A DNA stretch of 64,000 nt from Chitinophagales bacterium. Lineage in GTDB: Bacteria > Bacteroidota > Bacteroidia > Chitinophagales > Chitinophagaceae. The stretch is taken from assembly GCA_015654695.1 (NCBI GenBank), contig JAATGJ010000048.1, positions 1-64,000 of the forward strand. The letters run 5' to 3'. The translations under genes were made by a program, and so were the position numbers. The stretch's first letter is position 1. Every line of letters starts with the position of its first letter. Shown here one piece after another: positions 1 through 64,000 of this stretch. The notes below the pieces were generated by a model. That model saw only the letters and a program-made list of their open reading frames with translations. It was not told where the DNA came from and ran no database searches.

Positions 1-1103
1 CCGCCAAAATGTTTTTGCAAACGCCGGATGATCTGCGAAGTCAGTGCGATCTCCGGCAACAGGTACAATACCTGTTTACCCTGCCGGATGGCTTCTTCTA
101 TCAGTTTTATATACACCAGCGTCTTGCCGCTGGAGGTAACGCCATGGAGCAAACAAACCTGTTTCGGTATAAATGATTCTTTGATCTGCAAAAAAGCTTT
201 CTGCTGATCACTTGTCAGCTCAAAATCAATCTTTATATCTTTTGGTAAATACTGTATCCTGTCAATGTTCCGCTTTTCCGTCCATAATATCTTTTTCTCG
301 ACCAATCCTTTCAATTGCGCATCGGATGCCTGTGATTTTTTCAGCAATTCAGTTTTCGTTACCTCTCCTTCCGTCTTCATCAAATGCAGGTAGCCTAACA
401 ACAATTCCATTTGCTTCGGCGCCTTTGTCCAGTTGTTCAGCAGGTCTGACAATTTATCTTCATTGCTGTATCCAGGATTCAACAATACATAGGTTTCTTT
501 TTTAGGAGCATAGGTTTGCTTCAATGCTTCCCATACGTAACAAACTTTTTTAGCGATCATGCGGCTGATCACGGGATATACATGAGATGAATCGAGTACC
601 TGCTGCACTTCTGTCAGCTTTAATTCTTTTTTTATCAGCAGCGCTTCTCCTACCAGGTACTCATCATGATCCAGCGTCGAGAAATCATCACCATATTCTT
701 CATTATATACAACAACGGTCTCACTTGACAATTTAAAATGCGCAGGCAGCGCAGCGGCCATCACTTCACCTTCGCTGCACATATAATAAGAGGCCATCCA
801 TTCCCAGAGTTGCAGTTGCTGCTCAAATACCACAGGTTCTACATCCAGCAGGTTCAGGATTTCTTTGGCTTCAAAAAATTCCGGTTTTTCATGATGCAGG
901 TGTTTAACAACCCCTGCATATTTTTTATTCTTACCCAGGTTTATTTCTACGCGACAGCCCACCCGCACTGAATCCACCAATGAAGCAGGCACCGACCATG
1001 TATAATTTTTTGGAAGCGCAAGAGGAATGATTATTTCAGCGAAGACACTTCCGTCCCTCCCTACGGTGTTATTATGATGTATATTTAAGATACTTTCTGA
1101 CAT
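1..1103 (-). CDS. priA: Primosomal protein N' (PriA helicase), N-terminal part, cut by left edge
   Basis: PriA is the DNA helicase that restarts stalled replication forks by loading the replicative helicase. About 367 codons are visible, read leftward; the C-terminus lies outside the window. The N-terminal DNA-binding region is followed by the helicase core, with a Walker A motif GVTSSGKT near residue 321 preceded by LLHG, and motif Ia-like LLPEIALTSQ shortly after, both characteristic of PriA. The later helicase motifs and zinc-binding cysteines would be beyond the edge. I chose the ATG at 1103; another in-frame ATG is not available at 1110 because that one is out of frame. Identification is firm; the only uncertainty is the missing end. 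Confidence 0.9.
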   Translation of the reverse strand, partial: MSESILNIHHNNTVGRDGSVFAEIIIPLALPKNYTWSVPASLVDSVRVGCRVEINLGKNKKYAGVVKHLHHEKPEFFEAKEILNLLDVEPVVFEQQLQLWEWMASYYMCSEGEVMAAALPAHFKLSSETVVVYNEEYGDDFSTLDHDEYLVGEALLIKKELKLTEVQQVLDSSHVYPVISRMIAKKVCYVWEALKQTYAPKKETYVLLNPGYSNEDKLSDLLNNWTKAPKQMELLLGYLHLMKTEGEVTKTELLKKSQASDAQLKGLVEKKILWTEKRNIDRIQYLPKDIKIDFELTSDQQKAFLQIKESFIPKQVCLLHGVTSSGKTLVYIKLIEEAIRQGKQVLYLLPEIALTSQIIRRLQKHFG

Positions 1104-1403
1104 CCTGCATTAAAATAATTATGAACGGACTGTTCGCTGCTCAGCATATTACAATATCACTACAATTTTGTTCATTCTTTTATACGACTAGAGGCTTTTA
1201 GCCTTAGTAGAAAATAGCTCATTGAAACCCTGCAACCTTATTATCTTATTTTAATTGAATCCTCTTACAAAGTTGTAAGGTTTTAATAAGGTAATAAGGT
1301 CGAATCACAATTTGATTAATTTTCTACTAAGGTTTCCGTAAAACTCATTGAAGGCATTCATCCTCCTGTTCATTACCATCCCTATTACAATATAGCAACT
1401 GTT
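1104..1403. other. Intergenic gap holding a long nested inverted repeat
   Basis: This 300-base, AT-rich gap separates priA from the plsC-type gene, both read leftward. I see no gene in it. It carries a three-level inverted repeat (1202-1332) listed separately. A copy of CTCATTGAA lies just inside the left arm (about 1218) and another just beyond the right arm (about 1343). Confidence 0.7.
1202..1332. repeat. Three-level nested inverted repeat (131 bp)
   Basis: The outer arms CCTTAGTAGAAAAT (1202-1215) and ATTTTCTACTAAGG (1319-1332) are exact reverse complements. Inside them, ACCTTATTATCTTATT (from 1235) matches the reverse complement of AATAAGGTAATAAGGT (to 1300) with one mismatch. At the centre is a tight hairpin, CTTACAA-AG-TTGTAAG (1264-1279). 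The whole piece could fold into one long hairpin with internal loops. It may be a miniature non-coding mobile element or a structured RNA; no T-run clearly marks it as a simple terminator. Confidence 0.75.
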
Positions 1404-2168
1404 TTATTTATGCTTTATCCACGCAACTTTATATTCTTTCAATTTATTTTCCATTATTGTAAATACTTCCATTCTCAACTTTGCAACATCATCATTAGTT
1501 AACCCTTCCACCGGTATTTCATCCAGGTAAACGATCCGGCTGCGTCCCGGTGTCATGGAGAAAAGGCTTTTATAATGCATCCTGCTGTATGCATCAAGGA
1601 ACAAAACAGGTTTTACGGGTGTTTGTGTTTCGATGGCTACACGGAAAGCGCCATCATAAAATTCTTTCAAAGGCTCATGTGTCATATTAAACGTTCCTTC
1701 CGGGAATACCATCACGGAAACACCCTTCCTGATAATTGATTTTAATATTTGAATACTTTTGCCCCTGTTTTCAGGATTACTCCGGTCAACAGTCACAATA
1801 GCGTTGCGGTAAATAAAACCGAATACCGGTACTTTACTGAGTTCAATGCGTCCCAGCGGTCGTACAGGCTGGCGATAAGCTTTCACCAAAATAGCTGCAT
1901 CGAGATAAGAAATATGATTGGAAACAAAAATGTATGACTTCTTTTTGTCATGAGGGACTTCATATATTTTTTTATGAAAAATAAATATCAGCGGAAACCA
2001 CAGATCGGCCCATAACATACAAAGCCTGATGATCATATTGCCACCTCGGATACGGCCAAAAAAACTGGCGAGGATAACAAAAGGAAAGATCACCAGCATA
2101 ACGGCAACGAAAGTGGTAAAAGCATAGATGCAGTATATCCATTGGAGCGGCTTTAGTACTACCTGCAT
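1404..2168 (-). CDS. 1-acyl-sn-glycerol-3-phosphate acyltransferase (PlsC family)
   Basis: This 254-residue protein is a PlsC-family acyltransferase, which adds the second acyl chain to lysophosphatidic acid at the inner membrane during phospholipid synthesis. The catalytic HX4D motif is NHISYLD (His85, Asp90), and the substrate-binding motif FPEGTF lies at 155-160. A hydrophobic N-terminal segment (about residues 12-38) fits membrane anchoring. Its ATG overlaps the stop of the upstream DUF4258 gene by one base (TGATG), suggesting translational coupling. The acyl substrate is not decidable; relatives also acylate ornithine or other lipids. Confidence 0.85.
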   Translation of the reverse strand: MQVVLKPLQWIYCIYAFTTFVAVMLVIFPFVILASFFGRIRGGNMIIRLCMLWADLWFPLIFIFHKKIYEVPHDKKKSYIFVSNHISYLDAAILVKAYRQPVRPLGRIELSKVPVFGFIYRNAIVTVDRSNPENRGKSIQILKSIIRKGVSVMVFPEGTFNMTHEPLKEFYDGAFRVAIETQTPVKPVLFLDAYSRMHYKSLFSMTPGRSRIVYLDEIPVEGLTNDDVAKLRMEVFTIMENKLKEYKVAWIKHK

Positions 2169-2638
2169 CAGTTCCGGTTTTTATATTTATCATCATCTCC
2201 CGGGCAATCGCAGCTCCAGTCTGTATTGAGATCAATCACTGTAATGACTTTTGTTTTCAGGTCGCATTGCCCGAAAACAATTCGCACAAGCTGATCGTCT
2301 TTAGTAACGCCTTCCAGGGCATAAGCCGGGCAGGGCCGCGCCTCTACATTACTTTTATTGTAATTGATCTTTCCGTTCTGCATGATCTCTTCCACTTCTG
2401 CCTGCGATATCTTCCGGCATTGCATCCTGCATTTGGCGTGCTGGGTATATTCTATATAGGAAACACGCCGGTCAAAGCCACGGTTGCGGTCAACATCCGA
2501 AGCCGGATCCTTCTTCTTATCAGTGGTTGTCCTGGGTTTAGGTTTTACAGGTGCATCTGCCTGGCACCTTTTTACAAAAAAAAGAACGATGCCGAGCACT
2601 ATAACCAATACAAAAGGAAACCATTTCTTATTCACCAT
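2168..2638 (-). CDS. DUF4258 domain protein with N-terminal membrane anchor
   Basis: A 156-residue protein with one N-terminal hydrophobic segment (about residues 5-22), a Lys/Asp-rich linker, and a C-terminal domain that looks like DUF4258: it begins YTQHAKCRM and ends with VITVIDL followed by a Cys-containing tail. Function of the family is unknown; some members resemble RelE-type toxin folds, but the membrane anchor and position before plsC argue against a toxin-antitoxin role here. An upstream in-frame ATG at 2707 would add 23 residues without obvious meaning; the start at 2638 puts the hydrophobic segment at the N-terminus. Confidence 0.65.
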   Translation of the reverse strand: MVNKKWFPFVLVIVLGIVLFFVKRCQADAPVKPKPRTTTDKKKDPASDVDRNRGFDRRVSYIEYTQHAKCRMQCRKISQAEVEEIMQNGKINYNKSNVEARPCPAYALEGVTKDDQLVRIVFGQCDLKTKVITVIDLNTDWSCDCPGDDDKYKNRN

Positions 2639-2741
2639 TAAAGATTTGGCTAAAAGTAATGAAAAGAAGGAACAAGACATGGGAGATAGCACTTTGGGCT
2701 TTGGCACCAGCTTAGAAGTATTAAAAATCGATTAGTACAGC

Positions 2742-2907
2742 ACACGGATGACACGGATAAAACGGATTTTCACAGATTTTTTTGTTAGATCCTATATCAA
2801 TCCATCTTTACTGTAAATAAAGCATACTTGAAAAGATTTTCGCAGGTTTATTCAGCGAAGCTGAATAAAGAATCCGTCTTCATCCGTCCAACCCGTGTCA
2901 TCCGTGT
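2742..2907. repeat. Inverted repeat with 15-bp perfect arms and inner hairpin
   Basis: ACACGGATGACACGG (2742-2756) is the exact reverse complement of CCGTGTCATCCGTGT (2893-2907). Between them, TTTATTCAGC-GAA-GCTGAATAAA (2847-2869) forms a perfect 10-bp stem with a 3-base loop, and the arm-proximal sequences AAAACGGATTTT and AAGAATCCGTCTT are also partly complementary. The arms are themselves built from a repeated CACGGAT-like unit. It lies in a divergent intergenic gap and does not encode a protein. Confidence 0.75.
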
Positions 2908-2995
2908 TCCTTTTTTTGATTTCAACCAGCTTTTGAGTTCGTTTTAATGCGTCTACCCCTACCCTTGTTCCTTCTTCCTTGTACCTTATTTCATT

Positions 2996-3003
2996 TATCT
3001 TTG
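2996..3003 (+). promoter_or_regulatory. Bacteroidota -7 box (TATCTTTG) for mtaB
   Basis: TATCTTTG matches the Bacteroidota housekeeping -7 consensus TAnnTTTG exactly. The predicted transcription start just after 3008 excludes a translation start at 2947 and supports ATG 3037 or 3070 for mtaB. No clear -33 TTTG is visible. Confidence 0.6.
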
Positions 3004-3069
3004 CCGCCCTGCGGGTACTGCGAAGCTATTCTATCAATGACTTCCTTTTTAAACAAGCAGGCGAAACAG

Positions 3070-4344
3070 ATGGCTGAATCCAGAACAGTAGCGTTTCATA
3101 CACTTGGTTGCAAGCTCAATTTTTCTGAGACTTCTTCACTTTCCCGGATACTGGAAAGTGAAGGTTTTGAAAAAAAAGAGTTTGATGACGTCGCCGACGT
3201 GTATGTCATCAACACCTGCTCCGTAACGGATAATGCCGATAAGGAATGCCGCTACCTGGTCCGCCGTATTCAACGAAAAGCACCTGAAAGTCTTGTCGTG
3301 ATAACAGGATGCTATGCACAATTAAAACCCAAAGAGATCTCGGAAATACCGGGTGTTGATCTTGTTCTTGGAGCCGCTGAAAAATTTAATATCGCCCGGC
3401 ATATCCGTGAACTGGCAAAAGGTGATTCAGCGAAAATTTGCAGTTGCGATATTGAAGAAGTATCGGGCTTTCATTCTTCCTGGTCATTTAGCGATCGTAC
3501 AAGAACATTTTTAAAAGTGCAGGATGGTTGTGATTATAATTGCTCTTTCTGCACTATACCCATGGCGAGGGGAAAGAGCAGAAGCGATAGTATTGCCAAT
3601 GTAGTAAAGAATGCGGAACGTTTAGCTACGGAAGGTGTGAAAGAAATCGTGTTAACGGGAGTGAATCTGGGAGATTTCAGCCAACTCATCCCCCAAAGAG
3701 GGAATTTAAAAGAAAATTTTTACTCTTTAATAAAGGAATTGGAAAAAGTTGAAGGGATTCAGCGTTATCGCATTTCTTCAATAGAACCTAACCTGCTGAC
3801 GAATGAGATCATTGAATTTGTCGGGAACAGTGATAAGTTCATGCCGCATTTTCATATTCCCCTGCAAAGTGGCAGCAATAAGATACTGGGTTTAATGCGC
3901 CGCAGGTATAAAAGAGAATTATATGCAGAGAGAGTAAGACTGGTAAAAACATTGATGCCCCATTGTGCCATCGGTGTGGATGTGATCGTTGGTTTTCCCG
4001 GAGAAACAGAAGAAGAGTTCAAAGAAACATTTGACTTTTTACACTCGATGGATATTTCTTACCTGCATGTATTCACTTATTCAGAAAGAGATAATACCCA
4101 TGCGCTGGCATTGAAACCTGTTGTACCGGTGCATGTACGTCATGAAAGAAATAAAACACTGCGCAATCTTTCTTATATGAAGATGCAATATTTTACAGAG
4201 AAACATGCCGGGCAAACCCGCAAAGTATTGTTTGAGCAACCTGATAAGCATGGAATGATAGAAGGCTATACGGATAACTACATTAAGGTCACTACCCCCC
4301 ACCGCGCAGCTTGGGTAAATGAGATTGTGGATTGGAAAATTTAA
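3070..4344 (+). CDS. mtaB: tRNA t6A37 methylthiotransferase MtaB
   Basis: MtaB is a radical-SAM enzyme that adds a methylthio group to t6A37 in tRNAs reading ANN codons. The 424-residue protein has the N-terminal UPF0004 domain beginning TVAFHTLGCKLN, with cluster cysteines at about 14, 50 and 81. The radical-SAM motif CDYNCSFC (Cys154, 158, 161) follows, then a C-terminal TRAM-like region. The GCKLN opening separates it from MiaB and RimO. The start at 3070 places this conserved opening seven codons in; 3037 is the alternative, and 2947 lies upstream of the predicted promoter. Residues around 3691-3720, including SQLIPQRGN, look like a local insertion between conserved blocks. Confidence 0.9.
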   Translation: MAESRTVAFHTLGCKLNFSETSSLSRILESEGFEKKEFDDVADVYVINTCSVTDNADKECRYLVRRIQRKAPESLVVITGCYAQLKPKEISEIPGVDLVLGAAEKFNIARHIRELAKGDSAKICSCDIEEVSGFHSSWSFSDRTRTFLKVQDGCDYNCSFCTIPMARGKSRSDSIANVVKNAERLATEGVKEIVLTGVNLGDFSQLIPQRGNLKENFYSLIKELEKVEGIQRYRISSIEPNLLTNEIIEFVGNSDKFMPHFHIPLQSGSNKILGLMRRRYKRELYAERVRLVKTLMPHCAIGVDVIVGFPGETEEEFKETFDFLHSMDISYLHVFTYSERDNTHALALKPVVPVHVRHERNKTLRNLSYMKMQYFTEKHAGQTRKVLFEQPDKHGMIEGYTDNYIKVTTPHRAAWVNEIVDWKI

Positions 4345-4540
4345 CAGGCTCTCCGTGAGGATACTTTATCATACATCTTGCATGCACCTGGTATAATATT
4401 CAGGATCACTTCTTTTTTGAAAAAAATCTCCCTGAATAATCAAACAGAACCTTTGCAATGTACACAAGACTACACCTCTTAAGACAAGTTTATTACCGGA
4501 GCTTTTGCCATTAGTATAATGTGAGCACATGAATCATACG

Positions 4541-4615
4541 TGGAACGTACTGGGCTCGAACCAGTGACCCCTACTCTGTCAAAGTAGTGCTCTGAACCAA
4601 CTGAGCTAACGTTCC
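4541..4615 (-). tRNA. tRNA-Val (anticodon GAC)
   Basis: Read on the minus strand, this 75-base gene starts GGAACGTTAGCTCAGTTGG and ends with the T-arm GGTTCGAGCC and ACGTTCCA. The acceptor stem pairs GGAACGT with ACGTTCC. The anticodon stem-loop CTACT-TTGACAG-AGTAG gives anticodon GAC, which reads GUC (Val). The CCA end is not encoded. Confidence 0.93.
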
Positions 4616-4717
4616 GGGGCGGTAAAAATAGTTGCTTTTTGGTTTTCTCCACATCCTGAGGATAATTTTATTACCCACGCAACATTATCCGTTATAACTT
4701 GTCTTTATTATACAGAG

Positions 4718-5008
4718 ATGAAAAAATACCAGGTTACGATACAGTTTGAAATGGACAACGAATTCATGGAGCTGGTGCCGCCGCACAGGACTTATATCAA
4801 TTACCTCATCAACAAAGAAATTGTTGATCAATACGCTGTTAGCATGGAAACACAAAGAGTTTGGATAACGCTGACGGCTAACGGCAGGAATGAAATTGAT
4901 AAGATCCTGGCAAAATCCCCGCTCTTTAAATACTGGACAGTGGAGATTGATGAATTGTTTGTTTTAGACGGACAGCATTACCGGTTGCCAGCAGTACAAC
5001 CTAATTAG
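4718..5008 (+). CDS. Small YciI-like / dimeric alpha-beta barrel protein
   Basis: A 96-residue soluble protein without signal peptide. The pattern of alternating strands and helices, with a start KKYQVTIQF and a late WTVEIDELF segment, resembles YCII-related or muconolactone-isomerase-like ferredoxin folds that form dimeric barrels. No catalytic residues can be assigned. It stands alone between tRNA-Val and the convergent tag gene, and an AT-rich inverted repeat follows its stop. The fold assignment is an inference from the pattern; the function is unknown. Confidence 0.55.
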   Translation: MKKYQVTIQFEMDNEFMELVPPHRTYINYLINKEIVDQYAVSMETQRVWITLTANGRNEIDKILAKSPLFKYWTVEIDELFVLDGQHYRLPAVQPN

Positions 5009-5014
5009 GTTCAA

Positions 5015-5074
5015 AATTAAAAAGTCAAAATGCAAACGGGCATCCTATAATTTGACTTTTAATTTTTGCATTTT
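5015..5074. terminator. Bidirectional terminator-like inverted repeat
   Basis: ATTAAAAAGTCAAA and, after a short loop, TTTGACTTTTAAT are near-perfect reverse complements, followed by TTTTTGCATTTTT on the plus strand. The element lies in the gap between two convergent genes and would give A/T-flanked stems in both directions. Confidence 0.55.
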
Positions 5075-5622
5075 TATTTCCCCGCCCATTTAGGTTTTTG
5101 TTTCATTACTTTTTTATAAACCAAACAGGTTTCCACATGCGCCCCGGGCAGATAACCGGTACTCATTAAAAACTCATTCACTATTTCACCACCGGTAAAA
5201 CGAAAAGTAACTTTAAAGAGTTTCACCCATTCCTCTTTCGTTTTGGGATGATGTGTGTCCAGCCAGTTTTTAAAAGAACCAAATTCTTTTTGGATAGCTT
5301 TTATGCGTTTTGCATTATCAATCGTTGATTCGATCTTCAGCCGGTTGCGGATAATACCGGCATCCTGCATCAGCTTTTCCTTTTTCTTATCTGTATAGCG
5401 GGCTACTTTATGTATATCAAAATCGTCGAAAGCTTTAAAGAAATTATCTTTCTTTTTCAATATAGTTTCCCAGCTCAGGCCGGCCTGGTTGATCTCCAGT
5501 ATCAGCCGGGCGAACAATTCATTATCGGAATGTAAAGGGAAGCCGTATTCCTTATCATGGTAATGCTGATGAACAGTGCCTTTGCCTTTATGCTGAACAA
5601 AATCGCAGTAAGTTGTTGCCAT
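5074..5622 (-). CDS. tag: DNA-3-methyladenine glycosylase I (Tag family)
   Basis: Tag removes 3-methyladenine from alkylated DNA, the first step of base excision repair. The 182-residue length fits the family. Recognisable segments are YHDKEYGFPLHSDNELFARL near the N-terminus, then LEINQAGLSWETIL in the helix-hairpin-helix region, and TGYLPGAHVETC near the C-terminus. Cys6 and His and Cys residues around 18-20 and 162-166 are placed as in the zinc site of Tag. It is monocistronic by position, with tRNA genes on either side of the locus. A second alkylation-repair gene, ogt, lies far away at 40,553. Confidence 0.85.
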   Translation of the reverse strand: MATTYCDFVQHKGKGTVHQHYHDKEYGFPLHSDNELFARLILEINQAGLSWETILKKKDNFFKAFDDFDIHKVARYTDKKKEKLMQDAGIIRNRLKIESTIDNAKRIKAIQKEFGSFKNWLDTHHPKTKEEWVKLFKVTFRFTGGEIVNEFLMSTGYLPGAHVETCLVYKKVMKQKPKWAGK

Positions 5623-5640
5623 AATTACAATTGATTAAAA

Positions 5641-5672
5641 GAAAAAACCCGTCTCGTTTTGAATGAGACGGG
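5641..5672 (-). terminator. Rho-independent terminator of tRNA-Val (TAC)
   Basis: On the minus strand, directly after the tRNA, CCCGTCTC and GAGACGGG form an 8-bp GC-rich stem around a short loop, followed by TTTTTTCTTTT. This is a textbook intrinsic terminator. Confidence 0.85.
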
Positions 5673-5680
5673 AACTTCTG

Positions 5681-5755
5681 TGGGAGTTGACGGGTTCGAA
5701 CCGCCGACCCTCTGCTTGTAAGGCAGATGCTCTGAACCAGCTGAGCTAAACTCCC
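5681..5755 (-). tRNA. tRNA-Val (anticodon TAC)
   Basis: Read on the minus strand, the 75-base gene starts GGGAGTTTAGCTCAGCTGG and ends CAACTCCCA. The acceptor stem GGGAGTT pairs with AACTCCC. The anticodon stem-loop TCTGC-CTTACAA-GCAGA gives anticodon TAC, reading GUA (Val). The CCA is not encoded. An intrinsic terminator lies about 10 bases downstream. Confidence 0.93.
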
Positions 5756-5831
5756 TTGCGGGTGAAACGAAGTAATCTTCTTTTTTGGGAGTGCAAAGAT
5801 AGGTTTGAATACTTTTTAGCCAAATTTTTTT

Positions 5832-6221
5832 TCAATTACCAGGTGGCTGCCAAAGCTCAATCTTATTGCCTTCCGGGTCCATTATCCAGCCGAATTTTCC
5901 ATACTCTTCATCAACAGGATCGCCAAGAATAGCTATTCCTTCTGCCTTTAACTGGTCCAGCAACGCGAAAAGATCATGCACCCGAAGATTGATCATTACC
6001 TGCTTTTCACTTGGATCAAAATAAGCGCTATCCGATTTAAAAAATGATAATACATTATAACCAGGGGATGGCTTACCCGTTTCGTCTGAAAAAGGGAGAT
6101 CAATATAACTGTTGCCATTGAACCCAATACCCAGATGCTGCTGGTACCATTCCGCCAGCCCCTTGGGATCTTTGGCCTTAATAAATACACCGCCCAGGCC
6201 TGTTATCCTTTTCATACTCAT
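5832..6221 (-). CDS. VOC (glyoxalase/bleomycin-resistance) family protein
   Basis: A 129-residue vicinal-oxygen-chelate protein. It opens ITGLGGVFIKAKDPKGLAEWY, the typical first beta-alpha unit, and ends with GKFGWIMDPEGNKIELWQP, the classic last module with a Glu metal ligand candidate. These proteins act as dioxygenases, glyoxalases or antibiotic-binding proteins; the substrate cannot be told from sequence. It is oriented away from the clpS-aat pair. Confidence 0.8.
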   Translation of the reverse strand: MSMKRITGLGGVFIKAKDPKGLAEWYQQHLGIGFNGNSYIDLPFSDETGKPSPGYNVLSFFKSDSAYFDPSEKQVMINLRVHDLFALLDQLKAEGIAILGDPVDEEYGKFGWIMDPEGNKIELWQPPGN

Positions 6222-6281
6222 TGTTTAGCCCAATTTACAAAAGGGGCAGGAAAAAACTCTTTTCCGGGAAATTATTATTTA

Positions 6282-6289
6282 TATTTTTG
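6282..6289 (+). promoter_or_regulatory. Bacteroidota -7 box (TATTTTTG) for clpS-aat
   Basis: TATTTTTG matches TAnnTTTG and lies 18 bases before the clpS ATG. It would drive clpS and probably aat together. Confidence 0.55.
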
Positions 6290-6306
6290 CACTGGAACTG
6301 ACCGGA

Positions 6307-6609
6307 ATGGCAAAAACTAAAAACGATACAATGACTGAAAGTCACACCGAAACGGATGTGCTTACCAGCATTGAAGAAATGTGCAGTCTCGTTGTTTGGA
6401 ACGATGAGGTGAACACATTTGAATGGGTGATCGAAACACTGATCGAAGTTTGCGGCCATAGCCCGGAACAGGCGGAACAATGTTCCTATTTCATCCACTA
6501 CAAAGGGAAATATGCCGTAAAGCAGGGATCGTATGAAATACTAAAGCCACAGTGCGATGCTATTACTGAAAGAGGTATTGGCGCTACGGTAGAAGTAATC
6601 GCTTCATAA
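6307..6609 (+). CDS. clpS: ATP-dependent Clp protease adaptor ClpS
   Basis: ClpS delivers proteins with N-degrons (N-terminal Leu, Phe, Tyr, Trp) to ClpAP-type proteases. The 100-residue protein has a variable N-terminal tail of about 28 residues and the core LVVWNDEVNTFEWVIETL, with the NDE segment that binds the alpha-amino group, then HYKGKYAVKQGS, the conserved loop that contacts the ClpA-type N-domain. The next gene, aat, begins 52 bases downstream on the same strand and makes N-degrons, so the pair forms a functional unit. A second in-frame ATG at 6331 would shorten the tail only. Confidence 0.9.
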   Translation: MAKTKNDTMTESHTETDVLTSIEEMCSLVVWNDEVNTFEWVIETLIEVCGHSPEQAEQCSYFIHYKGKYAVKQGSYEILKPQCDAITERGIGATVEVIAS

Positions 6610-6661
6610 AAATTCCTCCACAACACTCCCCTGTTATTTTCTATTCTTATTTTCGTTCCCA

Positions 6662-7315
6662 ATGCCCTTATTTGCTCTTGATAAAGAACTGTCTTTTCCA
6701 CCTGTCCATTTAGCCGAACCCGATGGCTTACTGGCAATGGGTGGCGATTTATCAACGGAACGTTTATTACTCGCATACCGCAATGGTATCTTTCCCTGGT
6801 ATGAAGGCGAATATATCTTGTGGTGGTGTCCTGATCCGCGTTTTGTTCTTTTGCCTGGTGAATTAAAGATCAGCAAAAGCATGAAACCTTTGCTGAATAA
6901 AAATAAATTTGCTTTTACAATCAATAAAGCATTCGCACAGGTGATCCGTCACTGCAAAAAAATTACACGGCCCGGCCAGGAAGGAACATGGATAACGGAT
7001 GAAATAGAAAAATCATTTATAAAAATGCATGAACTGGGTTATGCGCATAGCGCTGAGGTATGGAAAGATGGGGAACTGGCAGGAGGATTATATGGAATAA
7101 AAATGGGCAAAGTCTTCTTCGGCGAAAGCATGTTCAGCAAACTGAGTAATGCTTCGCGGTTTGCTTTTATTAAATATGTTCAACAATTAAAAAAAGAAGG
7201 CATTCAATTAATAGATTGCCAGGTCTATACCGAATACCTTGATAGTTTAGGCGCCGCCATGATACCGCGCAAAGATTTTATACAATTGCTGCACGAACTG
7301 ATCCCTGCATCATAA
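6662..7315 (+). CDS. aat: Leucyl/phenylalanyl-tRNA--protein transferase
   Basis: Aat transfers Leu or Phe from tRNA onto the N-terminal Lys or Arg of proteins, creating a degron that ClpS recognises. The 217-residue length and the sequence are typical: FPPVHLAEPDGLLAMGGDLS near the N-terminus, GIFPWY and WWCPDPR, then AHSAEVW and GKVFFGESMFS in the catalytic GNAT-like core, and DCQVYTEYLDSLGA near the end. It follows clpS at 52 bases and is very probably co-transcribed. Its C-terminus is convergent with the esterase gene, with one base between stops. Confidence 0.93.
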   Translation: MPLFALDKELSFPPVHLAEPDGLLAMGGDLSTERLLLAYRNGIFPWYEGEYILWWCPDPRFVLLPGELKISKSMKPLLNKNKFAFTINKAFAQVIRHCKKITRPGQEGTWITDEIEKSFIKMHELGYAHSAEVWKDGELAGGLYGIKMGKVFFGESMFSKLSNASRFAFIKYVQQLKKEGIQLIDCQVYTEYLDSLGAAMIPRKDFIQLLHELIPAS

Positions 7316-7316
7316 C

Positions 7317-8048
7317 TCAAAACTTACTGCCAAGATATTGCGGCAGCATAGCCCGCCAGGTATTCCAGTCATGTGGCCATTCAGGGCCCCACTGATCCAG
7401 CTCATACCAGATGCCTTTATCATAAAGCACTTTGGCAAAATGGCCACTGGCGGCCGGATCCTCGTGAGCGCCGCCACCTGTAAGAATATGAATATGCCGG
7501 CTTTGCCTTATCTGCTCCAGGATAGTATGGTCAGTTAACTTGGGTATATAGTGCATGGGGCTATTGAAATAGACATTATCATCATAATGCCCCTTGGTAT
7601 ATTCCGTAAGATCATACACACCGCTCATAGCAATAACGCCATTGATGATATCGGGGCGTTTGAGAAACAGGTTCATACTATGCAGGGCGCCAAAGGAAGC
7701 GCCACAGGTAATGATGGGTGTGTCCCAGCTACTGCTGTTCCTGATAAAAGGCACCACTTCATGAAATACATAATTGTTCCAATGCTGATGGCGTACCGAT
7801 TTATGCCAGGGGTCCATATTATTATTCATCCAGCTTTCATTATTGATACTGTCTATAGAATAAACTTTCACTTTACCGCTATCAATGAGCGGGGCCAGGT
7901 GATCCATCAGTTGAAAGCGTTCATACTCCAGGTAGTCTGCAGCAGCGGTTGGCACCATTAACAAAGCAAAACCATAGTCACCATAAGTAGCGATAGGCAT
8001 TTCTTTGCCTAATGAAGGGCTATACCAGGATGTGAGATGTCGTTTCAT
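7317..8048 (-). CDS. Putative esterase (alpha/beta hydrolase, esterase D-like)
   Basis: A 243-residue soluble alpha/beta hydrolase of the putative-esterase type. The nucleophile elbow is CGASFGALHS (Ser in GASFG), and the catalytic His is probably in GPEWPHDWNTW near the C-terminus. The acid is less clear, perhaps in the GGGAHEDP segment. Substrates in this family include acyl esters of sugars and S-formylglutathione; none can be chosen here. The start at 8048 (MKRHLTSWYSP) is preferred over 8117, which would run into the upstream gene. It follows a secreted hypothetical gene at 35 bases and may be co-transcribed. Confidence 0.75.
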   Translation of the reverse strand: MKRHLTSWYSPSLGKEMPIATYGDYGFALLMVPTAAADYLEYERFQLMDHLAPLIDSGKVKVYSIDSINNESWMNNNMDPWHKSVRHQHWNNYVFHEVVPFIRNSSSWDTPIITCGASFGALHSMNLFLKRPDIINGVIAMSGVYDLTEYTKGHYDDNVYFNSPMHYIPKLTDHTILEQIRQSRHIHILTGGGAHEDPAASGHFAKVLYDKGIWYELDQWGPEWPHDWNTWRAMLPQYLGSKF

Positions 8049-8083
8049 GTTTGTTTTTTTGTTAGTTCTTATGTACGTATTTG

Positions 8084-8614
8084 TTATTGTACTTCCGGGA
8101 GGTAAATGATACGGCAATTTACTTTTGGTCTTTCCCCTTTAGGGACTATTACAACGATCTTATTGGTGACAGTTTGCCCGTTCCTTAATGCATATCCAAC
8201 CTGGGCATTGATCGTTTTATATTTATCCTTCGTTGTTTCATCAGGTACTCTGACACTGGAATACCAGGGCTTGGCGCTGAGAGTACCTTTTTTTGATGTT
8301 AACCTCTTGCCGTTGGCATTTGTACAATTGAATTCTGCAATCATTACATCGTCTTCAGAGGAAGTACTTCCGGTCCAGCCTGATTTAAATGGGATCAGCT
8401 TCAGGCAACCGCTGGTATTAGTGACTACCAGGTTTACTTCATACCGTTCATAGTCCTCGCCTTTTACCTCTTTTGAACTTTCATTGCTGATGTAATAGCT
8501 ATATTCCAATCCATTATACAAATACGGTTTTCCTTCCTCAAGATTTACGACCTGCTGTGCGCTGCCGCCAATATAAAAGAATAACAGCACCGGTATGAAT
8601 ACCGCTTTTCGCAT
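8084..8614 (-). CDS. Secreted hypothetical protein
   Basis: A 176-residue protein with a clear signal peptide (MRKAVFIPVLLFFYIGGSAQQ, cleavage expected after SAQ). The mature part is beta-rich, with two Cys (in TSGCLKL and EFNCTN) and a third near the end (VNCRI), and ends GERPKVNCRIIYLPEVQ. It resembles small DUF-type periplasmic beta-sandwich proteins of Bacteroidota, but I do not recognise a family. The gene lies just upstream of the esterase gene on the same strand. Confidence 0.6.
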   Translation of the reverse strand: MRKAVFIPVLLFFYIGGSAQQVVNLEEGKPYLYNGLEYSYYISNESSKEVKGEDYERYEVNLVVTNTSGCLKLIPFKSGWTGSTSSEDDVMIAEFNCTNANGKRLTSKKGTLSAKPWYSSVRVPDETTKDKYKTINAQVGYALRNGQTVTNKIVVIVPKGERPKVNCRIIYLPEVQ

Positions 8615-8938
8615 AACAATTTTTTACGAATATAGCCTAACCCTGAGTAGGATGGAAAAAATGCGAAAAGCAAATCCTTCATATTGGACCCCGCAACCGG
8701 CCGCTTATCCGCCTCTCATTAAACACCCCATTTGATTTTTGATAAAAAACAGGAAAAATACTTGGGAAATTACCTAAGTAAGACTACTTTAGATTTTCAG
8801 TATTTTTACTAAGTACAAATTCTCTCTGCTTTTCGGAAAAAAATTCGACGTTATTTAATTAATTAAATAACAATCAACTATTTAGGAGCTTTCTTTCCTT
8901 AAGCATTTAAAAATATACCTGTCAAAATAAAAGAAACC
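8615..8938. other. Divergent intergenic region with two palindromes
   Basis: This 324-base AT-rich gap lies between the divergent secreted-protein and response-regulator genes. It contains an imperfect palindrome at 8760-8779 (ACTTGGG-6 bases-CCTAAGT) and a perfect 22-bp AT-only-core palindrome at 8850-8871. No protein gene is visible. Both palindromes are candidate regulator sites for the gene at 8939. Confidence 0.6.
8850..8871. promoter_or_regulatory. Perfect 22-bp palindrome upstream of response regulator
   Basis: The half site GTTATTTAATT is followed directly by its exact reverse complement AATTAAATAAC, with no spacer. It lies 67 bases before the start of the receiver-domain gene. No T-run or GC stem makes it a terminator, so a dimeric regulator site is likelier, though AT-rich palindromes can arise by chance. 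Confidence 0.5.
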
Positions 8939-9361
8939 ATGCCAAAGTTTATAAAGATTATACTGGTTGATGATCACGAACTCATCCGGGAATCCTGGAA
9001 GCTATTACTTGATAGTGACTCCCGTTTCAGAGTTATTGGACAGTGCAAAAACGGAGCCGAAGCCATTGAGCAAGCCACAAAGCTGCAACCGGATATAATG
9101 CTGATGGATATCAATATGTCGCCGGTGAATGGGTTTGAAGCTACGGAAAAAATAACTGAAAACGAACCGTCCGTAAAGATCATCGGGGTTTCTGCAAATA
9201 ACAATCCCCGCTACGCGGCCAAATTGATCTCTCTCGGAGGAAAAGGTTTTGTCACCAAAACCTCCGCCTTTGATGAGTTGAAAATTGCTATTCAAAAAGT
9301 GTACGAGGGAGAAACTTATATATGCCGTGAGATCAGGGGAAAAAATCCGGATAAAGAATAA
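8939..9361 (+). CDS. Stand-alone response-regulator receiver domain
   Basis: A 140-residue protein with only a CheY-like receiver fold: acidic pocket VDDHE (Asp11, Asp12), phospho-acceptor Asp57 in MLMDINM, the Ser of GVSANN and the Lys of FVTKTSA. The VDDHELIRESW start is typical of NarL/LuxR-type regulators, but the sequence stops after about 20 extra residues with no helix-turn-helix. It is either a natural single-domain regulator or one that lost its DNA-binding part. No histidine kinase lies nearby. Palindromes precede it. Confidence 0.85.
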   Translation: MPKFIKIILVDDHELIRESWKLLLDSDSRFRVIGQCKNGAEAIEQATKLQPDIMLMDINMSPVNGFEATEKITENEPSVKIIGVSANNNPRYAAKLISLGGKGFVTKTSAFDELKIAIQKVYEGETYICREIRGKNPDKE

Positions 9362-9439
9362 ATATCAGCTATTGCCATCTCTTTCAATAAAAGTTTAGAA
9401 CAAGCCTCCTCCTCCTTTCGCCATCTACTCAAAAGCCGG

Positions 9440-9447
9440 TAAATTTG
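9440..9447 (+). promoter_or_regulatory. Bacteroidota -7 box (TAAATTTG) for valS
   Basis: TAAATTTG fits TAnnTTTG exactly and lies 62 bases before the valS start codon. This leaves a leader of roughly 55 bases. Confidence 0.55.
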
Positions 9448-9509
9448 CCGCCTTACTGTTCATTAGCAACCTTTATGTGGCTGCATCTTAAAACAGTAAC
9501 AGAACCCGC

Positions 9510-12170
9510 ATGGAATTGTCCAAAAATTTTGAACATAGCGTCGCAGAACGGAAATGGTATCAGCATTGGCTGGATAAACAATATTTCAACAGCAAGCCTG
9601 ATGACAGGGAGCCTTACACCATCGTGATACCTCCGCCAAATGTCACCGGTGTATTACACATGGGTCATTGCCTTAATAATACTATCCAGGATATATTGGT
9701 TCGCCGGGCAAGAATGATGGGCAAAAACGCCTGCTGGGTTCCGGGGACTGACCATGCTTCTATCGCTACCGAAGCAAAAGTGGTACAAATGCTCCGCGAA
9801 AGGGGAATTCAAAAAGCATCTCTCAGCCGTGATGAGTTTCTGCAATATGCATGGGAATGGAAAGAAAAATATGGCGGTATCATCCTGCAGCAATTAAAGA
9901 AATTAGGTTGCAGCCTTGACTGGAACCGCACCAGTTTTACGATGGACCCTGATTATTACCAGTCTGTCATTAATGTCTTTATTGACCTCTATAAAAAAGG
10001 ATATATCTACCGGGGCAAGCGAATGATCAACTGGGATGTAAAAGCAAAGACTGCACTGAGTGATGAAGAAGTGATAAGAAAAGAAACGCAGCAGAAGTTG
10101 TATCATCTGCGCTACAAATTAGACATACCCGGAGATGAGTATATTATCATTGCAACTGTAAGACCTGAGACGATCATGGGGGATACCGCTATTTGCGTTC
10201 ACCCGAATGACGAACGGTACAAACATCTTCATGGCAAATTCGCTTTTGTTCCATTGATCAATCGCCGTATCCCCATTATTACAGACGACTACGTAACTAT
10301 GGATTTTGGAACGGGCGCTTTGAAAGTAACACCGGCCCATGATATGAATGACTATCAGTTGGGACAAAAACACAACCTGGAAGTGGTTGATATTTTCAAT
10401 GAAGATGGTACGTTGAATGAAGAAGCACAAATATTTGTGGGTGAAGATCGCTTTGAAGCGAGAAAAAAGATCACCCGGGAGCTGGAAGCAAAAGGCCATT
10501 TGATAAAAACCGAAGATTATACCAGTGAAGTGGGCTACAGTGAAAGAACCGATGCAGTAGTGGAACCACGTTTAAGCTTGCAATGGTGGGTGGATATGAA
10601 AAAGATATCCGGACCTGCATTGAACGCAGTAATAGATGACGATATAAAATTCTATCCCGGCAAATTTAAAAATCTCTATCGCCACTGGATGGAAAATATC
10701 AAGGACTGGTGTATCAGCCGCCAGTTGTGGTGGGGACATAGGATACCCGCCTGGTATGCCCCGGATGGCGGTTATGTTGTTGCTGCGACAAAGGAAGAAG
10801 CCTATCAAAAATTTACCAGTGAATGGTCAATGGTCAATAGTCAATCTAAAGAGTCTTCTCATCATTCATCATTCACTATTGACGAAATAACACAGGATGA
10901 GGACTGTCTTGATACATGGTTCTCCAGTTGGCTATGGCCGTTTGAAGTATTTAAAGGCTATAGTGACCCAGGGAACAAGGATGCCGGATACTACTACCCA
11001 ACCAATACGTTGGTAACTGCGCCGGAGATCATTTTTTTCTGGGTAGCGAGGATGATCATGGCTGGTTATGAATTCAAAGGTGAAAAACCATTCAGTGAAG
11101 TTTACTTTACAGGCATCGTAAGAGACAAGACAGGCAGAAAAATGAGTAAACAATTAGGCAACTCACCTGACCTTTTAGAAATGATTGATAAAGACGGGGC
11201 TGATGCAGTTCGTTTTGGCATTATGATCTCCTCTCCCGCTGGCAATGACCTGATGTGGGACCAGGCGGGAAATGAGCAGGGGAAATTTTTTATAAATAAA
11301 ATGTGGAATGCATTAAAGCTGGTGAAGATGTGGGAAGGAAGGCAGGCAACCAGTAATGAGCAATCGGCAACTGGCAACTTTGCTGTGGAATGGTTTGATA
11401 GCCGTCTGAATGAAGTAAGGGCAGAGATCGAGGTTTTGTACAAAGATTTCAGGTTAAGTGAAATCCTGAAAACTATCTATTCGCTGGTATGGGATGATTT
11501 CTGCAGTTGGTACCTGGAATGGGTGAAGCCAGGTTTTGAGCAACCTATTGATAAAACTGTTTATGAAAAGACAGTTGGCTACTTTGAACAATTATTACAG
11601 ATACTGCACCCTTTCATGCCTTTTATTACAGAAGAAATTTATCACCAGTTAAAAGTACAAAAAGATGATATTACAGTAAAGCAATATCCTGCTTATACTG
11701 CTGCGAACAAAGTAATATTACAAAGCGGTTTATTGCTGAAAGAAACGATCACCGCTATCCGCGATGCAAGAAACAAGAACCTTTTAAAACCAAAGGAAAC
11801 AATAAAACTGCATATACTATCAGCAGCCCCGGAAAATTATACAGCGATTGAATCCATCCTGGCCAAACAGGTAAATGCTGAACAGACAGGCTATACCAAT
11901 GAGTCAGTGTCCAATACCATTTCTATTGTAGTGCAAAAAGATAAATTCTTTATCGAAACCACCACCGAACTCGATACCGCTTCGCAAAAAGAACAACTGG
12001 TCAAAGACCTCGAATACCAGAAAGGCTTTCTTATTTCTGTAGAAAAGAAACTAAGCAACGACCGTTTTGTACAAAACGCAAAACCCGAAATAGTAGATGC
12101 GGAAAAAAAGAAAAAAGCAGATGCGGAAGCGAAGATCAAAGCGATAGAAGAAAGTCTTGCTGGTTTATAA
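9510..12170 (+). CDS. valS: Valine--tRNA ligase
   Basis: ValS charges tRNA-Val and edits mis-charged Thr. The 886-residue protein has the HIGH-type motif HMGH (residues 50-53) in PPNVTGVLHMGH, the CP1 editing domain in the middle, WCISRQLWWGHRIPAWY, the block LDTWFSSWLWPF, and KMSKQ (about 542-546) in place of the commoner KMSKS. It ends with the usual C-terminal coiled coil (KKKKADAEAKIKAIEESL). Two stretches are unusual: about residues 437-458 just before LDTWFSS, and about 610-625, which are encoded by DNA built like intergenic repeats. Two tRNA-Val genes lie 4-5 kb upstream. A start slightly upstream at 9445 in another frame has no homology. Confidence 0.93.
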   Translation: MELSKNFEHSVAERKWYQHWLDKQYFNSKPDDREPYTIVIPPPNVTGVLHMGHCLNNTIQDILVRRARMMGKNACWVPGTDHASIATEAKVVQMLRERGIQKASLSRDEFLQYAWEWKEKYGGIILQQLKKLGCSLDWNRTSFTMDPDYYQSVINVFIDLYKKGYIYRGKRMINWDVKAKTALSDEEVIRKETQQKLYHLRYKLDIPGDEYIIIATVRPETIMGDTAICVHPNDERYKHLHGKFAFVPLINRRIPIITDDYVTMDFGTGALKVTPAHDMNDYQLGQKHNLEVVDIFNEDGTLNEEAQIFVGEDRFEARKKITRELEAKGHLIKTEDYTSEVGYSERTDAVVEPRLSLQWWVDMKKISGPALNAVIDDDIKFYPGKFKNLYRHWMENIKDWCISRQLWWGHRIPAWYAPDGGYVVAATKEEAYQKFTSEWSMVNSQSKESSHHSSFTIDEITQDEDCLDTWFSSWLWPFEVFKGYSDPGNKDAGYYYPTNTLVTAPEIIFFWVARMIMAGYEFKGEKPFSEVYFTGIVRDKTGRKMSKQLGNSPDLLEMIDKDGADAVRFGIMISSPAGNDLMWDQAGNEQGKFFINKMWNALKLVKMWEGRQATSNEQSATGNFAVEWFDSRLNEVRAEIEVLYKDFRLSEILKTIYSLVWDDFCSWYLEWVKPGFEQPIDKTVYEKTVGYFEQLLQILHPFMPFITEEIYHQLKVQKDDITVKQYPAYTAANKVILQSGLLLKETITAIRDARNKNLLKPKETIKLHILSAAPENYTAIESILAKQVNAEQTGYTNESVSNTISIVVQKDKFFIETTTELDTASQKEQLVKDLEYQKGFLISVEKKLSNDRFVQNAKPEIVDAEKKKKADAEAKIKAIEESLAGL
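10822..10885. repeat. Repeat-like, imperfect inverted sequence in frame inside valS
   Basis: Within valS the left arm GGTCAATGGTCAATAGTCAA is followed, after about 18 bases, by CATTCATCATTCACTATTGAC, which is roughly its reverse complement. Both arms are made of a short tandem unit (GGTCAAT / CATCATT). The stretch keeps the reading frame and encodes a Ser/His/Asn-rich peptide that sits just before the conserved DEDCLDTWFSS block. Confidence 0.65.
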
Positions 12171-12174
12171 AACT

Positions 12175-12251
12175 CTCGCAACGGCGCAAAGACGCAAAGA
12201 AATCAATACAGTAATGCAAACGTTGCACCTTAGCCTTAGCGCCGTTGCGAG
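12175..12251. repeat. Inverted repeat with 13-bp perfect arms between convergent genes
   Basis: CTCGCAACGGCGC (12175-12187) is the exact reverse complement of GCGCCGTTGCGAG (12239-12251). It fills the gap between the valS stop and the stop of the convergent gene at 12257. The inner part includes GCAAAGACGCAAAG. It may end transcription from both sides. Similar sequence occurs at 57,991-58,058 and, less clearly, near 63,505-63,540. Confidence 0.75.
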
Positions 12252-12256
12252 CCATA

Positions 12257-15076
12257 CTATCTTGGTATAATACTCACCGGCAATATAAATTCAAACACCG
12301 TTCCTTTTGATCGTGTAAATACATCATTATCCAGTAACCTGCTCACCCGAAACCCAAAAGTCAGCGGGTGTTGGTTCCACCATTTGGTATCTAAAAATAT
12401 TTCCCCGCCGGCACTGCGCTGATTAATAGTCCTTTTTTTATCAGGTGAATAGACTTTGGTAAAATCATAAAAGGCATTACCCCGTATCCGCTGCAGGTAA
12501 AAAATATTGGCAAACCCAAAATCAGGACACCATATCGGGAAATGATAGTTAGCTGATGCCCGCCACATTCTTGCAAAATACGCTTCATTATATCCACGTG
12601 AATAAGCGATCCGGTTGCCAAATAAAACATTCAGTGTATCTGTTTCCTGGAAAGCGCCTGATAATACAAGACTGTGTGAAGCAACAAATCCCGGCAGGTA
12701 AACAGATCCTGTAAGAAGTGGCTGCCAGCTTGTATACTTCGTTACCGCGTGACGGTAATTAAATGCCAGGTTGTAGCCTAACCGGGGGTATATATGCTGC
12801 ACAGCCCTCTGCACCTGCTGTCCCCATGAAATAAAATGCGAGAGATAACTGAAATTGATATTGGAAAACAAATTCTTATTAACCCCTTTATTAAAATCAT
12901 TCCGGTAAACATAACTGCTGCCAAAGCTTAACTGGTTAAATGATTTGCCGCTTATCCAGCTGAGCGGGATACTGAAACCAATTCTTGAATCAAGCTGGTC
13001 CCATTGCTTCAGCCTGTTACTTACCACACGTTGCCGGTCAAAAGTGTATTGCGTACCCATACTGAGATAAGGAAACAGTGCACCATACGTGAAATTAAAT
13101 CCGGCAGCATGTGTTTTTTCATCCTGGTTGTAGAGATAATATAATTCCGTTTCGGTGGTGTTCAAAATATTCTGGCCATATAAAGAAAAGCTGAATTCCG
13201 GGTCTTCATAGTAAGGCCGCCAGCTATGAAAATTGAAAGGTCTTGTTCCTTTCCTGTACTTACTTAGAGGGAAGTTTCGTTGTATATTAGTATTCAGTAA
13301 AACATCCTGTACTTCATCGCTATGACTTACCGGAAAAACCACGGCCAATTTATCCGCTGTTTCCCCGCTTACAGGTGTCCATTGAATATCTTTTTCATCC
13401 ATTTGCTGAAGCTGGTAACCTTCCGCTGTAAAAGCAGACCAGGTAATCTTTCCGCTACCGGCATTCACGAAATAATTTCCCAAGGGGCCATTGCTGATCT
13501 TAACTATTTTTTTATCACTTAACCGCAAAGCATACACATCATCGTTGCCACCATAAGAAGCTGTAAAATAAACCACTTCGCCATTTACGTTTGGATAACC
13601 GGCAACATTATAGGATGGTGGCGTCAACCGCTCAATAGAACCTGTTGCCAGGTCAGCAATAGCCAATGCAGACTTTCCATCCAGCAGTCTTACCACACAA
13701 ACCAATGAATCATCATCAATAAATTTTGGATCGGTAAACAAACTGATCTCTGAAGATTTAAACGCATTGATCACCTTGCGGGATTTTACATCCAGCACGA
13801 TTAATTCACTCTTGCCATTCGTTGCCACTTCAACAGTGGCTATCTTTTCACCGGAAGGAGAAATATCAGGAGCAAAGTATTTTGTTTTATGCCGGAGGGT
13901 TTGCTGGTGATTCGTTGCAATATCCAATATTTTTATCACACTATAATCCCGCCATCCCCATCTTGGATCAGTCTCATAAGCGGCATATACGATCTTTCCA
14001 TTACGGTAAGAGAACTGCTCGTCATTGGAAATATCTCTTACCCGCAACAAATGTTCACCCTGTTTATCCTTAATATAAAACGCCGGCCGCTTATCCAGGC
14101 TTGCTTTTAAATAAATCAATGAATCACCGGAAATGTTATACGGGAACAAATAACTTGTAACTACTTTTTCATTTACCGGAAATATACTTTTAACAGCGGG
14201 ATTTCGTAAGCCCTCTCCTTTGGAAGAGGCATGACTCAGATTTTTATAATAGTTAAATGCATCTTTATAAAAAGTTTTGTAATTAACCCCTGCATACTTC
14301 TTTACTGCATTCTGAAAAGGATAAAATAATCCTTTGAATGCAGCCGCATCTTTTGTTACCTTACTCCAGAAGTCAAGGCCATACTTTTCCCTGCCATAGT
14401 TGACTAACAGGTAACCGAGATAATAATGATTAGGCACATAATCTTTCAGCGACCCGTTCCGCAGTTTCATCCATGAGTATTTCTTATCCGCCTGCCACAG
14501 CGAAGGAAAAGCATTCAGGAAAAGCGGCAGTCTTCCCCTGCCCTGTTTGGATAAAATCGTTTCATTATACACCGCATCACCTTCATAGAACCAGTCAGGC
14601 ACAGAAGCATTGATAGCAAGGGCATAGCCTTCCTGGCCAAACAAAGTGTACATCGCTTTACTTAAACCTGTACGAAAATTATTGAACTGCTGCACATGCC
14701 TGTATTCATGTATTGCTAACTGGTCATTCCACGAAATAGTACCCTGGTCAAAATTGTTCATAGCGGGAGTTAAATAGAACTCACTGCGATAAGGGCCCAG
14801 ACCTACATAGCCATTGGCAATGGTAGTTTGGTTCTGCATCACGATATTGATCTTATATGATTTGTCTCCCAGTGATACAGGCCTTTGCGCCGCGAGGTAA
14901 TGTATCAATGAAGCCGCCCGCTGCGCCTGGCTGTCTAATCCCGCAGGGAAAATTATTCGTGCTGTATCCGTATTCAACTGGCTCCATTTTACAGACGGGG
15001 GGTTGCCACCAAAACGCTGACTAAAAACCAATGACGGAATAAACAAGAAGAAAGAAAAATTTAAGAAAAGTCGCAT
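12257..15076 (-). CDS. Secreted peptidase MA-like domain, beta-propeller and barrel-like C-terminus
   Basis: A 939-residue exported protein with signal peptide (cleavage near VFSQ, residue 20). Residues about 30-280 hold a zinc peptidase-like domain with HEYRH (123-127, an HExxH motif) and the glutamate-bearing WFYEGDA downstream, as in the peptidase MA superfamily. Residues about 290-600 carry TolB/PD40-type propeller repeats (ATVEVATNGKSELIVLD and similar). The last 300 residues have alternating strands and aromatic residues ending VFEFILPVSIIPR, suggesting an outer-membrane barrel. A likely role is surface proteolysis or envelope processing, which is inference. Between peptidase and propeller lies a repeat-derived stretch at 14,205-14,236. 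Confidence 0.7.
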   Translation of the reverse strand: MRLFLNFSFFLFIPSLVFSQRFGGNPPSVKWSQLNTDTARIIFPAGLDSQAQRAASLIHYLAAQRPVSLGDKSYKINIVMQNQTTIANGYVGLGPYRSEFYLTPAMNNFDQGTISWNDQLAIHEYRHVQQFNNFRTGLSKAMYTLFGQEGYALAINASVPDWFYEGDAVYNETILSKQGRGRLPLFLNAFPSLWQADKKYSWMKLRNGSLKDYVPNHYYLGYLLVNYGREKYGLDFWSKVTKDAAAFKGLFYPFQNAVKKYAGVNYKTFYKDAFNYYKNLSHASSKGEGLRNPAVKSIFPVNEKVVTSYLFPYNISGDSLIYLKASLDKRPAFYIKDKQGEHLLRVRDISNDEQFSYRNGKIVYAAYETDPRWGWRDYSVIKILDIATNHQQTLRHKTKYFAPDISPSGEKIATVEVATNGKSELIVLDVKSRKVINAFKSSEISLFTDPKFIDDDSLVCVVRLLDGKSALAIADLATGSIERLTPPSYNVAGYPNVNGEVVYFTASYGGNDDVYALRLSDKKIVKISNGPLGNYFVNAGSGKITWSAFTAEGYQLQQMDEKDIQWTPVSGETADKLAVVFPVSHSDEVQDVLLNTNIQRNFPLSKYRKGTRPFNFHSWRPYYEDPEFSFSLYGQNILNTTETELYYLYNQDEKTHAAGFNFTYGALFPYLSMGTQYTFDRQRVVSNRLKQWDQLDSRIGFSIPLSWISGKSFNQLSFGSSYVYRNDFNKGVNKNLFSNINFSYLSHFISWGQQVQRAVQHIYPRLGYNLAFNYRHAVTKYTSWQPLLTGSVYLPGFVASHSLVLSGAFQETDTLNVLFGNRIAYSRGYNEAYFARMWRASANYHFPIWCPDFGFANIFYLQRIRGNAFYDFTKVYSPDKKRTINQRSAGGEIFLDTKWWNQHPLTFGFRVSRLLDNDVFTRSKGTVFEFILPVSIIPR
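14205..14236. repeat. Small palindrome in frame inside the peptidase/propeller gene
   Basis: CCTCTCC-TTT-GGAAGAGG forms a near-perfect stem in the linker between two domains and encodes part of SSKGEGLRNP. Such CCTCTCC-TTT-GGAGAGG units are, from general knowledge, usual in Bacteroidota intergenic DNA; here one lies in an open frame. Confidence 0.55.
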
Positions 15077-15142
15077 CGCCGGATTTTTCAGTTAAGATAC
15101 AACATCCGTTCTTTCTTATTTATTTAATAATGGAGGAAAACT

Positions 15143-15150
15143 TAATTTTG
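15143..15150 (+). promoter_or_regulatory. Bacteroidota -7 box (TAATTTTG) for the GH16 gene
   Basis: TAATTTTG matches TAnnTTTG, but it ends only 4 bases before the first ATG of the GH16 gene. If used, the transcript would start at or next to the start codon. Confidence 0.5.
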
Positions 15151-15154
15151 ACCC

Positions 15155-15931
15155 ATGATGAAAAAATTATTCCCCTTTCTGTTTATCCTTTTATTATTGG
15201 GTTGCAAACAAAGCAAGCAATGGAACCTTGCCTGGAGCGATGAGTTTAATTACAAAGGGTTGCCCGATACCAGTAAATGGACTGCTGAAACCGGCAGTCA
15301 TGGCTGGGGTAATAATGAATGGCAATACTATACAGCAGGAAGACAGGAAAATGCAAGAGTGGAGAACGGGAATCTTATTATCGAAGCAAGAAAAGAAAAA
15401 TGGGATAGCAGTAACTATACTTCTGCACGTCTTATCAGTAAAGGCAAAGGCGACTGGCAATATGGAAAAATAGAAGTAAGCGCCAGGCTACCTAAAGGTA
15501 TCGGCACATGGCCTGCTATCTGGATGCTTGGTTCCACTACCCCGCTTAAATGGCCGGATGATGGAGAAATTGATATAATGGAACATGTGGGCTATAACCA
15601 GGGATTTATTCACGCATCTGTTCACTGCAAAAAATACTACCACGTCATTGGCACTCAAAAAACAGATACGATTGAAGTAAAAGATTGCTCAGAAAAGTTT
15701 CATATATATAGCGTGGAGTGGAATAAAGATTCTCTAAACATTGCGATGGATGGCAATGTATATTTCCGTTTTGGCAATGAACATACCGGTTATGATGCCT
15801 GGCCTTTTGACAATAAAATGCACCTGCTTCTTAACGTAGCGGTGGGTGGCAACTGGGGCGGGCAAAAAGGTGTGGATAGTACTATATGGCCGCAAAGAAT
15901 GGAAATAGATTATGTCCGGGTTTACCAGTAA
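15155..15931 (+). CDS. Glycoside hydrolase family 16 lipoprotein (beta-glucanase-like)
   Basis: A 258-residue lipoprotein: the signal peptide ends in LLLLGC (Cys17), so it should be anchored in the membrane. The catalytic GH16 motif is DGEIDIMEHVGY with Glu138 (nucleophile), Asp140 and Glu143 (acid/base). Other family marks are WSDEF near the start of the domain, GKIEVSARLPKG and TWPAIWMLG, and HLLLNVAVGGNWGG. GH16 enzymes cut beta-1,3- or mixed-linkage glucans and some galactans; the spacing of the motif fits laminarinase-type members. No SusC/SusD genes are next to it. The ATG at 15,155 is immediately followed by a second ATG. Confidence 0.9.
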   Translation: MMKKLFPFLFILLLLGCKQSKQWNLAWSDEFNYKGLPDTSKWTAETGSHGWGNNEWQYYTAGRQENARVENGNLIIEARKEKWDSSNYTSARLISKGKGDWQYGKIEVSARLPKGIGTWPAIWMLGSTTPLKWPDDGEIDIMEHVGYNQGFIHASVHCKKYYHVIGTQKTDTIEVKDCSEKFHIYSVEWNKDSLNIAMDGNVYFRFGNEHTGYDAWPFDNKMHLLLNVAVGGNWGGQKGVDSTIWPQRMEIDYVRVYQ

Positions 15932-16000
15932 ATGTTAAACTTTTATTACAGCAATCTTTTGGCCCGGAGTTTTCGTCATACCGGCAATAAAGTAAACTAC

Positions 16001-16402
16001 ATGAAGAAATTCATACTGCTGGTTATCCTCATTGTAACTGCGGCGATAGTTAAAGCGCAGAAAATTGACAGCATCTATTTTCATCTCTATACCGACAGCC
16101 TGAAAAAAGGCACTTACAATTATATCAATGTAGATGGCAAACTATCCAATGGAACATGGAAGCCGTTAACAGTAAAAGATATTCAGTTCTCCTCTTCAGC
16201 ATGTGAGTTTTCAGGCAATGAACTGATAATTCCCGCTGATTTTAGCAAAGAGAAAGTAACCGTAAAAGCTGTTTTAAAAAGTAACCCCGCCGTCTGGAAA
16301 GAAACAACGATATGGATAAAAAAACTGCCAGACCCTGAACTTCCATCAAATAAAAATGAGTCAATGCAGGATTCTCCTAAAAGAAAGAACCGGAGGAACT
16401 GA
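16001..16402 (+). CDS. Small secreted Ig-like protein
   Basis: A 133-residue protein with signal peptide (MKKFILLVILIVTAAIVKAQ, cleavage after KAQ) and a beta-rich domain with SIYFHLYTDSLKKGTYNYINV and TVKAVLKSNPAVWKETTIWIK, which looks like an Ig-like or bacterial Ig2-type fold. A hydrophilic tail (SNKNESMQDSPKRKNRRN) ends it. I do not recognise a family. The start at 16,001 restores the signal peptide. It follows the GH16 gene at about 70 bases on the same strand and ends at a terminator. Confidence 0.6.
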   Translation: MKKFILLVILIVTAAIVKAQKIDSIYFHLYTDSLKKGTYNYINVDGKLSNGTWKPLTVKDIQFSSSACEFSGNELIIPADFSKEKVTVKAVLKSNPAVWKETTIWIKKLPDPELPSNKNESMQDSPKRKNRRN

Positions 16403-16418
16403 TAAAAACAATAAATAA

Positions 16419-16450
16419 AAAAGGTGACCCATAACAGTCACCTTTCTTTT
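16419..16450. terminator. Bidirectional intrinsic terminator
   Basis: AAGGTGAC-8 bases-GTCACCTT (16421-16444) is a perfect stem. The plus side is followed by TCTTTT and the minus side by TTTTTTATTT. It lies between the convergent small secreted protein and transaldolase genes and can serve both. Confidence 0.85.
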
Positions 16451-16468
16451 ATTGAGCATTAAATTTTG

Positions 16469-17122
16469 TTATGCTGTTTTTTTAGCGTCTTCCAAAAACT
16501 TAGCCAGGCCGATATCAGTCAAAGGATGCTTGAGTAAACCGAGAATAGAATCCAGCGGGCAGGTACATACATCAGCGCCAGCTTCAGCACATCTTACAAT
16601 ATGCAATGCATTGCGGATAGAAGCCGCTAATATTTGAGTCTTGAAACCCTGTATAGAATATATCTGGGATATTTGGGCAATCAGTTCTACCCCATCCCAG
16701 CTGCTGTCATCAATACGACCGATAAACGGAGACAGGTAAGTAGCTCCCGCCTTAGCGGCTAATATCGCCTGCCCTGCCGAGAATACCAGGGTACAGTTTG
16801 TCTTAATACCATTATCAGTAAACCATTTTATCGCTTTGATACCTTCTTTTATCATCGGCACTTTCACGATTATATTCGGATGGATAGCCGCCAGTTTTTT
16901 TCCTTCTGCAATAATGCCATCAAAATCAGTTGAAATAACTTCGGCGCTGATATCACCATCTACCATTTCGCAAATGGTTTTATAATGATTCATGATCGCC
17001 TCCTGTCCTTTGATACCTTCTTTGGCCATTAAGGAAGGGTTAGTAGTAACTCCATCAAGAATTCCCAGCTCATTAGCTTCTTTTATCTGGGCTAAGTTGG
17101 CTGTGTCAATAAAAAATTTCAT
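16469..17122 (-). CDS. Transaldolase / fructose-6-phosphate aldolase family protein
   Basis: A 217-residue TIM-barrel protein of the small transaldolase (TalC/FSA) group, acting on C3-C7 sugar phosphates. It opens MKFFIDTANLAQIKEA and has DGVTTNPSLMAKEG, typical of this group, and the Schiff-base Lys87 in IIVKVPM. Further marks are TNCTLVFSAGQAILAAKAGATYLSPFIGR. Only experiments can separate transaldolase from fructose-6-phosphate aldolase activity. The ATG at 17,122 gives the family's usual N-terminus; the reading frame upstream overlaps the SRP RNA gene and is not coding. Confidence 0.88.
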   Translation of the reverse strand: MKFFIDTANLAQIKEANELGILDGVTTNPSLMAKEGIKGQEAIMNHYKTICEMVDGDISAEVISTDFDGIIAEGKKLAAIHPNIIVKVPMIKEGIKAIKWFTDNGIKTNCTLVFSAGQAILAAKAGATYLSPFIGRIDDSSWDGVELIAQISQIYSIQGFKTQILAASIRNALHIVRCAEAGADVCTCPLDSILGLLKHPLTDIGLAKFLEDAKKTA

Positions 17123-17172
17123 GGTTGTAGTTATTATAAAAAATTCCCCGTTCGGGGTAAGGGAGTAAAAAA

Positions 17173-17272
17173 AATCGGCAGGCTGATTACATCGCACCGC
17201 TCAACCACCTACTCTTGCTGCCTTCCGGCCCTGGGAGGGTTCAGCAGGAGCTGGTCGTGTAAGACCTGCCGG
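17173..17272 (-). ncRNA. ffs: Bacterial signal recognition particle RNA (4.5S-type)
   Basis: On the minus strand, the sequence contains the SRP RNA core GGGCCGGAAGGCAGCAAG, flanked by CTCCTGCTGAACCCTCCCA and by AGAGTAGGTGG. The ends GGCAGG and CCTGCC pair, and a run of Ts follows (ATTTTTTTTAC). The size of about 100 bases fits the small bacterial form lacking the Alu domain. Exact ends are estimated to within a few bases. Confidence 0.88.
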
Positions 17273-17397
17273 GCGCAAAGGTAATTGTTTAAGGGTTTAA
17301 TAGCTTAACTATTTAAAGTTTTTAGCAGAAGAATTTCATGTAAAATCAAGTCCTCCTGTCTGAACCTTTGAACTCAAAACGTAAACTTTAAACATAT

Positions 17398-18669
17398 TTA
17401 TCGCAGAGATAATGTATTCAATTGTGCATACCCGATCAGTTCATCAGCCCTGGCTCCGAAGGCCCTGTAATACACGAGTACCATGTAGTTATTTTCAGTA
17501 GTATTGAAATTGCCTTCCGTACTGGCAAATGAAAAACGATTAAGAGGATTTTCCTTTGCATCTACAGATACATAGGTATAATTATAATAACCCTGTTTCA
17601 GAAAAAGCGTTCCTTCATATATCCCTCTTTCTGAATTATAGATCATCCGGGATGCATCATCCGTAGAGTAATTTGTCAGCTCACCAAACAGGTACAGATC
17701 TTTTCCCGCATAAGCCTGGTTACCGGGTGGTACATACGTAAAGTGTACATAGCCGTAATCACTTTGCCAGTAAGGATTATTACCATCTGTGTTCTCAATA
17801 GTATAAATGCCATTCAGGTCGCGATAGAAAACATATATCTGCCCCCTTCGTTCCGCATCAGGTTTTACATAGATATCTGTTCTCTTCGCCGTATCAATTA
17901 TCTTTTGCACCCTGTCACTCATCAACCGCATACTGCGCAGATCAACCCATCTCCACTCCCTTCCTGCAGGAAATGTAATAGCATCATCATTATACTCATA
18001 ATAATTGCCGCGATAAATATTCGGCCTGTTCACAGTAGCTGCCGCCGGCCAGATATTATTTTGCAGTACCACCACTTTCAGATCCTGCGGTGACAACGTA
18101 TTAATTTGCGCATTGACGGTGCTGACTCCTACCTGCACCCGTTGATCGCTACGGGACAACTGCATATTGAATGGCTGAAGGATTTGTGCGGCAATTGACA
18201 CACGGGAATCCACCACTAAAAATCTTTTGGTAAACAACAGTGATGAAGTATCATTATTCAAAAATACTTTCAGCAGGTAATTACCCGATCTTACCGGAAC
18301 AGAACTGCGGTCAGGGATAGTGGCCTGGTAATGAGTGTACCTGCTGATAGCAATGGAAGAATTACGGTAATTGGTGATGCGTGTACTTTGAAATCCCCTG
18401 ATATAATCAAATGGCTGCAACGAAGAAACTGACCAATCGGCATTGCAAAGCTGGTAAGTATAATAGCAGTTCCTGACATTTGCCTCCATATCATCAAAAT
18501 GCAGCTCCAACTGATCAGCGCTATTAAGTTTAAGAATGGGATAGCTGTATATATCCCCGTACTTAAATAGTTTGACGGTATGGATACTTGACTCGTAAAT
18601 ATGATCGGGCAACTGGGATTGGACTGCCAGGCCGGGTAACAATAAGAGAAACAAAATGATCTTTTTCAT
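17398..18669 (-). CDS. Type IX secretion plug-like protein (DUF5103)
   Basis: A 423-residue exported protein with signal peptide (MKKIILFLLLLPGLAVQSQ). The N-terminal half, with IYESSIHTVKLFKYGDIYSYPILKL and YYTYQLCNADWS, matches the DUF5103 family, now described as the first domain of the T9SS plug protein that closes the secretion pore from the periplasmic or outer side. The C-terminal half has NPYWQSDYGYVHFTY and ENNYMVLVYYRAFG. This genome clearly uses T9SS (sorting domains at 54,500 and 63,200). Start 18,669 was chosen to give the signal peptide; 18,696 is less likely. Confidence 0.78.
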   Translation of the reverse strand: MKKIILFLLLLPGLAVQSQLPDHIYESSIHTVKLFKYGDIYSYPILKLNSADQLELHFDDMEANVRNCYYTYQLCNADWSVSSLQPFDYIRGFQSTRITNYRNSSIAISRYTHYQATIPDRSSVPVRSGNYLLKVFLNNDTSSLLFTKRFLVVDSRVSIAAQILQPFNMQLSRSDQRVQVGVSTVNAQINTLSPQDLKVVVLQNNIWPAAATVNRPNIYRGNYYEYNDDAITFPAGREWRWVDLRSMRLMSDRVQKIIDTAKRTDIYVKPDAERRGQIYVFYRDLNGIYTIENTDGNNPYWQSDYGYVHFTYVPPGNQAYAGKDLYLFGELTNYSTDDASRMIYNSERGIYEGTLFLKQGYYNYTYVSVDAKENPLNRFSFASTEGNFNTTENNYMVLVYYRAFGARADELIGYAQLNTLSLR

Positions 18670-18742
18670 CAGGCACCTACCGTTTATTCTATGCAATATG
18701 CGAAAATTGGTTAAAAAAGAAGATAAAATGTTTTTAGCGGCT

Positions 18743-18750
18743 TACTTTTG
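18743..18750 (+). promoter_or_regulatory. Bacteroidota -7 box (TACTTTTG) for the LolE-type permease
   Basis: TACTTTTG fits TAnnTTTG and lies 38 bases before the TTG start of the ABC permease gene. Confidence 0.5.
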
Positions 18751-18788
18751 TCCGCAGTGTTTTATTCACCGAAGACAAACAAATCAAT

Positions 18789-20063
18789 TTGAAGGTTGCA
18801 GGCTTTATAGCAAACCGCATCGCATTTAACCAGCAAAAGTCATTTTCAAGGTTTATTATCAGGCTATCCATTGTGGCTACCGTCATCAGTGTGGCCGTCA
18901 TGATCATTACGCTGGCTTTTGCCAACGGTTTCCAGGAAAAAGTTAGCCAAAAGGTATTTAGCTTCTGGGGTCATGTGCGTGTACAGGAAAAACAACCTTT
19001 CAAAGCATTGATAGCGGAAGAAACACGAATTATAAAGAATGATATACTCGTCAGTGAAATAAAAAAGAATCCGGAGGTTGTAAGCATCCACCCTTTCGCT
19101 ACAAAGTATGCGATGCTGAAAACAAAGGATGAAATTGAAGGTGTATTGGTAAAAGGGCTGGATAGCACGTACAACTTTGATCATATCCGGGAATTCATCA
19201 TAGAAGGAAGACCCATCCAATTTAATGACAGCACTTATAGCCGTGAGATCATGTTGTCAGCTTATACAGCCAGCCAGCTTAATCTGAAAGTGAATGACAG
19301 GATATTGATCTATTTTATTCAGGCAGATAATAACACAGGGGAAAATAAGATACGACCGGATAAACTTACTGTAGCTGGTATTTTCAAAACAGGCATTGAA
19401 GAATACGACAGAACTTTTGCAATAGGTGATATTAAACTGATTCAGAAACTAAATGCCGATAGCATCAGTATCTCAACTGGAAAATACAAAAACGAGATTG
19501 GCGGCTATGAAGTATTTCTGAAAGACTATAAAAAATCCGATTCAGTAGCTTATGAAATTTATAATATAGGCGACTTCCCTCCTACCTGGGACACCCAGAC
19601 TGCCAGGGATATTTCTCCTAATATCTTTGACTGGCTGGGTATGCAGGATCTGACACGTAATGTGCTGATCGCGTTTATGATCATCGTTGCTGTTATTAAT
19701 CTCATCACCTGTCTTATCATTTTAGTTTTGGAAAGAGTTAGAATGATCGGCATCTTAAAATCACTCGGCGCTACCGACTGGACGGTACAAAAAATATTTC
19801 TCCGTCATTCTCTTATTATCACTATTACAGGTATCCTAATTGGCGCAGCTATTGCCATCATTTTTTTATACCTGCAAAAAGAAACTGGCTTTATTAAACT
19901 GAAAGAAGAAGCCTATTACCTGAGTGAAGCTGCTGTCAAGATCGTTTGGTGGCAGGTGGGCCTGATCTGCGCCGGCACATTGGTTGTTTGCTTTTTAGTA
20001 TTGATGATACCGTCCATACTGGTGAGGAAGATACAGCCGGTGAAGGCGATACAGTTCAGGTAG
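18789..20063 (+). CDS. LolE/FtsX-type ABC transporter permease
   Basis: A 424-residue membrane protein of the LolC/E-like MacB-FtsX family, which releases lipoproteins from the inner membrane in other bacteria. It has an N-terminal membrane segment (SIVATVISVAVMIITLAFANG, with the family word ANGFQEKV), a large periplasmic domain, then three more membrane segments starting with AFMIIVAVINLITCLIILVLERVRMIGILKSLGATDW, a strong family signature. It begins with TTG at 18,789; no in-frame ATG exists near enough. No partner ATPase gene is adjacent. Its 3' end overlaps the convergent TrmH-type gene by eight bases. Confidence 0.85.
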   Translation: MKVAGFIANRIAFNQQKSFSRFIIRLSIVATVISVAVMIITLAFANGFQEKVSQKVFSFWGHVRVQEKQPFKALIAEETRIIKNDILVSEIKKNPEVVSIHPFATKYAMLKTKDEIEGVLVKGLDSTYNFDHIREFIIEGRPIQFNDSTYSREIMLSAYTASQLNLKVNDRILIYFIQADNNTGENKIRPDKLTVAGIFKTGIEEYDRTFAIGDIKLIQKLNADSISISTGKYKNEIGGYEVFLKDYKKSDSVAYEIYNIGDFPPTWDTQTARDISPNIFDWLGMQDLTRNVLIAFMIIVAVINLITCLIILVLERVRMIGILKSLGATDWTVQKIFLRHSLIITITGILIGAAIAIIFLYLQKETGFIKLKEEAYYLSEAAVKIVWWQVGLICAGTLVVCFLVLMIPSILVRKIQPVKAIQFR

Positions 20064-20790
20064 AAATCTGTGCCAGCACAATCCCCACTGCCACCGCCGC
20101 ATTCAGCGACTCGGCTTTTCCTTTTTTGGGAATAGCTATTTTTTCATTCACCAGTTCAATTATTTCCTCACTGATACCTTTTGATTCATTACCGATAATG
20201 ATCAGACCTTCTTTAATTGGATCCATCTTAGTTATATCACTTCCTTCCAGCATGGCGGCATACATGCGAATATCTTTTTGCTGCCGCAACCATACGGGCA
20301 GATCAGCATAAAAAATATTTACTCTTGCTATGCTGCCCATCGTTGCCTGCACCACTTTGGGATTATATACATCAGCGGAATCATTGCTGCAAATGATCTG
20401 ATCTACGCCAAACCAATCGGCAATACGGATGATAGTGCCCAGGTTACCGGGGTCCTGTATGGTATCAAGCACTAAAGAAATTTTTCCTTTAACATCGGGC
20501 AGCTCGCTTTTATCAAACTTCTTTACCACAGCAACCACCTGGTTGGGTGTTTTCAACTGTGATATTTTTTCCAGTTCATTATCCGTTACCTCTGTCACGA
20601 CTCTGGTATGCAAATGATCATTTTCTTTTATCCATTCTTTAACAGCATATACTTCCTGTATGTATTGCGGAAAAGTCTGAATAAGTTCCGAGACGATCTT
20701 CGGCCCTTCAGCAATAAAGAGCCCTTCTGCATCCCTTTGTTTTTTCTGGCCTAAACTTTGAATATATTTGGCCTTCTGTTTACCAAGCAT
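20056..20790 (-). CDS. TrmH/SpoU-family RNA 2'-O-methyltransferase
   Basis: A 244-residue SPOUT enzyme. The N-terminal part (KYIQSLGQKKQRDAEGLFIAEGP) is the RNA-binding substrate domain, followed by the knot motifs: LVLDTIQDPGNLGTIIRIADWFG (motif 1, with the catalytic Asn and Arg), IIIGNESKGIS (motif 2) and IPKKGKAESLNAAVAVGIVL (motif 3). It would methylate 2'-OH groups in rRNA or tRNA; the exact target is unknown. It starts 18 bases from the divergent tamL-like gene, so the two share a compact regulatory gap. Confidence 0.85.
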   Translation of the reverse strand: MLGKQKAKYIQSLGQKKQRDAEGLFIAEGPKIVSELIQTFPQYIQEVYAVKEWIKENDHLHTRVVTEVTDNELEKISQLKTPNQVVAVVKKFDKSELPDVKGKISLVLDTIQDPGNLGTIIRIADWFGVDQIICSNDSADVYNPKVVQATMGSIARVNIFYADLPVWLRQQKDIRMYAAMLEGSDITKMDPIKEGLIIIGNESKGISEEIIELVNEKIAIPKKGKAESLNAAVAVGIVLAQIST

Positions 20791-20808
20791 CCCTTTTGTT
20801 TATTAATT

Positions 20809-23130
20809 ATGTTACCCGGCAAATCATCTTCTTACCTCCACCTGCTAAAAGCAGTCATTGCCGGATGGTTTTTGGTATCGGCTGTTTCTTGTACCATTGT
20901 TAAAGACTACCGGCCCAATAAACCTTTTGTTTACAAAACAAATATCAATCTTATTGGCAACTTTTCAAGCGAACAGGAAGAAACGCTTACAGATGGTTTG
21001 GAAGGGCAGCTGGATGACAGTATGCGGACCCGGAAGCTGGATAAACTATTATGGAGTGTAATGAAGAACCCGCCATTGTATGACAGCGCCAATGCGGAGA
21101 AATCCATTGTGTTTATGCGGGCATTGCTTATTTCATTAGGTTATTTTGATGATTCGATCACCTTTCGTGATACTATCATTAAAGAAACCAAAGATCAGTA
21201 CCGGGCCACTATTAACTTTGATGTAAAACCCGGCAGGCTATGGCTGCTTGATTCCATCAGTTATAATATTAAGAATGCTGAATTGCAAGGGCTGGCTGAT
21301 TCCACCAAAACGGCGGCTTATATCAAAAAAGGTGATCCATTTGCCAAAGCCCCTATTTCCGCCGAACTGGACAGGCTTACCGAGCTATTCCGTAATAATG
21401 GCTATCTCCGTTTTACCCGCGATGAGCTGATAGGGCTTTGGGATACGCTGGATGTATCATTATTGCAACCCACACTCGATCCCTTTGAACAATTAGAATT
21501 ATTGCAACGATTGCGGGAGCGCCGGCAAAAACCAACGGCCAACCTTGAAATACGTTTACGGAGTATTGACAGCAGCCAGCTAACCCGCTTTTATAATGGC
21601 CATGTCACAGTTTATCCTGATTATACCATTGACACAGCAGGCCTGCAGCGTAAAGAAGAGATAGTGAAAGGAATAAAAGTCATTCAATACCGGCGCAAGT
21701 TCAAAGCAAAAATATTTCCCCCTAATATCTATTTGCCGCAGGATAGTATATACAGGCAGCGCAGGTATATCCGCACTATTAACCGGTTTAACCTGATTGG
21801 TGCATGGCGGCTGGTAAATATTGATCAGATACCCCGCAAAGGTCAAGACACGGTTGATTTTATTATACGTCTTACCGCCGCAAAAAAATATTCATTTTCT
21901 ACCAACCTGGAAGGAAGTATTAATCAAACCGCTATTTCGGGAAGGCTTTTTGGAATTGGTGTGAATGCGGGTGTGCAAAACAGGAATTTTGCAAAAGCAG
22001 CTAACCTGGCCACCACCAATTTCCGTTATGGCATTGAATTAGGCGGTAGCGGCATTGATCAGTTTATACAAACCCGGCAGATCAGTTTTAGTCATAATAT
22101 TTTCTTCCCCCGTGCCATTTTGCTGGATAAATTCATACCAGAAAACAGGAAAGATAATTTCAGGACCATCTTTTCTATTAGTGCCGCTAATACGGAAAGA
22201 AGATTGCTATACAACCAGACCACCCTCAATGGCTCCTGGGGTTACGAATACCAGAGAAGGAATGTTTTGTTAAACATAAAGATCCCGAATATAGAATATT
22301 CATACCTCCGGGAAAGACAGGGTCTCAAGGACCTGATTCGCGATAATCCTTCACTGAAAAATATTTTTACCGATGGATTTATTGCATCAGTCATTGGCAA
22401 CGTGACATTAAGCGGTGGCAAAGGAAAAAATATCAATATTTTTCGTACAAACATAGAAGAATCAGGTTTGCTTACAGGAGTATTTCATAATAAATTTCTG
22501 GATACAAATCTTTACCGTTTCGTGAAACTGGATGTCGAATTTGCCAGGCTGATAAAACGCAGAAAATCATCCATTGCATTACGTGCCTTTGCCGGTATAG
22601 GTTATGAGTTTAATTCAACCGTGAATCCCCAAAAGAAAAACACGCTGCCCTTTTTTAAACAATATTTCAGTGGTGGCCCCAATAGTATGCGGGCATGGGC
22701 ATTGCGAAGATTAGGCCCCGGATCTACCATTAAAGAATTCGATGGCACATCAGGAACACCGGATCGCTATGGCGATGTTCAATTGGAGGCTAATGCAGAA
22801 TTTCGCTTCCCGCTATTTAAAGCGGCAGGGATACCGGTAAATGGTGCCATCTTCACTGACATCGGCAATGTTTGGTTGCTGAAAAAGGGAGCCGGTACAC
22901 CGGAACAAGTTTTTGATGCCGGTCGTCTTGGAAAAGATATAGCGATAGGCGCCGGTGCAGGCCTGAGGGTAGACTTTGGTTTTTTTGTGATACGCCTTGA
23001 TTATTCTTACAAAATAAAAGATCCAAGTCCGACACCGGAAAATGCTTCCATACAAAATAAGTGGTTTGGTTATTCCTTTTTCAAGGGCGATCAGTTCCAG
23101 TTAGGTATCGGCTATCCGTTTATATTTTAG
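20809..23130 (+). CDS. TamL-type outer-membrane lipoprotein (BamA/TamA superfamily)
   Basis: A 773-residue outer-membrane protein. The N-terminus ends in VSAVSC, a lipobox, so this is the lipoprotein form of TamA described in Bacteroidota (TamL), thought to help insert or export envelope proteins with TamB. Two or more POTRA-like units lie in roughly residues 90-330, and the C-terminal bacterial surface antigen (D15) barrel carries the conserved GGPNSMRAWALRRLGPG, the VRGF-like lid segment, and ends YPFIF with a C-terminal Phe. Start 20,809 (MLPGKSSSY) keeps the lipobox near the end; TamB was not seen in the window. Confidence 0.85.
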   Translation: MLPGKSSSYLHLLKAVIAGWFLVSAVSCTIVKDYRPNKPFVYKTNINLIGNFSSEQEETLTDGLEGQLDDSMRTRKLDKLLWSVMKNPPLYDSANAEKSIVFMRALLISLGYFDDSITFRDTIIKETKDQYRATINFDVKPGRLWLLDSISYNIKNAELQGLADSTKTAAYIKKGDPFAKAPISAELDRLTELFRNNGYLRFTRDELIGLWDTLDVSLLQPTLDPFEQLELLQRLRERRQKPTANLEIRLRSIDSSQLTRFYNGHVTVYPDYTIDTAGLQRKEEIVKGIKVIQYRRKFKAKIFPPNIYLPQDSIYRQRRYIRTINRFNLIGAWRLVNIDQIPRKGQDTVDFIIRLTAAKKYSFSTNLEGSINQTAISGRLFGIGVNAGVQNRNFAKAANLATTNFRYGIELGGSGIDQFIQTRQISFSHNIFFPRAILLDKFIPENRKDNFRTIFSISAANTERRLLYNQTTLNGSWGYEYQRRNVLLNIKIPNIEYSYLRERQGLKDLIRDNPSLKNIFTDGFIASVIGNVTLSGGKGKNINIFRTNIEESGLLTGVFHNKFLDTNLYRFVKLDVEFARLIKRRKSSIALRAFAGIGYEFNSTVNPQKKNTLPFFKQYFSGGPNSMRAWALRRLGPGSTIKEFDGTSGTPDRYGDVQLEANAEFRFPLFKAAGIPVNGAIFTDIGNVWLLKKGAGTPEQVFDAGRLGKDIAIGAGAGLRVDFGFFVIRLDYSYKIKDPSPTPENASIQNKWFGYSFFKGDQFQLGIGYPFIF

Positions 23131-23217
23131 ATGGAATGTAATTAACTTTTGTCCGCCATCAGATCATGTTTTCCATTTTTTAAAATACCGTACAACTCAA
23201 TCCCATAATGTATTTTT

Positions 23218-23646
23218 ATGGCAAAAATTGGAATGACATCAACTGTAGTTTATAACGGCGGCCTGCGGACCACCCTTACCCATGTAAAAAGCGGTTCTTC
23301 ATTTGAAACCGACGCACCGGTGGATAATAATGGAAAAGGCGAACGCTTCTCCCCAACTGACCTGCTGGCTACCAGCCTGGCCACATGTATGGTGACTGTA
23401 ATGGGCATCAAAGCAAGGACAATGGGATTTGATCTGAACGATATTAAAATTGAAGTAGTAAAAATAATGAAAGCCGATCCACGGCGGGTGGGAGGTATAG
23501 AATTAAGATTTTATATACCTGCTGTACTGAGGAATACAGATGAAAAAACAAAATCCATTCTCAAACAGACCGCCGAAACCTGCCCGGTGATGAAGAGTAT
23601 CCACCCGGATATTGACGTGAACGTGAATTGGGGTGAGTGGAATTAG
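23218..23646 (+). CDS. OsmC/Ohr family peroxiredoxin-like protein
   Basis: A 142-residue protein of the OsmC family, thiol-dependent peroxidases acting on organic hydroperoxides. The two redox cysteines are Cys57 in TSLATCMVT and Cys122 in ETCPVMKSIHP, the normal spacing. GERFSPTDLLA is another family mark. Ohr and OsmC subtypes are not cleanly separable here. It lies downstream of tamL on the same strand, 87 bases apart, and may have its own promoter. Confidence 0.85.
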   Translation: MAKIGMTSTVVYNGGLRTTLTHVKSGSSFETDAPVDNNGKGERFSPTDLLATSLATCMVTVMGIKARTMGFDLNDIKIEVVKIMKADPRRVGGIELRFYIPAVLRNTDEKTKSILKQTAETCPVMKSIHPDIDVNVNWGEWN

Positions 23647-23792
23647 TTATTAGCTATGAGTTCAGAAACATATGTAAATTTTTCAGGTTGTTAAGTTTGC
23701 TAATTCCTATTTAGTAGTTAAAGGCTCTTGTCGAGACACTTTATCGCGTAAGATTAATCATTCTTAATAATTTTTAGACAATCACAAAAAAC

Positions 23793-24806
23793 ATGAATAT
23801 TGAAAAATTAAATAGTTTGGCGAGGACAGATTTTACGAACTTTATTCAAAGTGAGAATAACGTCAAGTATAAAATCGTCATCCCTTTTCTTCAGTCTTTT
23901 AATCATGTGGATTTAGATCTTGAACATGCTGCACAAGGAAGCAGAATTGATATTAACATTGGGAACAAAATAATAGTCGAAACTAAAGCATTGGGGCAGA
24001 ATATCGACATGCATGTTCAACAACTTAGTGACTATAGCGGCAAAGAGTTGCCTGTTTTGGCAATATTGACTAACGGCAGACACTTTAGAATTTACTCCCC
24101 ACAATGGCGATATTGGAGAACCTTTCGAGAAAAACTTATTTATGAGTTTGAGTTAAAAGATCTAAGTGATACTCAACTTCTAAATCGTCTTGAAAAAATT
24201 CTTGCCTTTAGTAATTATGAAAGCGAAGAATTTTATAGACATATTGAAGAAAGGGAACAAGAGATGCTAAAAAATAATAATGAGATAAAAGCAATTCAAA
24301 ATTCTTACAATAAAAATATTTTTTCTATTGAAACAAAGATTAAAGAACTCGATCAGGAAATAAAAATTTTACAGGATAATGCAAAATTTAATGAAAAAGA
24401 AATTGACGAGTTGAAAAATTCAATGAATATTGAAATCAAGAATTTAGAAGATAAATATTTATATCCTACTAAGGCCAATAAATCAGTTATAATAGGAAAT
24501 ACAAAACCAGGTATTATACAAATCGAAAAAGAAAAAAATTCTTCAGCACCTTACCTTCCCTCATATATACAGCAAATATATAACCAGGGAACAATGTCAA
24601 ACAAAATGCTGAATTATATTAAGGAGATGAATTGTGTGACCTGGGATGAAATTATTAAAGAGATGACAAAAAAGTATGGATATAAGGAATCATCTGGAAG
24701 TTTAGGTGCAAGTTTCAAGGCCTTAAAAACTGAAGGTCTTATTCGTGTAGAGGGAAGCAAAAGCAAAGGCAAAATATATTTTGTGAAGAATAACAATAAA
24801 AAATAA
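23793..24806 (+). CDS. Putative PD-(D/E)XK nuclease with coiled coil and C-terminal winged-helix-like region
   Basis: A 337-residue protein in distinctly AT-richer DNA than its neighbours. Residues about 1-130 resemble the N-terminal domain of type I restriction HsdR and related endonucleases: EHAAQGSRIDINIGNKIIVETKAL carries Asp53, Glu63 and Lys65, the PD-(D/E)XK catalytic pattern. Residues about 150-230 are predicted coiled coil (many Lys/Glu/Ile heptads), and residues 275-335 look like a winged-helix region. No partner methyltransferase or helicase gene lies next to it. It may be a single-gene defence or DNA-processing nuclease; the function is inferred only from the motif. The neighbouring DUF2851 gene is convergent. 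Confidence 0.65.
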   Translation: MNIEKLNSLARTDFTNFIQSENNVKYKIVIPFLQSFNHVDLDLEHAAQGSRIDINIGNKIIVETKALGQNIDMHVQQLSDYSGKELPVLAILTNGRHFRIYSPQWRYWRTFREKLIYEFELKDLSDTQLLNRLEKILAFSNYESEEFYRHIEEREQEMLKNNNEIKAIQNSYNKNIFSIETKIKELDQEIKILQDNAKFNEKEIDELKNSMNIEIKNLEDKYLYPTKANKSVIIGNTKPGIIQIEKEKNSSAPYLPSYIQQIYNQGTMSNKMLNYIKEMNCVTWDEIIKEMTKKYGYKESSGSLGASFKALKTEGLIRVEGSKSKGKIYFVKNNNKK

Positions 24807-24915
24807 TTATGAAAACTTTCATCACATTTCTCACCCAATGTGTCTCCTCCAGATAGCACCCTCCTCTGCCTGAATACTTTCAGTAAATAATCGTCGGTTT
24901 TTAGGAACCTTATTG

Positions 24916-26217
24916 CTAGATACCTTTTAACAGATAATTTCCCACAGCACAATCCAAACATTTCTTCTTACTGCAATACTCATTTTTCAATTCAATCAAT
25001 CCCTGCGAATCGTAAGCGTTTTTATTTTCGATCCCGATCTTCTGAAATCCTTTGGTGATGAAATTACTTTCAGCTGTTGTTTCTTCCAGCCATTGCAGCG
25101 CTTTGTCTTTATATTTTTGCTCGCTGTGATAATTACCATACGCAAATAAAGCCGGGCAAATCGTATTGATGATGATATTATCAATCATAGCAATACCAAG
25201 ATTCTTCTTTTTAAATGCGGAAGCTTCATCAAAACGGTAATGATAATGCCAGTAATCATTAGCAGTTACATCAAACCATTCTTTAACATCTTTTAAAGAA
25301 CCGGATTCTTTAATTTTAGAAAACAAATGCGCTGATCCATGAACGAGCATAGCCAACTGGGCCAACCGGATAGTAGGAAAGTTCCCGGGACGCATCCTGA
25401 GAAAAAGAAGTGGAACCGGCACTGGATAGATGCCGTGTTTACTTTGCTGGAACTGATATTCTTTTTGTAATAGCTGCGGGTAGTCGTCAGTAAATTTTTC
25501 TGCCAGCAAACCACCCTGTCCAAGCAACAACGCCTCTAACTGGTGTATCTGGTGTTTCTGTTTAGCTAATACGTTTATGGGTGTTGACCTGGCGATGGCT
25601 TCAAAGGCATCCGAATTTACCTTCATTCCAAAATTGCGGGCCAGCAACCACCAGAATGTTTCTTCCCAGTGGTGATTGTTTTGCAGTAAATATGTTTCAA
25701 CGGTTTTTGCTTTTCGCAAAAGCCGTTCTGCCAATAATCGTTCTTTCCAGCTTTTCCAGGTGATGTCGCGAACGGTATGAATAGTTTTTTCGCAGGGAAT
25801 AAAAGATGATGCATTCATCAGTTCTTCATACCGCTGCAGGAGGATCTTCGAAATCCTTTCTTTTAATTCGATGACCGGGACAACGGAACTCTGTTCCGTT
25901 TCATTGACCGGAACGTCCCGATTCCTATCGGGACGGCATCCGTCATCTTCCCACACTACATGCAGTATGACATTTTTATAATTACTATCCGTTTGATGAT
26001 TATGCTTATTCCAGTCTGAAGTCTTTATATGCAATTCAACCGTGCCGGCCCAGGTAGTATCCCCGATCTTAATTTTAGCATCTGTAAAGTCCGGCCCCTG
26101 GTGGGTATTGTATTGACCGGGAAAAATGATCTGCACGTTTTCTCCTGAAACGGTAGCCAGTTCATTTTTATTGAAGTACTGGAACTGCCAGATGAATTGC
26201 AGCAGCCGTTCGGTCAT
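24916..26217 (-). CDS. DUF2851 family protein
   Basis: A 433-residue soluble protein of the DUF2851 family, common in Bacteroidota and of unknown function. Family features are YNTHQGPDFTDAKIKIGDTTWAGTVELHI and DWNKHNHQTDSNYKNVILHVVWEDD near the N-terminus, which resembles a nuclease-like fold, and KKKCLDCAVGNYLL near the C-terminus with two cysteines. About 22 residues after HVVWEDD (25,870-25,945) come from palindromic DNA and look inserted. It follows the maf gene on the same strand, 95 bases apart. Confidence 0.75.
   Translation of the reverse strand: MTERLLQFIWQFQYFNKNELATVSGENVQIIFPGQYNTHQGPDFTDAKIKIGDTTWAGTVELHIKTSDWNKHNHQTDSNYKNVILHVVWEDDGCRPDRNRDVPVNETEQSSVVPVIELKERISKILLQRYEELMNASSFIPCEKTIHTVRDITWKSWKERLLAERLLRKAKTVETYLLQNNHHWEETFWWLLARNFGMKVNSDAFEAIARSTPINVLAKQKHQIHQLEALLLGQGGLLAEKFTDDYPQLLQKEYQFQQSKHGIYPVPVPLLFLRMRPGNFPTIRLAQLAMLVHGSAHLFSKIKESGSLKDVKEWFDVTANDYWHYHYRFDEASAFKKKNLGIAMIDNIIINTICPALFAYGNYHSEQKYKDKALQWLEETTAESNFITKGFQKIGIENKNAYDSQGLIELKNEYCSKKKCLDCAVGNYLLKGI
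25870..25945. repeat. Two palindromes in frame inside the DUF2851 gene
   Basis: CGTCCCGAT-TCCT-ATCGGGACG is a perfect 9-bp stem, and next to it CGGAAC-TCT-GTTCCG is a perfect 6-bp stem. Together they encode a segment containing GCRPDRNRDVPVNETEQSS between the conserved HVVWEDD block and the following ELKERI helix. Reading frame is kept. Confidence 0.7.
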
Positions 26218-26312
26218 GGCGATAGGTTAAGGTTTATAGCTTGATATTTAAAGTTATCGTGCTATACTGAGATTTCCCGCAACCTTTAAAACTATTTTCG
26301 AATTTGAAAACC

Positions 26313-26879
26313 TTAAACCTTAAACTTTTCCAATTCTCTTACTACCCGGCTCACCGGCAAACCCATCACGTTATAAAAATCACCGGTCACCGATTTGATG
26401 CCCACCACTCCTATCCATTCCTGGATGGCATAAGCGCCGGCCTTGTCATAAGGTTTATATTTATCAACATAAAATTCTATTTGCGCTATTGACAGATCAT
26501 GAAATTCTACTTCTGTAGTATCCGCGAAAGCGATTTCTTTAGCCCCTTTTCTTATTACTACGCCTGTTATCACTCTATGCTTTTCTCCTGACAATGCAAG
26601 AAGGATGCTTATAGCTTCTTCACGGTGTACAGGTTTGCCGATAATAGCTTCCCCCAGCACCACGATGGTATCCGCGGCCAATATTATTTCATGCTGGTTG
26701 TTTTGTTGCTCTATAGCCAATGCTTTATTTCGTGCAATATAAACAGCTATTTCGTCCGGTTCCAACCCTGGGGGAAATCTTTCATCCGTTTCTTTTACCA
26801 CTATTTCAAAGGGCACTTCAGCCCACTCGAGTAGTTGTTTGCGCCGCGGGGACCGGGAAGCTAAAATTATTTTGGTCAT
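26313..26879 (-). CDS. Maf-like nucleotide pyrophosphatase
   Basis: Maf proteins hydrolyse non-canonical or pyrimidine nucleoside triphosphates (dTTP, UTP, CTP, modified bases) and block septum formation when overproduced. The 188-residue protein starts MTKIILASRSPRRKQLL (the S-R-S-P-R-R motif) and carries DERFPP, AADTIV and KPYDKAGAYAIQEW, all hallmark segments. The subtype is likely YhdE-like (dTTP/UTP). Its ATG overlaps the stop of the upstream ubiA-like gene by four bases (ATGA). Confidence 0.9.
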   Translation of the reverse strand: MTKIILASRSPRRKQLLEWAEVPFEIVVKETDERFPPGLEPDEIAVYIARNKALAIEQQNNQHEIILAADTIVVLGEAIIGKPVHREEAISILLALSGEKHRVITGVVIRKGAKEIAFADTTEVEFHDLSIAQIEFYVDKYKPYDKAGAYAIQEWIGVVGIKSVTGDFYNVMGLPVSRVVRELEKFKV

Positions 26880-27808
26880 AAATAAAAATAGAAAAAGATC
26901 ATAGAAAGGATGCCTGTCAGCATCACGAGTTTGATCCGGTTACTTAAATGATGATAGTTTTCGGTGGATGAGGCATTGAATAATTTTTTAAAGATCAGGG
27001 CTAAAGGAACAACGACCAATAAAAGAGAATATGCAACCGCCCACCACCACTGAAATTGCAGTATATACACCTGGATGATCAGGAGCATTACGATCAGCAC
27101 CACCATCCACACGGCGATATATACTTTAGTTGCATTGATACCCCATACGATAGGCATTGTTCTGCAACCATACTTCCTGTCACCTTTTATATCTTCTATA
27201 TCCTTAATGGCTTCACGAATAAGCGTACTTACAAACGCAAACCCGGCATACAGGAATGCAAAGCGAAATAATTTGGGCTGGCTGTGATTGCCGGGATCGA
27301 ATGCATTACCTGCTGATACTTTTGAAAAGAAAATAATCAGGATCGTCCAGGCTGTAAGCAACGAGATAACGATATTTCCTACCAGCAGGCTTTTTTTAAA
27401 TTTGGTGGAGTAAAACCATAACAAAGCAACACAGGCGATATTAGCAAGTATCAAATACCATTTTTGAAGAACCGGGACGGCTATTGCTGTAAGCACAATC
27501 CCGCTAAAGCTCAGCATAAAATGCCAGGCGATGGCCCAGCGCCGGTGAATGATCCTGTCCACCACCATTTTTTCCGGCTTATTCACTTCGTCAATATTAA
27601 TGTCAAAATAATCATTGATAACATACCCCGCGGCAGCTATGAACAAAGAAGCAAATACCAATAATATAAAATGTAATAAGTCTTTTTCAGGAATGACCGA
27701 CCTGTATAAAGGATAATAGATGCAGAACTGAAACAGCCCCTGGGTAAGCGCAATGAAAAAGAGATTGGGCAGGCGTACCAGTTTAAGAAAAGCTGCTATC
27801 AATCTCAT
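26876..27808 (-). CDS. UbiA-family prenyltransferase
   Basis: A 310-residue membrane enzyme of the UbiA superfamily, with about 8-9 hydrophobic helices. The first Asp-rich motif is YVINDYFDINIDEVNKP and the second is EDIKGDRKYG. Relatives transfer prenyl groups to quinone precursors, heme, or glycerol phosphate; in Bacteroidota this gene, next to kdsC and maf, is usually annotated as geranylgeranylglycerol-phosphate geranylgeranyltransferase, so the substrate is uncertain. The ATG at 27,808 is preferred; the codon before it is TTG. Confidence 0.8.
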   Translation of the reverse strand: MRLIAAFLKLVRLPNLFFIALTQGLFQFCIYYPLYRSVIPEKDLLHFILLVFASLFIAAAGYVINDYFDINIDEVNKPEKMVVDRIIHRRWAIAWHFMLSFSGIVLTAIAVPVLQKWYLILANIACVALLWFYSTKFKKSLLVGNIVISLLTAWTILIIFFSKVSAGNAFDPGNHSQPKLFRFAFLYAGFAFVSTLIREAIKDIEDIKGDRKYGCRTMPIVWGINATKVYIAVWMVVLIVMLLIIQVYILQFQWWWAVAYSLLLVVVPLALIFKKLFNASSTENYHHLSNRIKLVMLTGILSMIFFYFYL

Positions 27809-27868
27809 CAATAAAATTTACGGGAAGATAAAAGAAATTAACGGAGGAAAGACACCGGGGTATAATAA

Positions 27869-28390
27869 TCAGCGGGAAGCGACGCCGGGATGATAATTCC
27901 AATGGTCATTTGGTTTCAACACTTTTTCTATCACATCTCTTACGCATCCATATCCACCATTTACAGGAGAAGTATATTTTACGGCTTCTTTTATTTCCGG
28001 CGCCGCATCAGCAGGGCAGCAAGGCAAACCAACTACGGACATGGCCGGGAGATCAGGCAGATCGTCACCCATAAACAACAGCTCCGCTTTCGTTAATTTA
28101 TTTCTCTCCATATAATCTGTGATAAAGCTTTTTTTATCCAGTACAGACATGTGTATTTCTGTAATACCAAGTTGATTAAGACGATCAACTACCGGTGATG
28201 GGCTGCTGCCGGAAACTATAATAATATGATAACCGCATTTTATTGCCAGTTGCAAAGCAAATCCATCTTTAATACTCATTCTTCTTGCCTGCAAACCATT
28301 TTCTAAAACAAGTACCGTACCATCCGTCAATACGCCATCCACGTCGAAGATGAAAGTGGTGATTTGTTTGAATGCTGGTAAAACGTCCAT
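27869..28390 (-). CDS. HAD phosphatase, KdsC-like (KDO 8-phosphate phosphatase)
   Basis: A 173-residue HAD-superfamily phosphatase without a cap domain. The nucleophile motif is IFDVDGVLTDG (Asp16 and Asp18), the motif II Ser is in IIVSGSS, and GDDLPDLPAM is motif IV. This matches KdsC, which makes KDO for lipopolysaccharide core; related proteins serve other sialic or nonulosonic acids. It lies in a minus-strand run with iscX, ferredoxin and ubiA-like genes. KdsA/KdsB genes are not in the window, so the name is based on motifs only. Confidence 0.8.
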   Translation of the reverse strand: MDVLPAFKQITTFIFDVDGVLTDGTVLVLENGLQARRMSIKDGFALQLAIKCGYHIIIVSGSSPSPVVDRLNQLGITEIHMSVLDKKSFITDYMERNKLTKAELLFMGDDLPDLPAMSVVGLPCCPADAAPEIKEAVKYTSPVNGGYGCVRDVIEKVLKPNDHWNYHPGVASR

Positions 28391-28426
28391 TGTAAATATG
28401 CTGAAGTGTACTGCTTACCCAATTAT

Positions 28427-28666
28427 TTATTTCTGACTATCCCTCCATTCATAAACCCAGGCGCTTTGTATCATTTCCAGGTGCCCTTCTGTACTTTGTT
28501 CTCTTGTGCCAACAAAGCCGGGTACTTGTAATATCCATTCCAGCAGGTCGGTAAAGCGGATCCGGTAGATCTTTCCTTCATTGAATTCATCACCGAAACG
28601 CTCATATAGTTTCAGCGCGATGTCTTCATGATCGTTCCAGTGTATCGGTGGTTCAAATTGACTCAT
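28427..28666 (-). CDS. iscX: IscX-like Fe-S assembly accessory protein
   Basis: A 79-residue acidic protein matching IscX/YfhJ: HWNDHEDIALKLYERFGDEF, RFTDLLEWILQVPGF and SAWVYEW. IscX binds IscS and iron and tunes Fe-S cluster assembly. The neighbouring ferredoxin gene fits this role. The rest of an isc operon is not in the window. Confidence 0.8.
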   Translation of the reverse strand: MSQFEPPIHWNDHEDIALKLYERFGDEFNEGKIYRIRFTDLLEWILQVPGFVGTREQSTEGHLEMIQSAWVYEWRDSQK

Positions 28667-28739
28667 AGTAAAAATGAAGCCTGAGGCATGATGCCGGAGG
28701 TCAGAATTCAGACTTCTTACTTCTGACCACGTATTTTAT

Positions 28740-29075
28740 TTATTCTCCTAAAAATTGTGTCTGGTCTGGTAAGGTCACTTCCAGCTCTCCATCACCCTCA
28801 TGAAGAAGACATTGGCATCCAAGTCTTGAATTCAGTCTTGGGTTTACCGCCCTGTCAATAAAATCTTCTTCTTTGTCACTTAGTTCTTCTACCAGGTCAT
28901 CACCTTTTTCTATATAAACATGACAGGTACTGCAGGCGCACACCCCGCCGCAGTTGTGGTGCAGTTCAATATCGTTGCTGAGCGCGACTTCCAAAAGACT
29001 TTGTCCTGGCTCTATATTGGAAAGCGTAACCGGTGCTAATCCCTGTTGCTCGAATTTGAATTTGATCGTGTACAT
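28740..29075 (-). CDS. fdx: 2Fe-2S ferredoxin (adrenodoxin type)
   Basis: A 111-residue plant/adrenodoxin-type ferredoxin. Cluster ligands are in HHNCGGVCACSTCHVY (Cys42, Cys48, Cys51, with an extra Cys46) and the fourth in RLGCQCLL. It supplies electrons for Fe-S assembly or cytochrome-type enzymes. It lies 73 bases upstream of the iscX gene on the same strand, an arrangement found in isc loci. Confidence 0.88.
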   Translation of the reverse strand: MYTIKFKFEQQGLAPVTLSNIEPGQSLLEVALSNDIELHHNCGGVCACSTCHVYIEKGDDLVEELSDKEEDFIDRAVNPRLNSRLGCQCLLHEGDGELEVTLPDQTQFLGE

Positions 29076-29217
29076 TTCTTCTTTTCTGTTTCTGAACCTG
29101 GCTGGTTTAATTATTCAGGTTGCAAAAGTATTGTAAAAACAATTAATGGGCTTACTTGTTCGGAAAATCAGGCCTGAAACACAGACTCTGCTTCAATGTG
29201 GAACTGACTATGTCCTG

Positions 29218-29979
29218 TTATTTGACCTGCTGGATACTTTCTGTCAGCAGGAGGTATATATTCTTTAATTGCGGATGGTCTTTCAGCAAATCAATATGTT
29301 TCTGCAGTGTTTCTTTATCATGGCGGATGGCAGGGCCTGTTTGCGCCTGTCCGGGTGAAATATCCTTTATCCGGGAAGTTGTTTCTTCAATTAGCGGAAG
29401 CAGTTGTTTAAAATCAAGCCCTTCTTTCCGGCAGTAATCTTCTGCCAGCGTAAAAAGATGGTTAGTAAAATTGCTCACAATTACTGCAGCTACATGCAGC
29501 TTCAGGCGTTGCTGGTCATCCGCAGCAGTTACCTGTGCCGGCGAAATAGAATAAGCAAGGGTTTCCAATTTGTTTTTTGCTATCTCATCATTGCCATCAA
29601 AGAATAAAGGGATTTCAGGCAGTGCGGTCATTTCCTGACGCAGGCTTTGCAATGGGTAAAAAACACCGTAATGCGCTGTTACATTTTTTAAAACTTCTTT
29701 TGAAACGGATGCCGCGGTATGCGCTACTACTTTGCCGGGTAACCTCAGGTCTGAAACAATTGTATCTATTGCATCATCAGATACGGCAATAATATATACG
29801 TCAGCCATTTTATTGATCAGGCTTATATAGTTGGCCGATTCTGTGTCCCATTCATACGCCAATGCACTGGCGGCAGAAGCATTGCGGCTTATCACCTGCA
29901 AAATATTATGACCTGCAGCTTTGAATTTTCTCCCAAGCACTGCTGCCACATTTCCTGAACCAATTATTACTATTTCCAT
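29218..29979 (-). CDS. Rossmann-fold + DUF2520 protein
   Basis: A 253-residue soluble protein with an N-terminal NAD(P)-binding motif (VIIGSGNVAAVLG) and a C-terminal helical DUF2520 region (KLHVAAVIVSNFTNHLFTLAEDYC). The family resembles 6-phosphogluconate-dehydrogenase-type or ProC-like oxidoreductases, but the reaction is unknown. In many Bacteroidota it lies next to kdsC-like genes, as here, though with a ferredoxin and iscX between them. It is divergent from the hydrolase at 29,997, with 17 bases between starts. Confidence 0.75.
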   Translation of the reverse strand: MEIVIIGSGNVAAVLGRKFKAAGHNILQVISRNASAASALAYEWDTESANYISLINKMADVYIIAVSDDAIDTIVSDLRLPGKVVAHTAASVSKEVLKNVTAHYGVFYPLQSLRQEMTALPEIPLFFDGNDEIAKNKLETLAYSISPAQVTAADDQQRLKLHVAAVIVSNFTNHLFTLAEDYCRKEGLDFKQLLPLIEETTSRIKDISPGQAQTGPAIRHDKETLQKHIDLLKDHPQLKNIYLLLTESIQQVK

Positions 29980-29996
29980 TATTATCTTTACGTTTT

Positions 29997-30839
29997 ATGA
30001 AATTACAGCAGCGTCTTGTTTTAGGCTATATCAGAACAAAATTCAAACTTCTTTCCGCCATCTCCAAAAAGAAAGCTGCTAAGCAGGCTTTTCAATTGTT
30101 TTGTACACCGCCATCAAGGGATGTAAAAGAATTGACGGCCATTTTCACCGGGGCTGAACAACTCAGTTTCCGTTTAGATCAATATGATATAATTGGTTAC
30201 CGCTGGAATAAAGGTGGGCAAAGAAGGGTTTTGATCCTTCATGGTTTTGAGTCCACAGCGGTAAACTTTGAAAGCTATATACAACCATTGATAAAAAAGG
30301 GATACGAAGTGATGGCTTTTGATGGCCCTGCTCATGGCCGCAGCAGCGGCAAAAAAGTAACGGCGCTTGCTTACAGCGATATGATTAAATACGTACAGGA
30401 ACATTATGGCCCCGTACAATCATTTATGGGGCATTCTTTCGGTGGCTTTGCTTTAAGTCTTGCTATGGCGGAAATGGCGCATGATGAAAATTACCGGCTT
30501 GTATTTATCGCCCCGGCTTCGCAAACAAGTACGGCCATTGATAATTTTTTTACTTTGCTCAGGCTGGATGATAAAGTAAGAACTGAATTTGAGAATATCG
30601 TAGCGGCAGTAGGAGGACATCCCATTTCATGGTTTTCTATCAGCAGGACAATGAAAAATATCCGGGCGAAAATACTATGGATACATGATGAAGATGATAC
30701 CATAACTCCTTTGCGTGATGCACTGAAGGTTAAAGGGGAAAACTATCCTAACTTTGAATTCGTAATTACGAAAGGTCTTGGCCATAGCCGGATCTATCGT
30801 GATCCCGGAGTTCGCAGCACCGTTATTGATTTCCTTTGA
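29997..30839 (+). CDS. Alpha/beta hydrolase
   Basis: A 280-residue alpha/beta hydrolase. The oxyanion region is LILHGFES, the nucleophile elbow is GHSFGG, the acid is probably in HDEDDTITP, and the His in GLGHSRIYRDP. A helical N-terminal region of about 60 residues precedes the domain. The substrate is unknown. The GDSL-type gene starts 9 bases downstream, so the two are probably co-transcribed. Confidence 0.8.
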   Translation: MKLQQRLVLGYIRTKFKLLSAISKKKAAKQAFQLFCTPPSRDVKELTAIFTGAEQLSFRLDQYDIIGYRWNKGGQRRVLILHGFESTAVNFESYIQPLIKKGYEVMAFDGPAHGRSSGKKVTALAYSDMIKYVQEHYGPVQSFMGHSFGGFALSLAMAEMAHDENYRLVFIAPASQTSTAIDNFFTLLRLDDKVRTEFENIVAAVGGHPISWFSISRTMKNIRAKILWIHDEDDTITPLRDALKVKGENYPNFEFVITKGLGHSRIYRDPGVRSTVIDFL

Positions 30840-30848
30840 CCCGATACT

Positions 30849-31571
30849 ATGAGACAAAAAATTATTACGATTATCAATTCTTCCCGGACAGTATCCTACG
30901 GTTTACTAGTCCTTCTTATTCTCATAGTGGCCATGAAACAACAACCTTTACCAGTTATACAAGAAGCTAATAAGTCTTATACATACCTGGCACTTGGCGA
31001 TTCTTATACTATTGGAGAAAAAGTAGCGGCTAATGAAAATTTTCCCACCCAGGTCGTGACGTTATTAAAAGAAAAGGGATTTAAGGTCAGCAATCTTAAA
31101 ATCGTGGCAAAAACCGGCTGGACCACAGATGAATTGCAGGCTGCTATTAAAAAAGCAAAACTTCGCCGGCACTATGATTTTGTGACCTTATTAATCGGCG
31201 TCAATAACCAGTATCGCGGAAGAAAAGTGGTGGATTATATACCCGGGTTTGAATCGTTACTGCAACAGGCTATTCAATTTGCCGGTAATGATACCAGTCG
31301 CGTAGTAGTTCTTTCCATCCCGGACTGGGGAGTCACTCCTTTTGCCGGAGGCAGGGACAGGAAACAGATCGCCGCTGAAATTGATGAGTATAATGCAGCC
31401 GGTGAATTGATCGCTTCAAAGTATAAAGTACAGTATATAAATATTACCCAAAGCACCCGTGAAGCAGAAAAAGACCCGTCACTTTTAACTTCTGATGGCC
31501 TGCATCCTTCCGCAAAAGAATATGAGAAATGGGCGAAGGAAGTTGTCGCATTACTTCAAAGTAGGTTATAA
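30849..31571 (+). CDS. SGNH/GDSL hydrolase with N-terminal membrane anchor
   Basis: A 240-residue protein with an N-terminal hydrophobic segment (TVSYGLLVLLILIVAMK) that is likely a signal anchor. The GDSL block is YLALGDSYTIGE (Ser nucleophile), block III is IGVNNQYRG, and block V is SDGLHPSAKEYEKWA (Asp and His). These are esterases or lipases acting on acyl or acetyl esters. It is the second gene of a likely two-gene unit. Confidence 0.8.
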   Translation: MRQKIITIINSSRTVSYGLLVLLILIVAMKQQPLPVIQEANKSYTYLALGDSYTIGEKVAANENFPTQVVTLLKEKGFKVSNLKIVAKTGWTTDELQAAIKKAKLRRHYDFVTLLIGVNNQYRGRKVVDYIPGFESLLQQAIQFAGNDTSRVVVLSIPDWGVTPFAGGRDRKQIAAEIDEYNAAGELIASKYKVQYINITQSTREAEKDPSLLTSDGLHPSAKEYEKWAKEVVALLQSRL

Positions 31572-31875
31572 AGATTTTTTAAAATTTAAGGTTAAAAATG
31601 TAAAAATTGATTGCTGCGAGCATGGTTGATTATTTCTGTGCAGGAAACCGCGAACTCCATGCTTTAAACTTTAAACAGAATTTTATCTTTATACTCTTTT
31701 CCTGTGCGGGACTTACTGCTTAAAACCCTTAGTAGATAAGCATTTGGGAGGGTCAAGTCTCATGCAATTGCCGTCAACGGAAGATGAATTAAAGAGGCAT
31801 TCCGGAAAAATTTATTATTCTTGTTCTATTTTGCAGCCGGAATTACGGTTTGTATTGCAAAAATAATGAGTGAAT
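31572..31875. other. Intergenic region before topA
   Basis: This 304-base gap contains AT-rich sequence with no gene I can support. A sequence resembling the Bacteroidota -7 consensus is only approximate (TATTTTG at about 31,826-31,832). I see no clear repeat or terminator. Confidence 0.5.
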
Positions 31876-34449
31876 ATGGCGAAAAACCTACTGATAGTCG
31901 AAAGCCCTGCGAAAGCGAAAACCATCGAAAAAATTCTTGGAAAAGATTTCCAGGTAAAGAGTTGTTTTGGCCATATCCGAGACCTGGAAAAGGCGGGAAT
32001 GGGCATTGATGTCGAAAATGGTTTTAAACCCAGGTATATTGTTCCGGCAGATAAAGAAAAGGTAGTTAATGACCTGAAGAAGCTCTCCAAAAATAGTGAA
32101 GTATGGCTGGCAACGGATGAGGATCGTGAAGGTGAAGCGATCAGCTGGCATCTGTGTGAAGTGCTTGGCCTTGACCCAAAGACAACCAAGCGAATCGTTT
32201 TTCATGAGATCACCAAACCTGCTATTAAGGCTGCTGTTGATAATCCCCGTTTGTTAGATATGAACCTGGTGATGGCACAGCAAGCCCGGCGTATATTGGA
32301 TCGGATTGTTGGGTTTGAATTAAGTCCTGTGTTGTGGCGCAAAATGAGCATGCGTAACAACCTGAGTGCAGGCCGTGTGCAGAGTGTGGCGGTACGAATA
32401 ATCGCTGAAAGGGAAAGAGAGATCAATGCATTTACTCCCACCAGTACTTTTAAGATTGAAGCATTATTTACTGCGAAAGATATTTCTGACAAGAACGTAA
32501 CCTTTGCCGCTGAAGGAAAGAAACAATCAGCCGCTGAAGATGCGGAAGCTTTTCTGAAAAGTTGTATCGGCGCCGATTATAAAGTTGCGGATATACAGGT
32601 AAAACCAGGCAAACGTTCTCCCGCTCCACCATTTACTACATCAACATTACAACAGGAAGCTTCACGTAAGCTGGGTTATGGTGTAGCGAGGACCATGCAG
32701 ATAGCGCAACGATTGTATGAGAATGGATATATCACTTATATGCGTACCGACAGTGTGAACCTGAGTGATACGGCGCTGGGTGATATTACCAATACCGTGA
32801 AAGGAATGTATGGAGAGGAATATCATCAATTTCGCAAATTCAAAAACAAGAATGAAAACGCCCAGGAGGCCCATGAAGCTATACGGCCTACTTACATGAG
32901 CAATTCTTCAATTGAAGATCCTGACTGGCAGCGCTTATATGAATTAATATGGAAGAGAACAATGGCCAGCCAGATGTCTGATGCAGAATTAGAGAAAACC
33001 ATTGCAAAAATTTCTATTTCAACCAATAAGGATGAATTAACCGCAACCGGGGAAGTATTAAAATTTGATGGGTTCCTGAAAGTTTACCGCGAGGACAGGG
33101 ATGATGATGACGTAAAGGAAGAGGAGGCGCAGGAAGGCATGTTACCGCCATTAAATGTTGATCAGGAATTGCCCCTGTCCGCCATGAAAGCGACCGAACG
33201 TTTCAGCCGCCCGCTCCCCCGCTATACGGAAGCTTCATTGGTGAAAAAATTGGAAGAACTTGGCATTGGCCGTCCCTCTACTTATGCTCCCACAATTTCT
33301 ACTATTTTAAAAAGAGGATATGTTGAGAAAAGAGATAAGGACGGAGTAAAAAGGGATTACCGTGTCCTGGTGTTAAAGGATGATGCCATTAATAAAATAA
33401 CGGAACAGGAAAATACCGGGGCTGAAAAATCAAAACTGTTTCCCACTGATCTTGGGCTTGTCGTCACAGATTTTTTGAAACAATACTTTGACGACATCAT
33501 GGACTACACGTTCACAGCACGTATTGAAGAAGAGTTTGATGAAGTAGCTGAAGGCAAGATGAAATGGAACCGGATGATCCTTGATTTTTACAGTCCTTTC
33601 AAAAAGGATGTAGAGAAAACAATTGAAACCGCGGAACGTATAAAGGGGGAAAGGGAATTAGGCAGTGATCCTGACAGTGGCAAACCGGTTGTAGCCAGGA
33701 TGGGTCGTTATGGCCCGATGGTGCAAATCGGCGGAGTAGGTGATGAAGAAAAGCCGCGTTTCGCCAAACTACAGCCCGGGCAAAGCATTGAAACTATCTC
33801 GTATGATGAAGCGATGGAGTTGTTCAAACTCCAGGAAACATTCGGTCAGCATGATGGCAAAGATGTGTCCACTAATGTGGGACGTTTTGGCCCTTATGTA
33901 AAATGGGGTGAAGAGTATATTTCTATCCCCAAAGGCACTGACCTTTCAACAGTGGATCTTGACAAAGCTATTCAACTGATAGAAGAAAAAAAACTGGCCG
34001 ATTCTCCTATCGCCATGTATGAAACCAAGCCGGTAACAAAAGGCAAGGGGCGCTTCGGCCCTTATATCAAATGGGACGGCATGTTCATTAATGTACCTAA
34101 GCGGTACAACTTTGACGCCCTGTCACCTGCTGATATTAATGAACTGATAGATGCAAAAGTGAAGAAAGAAGCAAACCGGTATATACAAAGATGGGCAGAT
34201 GAAAAGATATCCATAGAGAATGCCCGCTGGGGACCAATCATGAAATTCGGTAAGAAGATCATCAAACTCCCAAGGAAAGCTGATGACTCAAAATACACAG
34301 CTGATGATCTGAAAGATATTCCTTTGGAGGAAGTAAAGAAAATGATCGAATTGGAAATGCCGGGAGCCTTCACCAAAAAAGTAAGGAAGCCTGCAGCGAA
34401 GAAGAAGGCTGCTACAAAGAAGGCAACGCCGAAGAAAAAGAAGAGCTAA
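31876..34449 (+). CDS. topA: DNA topoisomerase I
   Basis: TopA relaxes negative supercoils. The 857-residue protein has the TOPRIM domain with ATDEDREGEAISWHL near residues 75-90, the catalytic Tyr in ITYMRTDSVNLS (around residue 288), and GRPSTYAPTI. The C-terminal part has several TopoI-C repeats (GRYGPMVQ, GRFGPYVKWG, GRFGPYIKW, ARWGPIMKFG) instead of Cys4 zinc ribbons, followed by a Lys/Ala-rich tail (AAKKKAATKKATPKKKKS), a form common in Bacteroidota. The start is ATG at 31,876; a GTG two codons upstream is unlikely. Confidence 0.95.
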   Translation: MAKNLLIVESPAKAKTIEKILGKDFQVKSCFGHIRDLEKAGMGIDVENGFKPRYIVPADKEKVVNDLKKLSKNSEVWLATDEDREGEAISWHLCEVLGLDPKTTKRIVFHEITKPAIKAAVDNPRLLDMNLVMAQQARRILDRIVGFELSPVLWRKMSMRNNLSAGRVQSVAVRIIAEREREINAFTPTSTFKIEALFTAKDISDKNVTFAAEGKKQSAAEDAEAFLKSCIGADYKVADIQVKPGKRSPAPPFTTSTLQQEASRKLGYGVARTMQIAQRLYENGYITYMRTDSVNLSDTALGDITNTVKGMYGEEYHQFRKFKNKNENAQEAHEAIRPTYMSNSSIEDPDWQRLYELIWKRTMASQMSDAELEKTIAKISISTNKDELTATGEVLKFDGFLKVYREDRDDDDVKEEEAQEGMLPPLNVDQELPLSAMKATERFSRPLPRYTEASLVKKLEELGIGRPSTYAPTISTILKRGYVEKRDKDGVKRDYRVLVLKDDAINKITEQENTGAEKSKLFPTDLGLVVTDFLKQYFDDIMDYTFTARIEEEFDEVAEGKMKWNRMILDFYSPFKKDVEKTIETAERIKGERELGSDPDSGKPVVARMGRYGPMVQIGGVGDEEKPRFAKLQPGQSIETISYDEAMELFKLQETFGQHDGKDVSTNVGRFGPYVKWGEEYISIPKGTDLSTVDLDKAIQLIEEKKLADSPIAMYETKPVTKGKGRFGPYIKWDGMFINVPKRYNFDALSPADINELIDAKVKKEANRYIQRWADEKISIENARWGPIMKFGKKIIKLPRKADDSKYTADDLKDIPLEEVKKMIELEMPGAFTKKVRKPAAKKKAATKKATPKKKKS

Positions 34450-34570
34450 AAGGATATGCAATAAGACAAATGAAATAATGATTTGAAATTATTACCAAAT
34501 TCATTTTCACAATTTGATAGAAACTCAACTAATCTTGTGAAGATTTTTATCTACCTCATAAACTAATCCT

Positions 34571-35053
34571 ATGTATTATTCTTTTGAAAGTTTATTTAAT
34601 AAAGATGCAATCACATACTTGCACAGCCTTTCAGAGTTTTTAGAAGATACCAGGAAAGTGGCTAAAGAAAAAGATTTATCTCCCAAAGACTGTTACAATA
34701 AAAGTTTTGTGAAAAAAGATTATTTCTTCCCTTTTAATCATGGTTTTTTGATACCAGTTGTTGATAATATTGAACTTTTTTTTGGCATTTGGGAAGAAAC
34801 ATGGTCTGTTTTCAGCTCGCCACTTTGTATTTGTATAGAGGGGAATATGGATAGTGTATTTTTTAAAAAAAGCTCTTTAATTTTTAGCGAGAAGATATCA
34901 ACTGAGATTTTATTTACTGAAACTAAAACAGTAGAAGGCTATCTCGCTGCCGGTCTTAAATCTGAAGCGATTCATCAAGAAAATTCAACTACACGGATTG
35001 TAGAATTCATTCAGAATTGTAGAGATACAATAATAAGAAGCATAACCCCCTAG
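34571..35053 (+). CDS. Hypothetical protein, AT-rich accessory gene
   Basis: A 160-residue protein with no signal peptide or membrane segment, rich in Phe, Lys and Ile. It has segments KKDYFFPFNHGFLIPVVDNIELFFGIWEE and SSPLCICIEGNMD. I recognise no family. The coding region is more AT-rich than topA next door and lies beside a toxin-antitoxin pair, fitting an acquired accessory stretch. A short coding artefact cannot be fully excluded, but the open frame is long for such AT-rich sequence. Confidence 0.5.
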   Translation: MYYSFESLFNKDAITYLHSLSEFLEDTRKVAKEKDLSPKDCYNKSFVKKDYFFPFNHGFLIPVVDNIELFFGIWEETWSVFSSPLCICIEGNMDSVFFKKSSLIFSEKISTEILFTETKTVEGYLAAGLKSEAIHQENSTTRIVEFIQNCRDTIIRSITP

Positions 35054-35207
35054 ATATTCTAACAATCTTTTCGCAGCAAAAATCATAATAGCATCGTTGA
35101 TATGTGAACTTACAGTTTCAAGCATATATTATACTGCTTAAAGCAATATAATAAGAGCCCAAAACAGAATGTTCCGAATAGCTTGTACTTTAGTTGCTTG
35201 GTGCAAT

Positions 35208-35223
35208 TTATAAAATTTTGTAA
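35208..35223. promoter_or_regulatory. Candidate operator palindrome of the toxin-antitoxin pair
   Basis: TTATAAAATTTTGTAA is an inverted repeat with 14 of 16 positions matching, ten bases before the antitoxin ATG. Antitoxins of this type usually repress their own operon through such palindromes. AT-rich palindromes may arise by chance. Confidence 0.4.
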
Positions 35224-35232
35224 CTTACATTC

Positions 35233-35490
35233 ATGAGTTCAAAAAATCTTAAGGAATTAAAAGATAAAATTCTTTTCCAGGTCAATGAACTGGAAGACGA
35301 AACCGCCTTGCAAATGCTGCAGGAGGCCGTTGTTGCTTATTCATCCCCTTCTTCAAATAAAGATATATTGGAGGAACTAACTGACGAACAGACAAAGAGG
35401 TTGTATGAATCTATTCAGCAAGCCAATGAAGGCAAAACTCTCACTCATGAAGAAGTTAAGCAAAAAGCAAAAGAATGGCTCTCCAGGTAA
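35233..35490 (+). CDS. Putative antitoxin of a type II toxin-antitoxin pair
   Basis: An 85-residue, mostly helical, acidic protein: KNLKELKDKILFQVNELEDETALQMLQEAV followed by EELTDEQTKRLYESIQQANEGKTLTHEEVKQKAKEWLSR. The C-terminal EEV..K...W pattern is typical of antitoxins paired with RelE/ParE-like toxins in Bacteroidota. It lacks a clear DNA-binding motif, so its operator binding is uncertain. It overlaps the next gene by 16 bases, which is the usual coupling for such pairs. Confidence 0.75.
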   Translation: MSSKNLKELKDKILFQVNELEDETALQMLQEAVVAYSSPSSNKDILEELTDEQTKRLYESIQQANEGKTLTHEEVKQKAKEWLSR

Positions 35491-35774
35491 AATGGACGGA
35501 GAATGCTTTGGAAGATTACAGGCTTGTAGTGGATTATCTTTTAAAGGTATGGTCGGTTGATATTGCCGCACGGTTTATTAATATAATAGAAAGCAGGCTT
35601 GAAACACTCTCCGTATTTCCCAAAATTGGAATTGCCTCATTAAAAGAAGATAGGGTAAGGTCTATTGTTGTCACGAAACACAATAAGCTTTACTACCGGG
35701 TTTCAGAAGATTGTATAGAAGTCCTCAACATATTTGATACTCGCCAGGATCCTAAAAAGAATAAGTACGATTAG
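35475..35774 (+). CDS. RelE/ParE-type toxin
   Basis: A 99-residue protein with the RelE/ParE fold pattern: LQVKWTENALEDYRLVVDYLLKVWS, then RLETLSVFPKIGIAS and VRSIVVTKHNKLYYRV, ending with IFDTRQDPKKNK. RelE relatives cut mRNA on the ribosome, ParE relatives block gyrase; sequence alone does not decide. The KHNKLYYRV and FDTRQDP segments are the usual C-terminal toxin marks. Starts inside the antitoxin's last codons. Confidence 0.85.
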   Translation: MALQVKWTENALEDYRLVVDYLLKVWSVDIAARFINIIESRLETLSVFPKIGIASLKEDRVRSIVVTKHNKLYYRVSEDCIEVLNIFDTRQDPKKNKYD

Positions 35775-35790
35775 CAAATGTAATAATGAA

Positions 35791-35825
35791 AAGCCCCGTC
35801 TTTCTCCAAATAAGACAGGGCTTTA
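35791..35825 (+). terminator. Intrinsic terminator after the toxin-antitoxin operon
   Basis: AAGCCCCGTCTT (35791-35802) and AAGACAGGGCTT (35812-35823) form a 12-bp stem with one C-A mismatch. On the minus strand the mismatch becomes a G-U pair. A short T-rich stretch (TATTGTGTTTT) follows on the plus strand. Confidence 0.75.
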
Positions 35826-35859
35826 TTGTGTTTTCCAGGAATATTATTGATTCAGTTGC

Positions 35860-36792
35860 ATGGCTGATTATTCGTTTCTTAACCACACGCAACTGTGCAT
35901 TAACGATAACAGTTGTGAACAATTAATAGATGCTGTTGAACTGGTGGTTTCTCTAAGAACGAATCATTCACAGGATAAGAATAATCGGTTAAAATGCTAC
36001 ATAAAGCAGGCCATACTGTATTTTGTGAAAAATAGTTATACACACATGGAAAGAAAATACTGGGAAAAAATTGCCCCTGACTATAACGAAGAAATATTTG
36101 ACGTTTTACATAATGATAAAAAAGCCTGCATCCGCTCTGCTATCAGCAAGGTTGCATCTCCTTCCAAAACCGTTATTGATGCGGGTTGCGCTATCGGCAA
36201 ATGGCTGCCAGTACTCTCGCCTGCTTTCAAAAAAGTAATTGCGGCTGATATTTCCGCCAAAAATCTTGCGATAGCCAAAAAGAACTACCCGGGTTATAGG
36301 AATGTAGAATACCTGCGGGCTGATATGTCAGGAAAGATCAATGTACAGAAATGTGATGTGGCCGTTTGCATCAATGCAATACTTACTGATTCATTGAAAA
36401 AACGAACAGCTTTCTTTCATCATCTTTCATCCTGTTTGAAAAAAGGCGGGCATCTTATATTAGTTGTTCCTTCCCTCGAATCCTGGTTGCTGACAAGAAT
36501 TGTTCAGAGCCGCTGGAAGATTGACAAAAAATTGTTTAATGAAAAACTCACGGGTATTGAAGCTATAAAAAGATATTCTAATATACAATATGGAAATGTA
36601 GAAATTGATAAAGTATATACCAAGCATTACCTCCGGGAAGAATTGATATTGTTATTGATTCAGGAAGGATTTGTTATACGGGACTGCCGGAAAATTGAAT
36701 ATGCGTGGAGCACCGAATTTATAAAGCCTCCCGCATGGTTGAAAGAGCCAGGGCCATGGGATTGGATGATTTCAGCCAAAAAGAATAAGTAA
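35860..36792 (+). CDS. Class I SAM-dependent methyltransferase
   Basis: A 310-residue protein. A helical N-terminal extension of about 60 residues precedes MERKYWEKIAPDYNEEIF, the usual opening of these enzymes. Motif I is VIDAGCAIGKWLPVL and motif II AADISAKNLAIAKKN, then CDVAVCINAIL and a motif III-like KGGHLILVVPS. The substrate is unknown; a small-molecule or lipid/ubiquinone-like role is possible. The gene follows the toxin-antitoxin terminator and is separately transcribed. Confidence 0.75.
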   Translation: MADYSFLNHTQLCINDNSCEQLIDAVELVVSLRTNHSQDKNNRLKCYIKQAILYFVKNSYTHMERKYWEKIAPDYNEEIFDVLHNDKKACIRSAISKVASPSKTVIDAGCAIGKWLPVLSPAFKKVIAADISAKNLAIAKKNYPGYRNVEYLRADMSGKINVQKCDVAVCINAILTDSLKKRTAFFHHLSSCLKKGGHLILVVPSLESWLLTRIVQSRWKIDKKLFNEKLTGIEAIKRYSNIQYGNVEIDKVYTKHYLREELILLLIQEGFVIRDCRKIEYAWSTEFIKPPAWLKEPGPWDWMISAKKNK

Positions 36793-36922
36793 GATGGCAT
36801 CGTTTGCCTTTAATTATTAATTGTTTTGCATCAGCATCATTATGATATATTACCACCCTGTGGAAAAGTTTAGCTGTTTTGTTTGCTTACCAATCACATA
36901 AATTGCATGATAATAACCACCA

Positions 36923-37789
36923 ATGGAAAACAATAAAGAATTATCTGCTTTGTTTCTCCTGATAGATGACCCTGATGAAGAAGTGTTTGACGCCGTATCG
37001 CAAAAGATAGTTGACTATGGCAAGCCAATCATTCCAAACCTGGAACATCTATGGGAAACTACACCTGATGAACTGACACAGATCCGTATCGAACTGCTGA
37101 TCCACCGGCTTCACTTCCGTGACCTGGTTGAAGATTTCAGGCAATGGAATATATCCGGTCATCATGACCTGATGCTCGGCGCTTTGCTGGCTTGTAAATT
37201 CCAGTATCCCGAACTTTCTACTACACCCGTTTTACAGGAAATAGAAAAAGTGCGCCGTAATATCTGGCTGGAACTAAATAATTATCTTACTCCTCTTGAA
37301 CAGATCAATATTGTCACCAGCATTTTATACAGCTATTATGGTTTAAAAGGAAATGAAACAAACTATAAAGAGCCGAATGAGTTTTTATTGCATAAAACCT
37401 TAGAGGCCAAAAGAGGTAACCAGATCAGTAATGGCATTCTTTACCTGATGCTTTGTGAATTGCTGGATATCCCGGTCAGGGCTATCAATATCCCCAAACA
37501 GTTCATTATCGCCTATTTCAAACCCGGTTATTCTGAAGAAAATCTTCCCAACCCCTATCATAAAATCGAATTCTTTATTGATCCTACTTCAGGACAGGTG
37601 TTCTCTCACCAGGATGTAGATAATTATTTCAAACGCATATCAGTACCCCCTGTCGGCGCTTATTTTAAGCCCCAGCAAAATAAAAAAGTGATACGCCAGT
37701 TACTGGAAGAATTCAGCAAATGTTTCGATACTGACAAAGAAATGTATAAGCAAAGAGAACTGATCGAACTGGCTTTGCTGCTGGACTGA
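36923..37789 (+). CDS. Transglutaminase-fold (SirB1-like) protein, probably catalytically degenerate
   Basis: A 288-residue soluble protein. The N-terminal 120 residues are helical, the rest fits the Transglut_core2/SirB1 fold: LLHKTLEAKRGNQISNGILYLMLCELLDIPVRAINIPKQFIIAYF and PYHKIEFFIDPTSGQVFS. In the family, a Cys follows the RG.. segment and a His occupies the PGHF position; here the corresponding positions look like Asn/Ser and Gln (NIPKQF). It is therefore possibly a non-catalytic relative. It precedes dps by 44 bases on the same strand. Confidence 0.65.
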   Translation: MENNKELSALFLLIDDPDEEVFDAVSQKIVDYGKPIIPNLEHLWETTPDELTQIRIELLIHRLHFRDLVEDFRQWNISGHHDLMLGALLACKFQYPELSTTPVLQEIEKVRRNIWLELNNYLTPLEQINIVTSILYSYYGLKGNETNYKEPNEFLLHKTLEAKRGNQISNGILYLMLCELLDIPVRAINIPKQFIIAYFKPGYSEENLPNPYHKIEFFIDPTSGQVFSHQDVDNYFKRISVPPVGAYFKPQQNKKVIRQLLEEFSKCFDTDKEMYKQRELIELALLLD

Positions 37790-37812
37790 TCTTTTTGAGT
37801 GGTGATTTCCCT

Positions 37813-37820
37813 TAATTTTG
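37813..37820 (+). promoter_or_regulatory. Bacteroidota -7 box (TAATTTTG) for dps
   Basis: TAATTTTG matches TAnnTTTG and lies 13 bases before the dps ATG. A TTTG at 37794-37797 is upstream, but closer than the usual spacing. Confidence 0.5.
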
Positions 37821-37833
37821 GAAAAAGCATTTT

Positions 37834-38304
37834 ATGAAAGTAAATATTGATATTACAGAAAAGAACCGCCAGGCAGTTGCTCTTGCATTGAATCAATTGC
37901 TGGCTGATGAACATATCCTCTACAATAAAACCCGTAGTTATCATTGGAACATTGAAGGGGCAAGCTTCATGGAGTTTCATAAATTTTTTGAAGGACAATA
38001 TGATGAACTGGCGGATATCGTTGATGATGTAGCTGAACGTATCCGCGCTATCGGCCACTTCGCTGAAGGGAGATTGAAAGAAATTATCAAATTAAGCAGC
38101 CTGGAAGAACCGGCTGTGCCTTCTGATCAGTCTGCCCAGGTAGCAAACCTTCTTGCAGATCATGAAACGATTATCGGCAAGTTACGCAAACAGATCAAAG
38201 ACTTTGATGAAAAGTACAAAGATACCGGCAGCAGTGATTTTGTAACCGGCTTACTGAAACAACATGAAAAGATGGCCTGGATGCTGAGAAGTTATTTGAG
38301 ATGA
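37834..38304 (+). CDS. dps: DNA-binding ferritin-like protein Dps
   Basis: Dps stores iron as ferric mineral and protects DNA from oxidative damage. The 156-residue protein has the four ferroxidase-site residues His37, His49, Asp64 and Glu68, in YHWNIEG, MEFHKFFE and DIVDDVAERI, with the exact spacing of classical Dps (12, 15 and 4). The C-terminal half carries KQHEKMAWMLRSYLR. It has a probable own promoter (37,813). No long basic tail for strong DNA binding is visible at the N-terminus. Confidence 0.93.
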   Translation: MKVNIDITEKNRQAVALALNQLLADEHILYNKTRSYHWNIEGASFMEFHKFFEGQYDELADIVDDVAERIRAIGHFAEGRLKEIIKLSSLEEPAVPSDQSAQVANLLADHETIIGKLRKQIKDFDEKYKDTGSSDFVTGLLKQHEKMAWMLRSYLR

Positions 38305-38373
38305 AAGGCAGGCTATGAGATGCAGTTTACGCAACTTTGATTTATCCATCTCAGAGGTCATCGCTTACACTTC

Positions 38374-39813
38374 TCATAACTCTAAACTCCATCCTTCACG
38401 ATACTGTCTCTTTACAAATTGGTTGGCTTCATCAAAATTCGTGATCTTCATATTCTTTGCATCCCACAATAATTTTTTGCGCCCAAGGTATTTATCTCCC
38501 CATCCTTTCAGGTTCGGGTTCTGCATCATCCAGCTACGGATAGCCAGGTTGCCCATCAATATGCTTTCTGTAAAAGGTCCTGCATACTCAAATGGTGAAC
38601 TCGTTTCACCGTTACCATAACCTGCGATACAGGCATTCACCCATTGAATATAATGCCCTTCAGGTACACGTTTCAATGTTGGTTTGGGCATTATCTTTTC
38701 TTTCATCAGTTTAGTGGGGAGTAATCTTGGATTAGCGCCATAGCAATCCGCCAATAATTTCCCTTTGGTACCAATAAACAATACACCGCCATCCCAGTTA
38801 CCAAAATCTTCTCCCGGCAATAGTTCATCAGGACGGGCAGGCAACAATCCTCCATCATGCCAGGACACTTTTATATTTCCTTTTCCGTCTTTTCTTGGAT
38901 AGTTCAAATGAATGATAGATGATGGGGGGCAGCTCTCGATAAAATTCCCTTCCGCCCACATATCTTTCCAAACATTGCTCACACTGCATTCAGCGGAGTC
39001 TGGATAATCAATCGGCAATATCCTGTAAATAGGATCCATGATATGACAGGCCATATCACCCAATGCACCGGTGCCAAATGCCCACCAGCCACGCCAGTTG
39101 AAAGGCAGGTAAGCCGGGTTGTAATCAATTTGTTTTGCCGTGCCGAGCCATAGATTCCAATCTAATTCTGATGGTATTTCAAATTTTCCCGTTGGTGTGG
39201 GTATTCCCTGCGGCCATACAGGCCTGTTGGTCCATGCATGCGCTTCGTAAACATCACCGATCATTCCAGCCATATACATTTCTTTTGCCAATCGCACACC
39301 GTCACCGGAACCGCCCTGGTTTCCCATTTGAGTAACTACTTTATATTTCTTTGCCGCTTCTGACAATATCCTTGCTTCATAGATATCATGCGTCAATGGT
39401 TTTTGCGTATAAACATGCTTTCCCAATTGCATAGCGGCGAGTGTAGCTACAGCATGTGTATGATCCGGGGTAGATATGGAGCATGCGTCAATATTGTTTT
39501 TCTCTTTTTTCAGCATTTCCCTGAAGTCCTTGTAATATTTTGCATTGGGGAAATTTTTTTTGCTCTTTGCTCCCTGGCGGTCGTCCACATCACACAAAGC
39601 AATGATATTTACATTCGGGCTTTTAGCAAATTCCATAAGGTCGCTTTCACCCTTCCCCCCCACACCAATGCCAGCAATGTTCAGTTTGTCACTGGGTGCA
39701 ACGAAACCACGGCCAAGCACATGACGGGGAACAATAAAGAAACTGCTTCCAACAATAGCGCTGTTCCGGATAAAGCGGCGGCGGGATGCATTGAAATAAT
39801 TTTTGTCTTTCAT
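38374..39813 (-). CDS. Tat-exported Gfo/Idh/MocA family oxidoreductase
   Basis: A 479-residue protein with a twin-arginine-type signal (SRRRFIRNSAIVGSSFF), so it is folded before export. Next comes a Rossmann fold (LNIAGIGVGGKGESD) with IIALCDVDDRQ, DACSISTPDHTHAVATLAAMQLGKHVYTQKPLTHD, the classic Gfo/Idh/MocA block with the EKP-like KPL. Substrate is an alditol or sugar in related enzymes; none can be named here. Convergent with dps, 69 bases apart, and separated from csaA by 411 bases. Confidence 0.8.
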   Translation of the reverse strand: MKDKNYFNASRRRFIRNSAIVGSSFFIVPRHVLGRGFVAPSDKLNIAGIGVGGKGESDLMEFAKSPNVNIIALCDVDDRQGAKSKKNFPNAKYYKDFREMLKKEKNNIDACSISTPDHTHAVATLAAMQLGKHVYTQKPLTHDIYEARILSEAAKKYKVVTQMGNQGGSGDGVRLAKEMYMAGMIGDVYEAHAWTNRPVWPQGIPTPTGKFEIPSELDWNLWLGTAKQIDYNPAYLPFNWRGWWAFGTGALGDMACHIMDPIYRILPIDYPDSAECSVSNVWKDMWAEGNFIESCPPSSIIHLNYPRKDGKGNIKVSWHDGGLLPARPDELLPGEDFGNWDGGVLFIGTKGKLLADCYGANPRLLPTKLMKEKIMPKPTLKRVPEGHYIQWVNACIAGYGNGETSSPFEYAGPFTESILMGNLAIRSWMMQNPNLKGWGDKYLGRKKLLWDAKNMKITNFDEANQFVKRQYREGWSLEL

Positions 39814-40224
39814 ATACCAAACTTTGCAGGAAGATAAAGGGAACTGGTTTAACCATCAAAAAAAATTTAACCGCAGAATTATTTTTTTGTTACCGGCTCT
39901 ATTACTGTCCCGGGTTTGTCGAAGGATCATCGTCGTTTGAGTTGACTCCGGGACTGCCAGCCCGATTAAAATCCGGGAACCGGTGCTCGCTTGTACAGCA
40001 TACCTATTAAAATATTTCTATATTAATACAACCCTTTCAGGATTTTTATCTCATAGCTGTTATTAAATGTTGTAACAAATCAATTATAGGGGTCTAAATA
40101 CCGAAGGGATGATATTGCTATAGCCTACAACAGCAGCCTCTTTTTCTTAAACCCCGAAGGAGTGGTATTACCTTATTCATAACGATCTTGAATGTTTTAA
40201 TAATCTTTGCAAAAAGAAAACTCC
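39814..40224. other. Intergenic region with degenerate repeat pieces
   Basis: This 411-base gap between two divergent genes contains no supported gene. It carries pieces of a CCGGGA/TCCCGG-rich sequence (about 39,905-39,990) and two copies of CCGAAGGnnTGnTAT at about 40,099 and 40,156. These look like scattered remains of intergenic repeat families. A weak -7-like box TAATCTTTG lies at about 40,201-40,209, upstream of csaA. Confidence 0.5.
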
Positions 40225-40560
40225 ATGCAAATAACCTGGAACGATTTTGAAAAAATAGATATCCGCACAGGAACCATCATTGAAGTAAACGATTTTCCCA
40301 GGGCCCGCAAACCGGCTTACCGTGTGCTTATTGATTTTGGGGAAGAGCTGGGTATTAAAAGATCTTCAGCGCAGATCACGGTGCATTATTCCAAAGATGA
40401 ATTGCTGAACCGGCAGGTAATTGCAGTCGTCAACTTTCCGCCAAAGCAAATAGCGGACTTCATCAGCGAATGCCTGGTGCTGGGTGTGTATGATGAAAAC
40501 AAAGACGTAATTTTATTGCAGCCCGGCAAGCCTGTCGCTAACGGAATGAAAATTGGCTGA
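40225..40560 (+). CDS. csaA: CsaA-type tRNA-binding domain protein
   Basis: A 111-residue OB-fold protein of the CsaA family, a small tRNA-binding-domain chaperone reported to assist protein secretion. It opens MQITWNDFEKIDIRTGTIIEVNDFPRARKPAYRVLID and carries KRSSAQITVHY and VVNFPPKQIADFISECLVLG, the hallmark pieces. Start is ATG at 40,225; a TTG six codons earlier is not needed. The ogt gene overlaps its 3' end by eight bases. Confidence 0.88.
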   Translation: MQITWNDFEKIDIRTGTIIEVNDFPRARKPAYRVLIDFGEELGIKRSSAQITVHYSKDELLNRQVIAVVNFPPKQIADFISECLVLGVYDENKDVILLQPGKPVANGMKIG

Positions 40561-41050
40561 AACATTTACCACATATTATCATTCTCCTGTCGGCCTGCTC
40601 AAAATAGCAGGCACCCCGGAATATATTTCGGAAGTTAGTTTTCATGATGTCACGCAAAAGAATGAAGGAAATAAAAAGCATCTTCCACCCATGCTTATTC
40701 AATGTATAGAACAGCTCATACATTATTTTCATGGTGAACGAAGAATATTTGAATTACCCATTAACCAGCCGGGTACCGCTTTTCAAAAAGAAGTATGGAA
40801 TGAACTGGCTATTATTCCTTATGGCAGAACGATCAGTTATATGGAACTCGCTATCCGGACCGGTGATTCCAAAGCTACCCGGGCAGTAGCCAATGCAAAT
40901 GGTAAAAATAATGTAGCCATCATTATACCTTGTCACCGGGTGATCGGCTCTAATGGAGAATTAACGGGATATGCAGGCGGGTTATGGAGAAAGAAATGGT
41001 TATTGGAACTGGAGATGAAAGTAGCGCATGGGGTGCAGACCTTATTTTAA
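40553..41050 (+). CDS. ogt: Methylated-DNA--protein-cysteine S-methyltransferase
   Basis: Ogt removes alkyl groups from O6-alkylguanine by transfer to its own cysteine. The 165-residue protein has the active-site motif IPCHRVIGSNGELTGYAGG, with Cys in PCHRV, and YHSPVGLLKI at the N-terminus. The start is a TTG at 40,553 inside the csaA stop region (csaA ends 40,560); no other suitable start exists before the conserved N-terminal strand, so TTG is accepted. The short overlap suggests coupled translation. The 3' end overlaps the convergent gene at 41,042 by nine bases. Confidence 0.9.
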   Translation: MAETFTTYYHSPVGLLKIAGTPEYISEVSFHDVTQKNEGNKKHLPPMLIQCIEQLIHYFHGERRIFELPINQPGTAFQKEVWNELAIIPYGRTISYMELAIRTGDSKATRAVANANGKNNVAIIIPCHRVIGSNGELTGYAGGLWRKKWLLELEMKVAHGVQTLF

Positions 41051-41533
41051 CAGGGCCAACTCTGCTTTTCTTTTTTTCAGTCCTTGCAGGATTTCTTTTT
41101 CAGGATCCCAATCATCCAATTCAGACTTTCCATGGCCTAACGTTACATAGTCAATCAATTTTCCTTTTGAAAAGTAAAAATCCCCTGCCCATTTCGTGCC
41201 CTGGTCTATTCCAGCCGGAAGTGAGAAGAATATCTCACTTTCGTACGCATAGATTAAGCCCCCATCTTTTAAATAGTATTTTTCATTGTAAGCAGTTGAG
41301 TCAATTGTATAGCTTATGGTGATTCCCGATAGATTTTTGCTATCAAAATAAAGCCATTGTTCTTTAACCTTTTTATGAGTCACTACTTTGAACTTGCTAT
41401 ATGATTGGCTATTGGCTTTACTGAGGCGGTCAATACTCCTGACTATAGCATTAATGGAAGCGGTATCCGTCTTTGACTGGCAAAAAGAAAGGAATGGAGA
41501 AAAAAATATTACTATGAATACAGCTTTTTTCAT
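41042..41533 (-). CDS. Secreted hypothetical protein
   Basis: A 163-residue protein with signal peptide (MKKAVFIVIFFSPFLSFCQ, cleavage after FCQ). The mature part is beta-rich with VVTHKKVKEQWLYFDSKNLSGITI and LKDGGLIYAYESEIFFSLPAG. It has no Cys for disulfides. I recognise no family; similar periplasmic proteins of unknown function are common in Bacteroidota. It lies one base after the cdd gene on the same strand, making a two-gene unit. Confidence 0.6.
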   Translation of the reverse strand: MKKAVFIVIFFSPFLSFCQSKTDTASINAIVRSIDRLSKANSQSYSKFKVVTHKKVKEQWLYFDSKNLSGITISYTIDSTAYNEKYYLKDGGLIYAYESEIFFSLPAGIDQGTKWAGDFYFSKGKLIDYVTLGHGKSELDDWDPEKEILQGLKKRKAELALLK

Positions 41534-42019
41534 TTATCCTAATTCAGCGCTGTCAAATGCAAATGGCAACAAGAATCTCACAGTTTTCACGATATAAATC
41601 TTTCCTTTCTGCCCTGCCAGTATCATCCGAATAGGTTTCTCGGTTCTCGTTTCATACTCCAGCAATGCCTGGCGGCACATGCCGCAGGGAGAAATAGGAT
41701 GATCGCTTGGCACTTCTTTACTATCATAGCTGATGGCTAATGTATCTATGCTGATGCCCGGGTATAGCGTGGCTGCATTTCCCAGCAAAACCCTTTCTGC
41801 GCAAATGCCCACGGGGTAGGAAGCATTCTCCTGGTTAGTGCCTGCTACCGTTTCACCGTTGTTCAGTTTGGCGACAGCGCCAACAAAAAAATTAGAATAA
41901 GGGGCATACGCTTGTTTGGTAACAGCCCTTGCTTTTGTGAGCAGGTCAGCATCTTCTTTATTTAATTCAGTGATGTCGTTATATACTTCGTACTGAAACT
42001 CAAATTTGGTTTCCTTCAT
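41534..42019 (-). CDS. cdd: Cytidine deaminase
   Basis: Cytidine deaminase converts cytidine and deoxycytidine to uridine forms for pyrimidine salvage. The 161-residue protein has the zinc-site motifs GICAERVLLGN (with catalytic Glu) and PCGMCRQALLEYE, and AYAPYSNFFVGA and TNQENASYP near the N-terminus, all family marks. Start 42,019 (MKETKFEF) is chosen over 42,061, whose 14 extra residues show nothing conserved. Confidence 0.9.
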   Translation of the reverse strand: MKETKFEFQYEVYNDITELNKEDADLLTKARAVTKQAYAPYSNFFVGAVAKLNNGETVAGTNQENASYPVGICAERVLLGNAATLYPGISIDTLAISYDSKEVPSDHPISPCGMCRQALLEYETRTEKPIRMILAGQKGKIYIVKTVRFLLPFAFDSAELG

Positions 42020-42119
42020 AATGTTAAGATACAAAGTATTCGTAATAATAAACCCCTCCATGTCATTGCGAACTGCGAGTATAGCGAAGCAGAAAGCAGG
42101 GAGGGGTTTGGGGAAGCTT

Positions 42120-43649
42120 TTATTTTACAATGTTGAATAACCTTTTCCAACGCGGCCCCCCATCCCAGCTAAACCAGATCATCCAGGCTTTACCTACTAT
42201 CCTGTCTTCCGGCACAAATCCCCAGTAACGTGAATCCTGCGAGCCCTGCCTGTTATCTCCCATCATCCAGTAATAGTCCATTTTAAAAGTATATTCGGTT
42301 ACTTCTTTACCATCCAGGATGAACTTACCATCTCTCATTTCAAAATCGTTTTTTTCATACACACGGATGGCCCTTTCATAGATGGGATAATCCTGGGCCG
42401 TAAGTTTCAGTACAGCTCCTTTTTTGGGTATCCATACCGGGCCATATTGATCTATTGACCATTTATGAAGGGTATCATACGGAAAATATTCTGCAGGGTT
42501 AGGAATATTGACATAATAAGGTTCTATGCTTTGTACAAACTCTGATTTTTCAAGTATAGCTTTCTCCTTTTGCGTCAGGTTGATAATATATTGAGAAGGA
42601 GTATTTGTCGGTTGAAAATCCGATCCATTTTCACTTTCATTGATGAGTATTCCCAGTTCCTGCAGGTATTCTTTATCCAGGTAACGCCTGGGTTTAGCAG
42701 TCACCGTATAGTTCCTGTCTGATTGCGGCGGAGCCTGTTGTTCGATTTTATTAATAATCACAACGCCATTAATGATCTGCAAACTATCCCCGGCCACCGC
42801 TATACAGCGTTTAATATAGTTATCCGTTTTATCCACCGGGTGAACGACTATCGGTTTAAGGTCATCATTGTTCAGAACGTTTTCTCTTCCCATTTGCCTG
42901 ACAAAACCATAATAAGGTCTTGCAGACTCAAAACCCGTTTTATGTATCACTGTATCTCCCGCGGGGAAATTAAAGACCACTACATCTCCTCTTTTCGGTG
43001 AGGATCCAAACCAACGGGTATAAGGTAATTTGATCGCTTCAGAATATGACTTTGTATCCAATACAGGCAGGTAATTGTGTACAAAAGGAACCGACAATGG
43101 CGTATTCGGAATTCTTGGGCCATAGCTTAGTTTACTGACAAAAAGAAAATCCCTGACCAATAAGGTTTTTTCCATCGAACCGGAAGGGATCGTATAAGCT
43201 TCAAAAATAAAGGTGCGGATCAGTGTGGCCGCTACAATAGCAAAAATAGCTGCATCTACCCATTCACGCCAGCCTGATTTTTTATATTTCTTTACTGCCT
43301 CTGGCCCTATAAATCTTGTATCTTTTTTATTGGCCAGCCAGGGGAAATAAGCAAATCCCAACAATGAAGCCATAGTATGTTGCCTCAATGAGAATACACC
43401 AAATACTTTTGCAAATTCAATAAAGATACCGGGAGTAATAAACCAGCCTACAACAGGAATGAATTGCCAGAAAACCCAATGCTTGGGACGCTGGGCTATT
43501 TCCTGCATCACCCAGGTATTATAAAAAGGAACATACGCTTTCCAGGCAGGCGCACCCGCTTTTACAAAAAGTTTTGCCAACCCAAACGATGGCAAAAAAA
43601 CAAGAAGTGTTCCGATAAGGTAAATGATGAATAAGTGTTGTAATGGCAT
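42120..43649 (-). CDS. lepB: Signal peptidase I (long Bacteroidota form)
   Basis: LepB removes signal peptides from exported proteins. The 509-residue form is about twice the length of E. coli-type enzymes. Hydrophobic segments occupy about residues 5-25 and 115-140, with a soluble cytoplasmic N-terminal part. The catalytic Ser is in PSGSMEKTLL, the general-base Lys in KRCIAVAGDSL, and box E is MMGDNRQGSQDSRYWGFV. An insertion of some 130 residues separates boxes D and E. The N-terminal 110 residues form a separate membrane region typical of this family. It precedes the cdd gene by about 100 bases on the same strand. Confidence 0.9.
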   Translation of the reverse strand: MPLQHLFIIYLIGTLLVFLPSFGLAKLFVKAGAPAWKAYVPFYNTWVMQEIAQRPKHWVFWQFIPVVGWFITPGIFIEFAKVFGVFSLRQHTMASLLGFAYFPWLANKKDTRFIGPEAVKKYKKSGWREWVDAAIFAIVAATLIRTFIFEAYTIPSGSMEKTLLVRDFLFVSKLSYGPRIPNTPLSVPFVHNYLPVLDTKSYSEAIKLPYTRWFGSSPKRGDVVVFNFPAGDTVIHKTGFESARPYYGFVRQMGRENVLNNDDLKPIVVHPVDKTDNYIKRCIAVAGDSLQIINGVVIINKIEQQAPPQSDRNYTVTAKPRRYLDKEYLQELGILINESENGSDFQPTNTPSQYIINLTQKEKAILEKSEFVQSIEPYYVNIPNPAEYFPYDTLHKWSIDQYGPVWIPKKGAVLKLTAQDYPIYERAIRVYEKNDFEMRDGKFILDGKEVTEYTFKMDYYWMMGDNRQGSQDSRYWGFVPEDRIVGKAWMIWFSWDGGPRWKRLFNIVK

Positions 43650-43793
43650 TAGCTGATTTTATTGCGGACAAAAATATTATAATAATCTGCTTTAAAAAAT
43701 TAGGCACCCCAAAGTTTTGTAAAAGACGGTGAAAGCCCGGTTATAGCCGGTGAAACTTGTATTCCTGCACCTTCTCCCTTGTCTCTTATTCCT

Positions 43794-44954
43794 TTACCTC
43801 GGCATTACATAATTCTTTACATCTTCAGCGGTTATTCCCTTACCCGAAAGTATCACCAGGCGTTCCACCACATTGCGCAATTCGCGGATATTACCAGTCC
43901 AGTTATATTCCTTCAGCATATTGATAGCATCTTCATCAATGGTCTTTTTGGCGGTGCCATAATCGGTGCATATATCTTCGAGGAACTGGTCAACCAGCAT
44001 AGGAATATCGTCCCTGCGTTCATTTAACGACGGAACATGTATAATAATAACACTAAGGCGATGGTAAAGGTCAAGACGAAATGCTTTTGCGTCCACTTCT
44101 TTCAGCAGGTCTTTATTGGTAGCTGCAATAATGCGAACGTCCACGTTAATGTCTTTATCCGCTCCTACTCTTGTTATCTTGCCTTCCTGTAAAGCACGAA
44201 GTACTTTAGCCTGGGCGTTCAAACTCATGTCTCCTATTTCATCAAGGAAGAGTGTACCGCCGTTCGCCTGTTCAAATTTTCCGATACGTTGTTTGATCGC
44301 TGAAGTAAACGATCCTTTCTCATGCCCGAACAATTCACTTTCAATAAGCTCGGTCGGAATAGCCGCACAGTTTACTTCTACCAGTGGATTGCTGTTCCTG
44401 TTGCTTTTTTCATGTATCCAGCGTGCCACCAGTTCTTTGCCCACTCCATTATCCCCGGTGATCAGTATCCTCGCATCAGTAGCAGCTACTTTATCAATAG
44501 TATCCTTAATCTTTAGGATAGGCGTTGAGGCGCCGACCATTTCCTGCACCCTTGATACCTTTCTTTTCAGTACTTTGGTTTCCGTTACCAGGCTATTCTT
44601 CTCCATGGCGTTGCGGATAGTGATCAGCAGCCGGTTGAGATCCGGTGGTTTGGAAATAAAGTCATAAGCGCCTTTCTTTACTGCTTCCACGGCTGTTTCA
44701 ATATTACCATGACCTGAGATCATGATAATGGGTGTATCACCATTGCTTTCAGCGGCCTTCTGTAAAAACTCAATGCCGTCCAGTTTCGGCATTTTAATAT
44801 CACATAATACTACATCATACGATTTCTCTTTGAACTTCTTCAAACCCTCCTCTCCATCAGAAGCTTCGTCAATCTTATATCCTTCAAATGATAGTATCTC
44901 GCTTAACGTTTTACGGATTGCTTTTTCATCGTCAATGATCAGTATATCGGGCAT
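43794..44954 (-). CDS. NtrC-like response regulator with altered sigma-54 loop and no DNA-binding domain
   Basis: A 386-residue protein: receiver domain with Asp52 in VVLCDIKMP, then an AAA+ domain with Walker A GDNGVGKE (167-173), and R-finger region. In sigma-54 activators the GAFTGA loop contacts the sigma factor; here the sequence is GSFTSA (214-219, in HEKGSFTSAIKQR). The chain ends NIRELRNVVERLVILSGKGITAEDVKNYVMPR, with no Fis-type helix-turn-helix. It may be a variant whose loop still works or a regulator that has changed role. No histidine kinase is adjacent. Confidence 0.85.
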   Translation of the reverse strand: MPDILIIDDEKAIRKTLSEILSFEGYKIDEASDGEEGLKKFKEKSYDVVLCDIKMPKLDGIEFLQKAAESNGDTPIIMISGHGNIETAVEAVKKGAYDFISKPPDLNRLLITIRNAMEKNSLVTETKVLKRKVSRVQEMVGASTPILKIKDTIDKVAATDARILITGDNGVGKELVARWIHEKSNRNSNPLVEVNCAAIPTELIESELFGHEKGSFTSAIKQRIGKFEQANGGTLFLDEIGDMSLNAQAKVLRALQEGKITRVGADKDINVDVRIIAATNKDLLKEVDAKAFRLDLYHRLSVIIIHVPSLNERRDDIPMLVDQFLEDICTDYGTAKKTIDEDAINMLKEYNWTGNIRELRNVVERLVILSGKGITAEDVKNYVMPR

Positions 44955-45142
44955 TACACACTAAGTTTAGGCGGCAAATGTAACTGAAAAGCCCCAATCC
45001 AGTTTGAGTAAGAGCTTAAAAGATGATCAGGCAGGCAATGCCTGGGTTAAGAAAAGCTATTGAATGAGATCGTTTAAAGATAAAAGGTATTCCGGTTCAG
45101 GTTCTCCTTTGAACCTAATGAAGGCGAGCCGGGAAGAGTGGG

Positions 45143-45182
45143 GGTAAAAAATAGAGGCCGGATAGAAATCCAGCCTCGTTTT
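45143..45182 (-). terminator. Second terminator-like stem downstream of pdhB
   Basis: On the minus strand GAGGCTGGA-6 bases-TCCGGCCTC pairs nine positions including one G-U, followed by TATTTTTTA. It ends either a read-through transcript from pdhB or a short separate RNA. Confidence 0.6.
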
Positions 45183-45284
45183 AAAATCCAATATCCTATG
45201 AAAAACCATTACAAAGATGCCTTTTTAGTGGTAAAAAGCTGCATGGTTCTCAAAATAAATATTAAGAGTAATTTTACTAGCGGT

Positions 45285-45329
45285 ATTAAAAAAAATAAAC
45301 CCATCAAGCATCAGGCCAGATGGGTCTTA
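45285..45329 (-). terminator. Intrinsic terminator of pdhB
   Basis: On the minus strand, right after the pdhB stop, GACCCATC-13 bases-GATGGGTT forms a stem followed by TATTTTTTTTA. Confidence 0.8.
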
Positions 45330-45347
45330 ATAATATGAATTCTGAAT

Positions 45348-46337
45348 TTATTTTGCCTGGTACATCACTTCCTTTACCAGCTTTACTGTTCTGGCCACAT
45401 CAGGTAATGCCGCCGCTACCAGGTTAGGAGCATAATGCAAAGGAGCATCAGCAGCAGTTATCCTGCGGATAGGTGCATCTAAATAATCAAATCCTTCTTT
45501 TTGTATCCGGTAAGTGATCTCGGATGAGATAGATGCAAAAGGCCATTGCTCTTCCACTATCACCAGGCGGTTTGTTTTCTTCACGCTTTCCAGTATGGTC
45601 TGCCAGTCAAGAGGACGGATAGTGCGGAGATCAATTACCTCAGCGCTGATGTTTTCTTTTTCCAACTCGGCTGCGGCGCCTAATGCTACTTTCATCATCT
45701 TATTGAAAGAAACAATGGTAACATCCTTTCCTTGTTTTTTTACATCCGCTTTTCCCAGCTCAATATAATATTCTTCATCAGGCACTTCGCTTTTATCACC
45801 GTACATCTGTTCACTTTCCATAAACATTACCGGGTCTTCTTCATACCTGATCGCTTGTTTCAGTAATCCTTTGGCATCATAGCCATTACTTGGGGAAACG
45901 ACTTTTATGCCGGGTATATTTGCATACATGGCTTCAAAGGCGGTTGAGTGCTGTGCTCCCAGTTGACCGGCAGATCCGTTACCTCCACGAAAAACAATAG
46001 GACATGATACCTGCCCGCCACTCATTGCCAGCATTTTAGAAGCGGTGTTGAGAATTTGATCTAAAGCGAGAACTGCAAAATTCCATGTCATATATTCTAC
46101 TATAGGACGAAGGCCATTCTGTGCTGCGCCAACACCCACTGCGGTAAAACCTAGTTCAGAGATCGGTGTATCAATTACCCTTTTGGGCCCAAATTCAGCG
46201 AGCATTCCCTGGCTTACTTTATAGGCGCCATTATATTCAGCTACTTCTTCACCCATCAAAAAAACCCTGTCATCTCTTCTCATTTCCTCGTTCATCGCTT
46301 CACGAAGGGCCTCACGAAATGCAATTGATCTTGCCAT
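45348..46337 (-). CDS. pdhB: Pyruvate dehydrogenase E1 component, beta subunit
   Basis: The beta subunit of the E1 heterotetramer binds with the alpha subunit to form the thiamine-diphosphate site that decarboxylates pyruvate. The 329-residue protein opens MARSIAFREALREAMNEEMRRDDRVFLMGEEV with the conserved MGEEV, and has DTPISELGFTAVGVGAA, ADAPLHYAP and PDVARTVKLVKEV, all typical. Branched-chain E1 beta is close, but the sequence fits PdhB of Bacteroidota well. It stands alone; the alpha subunit gene is not adjacent. Confidence 0.9.
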   Translation of the reverse strand: MARSIAFREALREAMNEEMRRDDRVFLMGEEVAEYNGAYKVSQGMLAEFGPKRVIDTPISELGFTAVGVGAAQNGLRPIVEYMTWNFAVLALDQILNTASKMLAMSGGQVSCPIVFRGGNGSAGQLGAQHSTAFEAMYANIPGIKVVSPSNGYDAKGLLKQAIRYEEDPVMFMESEQMYGDKSEVPDEEYYIELGKADVKKQGKDVTIVSFNKMMKVALGAAAELEKENISAEVIDLRTIRPLDWQTILESVKKTNRLVIVEEQWPFASISSEITYRIQKEGFDYLDAPIRRITAADAPLHYAPNLVAAALPDVARTVKLVKEVMYQAK

Positions 46338-46697
46338 GCTATACGGTGGTTTTAAGTGGGCAAAAATAAGAGAGAAGGTGGATAAAACCTAAAATGAAAT
46401 GACTGCCGGATCAGCGAAGTATAGTTCTGCTTTTCACCGGCTTTCCTGCTTTTGAATGCTTATTTTACTCTATAAAATAAAACAGGAACGCTATGTTTTA
46501 GCATTCCTGTATATGTAAACAATAATAAAGTTGTTACGATGATAAAACAGCAAACTATTCAATTATTTAATTATCACCACCGCCCTCATCATCATCATCG
46601 CTACCGTAACCGCCTCCTGCTGCATATTCCTGTATAGCCCTGGCGCCGGCGGCTTCTCCTCCTTTTTCTTCATTGACGTCATTGTCATTAAATAAAA
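46338..46697. other. Intergenic region with terminator and cryptic acidic frame
   Basis: This 360-base gap holds a minus-strand terminator (46,475-46,512) and a short Asp/Gly-rich open frame (46,567-46,722) that overlaps the end of the Cys-rich lipoprotein gene. The remainder shows no gene. Confidence 0.5.
46475..46512 (-). terminator. Intrinsic terminator for the Cys-rich lipoprotein transcript
   Basis: On the minus strand CAGGAATGCT-7 bases-AGCGTTCCTG forms a stem of nine pairs plus one G-U, followed by TTTTATTTTAT. It lies downstream of the lipoprotein gene, whose transcript would include the small acidic frame. Confidence 0.75.
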
Positions 46698-46722
46698 TCA
46701 GTCCTCTATTCCTGATCTGCAA
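46567..46722 (-). CDS. Possible small acidic Gly/Asp-rich peptide gene (uncertain)
   Basis: A 51-codon frame from a TTG overlaps the end of the lipoprotein gene and ends GGGYGSDDDDEGGGDN. Its composition (EEKGGEAAGARAIQEYAAGG) looks more protein-like than chance, and its acidic end resembles the lipoprotein's own linkers. It lacks a normal start and ribosome-binding site, so it may be a frameshifted tail or nothing. Confidence 0.25.
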   Translation of the reverse strand: MQIRNRGLILFNDNDVNEEKGGEAAGARAIQEYAAGGGYGSDDDDEGGGDN

Positions 46723-47378
46723 TCATCGGCTGCATTCTGCCATTCTTCTGTTTGAAAATCCGCTGCCGTCATTCTTCCGGCTTCCTGGAAGGTATGTTTG
46801 CGTTCCAGCTTTCTTGTCATGCAATCGCAATATGAGTTGGCCTGTTCTGTAGTAAAACCTTGTGCCTGTTTAGCCGTAGCGGCACAACCACGGACGAATT
46901 GTTTTCTTTGCAGGTTTGACCAGCCGCCTCCCTGGTTGTCATCCGCATCGTCATCGTCGGCCACCTTTCTTGTATCAATTTCACCGTCATCATTCGCGCC
47001 ATCAGCCCGGATGCCTGCCAAACATTCTTTTGCCAATCTTGTCGCTTCGGTTTCACTTACTTTTTCCGCGTCTTCTGAATCGGGATATTTCTTTTCTACT
47101 TTTTCCAGAACACAGGAGCATAATTCCCTGGCTTGCGGGTTACTGCTCGCGGCATCAATACATTCATTCAGCCATTTATTACGCTGTTTAGTCGTCCAGT
47201 TGCTTTCGGTATCATCGCCTTTATCTTTCCTTTCACCACGATCATCGTCATCGCCTTTTCCTTTCGCCCCATCATCCTTATCCGCAGTTTCTTCTTTACT
47301 GACTTTTTTACTAAACTCGCTGTTGTTACAGGAAGCCAGGAGGCTGAAGGCAAGGAGGAAAAGTAATAACTTTCTCAT
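46698..47378 (-). CDS. Cys-rich lipoprotein with two tandem repeats and acidic linkers
   Basis: A 226-residue predicted lipoprotein: signal peptide MRKLLLFLLAFSLLASC with lipobox LASC. Two homologous modules follow, WTTKQRNKWLNECIDAA...CSCVLEKVEKKYPD...AKECLAGI and WSNLQRKQFVRGCAATA...CDCMTRKLERKHTF...ADDCRSGI, each with four cysteines (C, CxC, C). They are joined by Asp-rich linkers (GDDDDRGERKDKGDD and ADDDDADDN). Function is unknown; the disulfide pattern suggests a small extracytoplasmic binding domain. Start 47,378 gives the lipoprotein signal. Confidence 0.65.
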   Translation of the reverse strand: MRKLLLFLLAFSLLASCNNSEFSKKVSKEETADKDDGAKGKGDDDDRGERKDKGDDTESNWTTKQRNKWLNECIDAASSNPQARELCSCVLEKVEKKYPDSEDAEKVSETEATRLAKECLAGIRADGANDDGEIDTRKVADDDDADDNQGGGWSNLQRKQFVRGCAATAKQAQGFTTEQANSYCDCMTRKLERKHTFQEAGRMTAADFQTEEWQNAADDCRSGIED

Positions 47379-47465
47379 AATCGGGGGTTTTGTATTTATA
47401 ATCAAAATAATGAACCCAATGAAGGTAAGACAATACTCAATTTGGAGTACATACTATATTTGCTG

Positions 47466-48449
47466 ATGGCTGATTATTCAATTATCATCATCGGCGGGGG
47501 TCCCATTGGGTTGGCCTGCGCATTGGAAGCACGGAAAGCGGGGCTTACTTATCTTATCATTGAAAAAGGATGCCTGGTAAATTCCTTATATAATTACCCG
47601 GTCAACATGACTTTCTTTTCTACTTCAGAAAGGCTGGAGATCGGTGATGTACCCTTTGTTTCTAATAATGCGAAACCTACGCGGGCTGAGGCCCTGGAAT
47701 ATTACCGCAGGGTGACTGTATCCCATCATATCAATATTCATCTCTATGAAAAGGTAAGTTCCGTGGTACCGGTTACCGGGAGCTGGAAACAGGAAACATC
47801 GTTTTCAGTTGTTACAAATAAGACCACTTACTCCACGGACAATATCATTATCGCAACAGGCTTTTACGATATTCCTTATTTATTAAATGTACCGGGAGAA
47901 GCTCTTCCCAAAGTCACACATTATTATAATGAGCCTCATTCTTATGCTTTTCAAAAAGTATTGGTAGTAGGCGCGCAAAACTCTGCGGTGGACGCTGCAT
48001 TGGAAACCTGGCGCAAGGGGGCGGAAGTAACCATGGTGATTCGCGGACAAGATATTGGCGAAAGAGTAAAATACTGGGTAAGGCCGGACATCATCAATCG
48101 CATAAAGGAAAATTCTATCAAAGCATTGTATCATTCCACTATTATAGCCATTCGGGAACATGAAGTGGATATTCAAACCACCGGGGGAATTGTCACCACA
48201 GAAAACGACCGGGTGATCGCTTTAACAGGTTACCAGCCGAATCTCGAATTTTTAAAAAATACAGGTATTGAATTATCAGATGATGATGTCAGAAAACCTG
48301 CATATAATGAGGAAACCCATGAAACGAATATCCCCGGTATTTTCCTCGCCGGTGTTATTTGCGGTGGCATGAATACTCATCGCCTGTTTATAGAAAATTC
48401 AAGGGAACATGCAGTAAAGATCATAGCTGCTGTCAAAAGCCGATCATAA
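47466..48449 (+). CDS. ypdA: YpdA family bacillithiol disulfide reductase-like flavoprotein
   Basis: A 327-residue FAD/NAD(P)-binding protein. The N-terminal dinucleotide site is IIIIGGGPIGLACALEA, followed by the YpdA signature NYPVNMTFFSTSERLEIGDVPFV, and a second Rossmann site VLVVGAQNSAVDAALE, with GIFLAGVICGGMN near the end. YpdA reduces oxidised bacillithiol with NADPH. Lacks the CxxC of thioredoxin reductase, as expected. The ATG at 47,466 is preferred over the TTG at 47,442. The bacillithiol synthesis genes (bshA/B/C) are not in the window. Confidence 0.85.
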   Translation: MADYSIIIIGGGPIGLACALEARKAGLTYLIIEKGCLVNSLYNYPVNMTFFSTSERLEIGDVPFVSNNAKPTRAEALEYYRRVTVSHHINIHLYEKVSSVVPVTGSWKQETSFSVVTNKTTYSTDNIIIATGFYDIPYLLNVPGEALPKVTHYYNEPHSYAFQKVLVVGAQNSAVDAALETWRKGAEVTMVIRGQDIGERVKYWVRPDIINRIKENSIKALYHSTIIAIREHEVDIQTTGGIVTTENDRVIALTGYQPNLEFLKNTGIELSDDDVRKPAYNEETHETNIPGIFLAGVICGGMNTHRLFIENSREHAVKIIAAVKSRS

Positions 48450-48509
48450 ATTTTTAATTGTATAATACCGGAATCTGTTGGCTTAATTTATAAATACAAT
48501 TGGTATAAC

Positions 48510-48899
48510 ATGAAAAATTTCCCTTTTATAACCGTTCAGCAGGCGTTGCTGGTATTCCGTATAGTTGTTTCCTGTTTACTGGTGGCGCATGGCGCTATAA
48601 GGATGATCGCCGGAACGGTGGATGGTTTCGGGGAGTTTTTAAACAGTAAAGGTTTTATTATTGGCCCGGCCATCGCCTGGTTCCTGACCATTTTTGAAAT
48701 AACGGGAGGGCTTGTACTGGCTTCAGGCTATTTTGTAAGATGGATCGCTGCCATTTTTATTATTGAACATTGCTTTGGAATTATTTTAGTTCATGCGCCC
48801 AACGGATGGTTTGTTGTCGGCTATCAATCGGGCGGTGCAGAGTATAGCGTTTTATTGATCTTTTCTTTACTGCTTATTGCCGCATCAGCGAAAAGATGA
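48510..48899 (+). CDS. DoxX-family membrane protein
   Basis: A 129-residue protein with four hydrophobic helices: LLVFRIVVSCLLVAHGAIRM, IIGPAIAWFLTIFEITGGLVLASG, IAAIFIIEHCFGIILVH and YSVLLIFSLLLIAASA. The pattern matches DoxX/DoxD-like membrane proteins of unknown role, linked to thiosulfate or quinone metabolism in other bacteria. Downstream of ypdA on the same strand, 60 bases apart. The 3' end overlaps trpF by 15 bases. Confidence 0.8.
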   Translation: MKNFPFITVQQALLVFRIVVSCLLVAHGAIRMIAGTVDGFGEFLNSKGFIIGPAIAWFLTIFEITGGLVLASGYFVRWIAAIFIIEHCFGIILVHAPNGWFVVGYQSGGAEYSVLLIFSLLLIAASAKR

Positions 48900-49544
48900 G
48901 TGGACAGTTTTTATAAAATCATCCAGTTTATTTCTATCCAGTTTACCATTAGTTCTTACTCCGCTGCAGATATCCACGGCAAAAGGCTGAACTGTTTCAA
49001 TAGCTTCCCCTACATTACCCGCATGCAGCCCGCCGGCGAGAAAGACCGGGACATTGACGGCTTTCACCAGTTCACGGCTGATACTCCAGTTATGTATATT
49101 ACCTGTTCCGCCCAGGGTTTTTACAGCCGCTTTAGGGTTACCGCTGTCAAGCAGGATCGCATCAATATGCTGCTGTATTTCCAGCGCCTGCTCAATGCTC
49201 TCCTTCCCGGTGACATGGATCACCTGCACGATTTTTATATGCGGCAATTCATTCTTTATGTGCTGGTAAGTGCCGGCTGTTAATTCATCCACTATCTGTA
49301 TCGTATTGACACCGGTTCTTTTTATATGATCAATGATAGCGGTGGAAGATTGTTCGCTTGTCAATAAAAAAGAAGCAATGGGAGGGTGAATCGTTTTAGC
49401 GATCTCAGCGATCAGTTCATCAGCTATTGGCCCGGGGCCGCTTGGCATTTTACCTACCAGTCCCAGTGCATCGGCTCCGTGGCGTATCGCCATCTTTGCT
49501 TCTTCAACGGAAGAAATGCAGCAGATTTTAATTCTTGTTTTCAT
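48885..49544 (-). CDS. trpF: Phosphoribosylanthranilate isomerase (TrpF), stand-alone
   Basis: TrpF isomerises phosphoribosylanthranilate in tryptophan synthesis. The 219-residue TIM-barrel protein has RIKICCISSVEEA at the N-terminus, where the usual motif is KICG(I/L), and DAILLDSGNP with the catalytic Asp, then VPVFLAGGLHAGNV and FAVDICSGVRTNGKLD. The Cys general base is present in the ICC pair. It is not next to other trp genes, which may lie elsewhere or the gene may serve another isomerisation. Convergent with the doxX gene. Confidence 0.8.
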   Translation of the reverse strand: MKTRIKICCISSVEEAKMAIRHGADALGLVGKMPSGPGPIADELIAEIAKTIHPPIASFLLTSEQSSTAIIDHIKRTGVNTIQIVDELTAGTYQHIKNELPHIKIVQVIHVTGKESIEQALEIQQHIDAILLDSGNPKAAVKTLGGTGNIHNWSISRELVKAVNVPVFLAGGLHAGNVGEAIETVQPFAVDICSGVRTNGKLDRNKLDDFIKTVHSSFR

Positions 49545-49648
49545 ATCATATCTCTAAGTCTAAAAAGGGTAAATTAACTTTCTCATTAAAGATCAATCAA
49601 TTTAATGAAGTATTGCCGCAGGCAGGCCGAGTAGAAGTAAGTCTCCCT

Positions 49649-50182
49649 TCAGGGAGATTTAGAGGGTCGTATTTCTTTTTTCATCAGCCAGTCAGTTTGT
49701 ACATCATTTCCAGGTACGAAATCATGTTCCCCGAATTTTTCAAATCCCCATTTCAAGTAAAAATTAATAGCCCGTTGGTTATGTTCCCACACGCCTAACC
49801 ATATTACTTCCCTGTGCATCTCTTTTGCTATTTCAATACATTGTTGCATCAAAGCGCTTCCCGTACCCTTGCCAATCGAATGTTGTATGGCATATATCCT
49901 TCCTATCTCTACAGAAGATATATTTTGAAACTCCGGCCGCTTCTCTCCTTCCCTCATTCTTACATAACCTGCTGGTTGCTCATGTATAAAGGCCAGTAAA
50001 AAAATATTTCCTTCCGCTCCCACTTCGTTTATCAATGCTTCTTTCGTGAACTGTTCATTCATGAACTTGTCCATATCTTCTTTGGTATTCTGAGAAACAA
50101 AAGAATCATAAAATGTCTGCCGGCTGATATCAGCGACCAGCGCAGCATCTTCTTTCCCGGCAAAACGAATAATCACGGACAT
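49649..50182 (-). CDS. GNAT-family N-acetyltransferase
   Basis: A 177-residue GNAT: IRFAGKEDAALVADI at the N-terminus, VEIGRIYAIQHSIGKGTGSALMQQCIEIA with the acetyl-CoA pyrophosphate loop (GKGTGSAL), and NQRAINFYLKWGFEKFGEH at the end. Substrate unknown. The last residues (MKKEIRPSKSP) lie partly inside a CTCCC-TTCAGGGAG palindrome, suggesting a repeat-derived C-terminal tail. Confidence 0.8.
   Translation of the reverse strand: MSVIIRFAGKEDAALVADISRQTFYDSFVSQNTKEDMDKFMNEQFTKEALINEVGAEGNIFLLAFIHEQPAGYVRMREGEKRPEFQNISSVEIGRIYAIQHSIGKGTGSALMQQCIEIAKEMHREVIWLGVWEHNQRAINFYLKWGFEKFGEHDFVPGNDVQTDWLMKKEIRPSKSP
49655..49672. repeat. Palindrome overlapping the GNAT 3' end
   Basis: TCTCCCTTCAGGGAGA is a near-perfect inverted repeat at the last codons of the GNAT gene; the continuation TTTAGAGGG resembles intergenic repeats common in Bacteroidota. 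The stop codon lies within it. Confidence 0.5.
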
Positions 50183-50440
50183 GCCTGCAATTTATAAGAG
50201 TACAGTGAAAATACGAAGGGTAACTACTCTTTTAATGTGATTTAGAATTTTATTTACCTGTGGATTATACTGGTTCTTAAATGTTTTCTATTTTGTGCCT
50301 CGTATCCAATTGAATGAACATCCACCATCTATGAAAAATCTCCTGCTTTTTTTCTCCTGCTTTTTTATAGATCCACCACTATTGTCCAGGTTGACGCCTG
50401 GCTAACAGTATTAAAATAAAAGCCACCCATCCGATATAAA

Positions 50441-53400
50441 ATGAAAACCACCTACCCCATTTCCCTTGTTGCATCTATCCTTCTTATACTTTGCTGCAAC
50501 TATACACAGGCCCAGTCCTTCGGGACAATTGCTTCTGCTGTTTCAATAAGCGATTGTAACCAGAATAGTTTTTTTAATACGTCCGGTAATGCCGCTGACC
50601 TGGTAGGACCCGCAGGCAATGTGTTTGACAACACAAATTTTGGCGTGTTCACTCAAAACTCAGGAACGCTGGTATTGCATGGCGCACAAGTGAAGACCTT
50701 TAAAAATCCTGCTTCTTCCAATGTATGCAATGCGAGGATGTTTTATCGTGTTTATCTTCAATCTGCTGTACCCGGTTCTTTTATATCCCTCAATCTTCCG
50801 TTTTTGGAAAATTGCAGCGCAGGCACGTTTCCATCAGGAGGTACCTGTGCAGCAGGTGATCAAAAATGGCAGCAAATTTCCTCTTCTGTTAACCTGACTA
50901 CACATGCACCGGGAAATTATGTACTTGAAGTATATTATGAAGCATCGGGATCTCAAACAACTACTTCGTTATGCAACGACATTGTGACGTTAAACAATAG
51001 TGGTAATAATTATAAAGCCTTTTTCTCTATACAATCACCCAATCTTTCAAGTACTAATCCTTCTTCCTGTTTTGGCAATGAAGGCTCCATTACGATCGGT
51101 GGCCTGGTGGCGGGCGCTTCTTACCAGTTAAGTTATACTGATGATGGCACGCCTGTTGGTCCTGCTACTTTTATTGCTAACGGCGCCGGTCAGATTATTA
51201 TCGGTGGATTGAATAAAGGCTTTTATGCCAATTTCGCATTACTGATCAATGGTTGTACCACGAACCTTTTCACAGGTATTATTTTATCAGACCCGATATT
51301 CGTACCGACATTTCCTCCTATTCCTCCTTTTTGTGCAGGAACAACGGCCCCAGCATTGCCACCTGTTGCGAACAATGGCATGACGGGAACATGGAGCCCT
51401 GCAATAGTGGATAACCAGGCTTCAGGGAGTTATACATTCACACCTGATGGCAATCAGTGCGGTTTCCCGGTCACTATTACAATAACTGTAATACCCAGGA
51501 CAACACCCACTTTTAGTTTTGGTACAAGTTTAGTGATCTGCGGAAGCGGAACTGTGCCTGCATTACCTAATACATCTACAAACGGAATCACCGGAACATG
51601 GAGCCCTTCTGTAGTGGATAATCAAAATTCCGGTACCTATACATTTACACCCACAGCAGGTTTATGTGCAAACCCTACAACATTTACTGTAACAGTTAAT
51701 CCCAACATTACTCCAACGTTCAGCTTTGGAACAAGTTTAATGATTTGTGCAGGACGAACCGTACCCACATTACTTACCGGATCAACAAATGGAATAACGG
51801 GAACCTGGAGCCCTACTGTAGTGGACAACCAAAACTCAGGTGTCTATACATTTACACCAACAGCCGGGCAATGTGCAACAACAACAACATTCACGGTAAC
51901 AGTTAATCCGAATGTTCCACCAACTTTCAGCTTTGGAACAAGCTCAACAATCTGTGCAGGAGAAGCTGTACCCGCATTACCTGCTATATCCTTGAATGGT
52001 TTAGTCGGTAGCTGGAGCCCATCTGCAGTGGACAACCAGAATTCCGGTGTCTATACATTCACACCTGATGGATGGCAATGCTCAATGCCTATTACTTTCA
52101 CGGTTACAGTTAGTCCGAATATTCCACCGACATTCAGTTTCGGAACGGGTTTAACGATATGCGCGGGAGCAACTGTACCAACACTGCCCAATACATCAAC
52201 AAACGGAATAACCGGAACATGGAGTCCTTCAGTGGTAGATAATCAAAATTCCGGTACTTATACATTTACACCTACTGCAGGACTGTGTGCAACAACAGCA
52301 ACTTTTACTGTAACAGTTAATCCGAACATTACTCCAACGTTTAGCTTTGGAACAAGTTTAATGATTTGTGCAGGACGAAACGTACCCACATTACTCACGG
52401 GATCAACAAATGGAATAACAGGGACATGGAGCCCTTCAACAGTTGACAACCAGAATTCCGGTACATATACATTTACACCAACAGCCGGGCAATGTGCAAC
52501 AACAACGACATTTACAGTTACTGTTAATCCGAATGTACCACCCACTTTCAGTTTTGGAACGGGTTTAACGATCTGTGCAGGAGATGCTGTACCCGTATTG
52601 CCCGCTATATCCACGAATGGTTTATCGGGTAGCTGGAGTCCATCTGTAGTGAATGATCAAAACTCAGGTGTCTATACATTCACGCCTGATGGCTGGCAAT
52701 GTTCCATGCCATTTACCTTCACGGTTACAGTTAATCCGAATATTCCACCAACATTCAGTTTCGGAACGGGTTTAACGATCTGTGCGGGAGATGCTGTACC
52801 AACACTACCCAATACATCAACAAACGGAATAACCGGGACATGGAATCCTTCTGTAGTGGATAACCAGAATTCCGGCACTTATACATTTACTCCAACAGCA
52901 GGCCTGTGTGCAACAACAGCAATCTTTACTGTAACAGTTAATCCTAACATTCCCCCGGCATTCAGCTTTGGAACAAGCCTGGCGATCTGTGCTGGTGGAA
53001 CTGTGCCAGCTTTACCAACAACATCAACAAATGGAATAACCGGTACATGGAGCCCGTCAATAGTTGATAACCAGAATTCGGGCACTTACACATTCACACC
53101 AACAGCAGGGCTATGTGCGACAACAGCAACATTTACTGTAACAGTTGATCCTAATATTATTCCAACGTTCAGTTTTGGAACGGGTCTGACGATCTGTGCC
53201 GGAGAAACTGTACCAGGTTTACCCACCACATCAACAAATGGCATAACCGGTACATGGAGCCCTTCAGTAGTGGACAACCAGAATTCGGGCACTTATACCT
53301 TCACGCCAACAGCAGGATTATGTGCAACAACAGCAACATTTGCCGTAACAGTTAATCCCAACATTCCACCCATCTTTAGTTTTGGAACAAGCCTGACGAT

Positions 53401-54739
53401 CTGTGCAGGTGGAATTGTACCGCCATTACCAACAACATCTACTAATGGAATAACGGGAACATGGAGTCCTTTGCTGGTGGACGATCAGGTTTCCGGCACT
53501 TATACATTCACGCCAACAGCGGGACTGTGTGCGACAACAGCAACCTTTACTGTAACAGTTAATCCGAACGTTACACCAGCTTTCAGCTTTGGACCAACTC
53601 TGACGATCTGTGCAGGAGGAACTGTACCCGCTTTATCAACAACATCAACAAACGGAATAACCGGAACATGGAGCCCTTCTGTAGTGGATAATCAGAATTC
53701 GGGTGTTTATACATTCACCCCTGTTGCCGGTCAGTGTGTAACACCTGCAACAGTAACATTTACCGTTACAGTAACACCTAACATTATACCCACCTTCAGC
53801 ATAGGAACAAGTCTAACGATCTGTGCGGGAGGAACTGTACCAGCATTACCCACTACATCAGGCAATGGCATAACCGGTACATGGAACCCGTCTGTAGTGA
53901 ATGACCAGGCAAGCGGAATATATATATTCACCGCTGCGCCCGGGCAATGCGTAACCACATTTACATTCACTGTTACGGTAAACCCGATCATTACACCGGC
54001 CTTTAGTTTTGGTACTTTTCAATCTGTTTGTATAGGCTCAACAGCTCCTGTCTTAGCTGCTGCATCAGCAAATGGAATAAATGGTACATGGAGCCCGTCT
54101 GTAATTGACAACATGGCAAATGGGGTGTACACATTTACACCTTCCGCCGGTCAATGTGCAAACAATACCACATTTACACTTGAAGTAAATGCGGTACCAT
54201 CCGTAACTGTAAGAACAGATACTTCCGTATATGATGGCGCTGTGTTACCCGAATATAATTTTATTAACAGCCCAGGCAGTATAGTGCATTGGCTCAATTC
54301 CACTCCTTCCATCGGCTTAACTGAATCAAGTACCGGCAGTGTTCCTTCTTTCACGGCTGTCAACAAAAGTAATGTTCCCGTCACTGCAACCATTACGGCG
54401 ACACCTGTTACCAACGGTTGTTCTGGCTTAGCGCAGCGTTATCTCATTACAGTTTTACCGTTGAACAAAGATGTATTTGTGCCGAATGTTTTTTCGCCTA
54501 ACCGCGATGGAAAGAATGATATATTATTTGTTTACGGTAATTATATTGATAAAGTAGATATGCGCATTTTCAATCAATGGGGTCAGCAAATTGCCGCGAT
54601 CAGCAACAAGACCCAGGGCTGGGATGGAACGCATAAAGGAAACCCGCAGCCGGTGGGTGTGTATATGTATGTAGTAAAAGCTGTACTGACTGACGGTAGA
54701 ACTATTAACCTTAAAGGCTCGATCACGCTTATCCGATAA
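50441..54739 (+). CDS. Large T9SS type B cargo protein with 14 tandem Cys-containing repeats
   Basis: A 1,432-residue secreted protein. The signal peptide (ISLVASILLILCCNYTQAQ) precedes an N-terminal domain of about 250 residues with several Cys. From 51,305 to about 54,200 lie 14 tandem repeats of about 69 residues, each with PTFSFGT..ICAG..VPALP, STNGITGTWSPSVVDNQNSG, TFTPTAG.C and TFTVTVNPNI; two Cys per repeat probably form a disulfide. The C-terminus VFVPNVFSPNRDGKNDI...GWDGTHKGNPQPVGVYMY is the gliding-motility-associated C-terminal (type B) sorting domain. The protein is a surface adhesin or filament type. The porP/sprF-like and ompA-like genes follow at once. Confidence 0.9.
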   Translation: MKTTYPISLVASILLILCCNYTQAQSFGTIASAVSISDCNQNSFFNTSGNAADLVGPAGNVFDNTNFGVFTQNSGTLVLHGAQVKTFKNPASSNVCNARMFYRVYLQSAVPGSFISLNLPFLENCSAGTFPSGGTCAAGDQKWQQISSSVNLTTHAPGNYVLEVYYEASGSQTTTSLCNDIVTLNNSGNNYKAFFSIQSPNLSSTNPSSCFGNEGSITIGGLVAGASYQLSYTDDGTPVGPATFIANGAGQIIIGGLNKGFYANFALLINGCTTNLFTGIILSDPIFVPTFPPIPPFCAGTTAPALPPVANNGMTGTWSPAIVDNQASGSYTFTPDGNQCGFPVTITITVIPRTTPTFSFGTSLVICGSGTVPALPNTSTNGITGTWSPSVVDNQNSGTYTFTPTAGLCANPTTFTVTVNPNITPTFSFGTSLMICAGRTVPTLLTGSTNGITGTWSPTVVDNQNSGVYTFTPTAGQCATTTTFTVTVNPNVPPTFSFGTSSTICAGEAVPALPAISLNGLVGSWSPSAVDNQNSGVYTFTPDGWQCSMPITFTVTVSPNIPPTFSFGTGLTICAGATVPTLPNTSTNGITGTWSPSVVDNQNSGTYTFTPTAGLCATTATFTVTVNPNITPTFSFGTSLMICAGRNVPTLLTGSTNGITGTWSPSTVDNQNSGTYTFTPTAGQCATTTTFTVTVNPNVPPTFSFGTGLTICAGDAVPVLPAISTNGLSGSWSPSVVNDQNSGVYTFTPDGWQCSMPFTFTVTVNPNIPPTFSFGTGLTICAGDAVPTLPNTSTNGITGTWNPSVVDNQNSGTYTFTPTAGLCATTAIFTVTVNPNIPPAFSFGTSLAICAGGTVPALPTTSTNGITGTWSPSIVDNQNSGTYTFTPTAGLCATTATFTVTVDPNIIPTFSFGTGLTICAGETVPGLPTTSTNGITGTWSPSVVDNQNSGTYTFTPTAGLCATTATFAVTVNPNIPPIFSFGTSLTICAGGIVPPLPTTSTNGITGTWSPLLVDDQVSGTYTFTPTAGLCATTATFTVTVNPNVTPAFSFGPTLTICAGGTVPALSTTSTNGITGTWSPSVVDNQNSGVYTFTPVAGQCVTPATVTFTVTVTPNIIPTFSIGTSLTICAGGTVPALPTTSGNGITGTWNPSVVNDQASGIYIFTAAPGQCVTTFTFTVTVNPIITPAFSFGTFQSVCIGSTAPVLAAASANGINGTWSPSVIDNMANGVYTFTPSAGQCANNTTFTLEVNAVPSVTVRTDTSVYDGAVLPEYNFINSPGSIVHWLNSTPSIGLTESSTGSVPSFTAVNKSNVPVTATITATPVTNGCSGLAQRYLITVLPLNKDVFVPNVFSPNRDGKNDILFVYGNYIDKVDMRIFNQWGQQIAAISNKTQGWDGTHKGNPQPVGVYMYVVKAVLTDGRTINLKGSITLIR
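51305..54200 (+). repeat. Array of 14 tandem 207-bp coding repeats
   Basis: Repeat starts are at about 51305, 51506, 51713, 51920, 52127, 52334, 52541, 52748, 52955, 53162, 53369, 53576, 53789 and 53996. Repeats 2-4 and 5-7 form matching triplets (NTSTNG, LLTGSTNG and AIS.NGL types), with repeat 8 starting the cycle again, so a 621-bp unit was duplicated recently. Repeat 12 is six bases longer. Confidence 0.85.
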
Positions 54740-54778
54740 AAGTAATATCCACTTAATAACGCTAATATCCTGCAGAAA

Positions 54779-55804
54779 ATGAAAAATAAAGCCATACAAA
54801 GATCCGGGTGGTTAACCATTTGTTTCTTTCTCATTATTATATCTCCATCGGATGCCCAGACGGATCCGCACTTTACACAAAACTATACTTACCCCATGTA
54901 TATCAATCCGGCATTGACGGGCAGTAGTGATGGTGAATACAGGGTATCCGCTATCTACCGCAGCCAGTGGGGCAGCATCAGTAATCCTTACCGGACCACG
55001 GGGGTATCATTTGATGCACGCACCAATAAAAATATTGCACTCGGAGTAAGTATGTTAAACCAATCCGCAGGAGACGGAGGTTTTAATTATTTAAGCGCCT
55101 ACGGTTCTATTGCATATACAGGAGTTAAATTCGGAAAAGATAATAATCATCGTGTGGTATTTGCCATGCAGGCCGGTGTCATCAACCGCCGGGTAGATCA
55201 GACAAAATTCAAATGGGGCGAACAATGGAACCCCATCACAGGGTACAATGCAACCAATGCCACAACAGAAACTTTCGTAACCACGTCAGCCACTACCCTG
55301 GATATGGGCGCGGGTGCTTTATATTTTGACGCCTCGCCCGATAAAAAAGTCAATGCGTATGGCGGGTTTTCCGTCTTTCACATCAATAAACCTAAGGATC
55401 CGATCGTCTCCGGGCAAAGCACAGACCTCAATACTATTCCGCTTCGCTATACATTTCATGGAGGAGTGAGCTTTAACTTATTTGAGCGTACCAGTATTGT
55501 TCCCCATGTACTGTATATGAAGCAGGGTACAGCCAGTGAAACCATGATCGGAACTTACGTGCAGTTAAATGTAAACCTGGAAACGGATGTAATGATTGGC
55601 GGGTATTACCGTGCAAAAGATGCGATAGCCCCCTTTGTCGGAATTGACTGGAGAAATTTTATTATTGGTTTGAGTTATGATGCCAATACATCCAAACTCG
55701 GCGCTATGACCAGGAATGTAAACAGTTTTGAACTCAGCCTTTCGTATGTTAAACGCAATGGCACACGCAGCATTTTTGATTTCATCCGCTGCGCACGACT
55801 TTAA
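54779..55804 (+). CDS. PorP/SprF family outer-membrane protein
   Basis: A 341-residue outer-membrane barrel of the PorP/SprF family with signal peptide (cleavage near SDAQ). Its mature N-terminus DPHFTQNYTYPMYINPALTGSSDGEYRV is the family hallmark. PorP/SprF proteins attach T9SS type B substrates to the cell surface or help their secretion; a matched PorP usually lies right after its cargo gene, as here. Start 54,779 follows the cargo stop by 39 bases. Confidence 0.88.
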   Translation: MKNKAIQRSGWLTICFFLIIISPSDAQTDPHFTQNYTYPMYINPALTGSSDGEYRVSAIYRSQWGSISNPYRTTGVSFDARTNKNIALGVSMLNQSAGDGGFNYLSAYGSIAYTGVKFGKDNNHRVVFAMQAGVINRRVDQTKFKWGEQWNPITGYNATNATTETFVTTSATTLDMGAGALYFDASPDKKVNAYGGFSVFHINKPKDPIVSGQSTDLNTIPLRYTFHGGVSFNLFERTSIVPHVLYMKQGTASETMIGTYVQLNVNLETDVMIGGYYRAKDAIAPFVGIDWRNFIIGLSYDANTSKLGAMTRNVNSFELSLSYVKRNGTRSIFDFIRCARL

Positions 55805-55899
55805 TTGATGTAAATGAACACAAAGCCAAACAAGGTACTATGAATAACTTTTTACCCTTTAATCCGAAACAGATGCCTGTTTGTAAAATAAATAACGCG

Positions 55900-57933
55900 A
55901 TGAAAACAACCACCCGGTTTTTAGTAGTATTGATTGCATGTACAAGCTGGATGCAATCACAGGGCCAGCAGGCGAAAAGTCCTGTGCAGTCAGGCGACCA
56001 GTATTTTGCAGCAGGTGAATATTATACTGCTGCGCATTTGTACGGGCAATACCTGAATCCCTCAAAAAAACAAAAAACAGCAGCTCGTTTTCCTTTGAAT
56101 ATAAAAGCGAACAGGGCGGCAGTATCCAATCAAAATATTTCCCGTACGGATATTCTTTTTAAGCAGGCAGAAAGCTATCGCCTGGCTAATTACTGGCAGG
56201 AGGCTGCCGCCTCGTATAAAGAATGTGCAGAGAAAGATCCATCACAATATGCCGATGCGTTATACTGGTATGCCGTGTGTGAGCGCAGTCTTGGGCGTTA
56301 TGCTGTGGCTGAAGAAAGTTTTAATCAATATCTGAGTACTGCCGCCGTAAACAGCCAGTACAAAGAAACGGCGGAAAAAGAATTGCAGACATTACGATAT
56401 ATTCAGCAGCAATTGGCAAGACCTGATTCCATTTTAATCACTGTACAAAAATTGAATGCATCTAACAGTAAAGAAAGGGGTCTCTTTGCTCCTGTCCATA
56501 TCAGGGGCAATCAATTTTTGATCAGCAGCACACAAGCGGATTCTGTGCAGGTAAACGGGATCAATCCTAATCACAGCCGTTTATTTTATGCCACATTGAA
56601 CAATGGCAGCCTGGAAGAAATGAAACCTGTAACACTTTCATCCACTGATCCCATGAACAACCAGGGCTCAGCAGCTATCAGCGCCGATGGCAACTATATG
56701 TATTTTTCAGAATGGAAAAAAGAAAAGGGGAACACTGTTTCATCCATTCATTATGTCATAAAACAGGCTGATGGCTGGAGCTCACCAGCTTTACTTCCAT
56801 TGGTTAACATAAACGGTTATAACAGCAAGCAACCATTTTGTTCTGCAGATGGAAAATATTTATACTTCGCTTCCGACAGGCCGGGCGGATCAGGTAAGTT
56901 TGATATTTGGTATGCCCCTTTAAAAAGCGATGGTACCACCGGCGAACCTGTGAATGCCGGGGCAACTATCAATACAATCGGGGATGAACAAGCGCCTTTT
57001 TATCAAAACAGCAGTGAAACACTCGTATTTTCTTCCAACGGATTTTCCGGTATGGGTGGATATGATCTGTTTGCCGCGAAAGGCAGTGAAGCAACATGGA
57101 AGCCAACTGAAAATATGGGTCACCCGGTTAACTCTTCAAGAGATGATATTTACTTTTTTGCACCTGAAAAAACAGCCCTTTTAAGCAATGCCATTTTCAG
57201 TTCAGATCGCGGAAGCGGATGTTGCCTTGAAACATACAGGATATCAAAAGCGGCAAAAAATAAGCTGCTTACAGGTATATTGCTGGATTGCAAAGACAAT
57301 ACAACTGTCGCTAACGCAGAAGTGATACTGAAAGATGTGGTGGGAAAAACATGGAAGACAACAACTGATGCGAATGGTAAATATGTTTTCGATCTGGGGA
57401 ACGGTACTTACCACGATCTTACGCTGACCATCACTAAAGAATTATACATAGAAACTGCCTCTTCGTTTAAAGTAGTAAATACAGATGAATCCGATCTGTT
57501 GACCGATAAGCTCACCAACACAGATCTGTGTATGGAAAAGAAACCGGAAGAAAAGCCGGAAGAGATACTGGTGATTAAAGCCGAAGATGTGGTTACGCTC
57601 TTTTTCGATTTTGACAAAAGCATTCTGAAACCAGCAGCTACCGGCAAATTAGATTCAATTTATACAGTAATGGCGGAAAATCCGTCAGCAACGATCCAGA
57701 TCTCCGGTTATACAGATGGCCGGGGTACGGAGGAGTACAATAAAATACTCTCCGATAAACGGGCAAGAGCCTGTGCGGATTACCTGGTTCAAAAAGGAAT
57801 TGAAACCGGCCGTGTCAGCTTTGTATCGTTTGGCGCCTGCTGCCCCATAGAAATGGAGCTTATTAATGGCCGTGATAATGCGGAGGGACGCAGTCGTAAC
57901 AGGAGAGCGTTAATTAATATCAAAAAAGATTAA
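55900..57933 (+). CDS. OmpA-family protein with PD40-type propeller region
   Basis: A 677-residue exported protein. After the signal peptide (MKTTTRFLVVLIACTSWMQSQGQ) come TPR-like helical repeats (about residues 30-170), then PD40/WD40-like repeats (YMYFSEWKKEKG, YLYFASDRPGGSGKFDIW, VFSSNGFSGMGGYDLFA), an Ig/carboxypeptidase-type domain (DVVGKTWKTTTDANGKYVF), and a C-terminal OmpA peptidoglycan-binding domain (LFFDFDKSILKP, GYTDGRGTEEYNKILSDKRA). This is the architecture of the PorE/OmpA partner near sprB/sprF-like genes. Start 55,900 gives the signal; 55,840 would put a hydrophilic 20 residues before it. Confidence 0.82.
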   Translation: MKTTTRFLVVLIACTSWMQSQGQQAKSPVQSGDQYFAAGEYYTAAHLYGQYLNPSKKQKTAARFPLNIKANRAAVSNQNISRTDILFKQAESYRLANYWQEAAASYKECAEKDPSQYADALYWYAVCERSLGRYAVAEESFNQYLSTAAVNSQYKETAEKELQTLRYIQQQLARPDSILITVQKLNASNSKERGLFAPVHIRGNQFLISSTQADSVQVNGINPNHSRLFYATLNNGSLEEMKPVTLSSTDPMNNQGSAAISADGNYMYFSEWKKEKGNTVSSIHYVIKQADGWSSPALLPLVNINGYNSKQPFCSADGKYLYFASDRPGGSGKFDIWYAPLKSDGTTGEPVNAGATINTIGDEQAPFYQNSSETLVFSSNGFSGMGGYDLFAAKGSEATWKPTENMGHPVNSSRDDIYFFAPEKTALLSNAIFSSDRGSGCCLETYRISKAAKNKLLTGILLDCKDNTTVANAEVILKDVVGKTWKTTTDANGKYVFDLGNGTYHDLTLTITKELYIETASSFKVVNTDESDLLTDKLTNTDLCMEKKPEEKPEEILVIKAEDVVTLFFDFDKSILKPAATGKLDSIYTVMAENPSATIQISGYTDGRGTEEYNKILSDKRARACADYLVQKGIETGRVSFVSFGACCPIEMELINGRDNAEGRSRNRRALINIKKD

Positions 57934-57990
57934 TAGCAAACCCCAACCGCATATTAATTAAAGGGCGTCTCTAAAAACTACCATATATCA

Positions 57991-58058
57991 TGCAACGGCG
58001 CTACGGCGCAAATAGCTGATTACTGAAAATGAAACGTCGCGCCTTTGCGGCGTTGCGT
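57991..58058. repeat. Imperfect inverted repeat rich in GCAACGGCGC
   Basis: TGCAACGGCG and CTACGGCGCAAA on the left pair imperfectly with GCGCCTTTGCGGCGTTGCGT on the right. The words CGGCGCAAA and GCCTTTGCG recall the repeat at 12,175-12,251. It lies in a non-coding gap. Confidence 0.6.
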
Positions 58059-58405
58059 GAAATGTATTTGAAGACCCTTTGAGAGATTCTCACGGACAAG
58101 ATTCAGAAACGTCCTAAAGAAAATTATTGTGCAAACAATTTTCAGGCAGTATTAAATTAAATCCATCTTAAGTCTCCGTAAAAAGCATTGCCGGTATTTT
58201 CCTTAGTCATGTAATGTACACCACTGAAAAAAATATACCTGAAGAAGGGTTTACAACAACAAAGCAGGTAATAACAGTCTGTTCAGGTGCAGCCTGAAAA
58301 ATACTTTTGGAGGTTGCTTTTTTAGTACTACCTTTTACATTACTTCTTCGCCCCTATCCAACTCTACCCTCTCGCTTTTTTTAAACTTTTAAAAAAACAG
58401 TAAAC

Positions 58406-58471
58406 ATGAGAAGCTATTTCTTCTCTGCATGCTTGTTCCTGTACCGGGAATAGGCCAGGCAAAAACGCTGT
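58406..58471 (+). pseudogene. Remnant of a secreted protein gene (signal peptide only)
   Basis: ATG at 58,406 starts MRSYFFSACLFL, then the frame changes and a second frame reads PGIGQAKTL before a stop, as in a signal peptide cleavage region. With one base shift the two halves join into a normal signal peptide. The mature part is missing. Chance cannot be excluded. Confidence 0.3.
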
Positions 58472-58572
58472 AATGAAATGCTTTTTTACCGGCAGCTATG
58501 AGTTCAAAGTAATATTTCAATTGCAGCGATAATCAAAAAAATTATTCATTCTTCATTATTCAATCTTTTATT

Positions 58573-59358
58573 ATGTCAAACAAAACCAACCCCATTTTAA
58601 AAATGGCAAGCAGTCTTTTATTATTTTATTTGCTGTTATGCGGCATACAGCTACAGGCACAGATCACATCTTACCAGTACCGGCGTGTACCGGATGATAA
58701 AATCGCTGAATTCATTAAACGCGAAACCACCTACTGGAGCAAAGTGGCGCAAAAAGCAGTGGATAATAAGACCATGACCTTCTGGGCTTTGCTTGAAAAA
58801 GTAGGTGGTTATGATATGCCCAACTCATCCAATTTTTTATTTATCAATACATTTCCGAATATTGATTCTACAGGCGATATGTGGAGTACTGTCGAAAGCG
58901 TTGCCGGCGTAAAGATAGACCAGATGGAAACCAACTCCTTTTCCACTACTACCAGCCAGTTCTTCCTGCATGATGAGGACTGGGCGCAGGCTGCCAGGGC
59001 TAAACCGGAAACTGATTTTAATTATGTCGTGATGAACTATCATAACTCTTCCGTCCCCGATAGTTTTATAACATTAGAAAAGAAATACTGGAAGCCATTT
59101 ATACAGGCCGCCATGGATAAAAAGCAAACCACGCAATTGGGCTGGGGCAATGCGGTTGTGCTATCACCCTATGGCGATAACATAAAATTCAATACAGTCT
59201 CCTACGACCTGTATTCAACTTTACAGCAGGCATTAATGCCAACATGGGATCCGAAAACGGTATTTCCCGCCAAAGGATTGGGTATGCTTGATAAGATCAG
59301 GTTGAACAGAACTGGCAGCGTTGTTTACCGGGTTGTAAAAGTGGTAACTGCGAATTAA
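58573..59358 (+). CDS. Secreted protein with two related internal halves
   Basis: A 261-residue secreted protein (signal SLLLFYLLLCGIQLQAQ). After it, two halves look homologous: RRETTYWSKVAQKAVDNKTM-type (EFIKRETTYWSKVAQKAV) and DSFITLEKKYWKPFIQAAMD, each followed by a strand such as FWALLEKVGG or GWGNAVVL and then a FNTV or LFINTF segment. This suggests a duplicated antibiotic-monooxygenase-like or ferredoxin-fold domain. No family is recognised. Followed by a terminator-like inverted repeat. Confidence 0.6.
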   Translation: MSNKTNPILKMASSLLLFYLLLCGIQLQAQITSYQYRRVPDDKIAEFIKRETTYWSKVAQKAVDNKTMTFWALLEKVGGYDMPNSSNFLFINTFPNIDSTGDMWSTVESVAGVKIDQMETNSFSTTTSQFFLHDEDWAQAARAKPETDFNYVVMNYHNSSVPDSFITLEKKYWKPFIQAAMDKKQTTQLGWGNAVVLSPYGDNIKFNTVSYDLYSTLQQALMPTWDPKTVFPAKGLGMLDKIRLNRTGSVVYRVVKVVTAN

Positions 59359-59377
59359 CAAGAAATCTTTTTTATAC

Positions 59378-59505
59378 AAGAGGCTGTATCAAAAGCTGTT
59401 TATTGCCGGGACGGAAAGGCGGAAAGAACATGATAATTGAATTTCAATACTTACCATCTTATCGCCGGCATATCTTCCGGGATTGACTTTTGAAGACAGC
59501 CTCTT
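59378..59505. repeat. Terminator-like inverted repeat with near-perfect arms
   Basis: AAGAGGCTGT-AT-CAAAAG (59378-59395) pairs with CTTTTG-AAG-ACAGCCTCTT (59487-59505), around 90 bases of loop. A T-run (TTTTTTAT) follows the right arm. It lies between two convergent genes (58,573 and 59,555) and could end both transcripts. Confidence 0.7.
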
Positions 59506-59554
59506 TGTTTTTTATGTATAAAATATACTTATGAATAGAAACACGGACTACCCA

Positions 59555-60448
59555 TCATATCTCCACACCCTTTGCCAGTATCAATTGAAAGATCAGCAAA
59601 AGGATAATTAAAAAGACCACAGGCCATATAAATATCTTCCTGTTCACTTCGCTGTTTATTGTGTAGCCCGGTTTTGCTTTCCATGCATGAGCAAATACCA
59701 TAGGTATGGATAATAACGTAACGAATACCGGGGCTGTCGCCCGGCTCCAGGGCATAATGCGGAAAGGGATGATCAGCATAATACCAATAACAGAAGCCGC
59801 CACTGCTATGCGAAACAAATAGTTAAACCGATGAGAGGCGGTAACGATATATTTATCGGATGGCGCCAGTTGAAGTAAGTACTGGCTATAAGCCATACCT
59901 GTAAGCAACATCAGGATAATACCTGCGATAGTTATCAGCAATCCTACCTTATCCGTTATACCCAGGTAAGTATAGGCCTGGCCTGTATCCGTATCGGGCG
60001 CCATGGCAGCAGTGATGAATTGAGGTAATGATTGTGCTAATCCCTGGAAAGCCATCCATAAAAAGAATAATTGTAACCAGTGAGGCGATAGTTTGACACG
60101 CCGTGCAATCAACAAGCAAATGACGCCAGTGATAAAAATAGCTGTAGCGCCATAGCCCTGCGCTAATGCATCCATCGGGTGATTGCCTTCCCAGTTGTGA
60201 TTGTTGTGGTAAAGAATAGCTTTCAGTCCCAGCCATCGTTTTCCAAGCGCTAAAAAAAGTTCCTGTATAAAAAAGATGAGATTAAAAGCCAGTGCATATA
60301 ATACGGCCGAGTTAATCACCAGTGGCCAGTAAGAGCCTGTGTTTACAACAGCATCTTTTTTATCTTTTCTTGTTGTGACATATCCATATAAACCCCAGAT
60401 CACCGGCACGACCAGCAATGATAAAGGCAACAGGTGGCTGAGTACCAT
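59555..60448 (-). CDS. Polytopic membrane protein of unknown function
   Basis: A 297-residue protein with about eight predicted membrane helices and few charged loops. A hydrophilic loop KAILYHNNHNWEGNHPMDALAQGYGATAIFITG carries several His and could bind metal. Near the end, WAKAWKAKPGYTINSEVNRKIFIW lies between helices. It is reminiscent of membrane proteins of the ion or proton type, but I recognise no family. The gene is convergent with the secreted-protein gene, separated by an inverted repeat. Confidence 0.5.
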   Translation of the reverse strand: MVLSHLLPLSLLVVPVIWGLYGYVTTRKDKKDAVVNTGSYWPLVINSAVLYALAFNLIFFIQELFLALGKRWLGLKAILYHNNHNWEGNHPMDALAQGYGATAIFITGVICLLIARRVKLSPHWLQLFFLWMAFQGLAQSLPQFITAAMAPDTDTGQAYTYLGITDKVGLLITIAGIILMLLTGMAYSQYLLQLAPSDKYIVTASHRFNYLFRIAVAASVIGIMLIIPFRIMPWSRATAPVFVTLLSIPMVFAHAWKAKPGYTINSEVNRKIFIWPVVFLIILLLIFQLILAKGVEI

Positions 60449-60831
60449 ATTAGCAGTTGATTTGGCTATGGGACGCCTGAATCAGGTATCAGGTTACAAC
60501 CCCTGCTGCCAGGAAAAAATAAGAAGTATCTCCAAAGACGATAAATAAATCTTTTGCAGCTTCACATTCCTTCCATTTTTTGCTTTCGATATATTGCCGG
60601 TTTTTTGCATGTAACAATATTTATCCAATAACTAAATTATAGCTGTCTTTTTTGCACCACTTACGAAAAATTCGTTTATCATTTAGTGTTTCCCCTATCG
60701 TCGAACTACTGTAAAAATGAAAAATCGCCTTTTTGATAATCTAATAATTAGGGGCTTTCACTTATTGTTTGGATTTTTGCAGTGATTACATCTATACAAC
60801 TATAGGTGTTAACACTAAAATCCAATTTCGT
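60449..60831. other. Intergenic region before the T9SS cargo gene
   Basis: This 383-base region separates two divergent genes. A box GATTTTTG (about 60,772-60,779) resembles the -7 element loosely. No gene, repeat or terminator stands out. Confidence 0.5.
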
Positions 60832-63396
60832 ATGTACCCTCGTTACGTCCCGGGATGTAAGGCGCTTATACTCTTCACCTTTATAACTTCCCTTTGTTAT
60901 AATGCCGGTGCGCAAAAAACCTGGGATGGTGGTGCAGGAACAAGTAATTGGGCGGATGCCAATAACTGGAATCCAAATGGCGTGCCGGCCGCCGGAACTA
61001 CAGTTACAATTGGTAACGGATTTAATGTAATACTAAACACTGATGCAACCATCTCATCACTTACTATTGGCGGAGGGACATCAGGGTCCCTGACGATAGG
61101 GAATAATAATACTAACAGGGATCTTACAGTTGCAGGCACCGTAACAATTAATAACGGGGCAACTTTCACTACTGCCGGTAATGGTGGTAATACAATTGAC
61201 ATAGGGGGTAACCTGGTTAATAATGGCACGTTCGATATGAACGCTGGTGGCGCTGATGCGGATGTTTTATTTAATGGTACAGTCCGTCAAACGCTTAGCG
61301 GTACAGGAGCTACTACCGATTTTAATTTAGTTACAATTAATAATACAGGTGCGGTTAATAATAATATTGTTGAGGTATTATCTTCAAATTTCAATGCTGC
61401 GGCTGGCTTTCTTACTCTTACAAAGGGTATATTAAAAATGTCAGGCAGTTATACATTTTCCAATACTTTCTTTAATACAGCATCCCCCACTATCAATTCA
61501 GATGAAGGTATCTGGCTGAATAATTCAAACGTGACTGTAACGGGACAGAATGGCGATACTGAATTATCAGGTTTAATAAGGATCACCGCCGGCACTTATA
61601 ATGTAGGTGTTTCCGCAGACTGGTGGCTTCATTATAATACAGGCGCTGTACTTACAATGGAAGGAGGGGCTTTGAATATTTCAGGCGCTTTTTTCGGTAG
61701 CACATCAAGTCAAACTATTACTTATACGCAAAGCGCCGGTGTCGTTACGGTGAATAGAGCGGGCAATTCATATTCTGTTGCTTCATTTGAGATCCGGGCG
61801 GCTGGTTCTGTCTTCAACCAGAGTGGTGGTACGATTGTTTTACAACGGGCCGCAAGTACTGCCCATGATTATATCAATTATTCAACCAATGCCTCTATTA
61901 CGGGAGGCACATTACAAGCAGGGAATGCGTCCACACCAGGCAGTTCATTATTTTGGGTAATAAGCACTCCTGCTTTATATAACCTGGTTGTTAATAGTAC
62001 AAATACACCTACGGCTGAAATGAGAGCCGTTACTACCGTATTAAACGATGTTACAATAGGCGGTGTGCTGAATGTAGCTCCCCTGAATGTCAATATGAAT
62101 ATCGGGCATAACTGGACAAACAATGGAACTTTTACAAGGGGAACAGCTACTGTTACATTCAATGGAAATTCAACCCAGCAGATAGGCGGATCTAATGCAA
62201 CCACTTTTCACCATTTTACAGTTAATAAATCCGCAGGTGGAATTACCCTTAACAACGATATTGCTATTAATGGCGCCGGTACTTTTACTGCGGGTGTTGT
62301 CACTTCTTCCGTAGCCAATACTTTAACTTTTAATGATAACGCTACCATGGTAGGCGGCAATAATGGGACAACACCTTCTTATATTGATGGCCCTATCAAT
62401 AAAGTTGGTAACGATCCTTTTACATTTCCCGTGGGTAAACCCGGAGTGTATGCACCCATAAGCATTTCTGCACCCGGGTCTTCTACAGCTGCATTCAGGG
62501 CTGAGTATGTAGATGAAAGCGGGGTGCCATTAGGTTCTATTACGGCCCCCGGGCTCAGGCGGGTAAGCAACTGTGAGTATTGGAATATTAGCCAAACATC
62601 CGGCGCCTCCACAGTGAATGTAACCTTATCATGGAGTGGCCAAAGCCGTTGCAATGCTGCCGTGTATGTTAATGACCTGGCCAGCCTCACTGTTGCACAC
62701 TTTAATGGTACTAATTGGGACAGTCATGGAAATGGCGGAGGCACGACAGGAAACGGTGTTGCCGGAACTGTTACCCGGAATAGCGTTTCTGCCTTTGGCA
62801 CCTTTACACTGGGCAGCACAAGTGCAGCCTTTAATCCGTTGCCTGTGAGATTTGGTGATATCAATGGCTTTATCAAAGGAACAGGCGTACAGGTTGACTG
62901 GACGGTTTATACCGAAGAAAATGTACATCATTACGAAATTGAACGTTCTGCCAACGGAACTTCTTTTAATTCTATCGGCAGCGTAACTGCACTCAATCAA
63001 CATGCGGAAGCGCACTATTCATTTTTCGATGCGGCTCCTTTACCGGGTATTGGTTATTACAGGATTAAAAGTGTTGACAATGACGGCAGCTTTATTGTAA
63101 GCACGGTCATTAAAATAAACCCGGGAAATAACAGGGGTGCTACTATCAGTATTTATCCCAACCCTGTCAAGGACGGGTATTTATCTGTACAGGCTGCCGA
63201 TTTGAAAAGAGGTAATTATTTAGTACGAGTGACCAGTATTACCGGGCAACAGGTATATGATCAGTCGTTTTCACATAATGGCGGCGCTGTTACACGGGTC
63301 ATCTCATTACCTTCCAGGATCAAACCCGGAATGTATGTTCTTACACTGGAAACTAATGGCAGTAAACTGGGCAGTAATTATTTTACCCGTTTGTAA
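60832..63396 (+). CDS. T9SS type A cargo protein with beta-helix-like repeats
   Basis: An 854-residue secreted protein. The signal peptide (KALILFTFITSLCYNAGAQ) precedes a long Gly/Asn/Thr-rich region with irregular repeats (SLTIGG..SGSLTIGNNNTNRDLTVAGTVTINNGATFT), as in autotransporter-like or beta-helix surface proteins. A later domain contains VQVDWTVYTEENVHHYEIERSANG, a fibronectin-like piece, and the C-terminus ISIYPNPVKDG...YVLTLETNGSKLGSNYFTRL is a type A T9SS sorting domain. The start at 60,832 gives the normal signal. Role is surface binding; the ligand is unknown. Confidence 0.88.
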   Translation: MYPRYVPGCKALILFTFITSLCYNAGAQKTWDGGAGTSNWADANNWNPNGVPAAGTTVTIGNGFNVILNTDATISSLTIGGGTSGSLTIGNNNTNRDLTVAGTVTINNGATFTTAGNGGNTIDIGGNLVNNGTFDMNAGGADADVLFNGTVRQTLSGTGATTDFNLVTINNTGAVNNNIVEVLSSNFNAAAGFLTLTKGILKMSGSYTFSNTFFNTASPTINSDEGIWLNNSNVTVTGQNGDTELSGLIRITAGTYNVGVSADWWLHYNTGAVLTMEGGALNISGAFFGSTSSQTITYTQSAGVVTVNRAGNSYSVASFEIRAAGSVFNQSGGTIVLQRAASTAHDYINYSTNASITGGTLQAGNASTPGSSLFWVISTPALYNLVVNSTNTPTAEMRAVTTVLNDVTIGGVLNVAPLNVNMNIGHNWTNNGTFTRGTATVTFNGNSTQQIGGSNATTFHHFTVNKSAGGITLNNDIAINGAGTFTAGVVTSSVANTLTFNDNATMVGGNNGTTPSYIDGPINKVGNDPFTFPVGKPGVYAPISISAPGSSTAAFRAEYVDESGVPLGSITAPGLRRVSNCEYWNISQTSGASTVNVTLSWSGQSRCNAAVYVNDLASLTVAHFNGTNWDSHGNGGGTTGNGVAGTVTRNSVSAFGTFTLGSTSAAFNPLPVRFGDINGFIKGTGVQVDWTVYTEENVHHYEIERSANGTSFNSIGSVTALNQHAEAHYSFFDAAPLPGIGYYRIKSVDNDGSFIVSTVIKINPGNNRGATISIYPNPVKDGYLSVQAADLKRGNYLVRVTSITGQQVYDQSFSHNGGAVTRVISLPSRIKPGMYVLTLETNGSKLGSNYFTRL

Positions 63397-63599
63397 ACAA
63401 TTTTCTTTCAAACTCATTCCAGGTTAGTTTCTTTAAGGCAGGAATCTTTTGCATAAGTATTCTCAAAATGCGGGCTTAAATCAGAAAATTCAATAAGTAA
63501 ATCCTTTGCGGCTTTTGCGTTTCTTTTGCTTCTTTGCGGTAAAACAATAAAACTCCCCGCCATTCGAAGAGTTTCAATGCAATTAAGTATTTACAACTG

Positions 63600-63635
63600 T
63601 GAGAGACTATTCACTATTCACTATTCACCACTCAC
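63600..63635. repeat. Tandem CTATTCA-type repeat overlapping the thiolase 3' end
   Basis: Near-perfect copies of CTATTCA follow each other (ACTATTCACTATTCACTATTC) just past the thiolase stop, and resemble CATTCATCATTCACTATTG inside valS. The last codons of the thiolase lie at the edge of this stretch. Confidence 0.5.
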
Positions 63636-64000
63636 ATTTTCAATGACCATCGCTGAAGCTCCTCCTCCCCCATTGCATATACCCGCCGCACCATACTTCG
63701 CATTATTCGCTTTCAATACATTGATCAATGTAACAATGATCCTGGCGCCGCTGCAACCAAGAGGGTGGCCAATAGAAACAGCGCCCCCATGCACATTTAC
63801 TTTTGAAGGATCGAGTTTCATACGTTTACTGTTTTCAATACCTACCACGGCAAACGCTTCATTTAGTTCCCAGTAAGCAATGTCTTCCATTTTTAAACCG
63901 GCTTTCGCTACGGCTTTTGGTACTGCTACAGATGGGGTGGTAGTAAACCATTCCGGCGCCTGCTCCGCATCCGCATACGAACGAATTTTCGCAACAGGTT
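63621..64000 (-). CDS. Acetyl-CoA acetyltransferase (thiolase), C-terminal part, cut by right edge
   Basis: Thiolases condense or cleave acetoacetyl-CoA. About 126 codons are visible; the N-terminus with the nucleophilic Cys lies outside the window. Seen are WELNEAFAVV (the N-E-A-F motif), GGAVSIGHPLGCSGAR (catalytic His), and ICNGGGGASAMVIE (the second catalytic Cys). The upstream part, read on the minus strand, continues to the right edge with PVAKIRSYADAEQAPEWFTTTPS. The short C-terminal SGE tail lies in repeat-like DNA. Confidence 0.9.
   Translation of the reverse strand, partial: PVAKIRSYADAEQAPEWFTTTPSVAVPKAVAKAGLKMEDIAYWELNEAFAVVGIENSKRMKLDPSKVNVHGGAVSIGHPLGCSGARIIVTLINVLKANNAKYGAAGICNGGGGASAMVIENVSGE

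Follow-up and report, generated by a model that had tools for sequence, protein, structure and literature searches.

The valyl-tRNA synthetase gene (valS) of this Chitinophagales bacterium carries, in frame, a short array of degenerate 7-nt units with the consensus RGTSAAT, and this stretch, which we call site A, is probably dispersed repeat DNA of the STRR/heptamer type, tolerated in a disordered loop of the enzyme (ValRS), replaced over time, and without function in the protein. The repeat is present in many copies, has a period of 7, is built of units that are specific to individual genomes, lies at gene borders and recurs in the same loop of ValRS, which is itself variable among relatives. 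What is new is that fixed protein loops are occupied recurrently and in a lineage-specific way; in the titles and abstract openings of the open-access literature we recognised no account of such heptamer arrays for Chitinophagaceae. Within the window, by which we mean the whole 64,000-nt stretch of DNA analysed, the features discussed are:

9510 to 12170, plus strand: valS, valyl-tRNA synthetase, an ORF of 886 aa with the Pfam domains tRNA-synt_1 (PF00133), Anticodon_1 (PF08264) and Val_tRNA-synt_C (PF10458)
10818 to 10845, plus strand: site A, first arm, four RGTSAAT heptamers (AGTGAAT GGTCAAT GGTCAAT AGTCAAT)
10846 to 10863, plus strand: site A, spacer of 18 nt between the arms
10864 to 10884, minus strand: site A, second, inverted arm (ATTCATC ATTCACT ATTGACG on the plus strand)
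11359 to 11380, plus strand: site B, a weaker period-7 array of TGGCAAC/CGGCAAC at ValRS residues ~617-624, found at the relaxed threshold (78%) only
63604 to 63635, minus strand: second RGTSAAT array of the window, at the 3' end of a minus-strand gene

In the ORF list, the reading frame of valS is not interrupted across 9510-12170, and site A encodes in frame the peptide SEWSMVNSQSKESSHHSSFTID, directly upstream of QDEDCLDTWFSS (QDEDCLDTW). At lag 7, 18 of 21 positions of the first arm are equal, and no other lag between 3 and 12 exceeds 7 of 24. The two arms are complementary at 75% over 20 nt, 87% over 15 nt and 92% over 13 nt, which confirms the imperfectly pairing inverted repeat that the initial annotation had placed in the valS frame. 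Its statement that the encoded peptide is unlike the family also holds, as the alignment with relatives gives a variable loop and a peptide that is not conserved; the loop has 30 residues in the window, compared with a median of 18 and a range of 11-98 in 116 valS ORFs. By sequence, the best solved relative of the window ValRS is the Thermus enzyme (1gax), whose site-A loop is ~13 residues shorter in the sequence alignment; besides the window, 31 of the 80 named loci were included in the alignment to the structure (A1). The AlphaFold2 model (mean pLDDT 85.1) has two segments below a pLDDT of 50, one of them at residues 445-451, and its lowest block is 441-450 (pLDDT 49), compared with 65 for the site-B block 611-620; by this model, the site-A loop is disordered. 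The array would be of no use to ValRS and tolerated since the loop accepts many open sequences, over the whole span of lengths in our sample. At the same site, L028 (from G033) carries a zinc-knuckle-like CxxxxC...CxxC pattern, a sequence that suggests that the variable ValRS loop is a decayed zinc knuckle.

The 116 valS ORFs surveyed, 115 of them distinct (L021 duplicates L125), comprise 36 from a genome set, window included, and 80 from named contigs. The former come from 39 genomes searched, with G023, G029 and G037 excluded for weak, paralogue-like matches, and the latter are the best 80 of 595 confirmed stretches, a sample skewed to close relatives. At 85% self-match, we found 42 period-7 arrays in these ORFs, compared with 0-2 in each of ten codon-shuffled sets of the same size. 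Site A (aa 430-462) holds an array in 16/116 ORFs and site B (606-628) in 10/116, both sites being occupied in two ORFs, so that 24 ORFs carry an array at one or the other; seven arrays lie outside both. Other periods hardly occur there: at 85%, periods 5, 6, 9, 10, 11 and 13 give no array at either site and period 8 one ORF, while at 78% period 7 is found 20 times at site A and 11 times at site B, where period 5 gives 1 and 4, respectively, and period 6 one at each site. By hand count, about 12 different units occur among the 16 site-A ORFs, including ACCAGAA (G002 and G005), AAATCTC (the Mucilaginibacter loci L130 and L134), RGTSAAT (L077) and, in G019, CGTGAAA with an inverted arm, in a loop of 98 residues. 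Because some site-A ORFs are close relatives, array events are fewer than ORFs; protein identity between array-bearing ORFs reaches 92% for L008/L009, 95% for L108/L126 and 91% for L130/L134. In L011, from G006, a distinct nested palindrome, CCCGATAGCCATCGGGA ... TGCCGATGGCTATCGGGA, is found within the site-A loop.

The initial annotation named two outcomes that would refute it, a peptide conserved across related genera and a lack of other genomic copies; neither was observed, as site A does have copies elsewhere in the genome and its peptide is variable. BLAST with 111 bases of the region as query returned five further places, and two adjacent RGTSAAT units (RGTSAATRGTSAATR) match 90 times in the bacterium's own genome, whereas the reversed pattern matches 0 times. 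By hand count, the matches group into 41 places, all of them covered by the analysis, to which BLAST adds one, on C185. Of 43 distinct clusters (at least two exact units), 35 are intergenic and eight lie within genes, as placed by codon-score gene calls, which bears out the description of site A as intergenic-type repeat DNA inside a coding frame. The arrays are strongly oriented: of those lying no more than 20 nt from a gene 3' end, 23 are sense and 2 antisense, and at gene 5' ends six are antisense and none sense, such that RGTSAAT is read on leaving the gene, in either direction, in 29/31 cases (binomial p about 5e-7, some clusters being counted at both neighbours). Read by eye, the stop codon lies within the array at 12/25 gene ends. 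We considered the stop codon as the seed of the arrays and dropped the idea, as selection for a short C-terminal tail accounts equally for this overlap. Pure AGTCAAT runs of ~16-17 units are found at two contig ends (G000:C61:1-113 and C178:37427-37551), and because such runs end contigs, long arrays probably break the assembly, a draft in 187 contigs, which would make the array counts lower bounds. The draft state of the genome is also what speaks for chance low-complexity sequence or an assembly error as the origin of site A, but this account is hardly credible, given the open frame, the arrays in the same loop in independent assemblies, the near-empty shuffled controls and the 90 matches set against none in the reversed control.

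At the gene end with the second RGTSAAT array of the window, the corresponding positions of G002, G005 and G003 are without an RGTSAAT array, and that of G006 carries a palindrome of a different heptamer, GGATGCT; no counterpart of the gene was matched in G001 or G004. The window holds two other period-7 arrays, at 26307-26329 and 58541-58562, with the units AAACCTT and ATTATTC, respectively, and, at 51504-53908, a 207 bp tandem repeat of 11.6 copies with 74% matches, perhaps encoding a repeat protein.

Heptamer units differ between lineages. Pairs of RGTSAAT, counted in 12 genomes, number 90 in the bacterium's own (G000), 109 in G004, 39 in G005, 29 in the L077 genome, 11 in G006, 9 in the L115 genome, 8 in G003, 7 each in G002 and G019, 5 in G001, 1 in the L130 genome and 0 in the L101 genome, with at most one match to the reversed control in each. 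Pairs of AGCTAAY occur in G003 only, with 17 matches that include both of its valS sites, and 0 in the 11 other genomes, and AGTCGAY is found in G001 (15, including valS site B), G006 (10) and the L115 and L130 genomes (4 each), with 0 in the others. For AAATCTC, searched in 14 genomes, there are 6 and 7 matches in two Mucilaginibacter genomes, 1 in each of two others and 0 in the remainder, and it is a weaker case, since the reversed control gives 1 in G002 and 3 in G006. Despite its 109 genome-wide matches, G004 has no RGTSAAT array at valS site A, where its loop has 19 residues. Within 8 kb, the L101 locus, from the genome without RGTSAAT pairs, has seven period-7 arrays, of which five are built of AAGCG/CAGCG-type units.

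The distribution of units also bears on whether the arrays arise in place, by polymerase slippage that amplifies a short in-gene seed and with no copying between loci. Such a seed could be ATTGAC, in which the second arm of site A terminates, and which corresponds to the Ile-Asp codons of TIDD-like residues present in some array-free relatives. The long pure AGTCAAT runs show that slippage happens, and the ACCAGAA pairs of G002 and G005 are confined to valS within these genomes (elsewhere, one in G019 and two in the L115 genome), which runs counter to copying and fits birth in place better. On the other hand, independent seeds would hardly yield one unit at dozens of unlinked loci and in none of the relatives, nor period 7 alone: a multi-locus scan returned 19 and 40 arrays of period 7 (1 and 2 after shuffling) from its sets of 29 and 80 loci, respectively, as compared with 5 and 6 for period 8 and at most 4 for periods 9-15. 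We therefore regard purely local amplification as unlikely, although it is the strongest competitor of the dispersed-repeat reading.

The tandem heptamer is a stronger feature than the palindrome. Inverted pairs were found in 12 of 42 sources (the window, 40 loci of its own genome and L077), and many RGTSAAT copies are single arrays. All 12 pairs converge, with lengths and spacers that vary, and the arms of one element match each other no better than they match those of other elements (0.859 vs 0.855; 836 of 2000 permutations as good), so that the palindrome is a frequent arrangement and not a maintained structure. In folding, the hairpin of site A is only modestly better than shuffles, with z -2.41 as RNA (2/200 shuffles as good) and z -1.48 as DNA (18/200). 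A functional hairpin was accordingly rejected, as permuted arms match equally well and DNA folding is weak. More broadly, selection for the insert, either as a ValRS peptide or as an mRNA hairpin that regulates translation, is very improbable: the RNA fold is somewhat in its favour, but the loop peptide differs widely among relatives, as does its length, and the pairing of the arms is not kept.

These observations likewise weigh against the likeness to Rickettsia palindromic elements put forward in the initial annotation, which is not supported, as the unit is a 7-nt tandem array, pairs are present in a minority of sources, spacers differ and the arms are not co-maintained. A mobile palindromic element of this kind, or of the REP/RAYT kind, inserted in valS would explain that copies are both intergenic and in-frame within genes, as is also the case for the Rickettsia elements, and in-gene REPs are described for tRNA synthetases and RNA helicases, as well as for recB, where two Xanthomonas species have them at roughly the same position (PMC3733652). 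Yet the RGTSAAT copies have no conserved full-length palindromic consensus, and neither a fixed length nor a fixed spacer or end tag, and many of them are single arrays, leaving this explanation improbable. By eye, no constant GTAG or CGTC end tag is found across the 12 pairs; CGTC opens the second arm in two, those of the window and L077.

Two generalisations about the units were also tried and discarded. A universal purine-first rule for inverted pairs is a trend only, with 11 against 4 in other families after merging and with L037 counted twice. A hidden consensus common to all units looked real against 60 sets of letter-shuffled units (166 against a mean of 150, sd 4.2), but in a test with 51 units 7 of 100 random genomic 7-mer sets of equal GC score as high; of five published heptamers scored on the consensus model, only GGGAATC is high, and it is itself among the source units of the model.

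As 7 is not divisible by 3, a uniform heptamer array reads as the same cyclic peptide whichever frame of a strand is used (VN-S-E/Q-W-S-M forward and FTIHYSP reverse for this family), and consequently stays open provided that its variable bases avoid TAG and TGA and that it adds a net number of nucleotides divisible by three; the valS array carries the open choices at two variable bases (TGG not TAG, TCA not TGA). The valS gene is not alone in having an interior same-strand copy: others encode IVNGEWSMSN in TilS, IVNSQWSMVN in an Lhr-type helicase and KVNSEWRAVNG in BshC. In the Lhr-type helicase, 18 loci give nine period-7 rows and seven distinct arrays (G001 appears twice, as L242 and L248), all of which occupy one loop with varied units: AGTCAAT in G000 and G005, GGTCAGT and ACTCACC in G003, AAGCTGC in G013, and, in G001, CGGCAGT together with an ACTCACC/G array of 130 nt. 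In TilS, 21 loci give seven rows, spread over two loops. The BshC copy (L166) was set aside as an additional coding insertion, being possibly a chance match, since relatives show no length change; 24 BshC loci hold no period-7 array.

Four further in-frame copies in the bacterium's own genome lie at protein N-termini. As opposite-strand copies, they form the hydrophobic N-terminal stretch of two M14 peptidases (LFTIHYSL in both) and of an HHH protein (VFTIHYSLFICSQ), and in a PD40 protein the copy is placed just after a signal-peptide-like N-terminus. In L167, L173 and L183 of the same genome, the likely signal peptides have a hydrophobic core that is encoded by reverse-strand ATTCACY arrays, as in MKKFLLLFSLFTIHYSLIAQ. 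The N-termini of the two M14 peptidases and the HHH protein, which look like signal peptides, have a Gln shortly downstream, fitting the Q-rule of Bacteroidetes signal peptides (PMC5837995); signal peptides and start codons were assigned by eye. Intergenic repeat DNA would thus be a source of loop residues and, apparently, of signal-peptide cores in working proteins. The ValRS, Lhr-type helicase and TilS loops act as natural traps: they keep a record of the heptamers active in each lineage, making gain, loss and replacement countable on gene trees.

For site A itself, a ValRS tree of 20 of the 116 rows, computed with both loops removed, places G004 nearest to the window, with weak support (89/71). 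By eye, the window (L007), L011 and L077 have a similar site-A core, L011 and L077 being the closest pair, and the three do not form one clade on this tree, which forces at least two changes; either an old array was replaced in the sisters or the place was hit again. Neither a precise empty site nor a target-site duplication was found among the compared relatives, whose valS DNA is only ~73-77% identical to that of the window, and for this reason copying is what we infer. In the dispersed-repeat reading, arrays would reach new sites when short repeat DNA is copied between loci, by recombination, single-strand annealing or some unknown enzyme, and would then lengthen or shorten by slippage; older arrays would be overwritten by the family currently active in the lineage, and selection would remove those that break frame or fold. 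Counterpoints are the BshC match with its unchanged gene length and the long site A of L013, L025 and L043, which is without period 7. We know of no accepted mechanism for the spread of heptamer repeats. Speculatively, and with rather low probability, an undescribed process working in 7-nt steps could write the current heptamer of a genome outward from gene boundaries and into permissive loops, replacing older arrays; if true, it would be common to Bacteroidota, xanthomonads and cyanobacteria and would account for the dominance of period 7, the genome-specific unit and the outward reading from genes.

Among known systems, Rickettsia palindromic elements and in-gene REPs resemble the RGTSAAT repeat in being repeat DNA within housekeeping genes, but are defined palindromes, whereas RGTSAAT forms an open-ended heptamer array. 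The ends of GTAG REPs often provide a TAG stop (PMC3733652), and in-gene REPs of tRNA synthetases and recB are a precedent for coding capture. The TAACTGA repeats of Beggiatoaceae, cyanobacteria and five Bacteroidetes are likewise lineage-restricted heptamer arrays, some of them in ORFs, but differ from RGTSAAT in their unit, in being nearly all direct in the main genome (169 sets, with one indirect repeat) and in lying mostly just upstream of start codons as proposed regulator sites (PMC4679880).

The STRR repeats of heterocystous cyanobacteria, too, are short tandem heptamers dispersed in the genome, a likeness by description. GGGAATC and GGGGA(C/T)T heptamer repeats are described for Xanthomonas and Nostoc (PMC4692102); RGTSAAT agrees with Xanthomonas GGGAATC to within an order of magnitude in its sites per genome, and the two have in common the placing at gene ends and the inverted pairs. 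RGTSAAT differs from these heptamers in having no quadruplex G-runs; in addition, species within a genus carry different units, and fixed loops of housekeeping proteins are occupied recurrently. A unit consensus across phyla, which would speak for a common origin, is not found, and the papers do not claim one. The closest known kind is therefore the dispersed heptamer repeat of Xanthomonas (GGGAATC), Nostoc and Beggiatoaceae (TAACTGA), with which the RGTSAAT family shares tandem degenerate 7-nt units, tens to hundreds of sites (90 matches at 41 places in its own genome and 109 matches in G004), a mostly intergenic location (35/43) on the sense strand just past stop codons (23 vs 2), and inverted pairs that converge (12/12).
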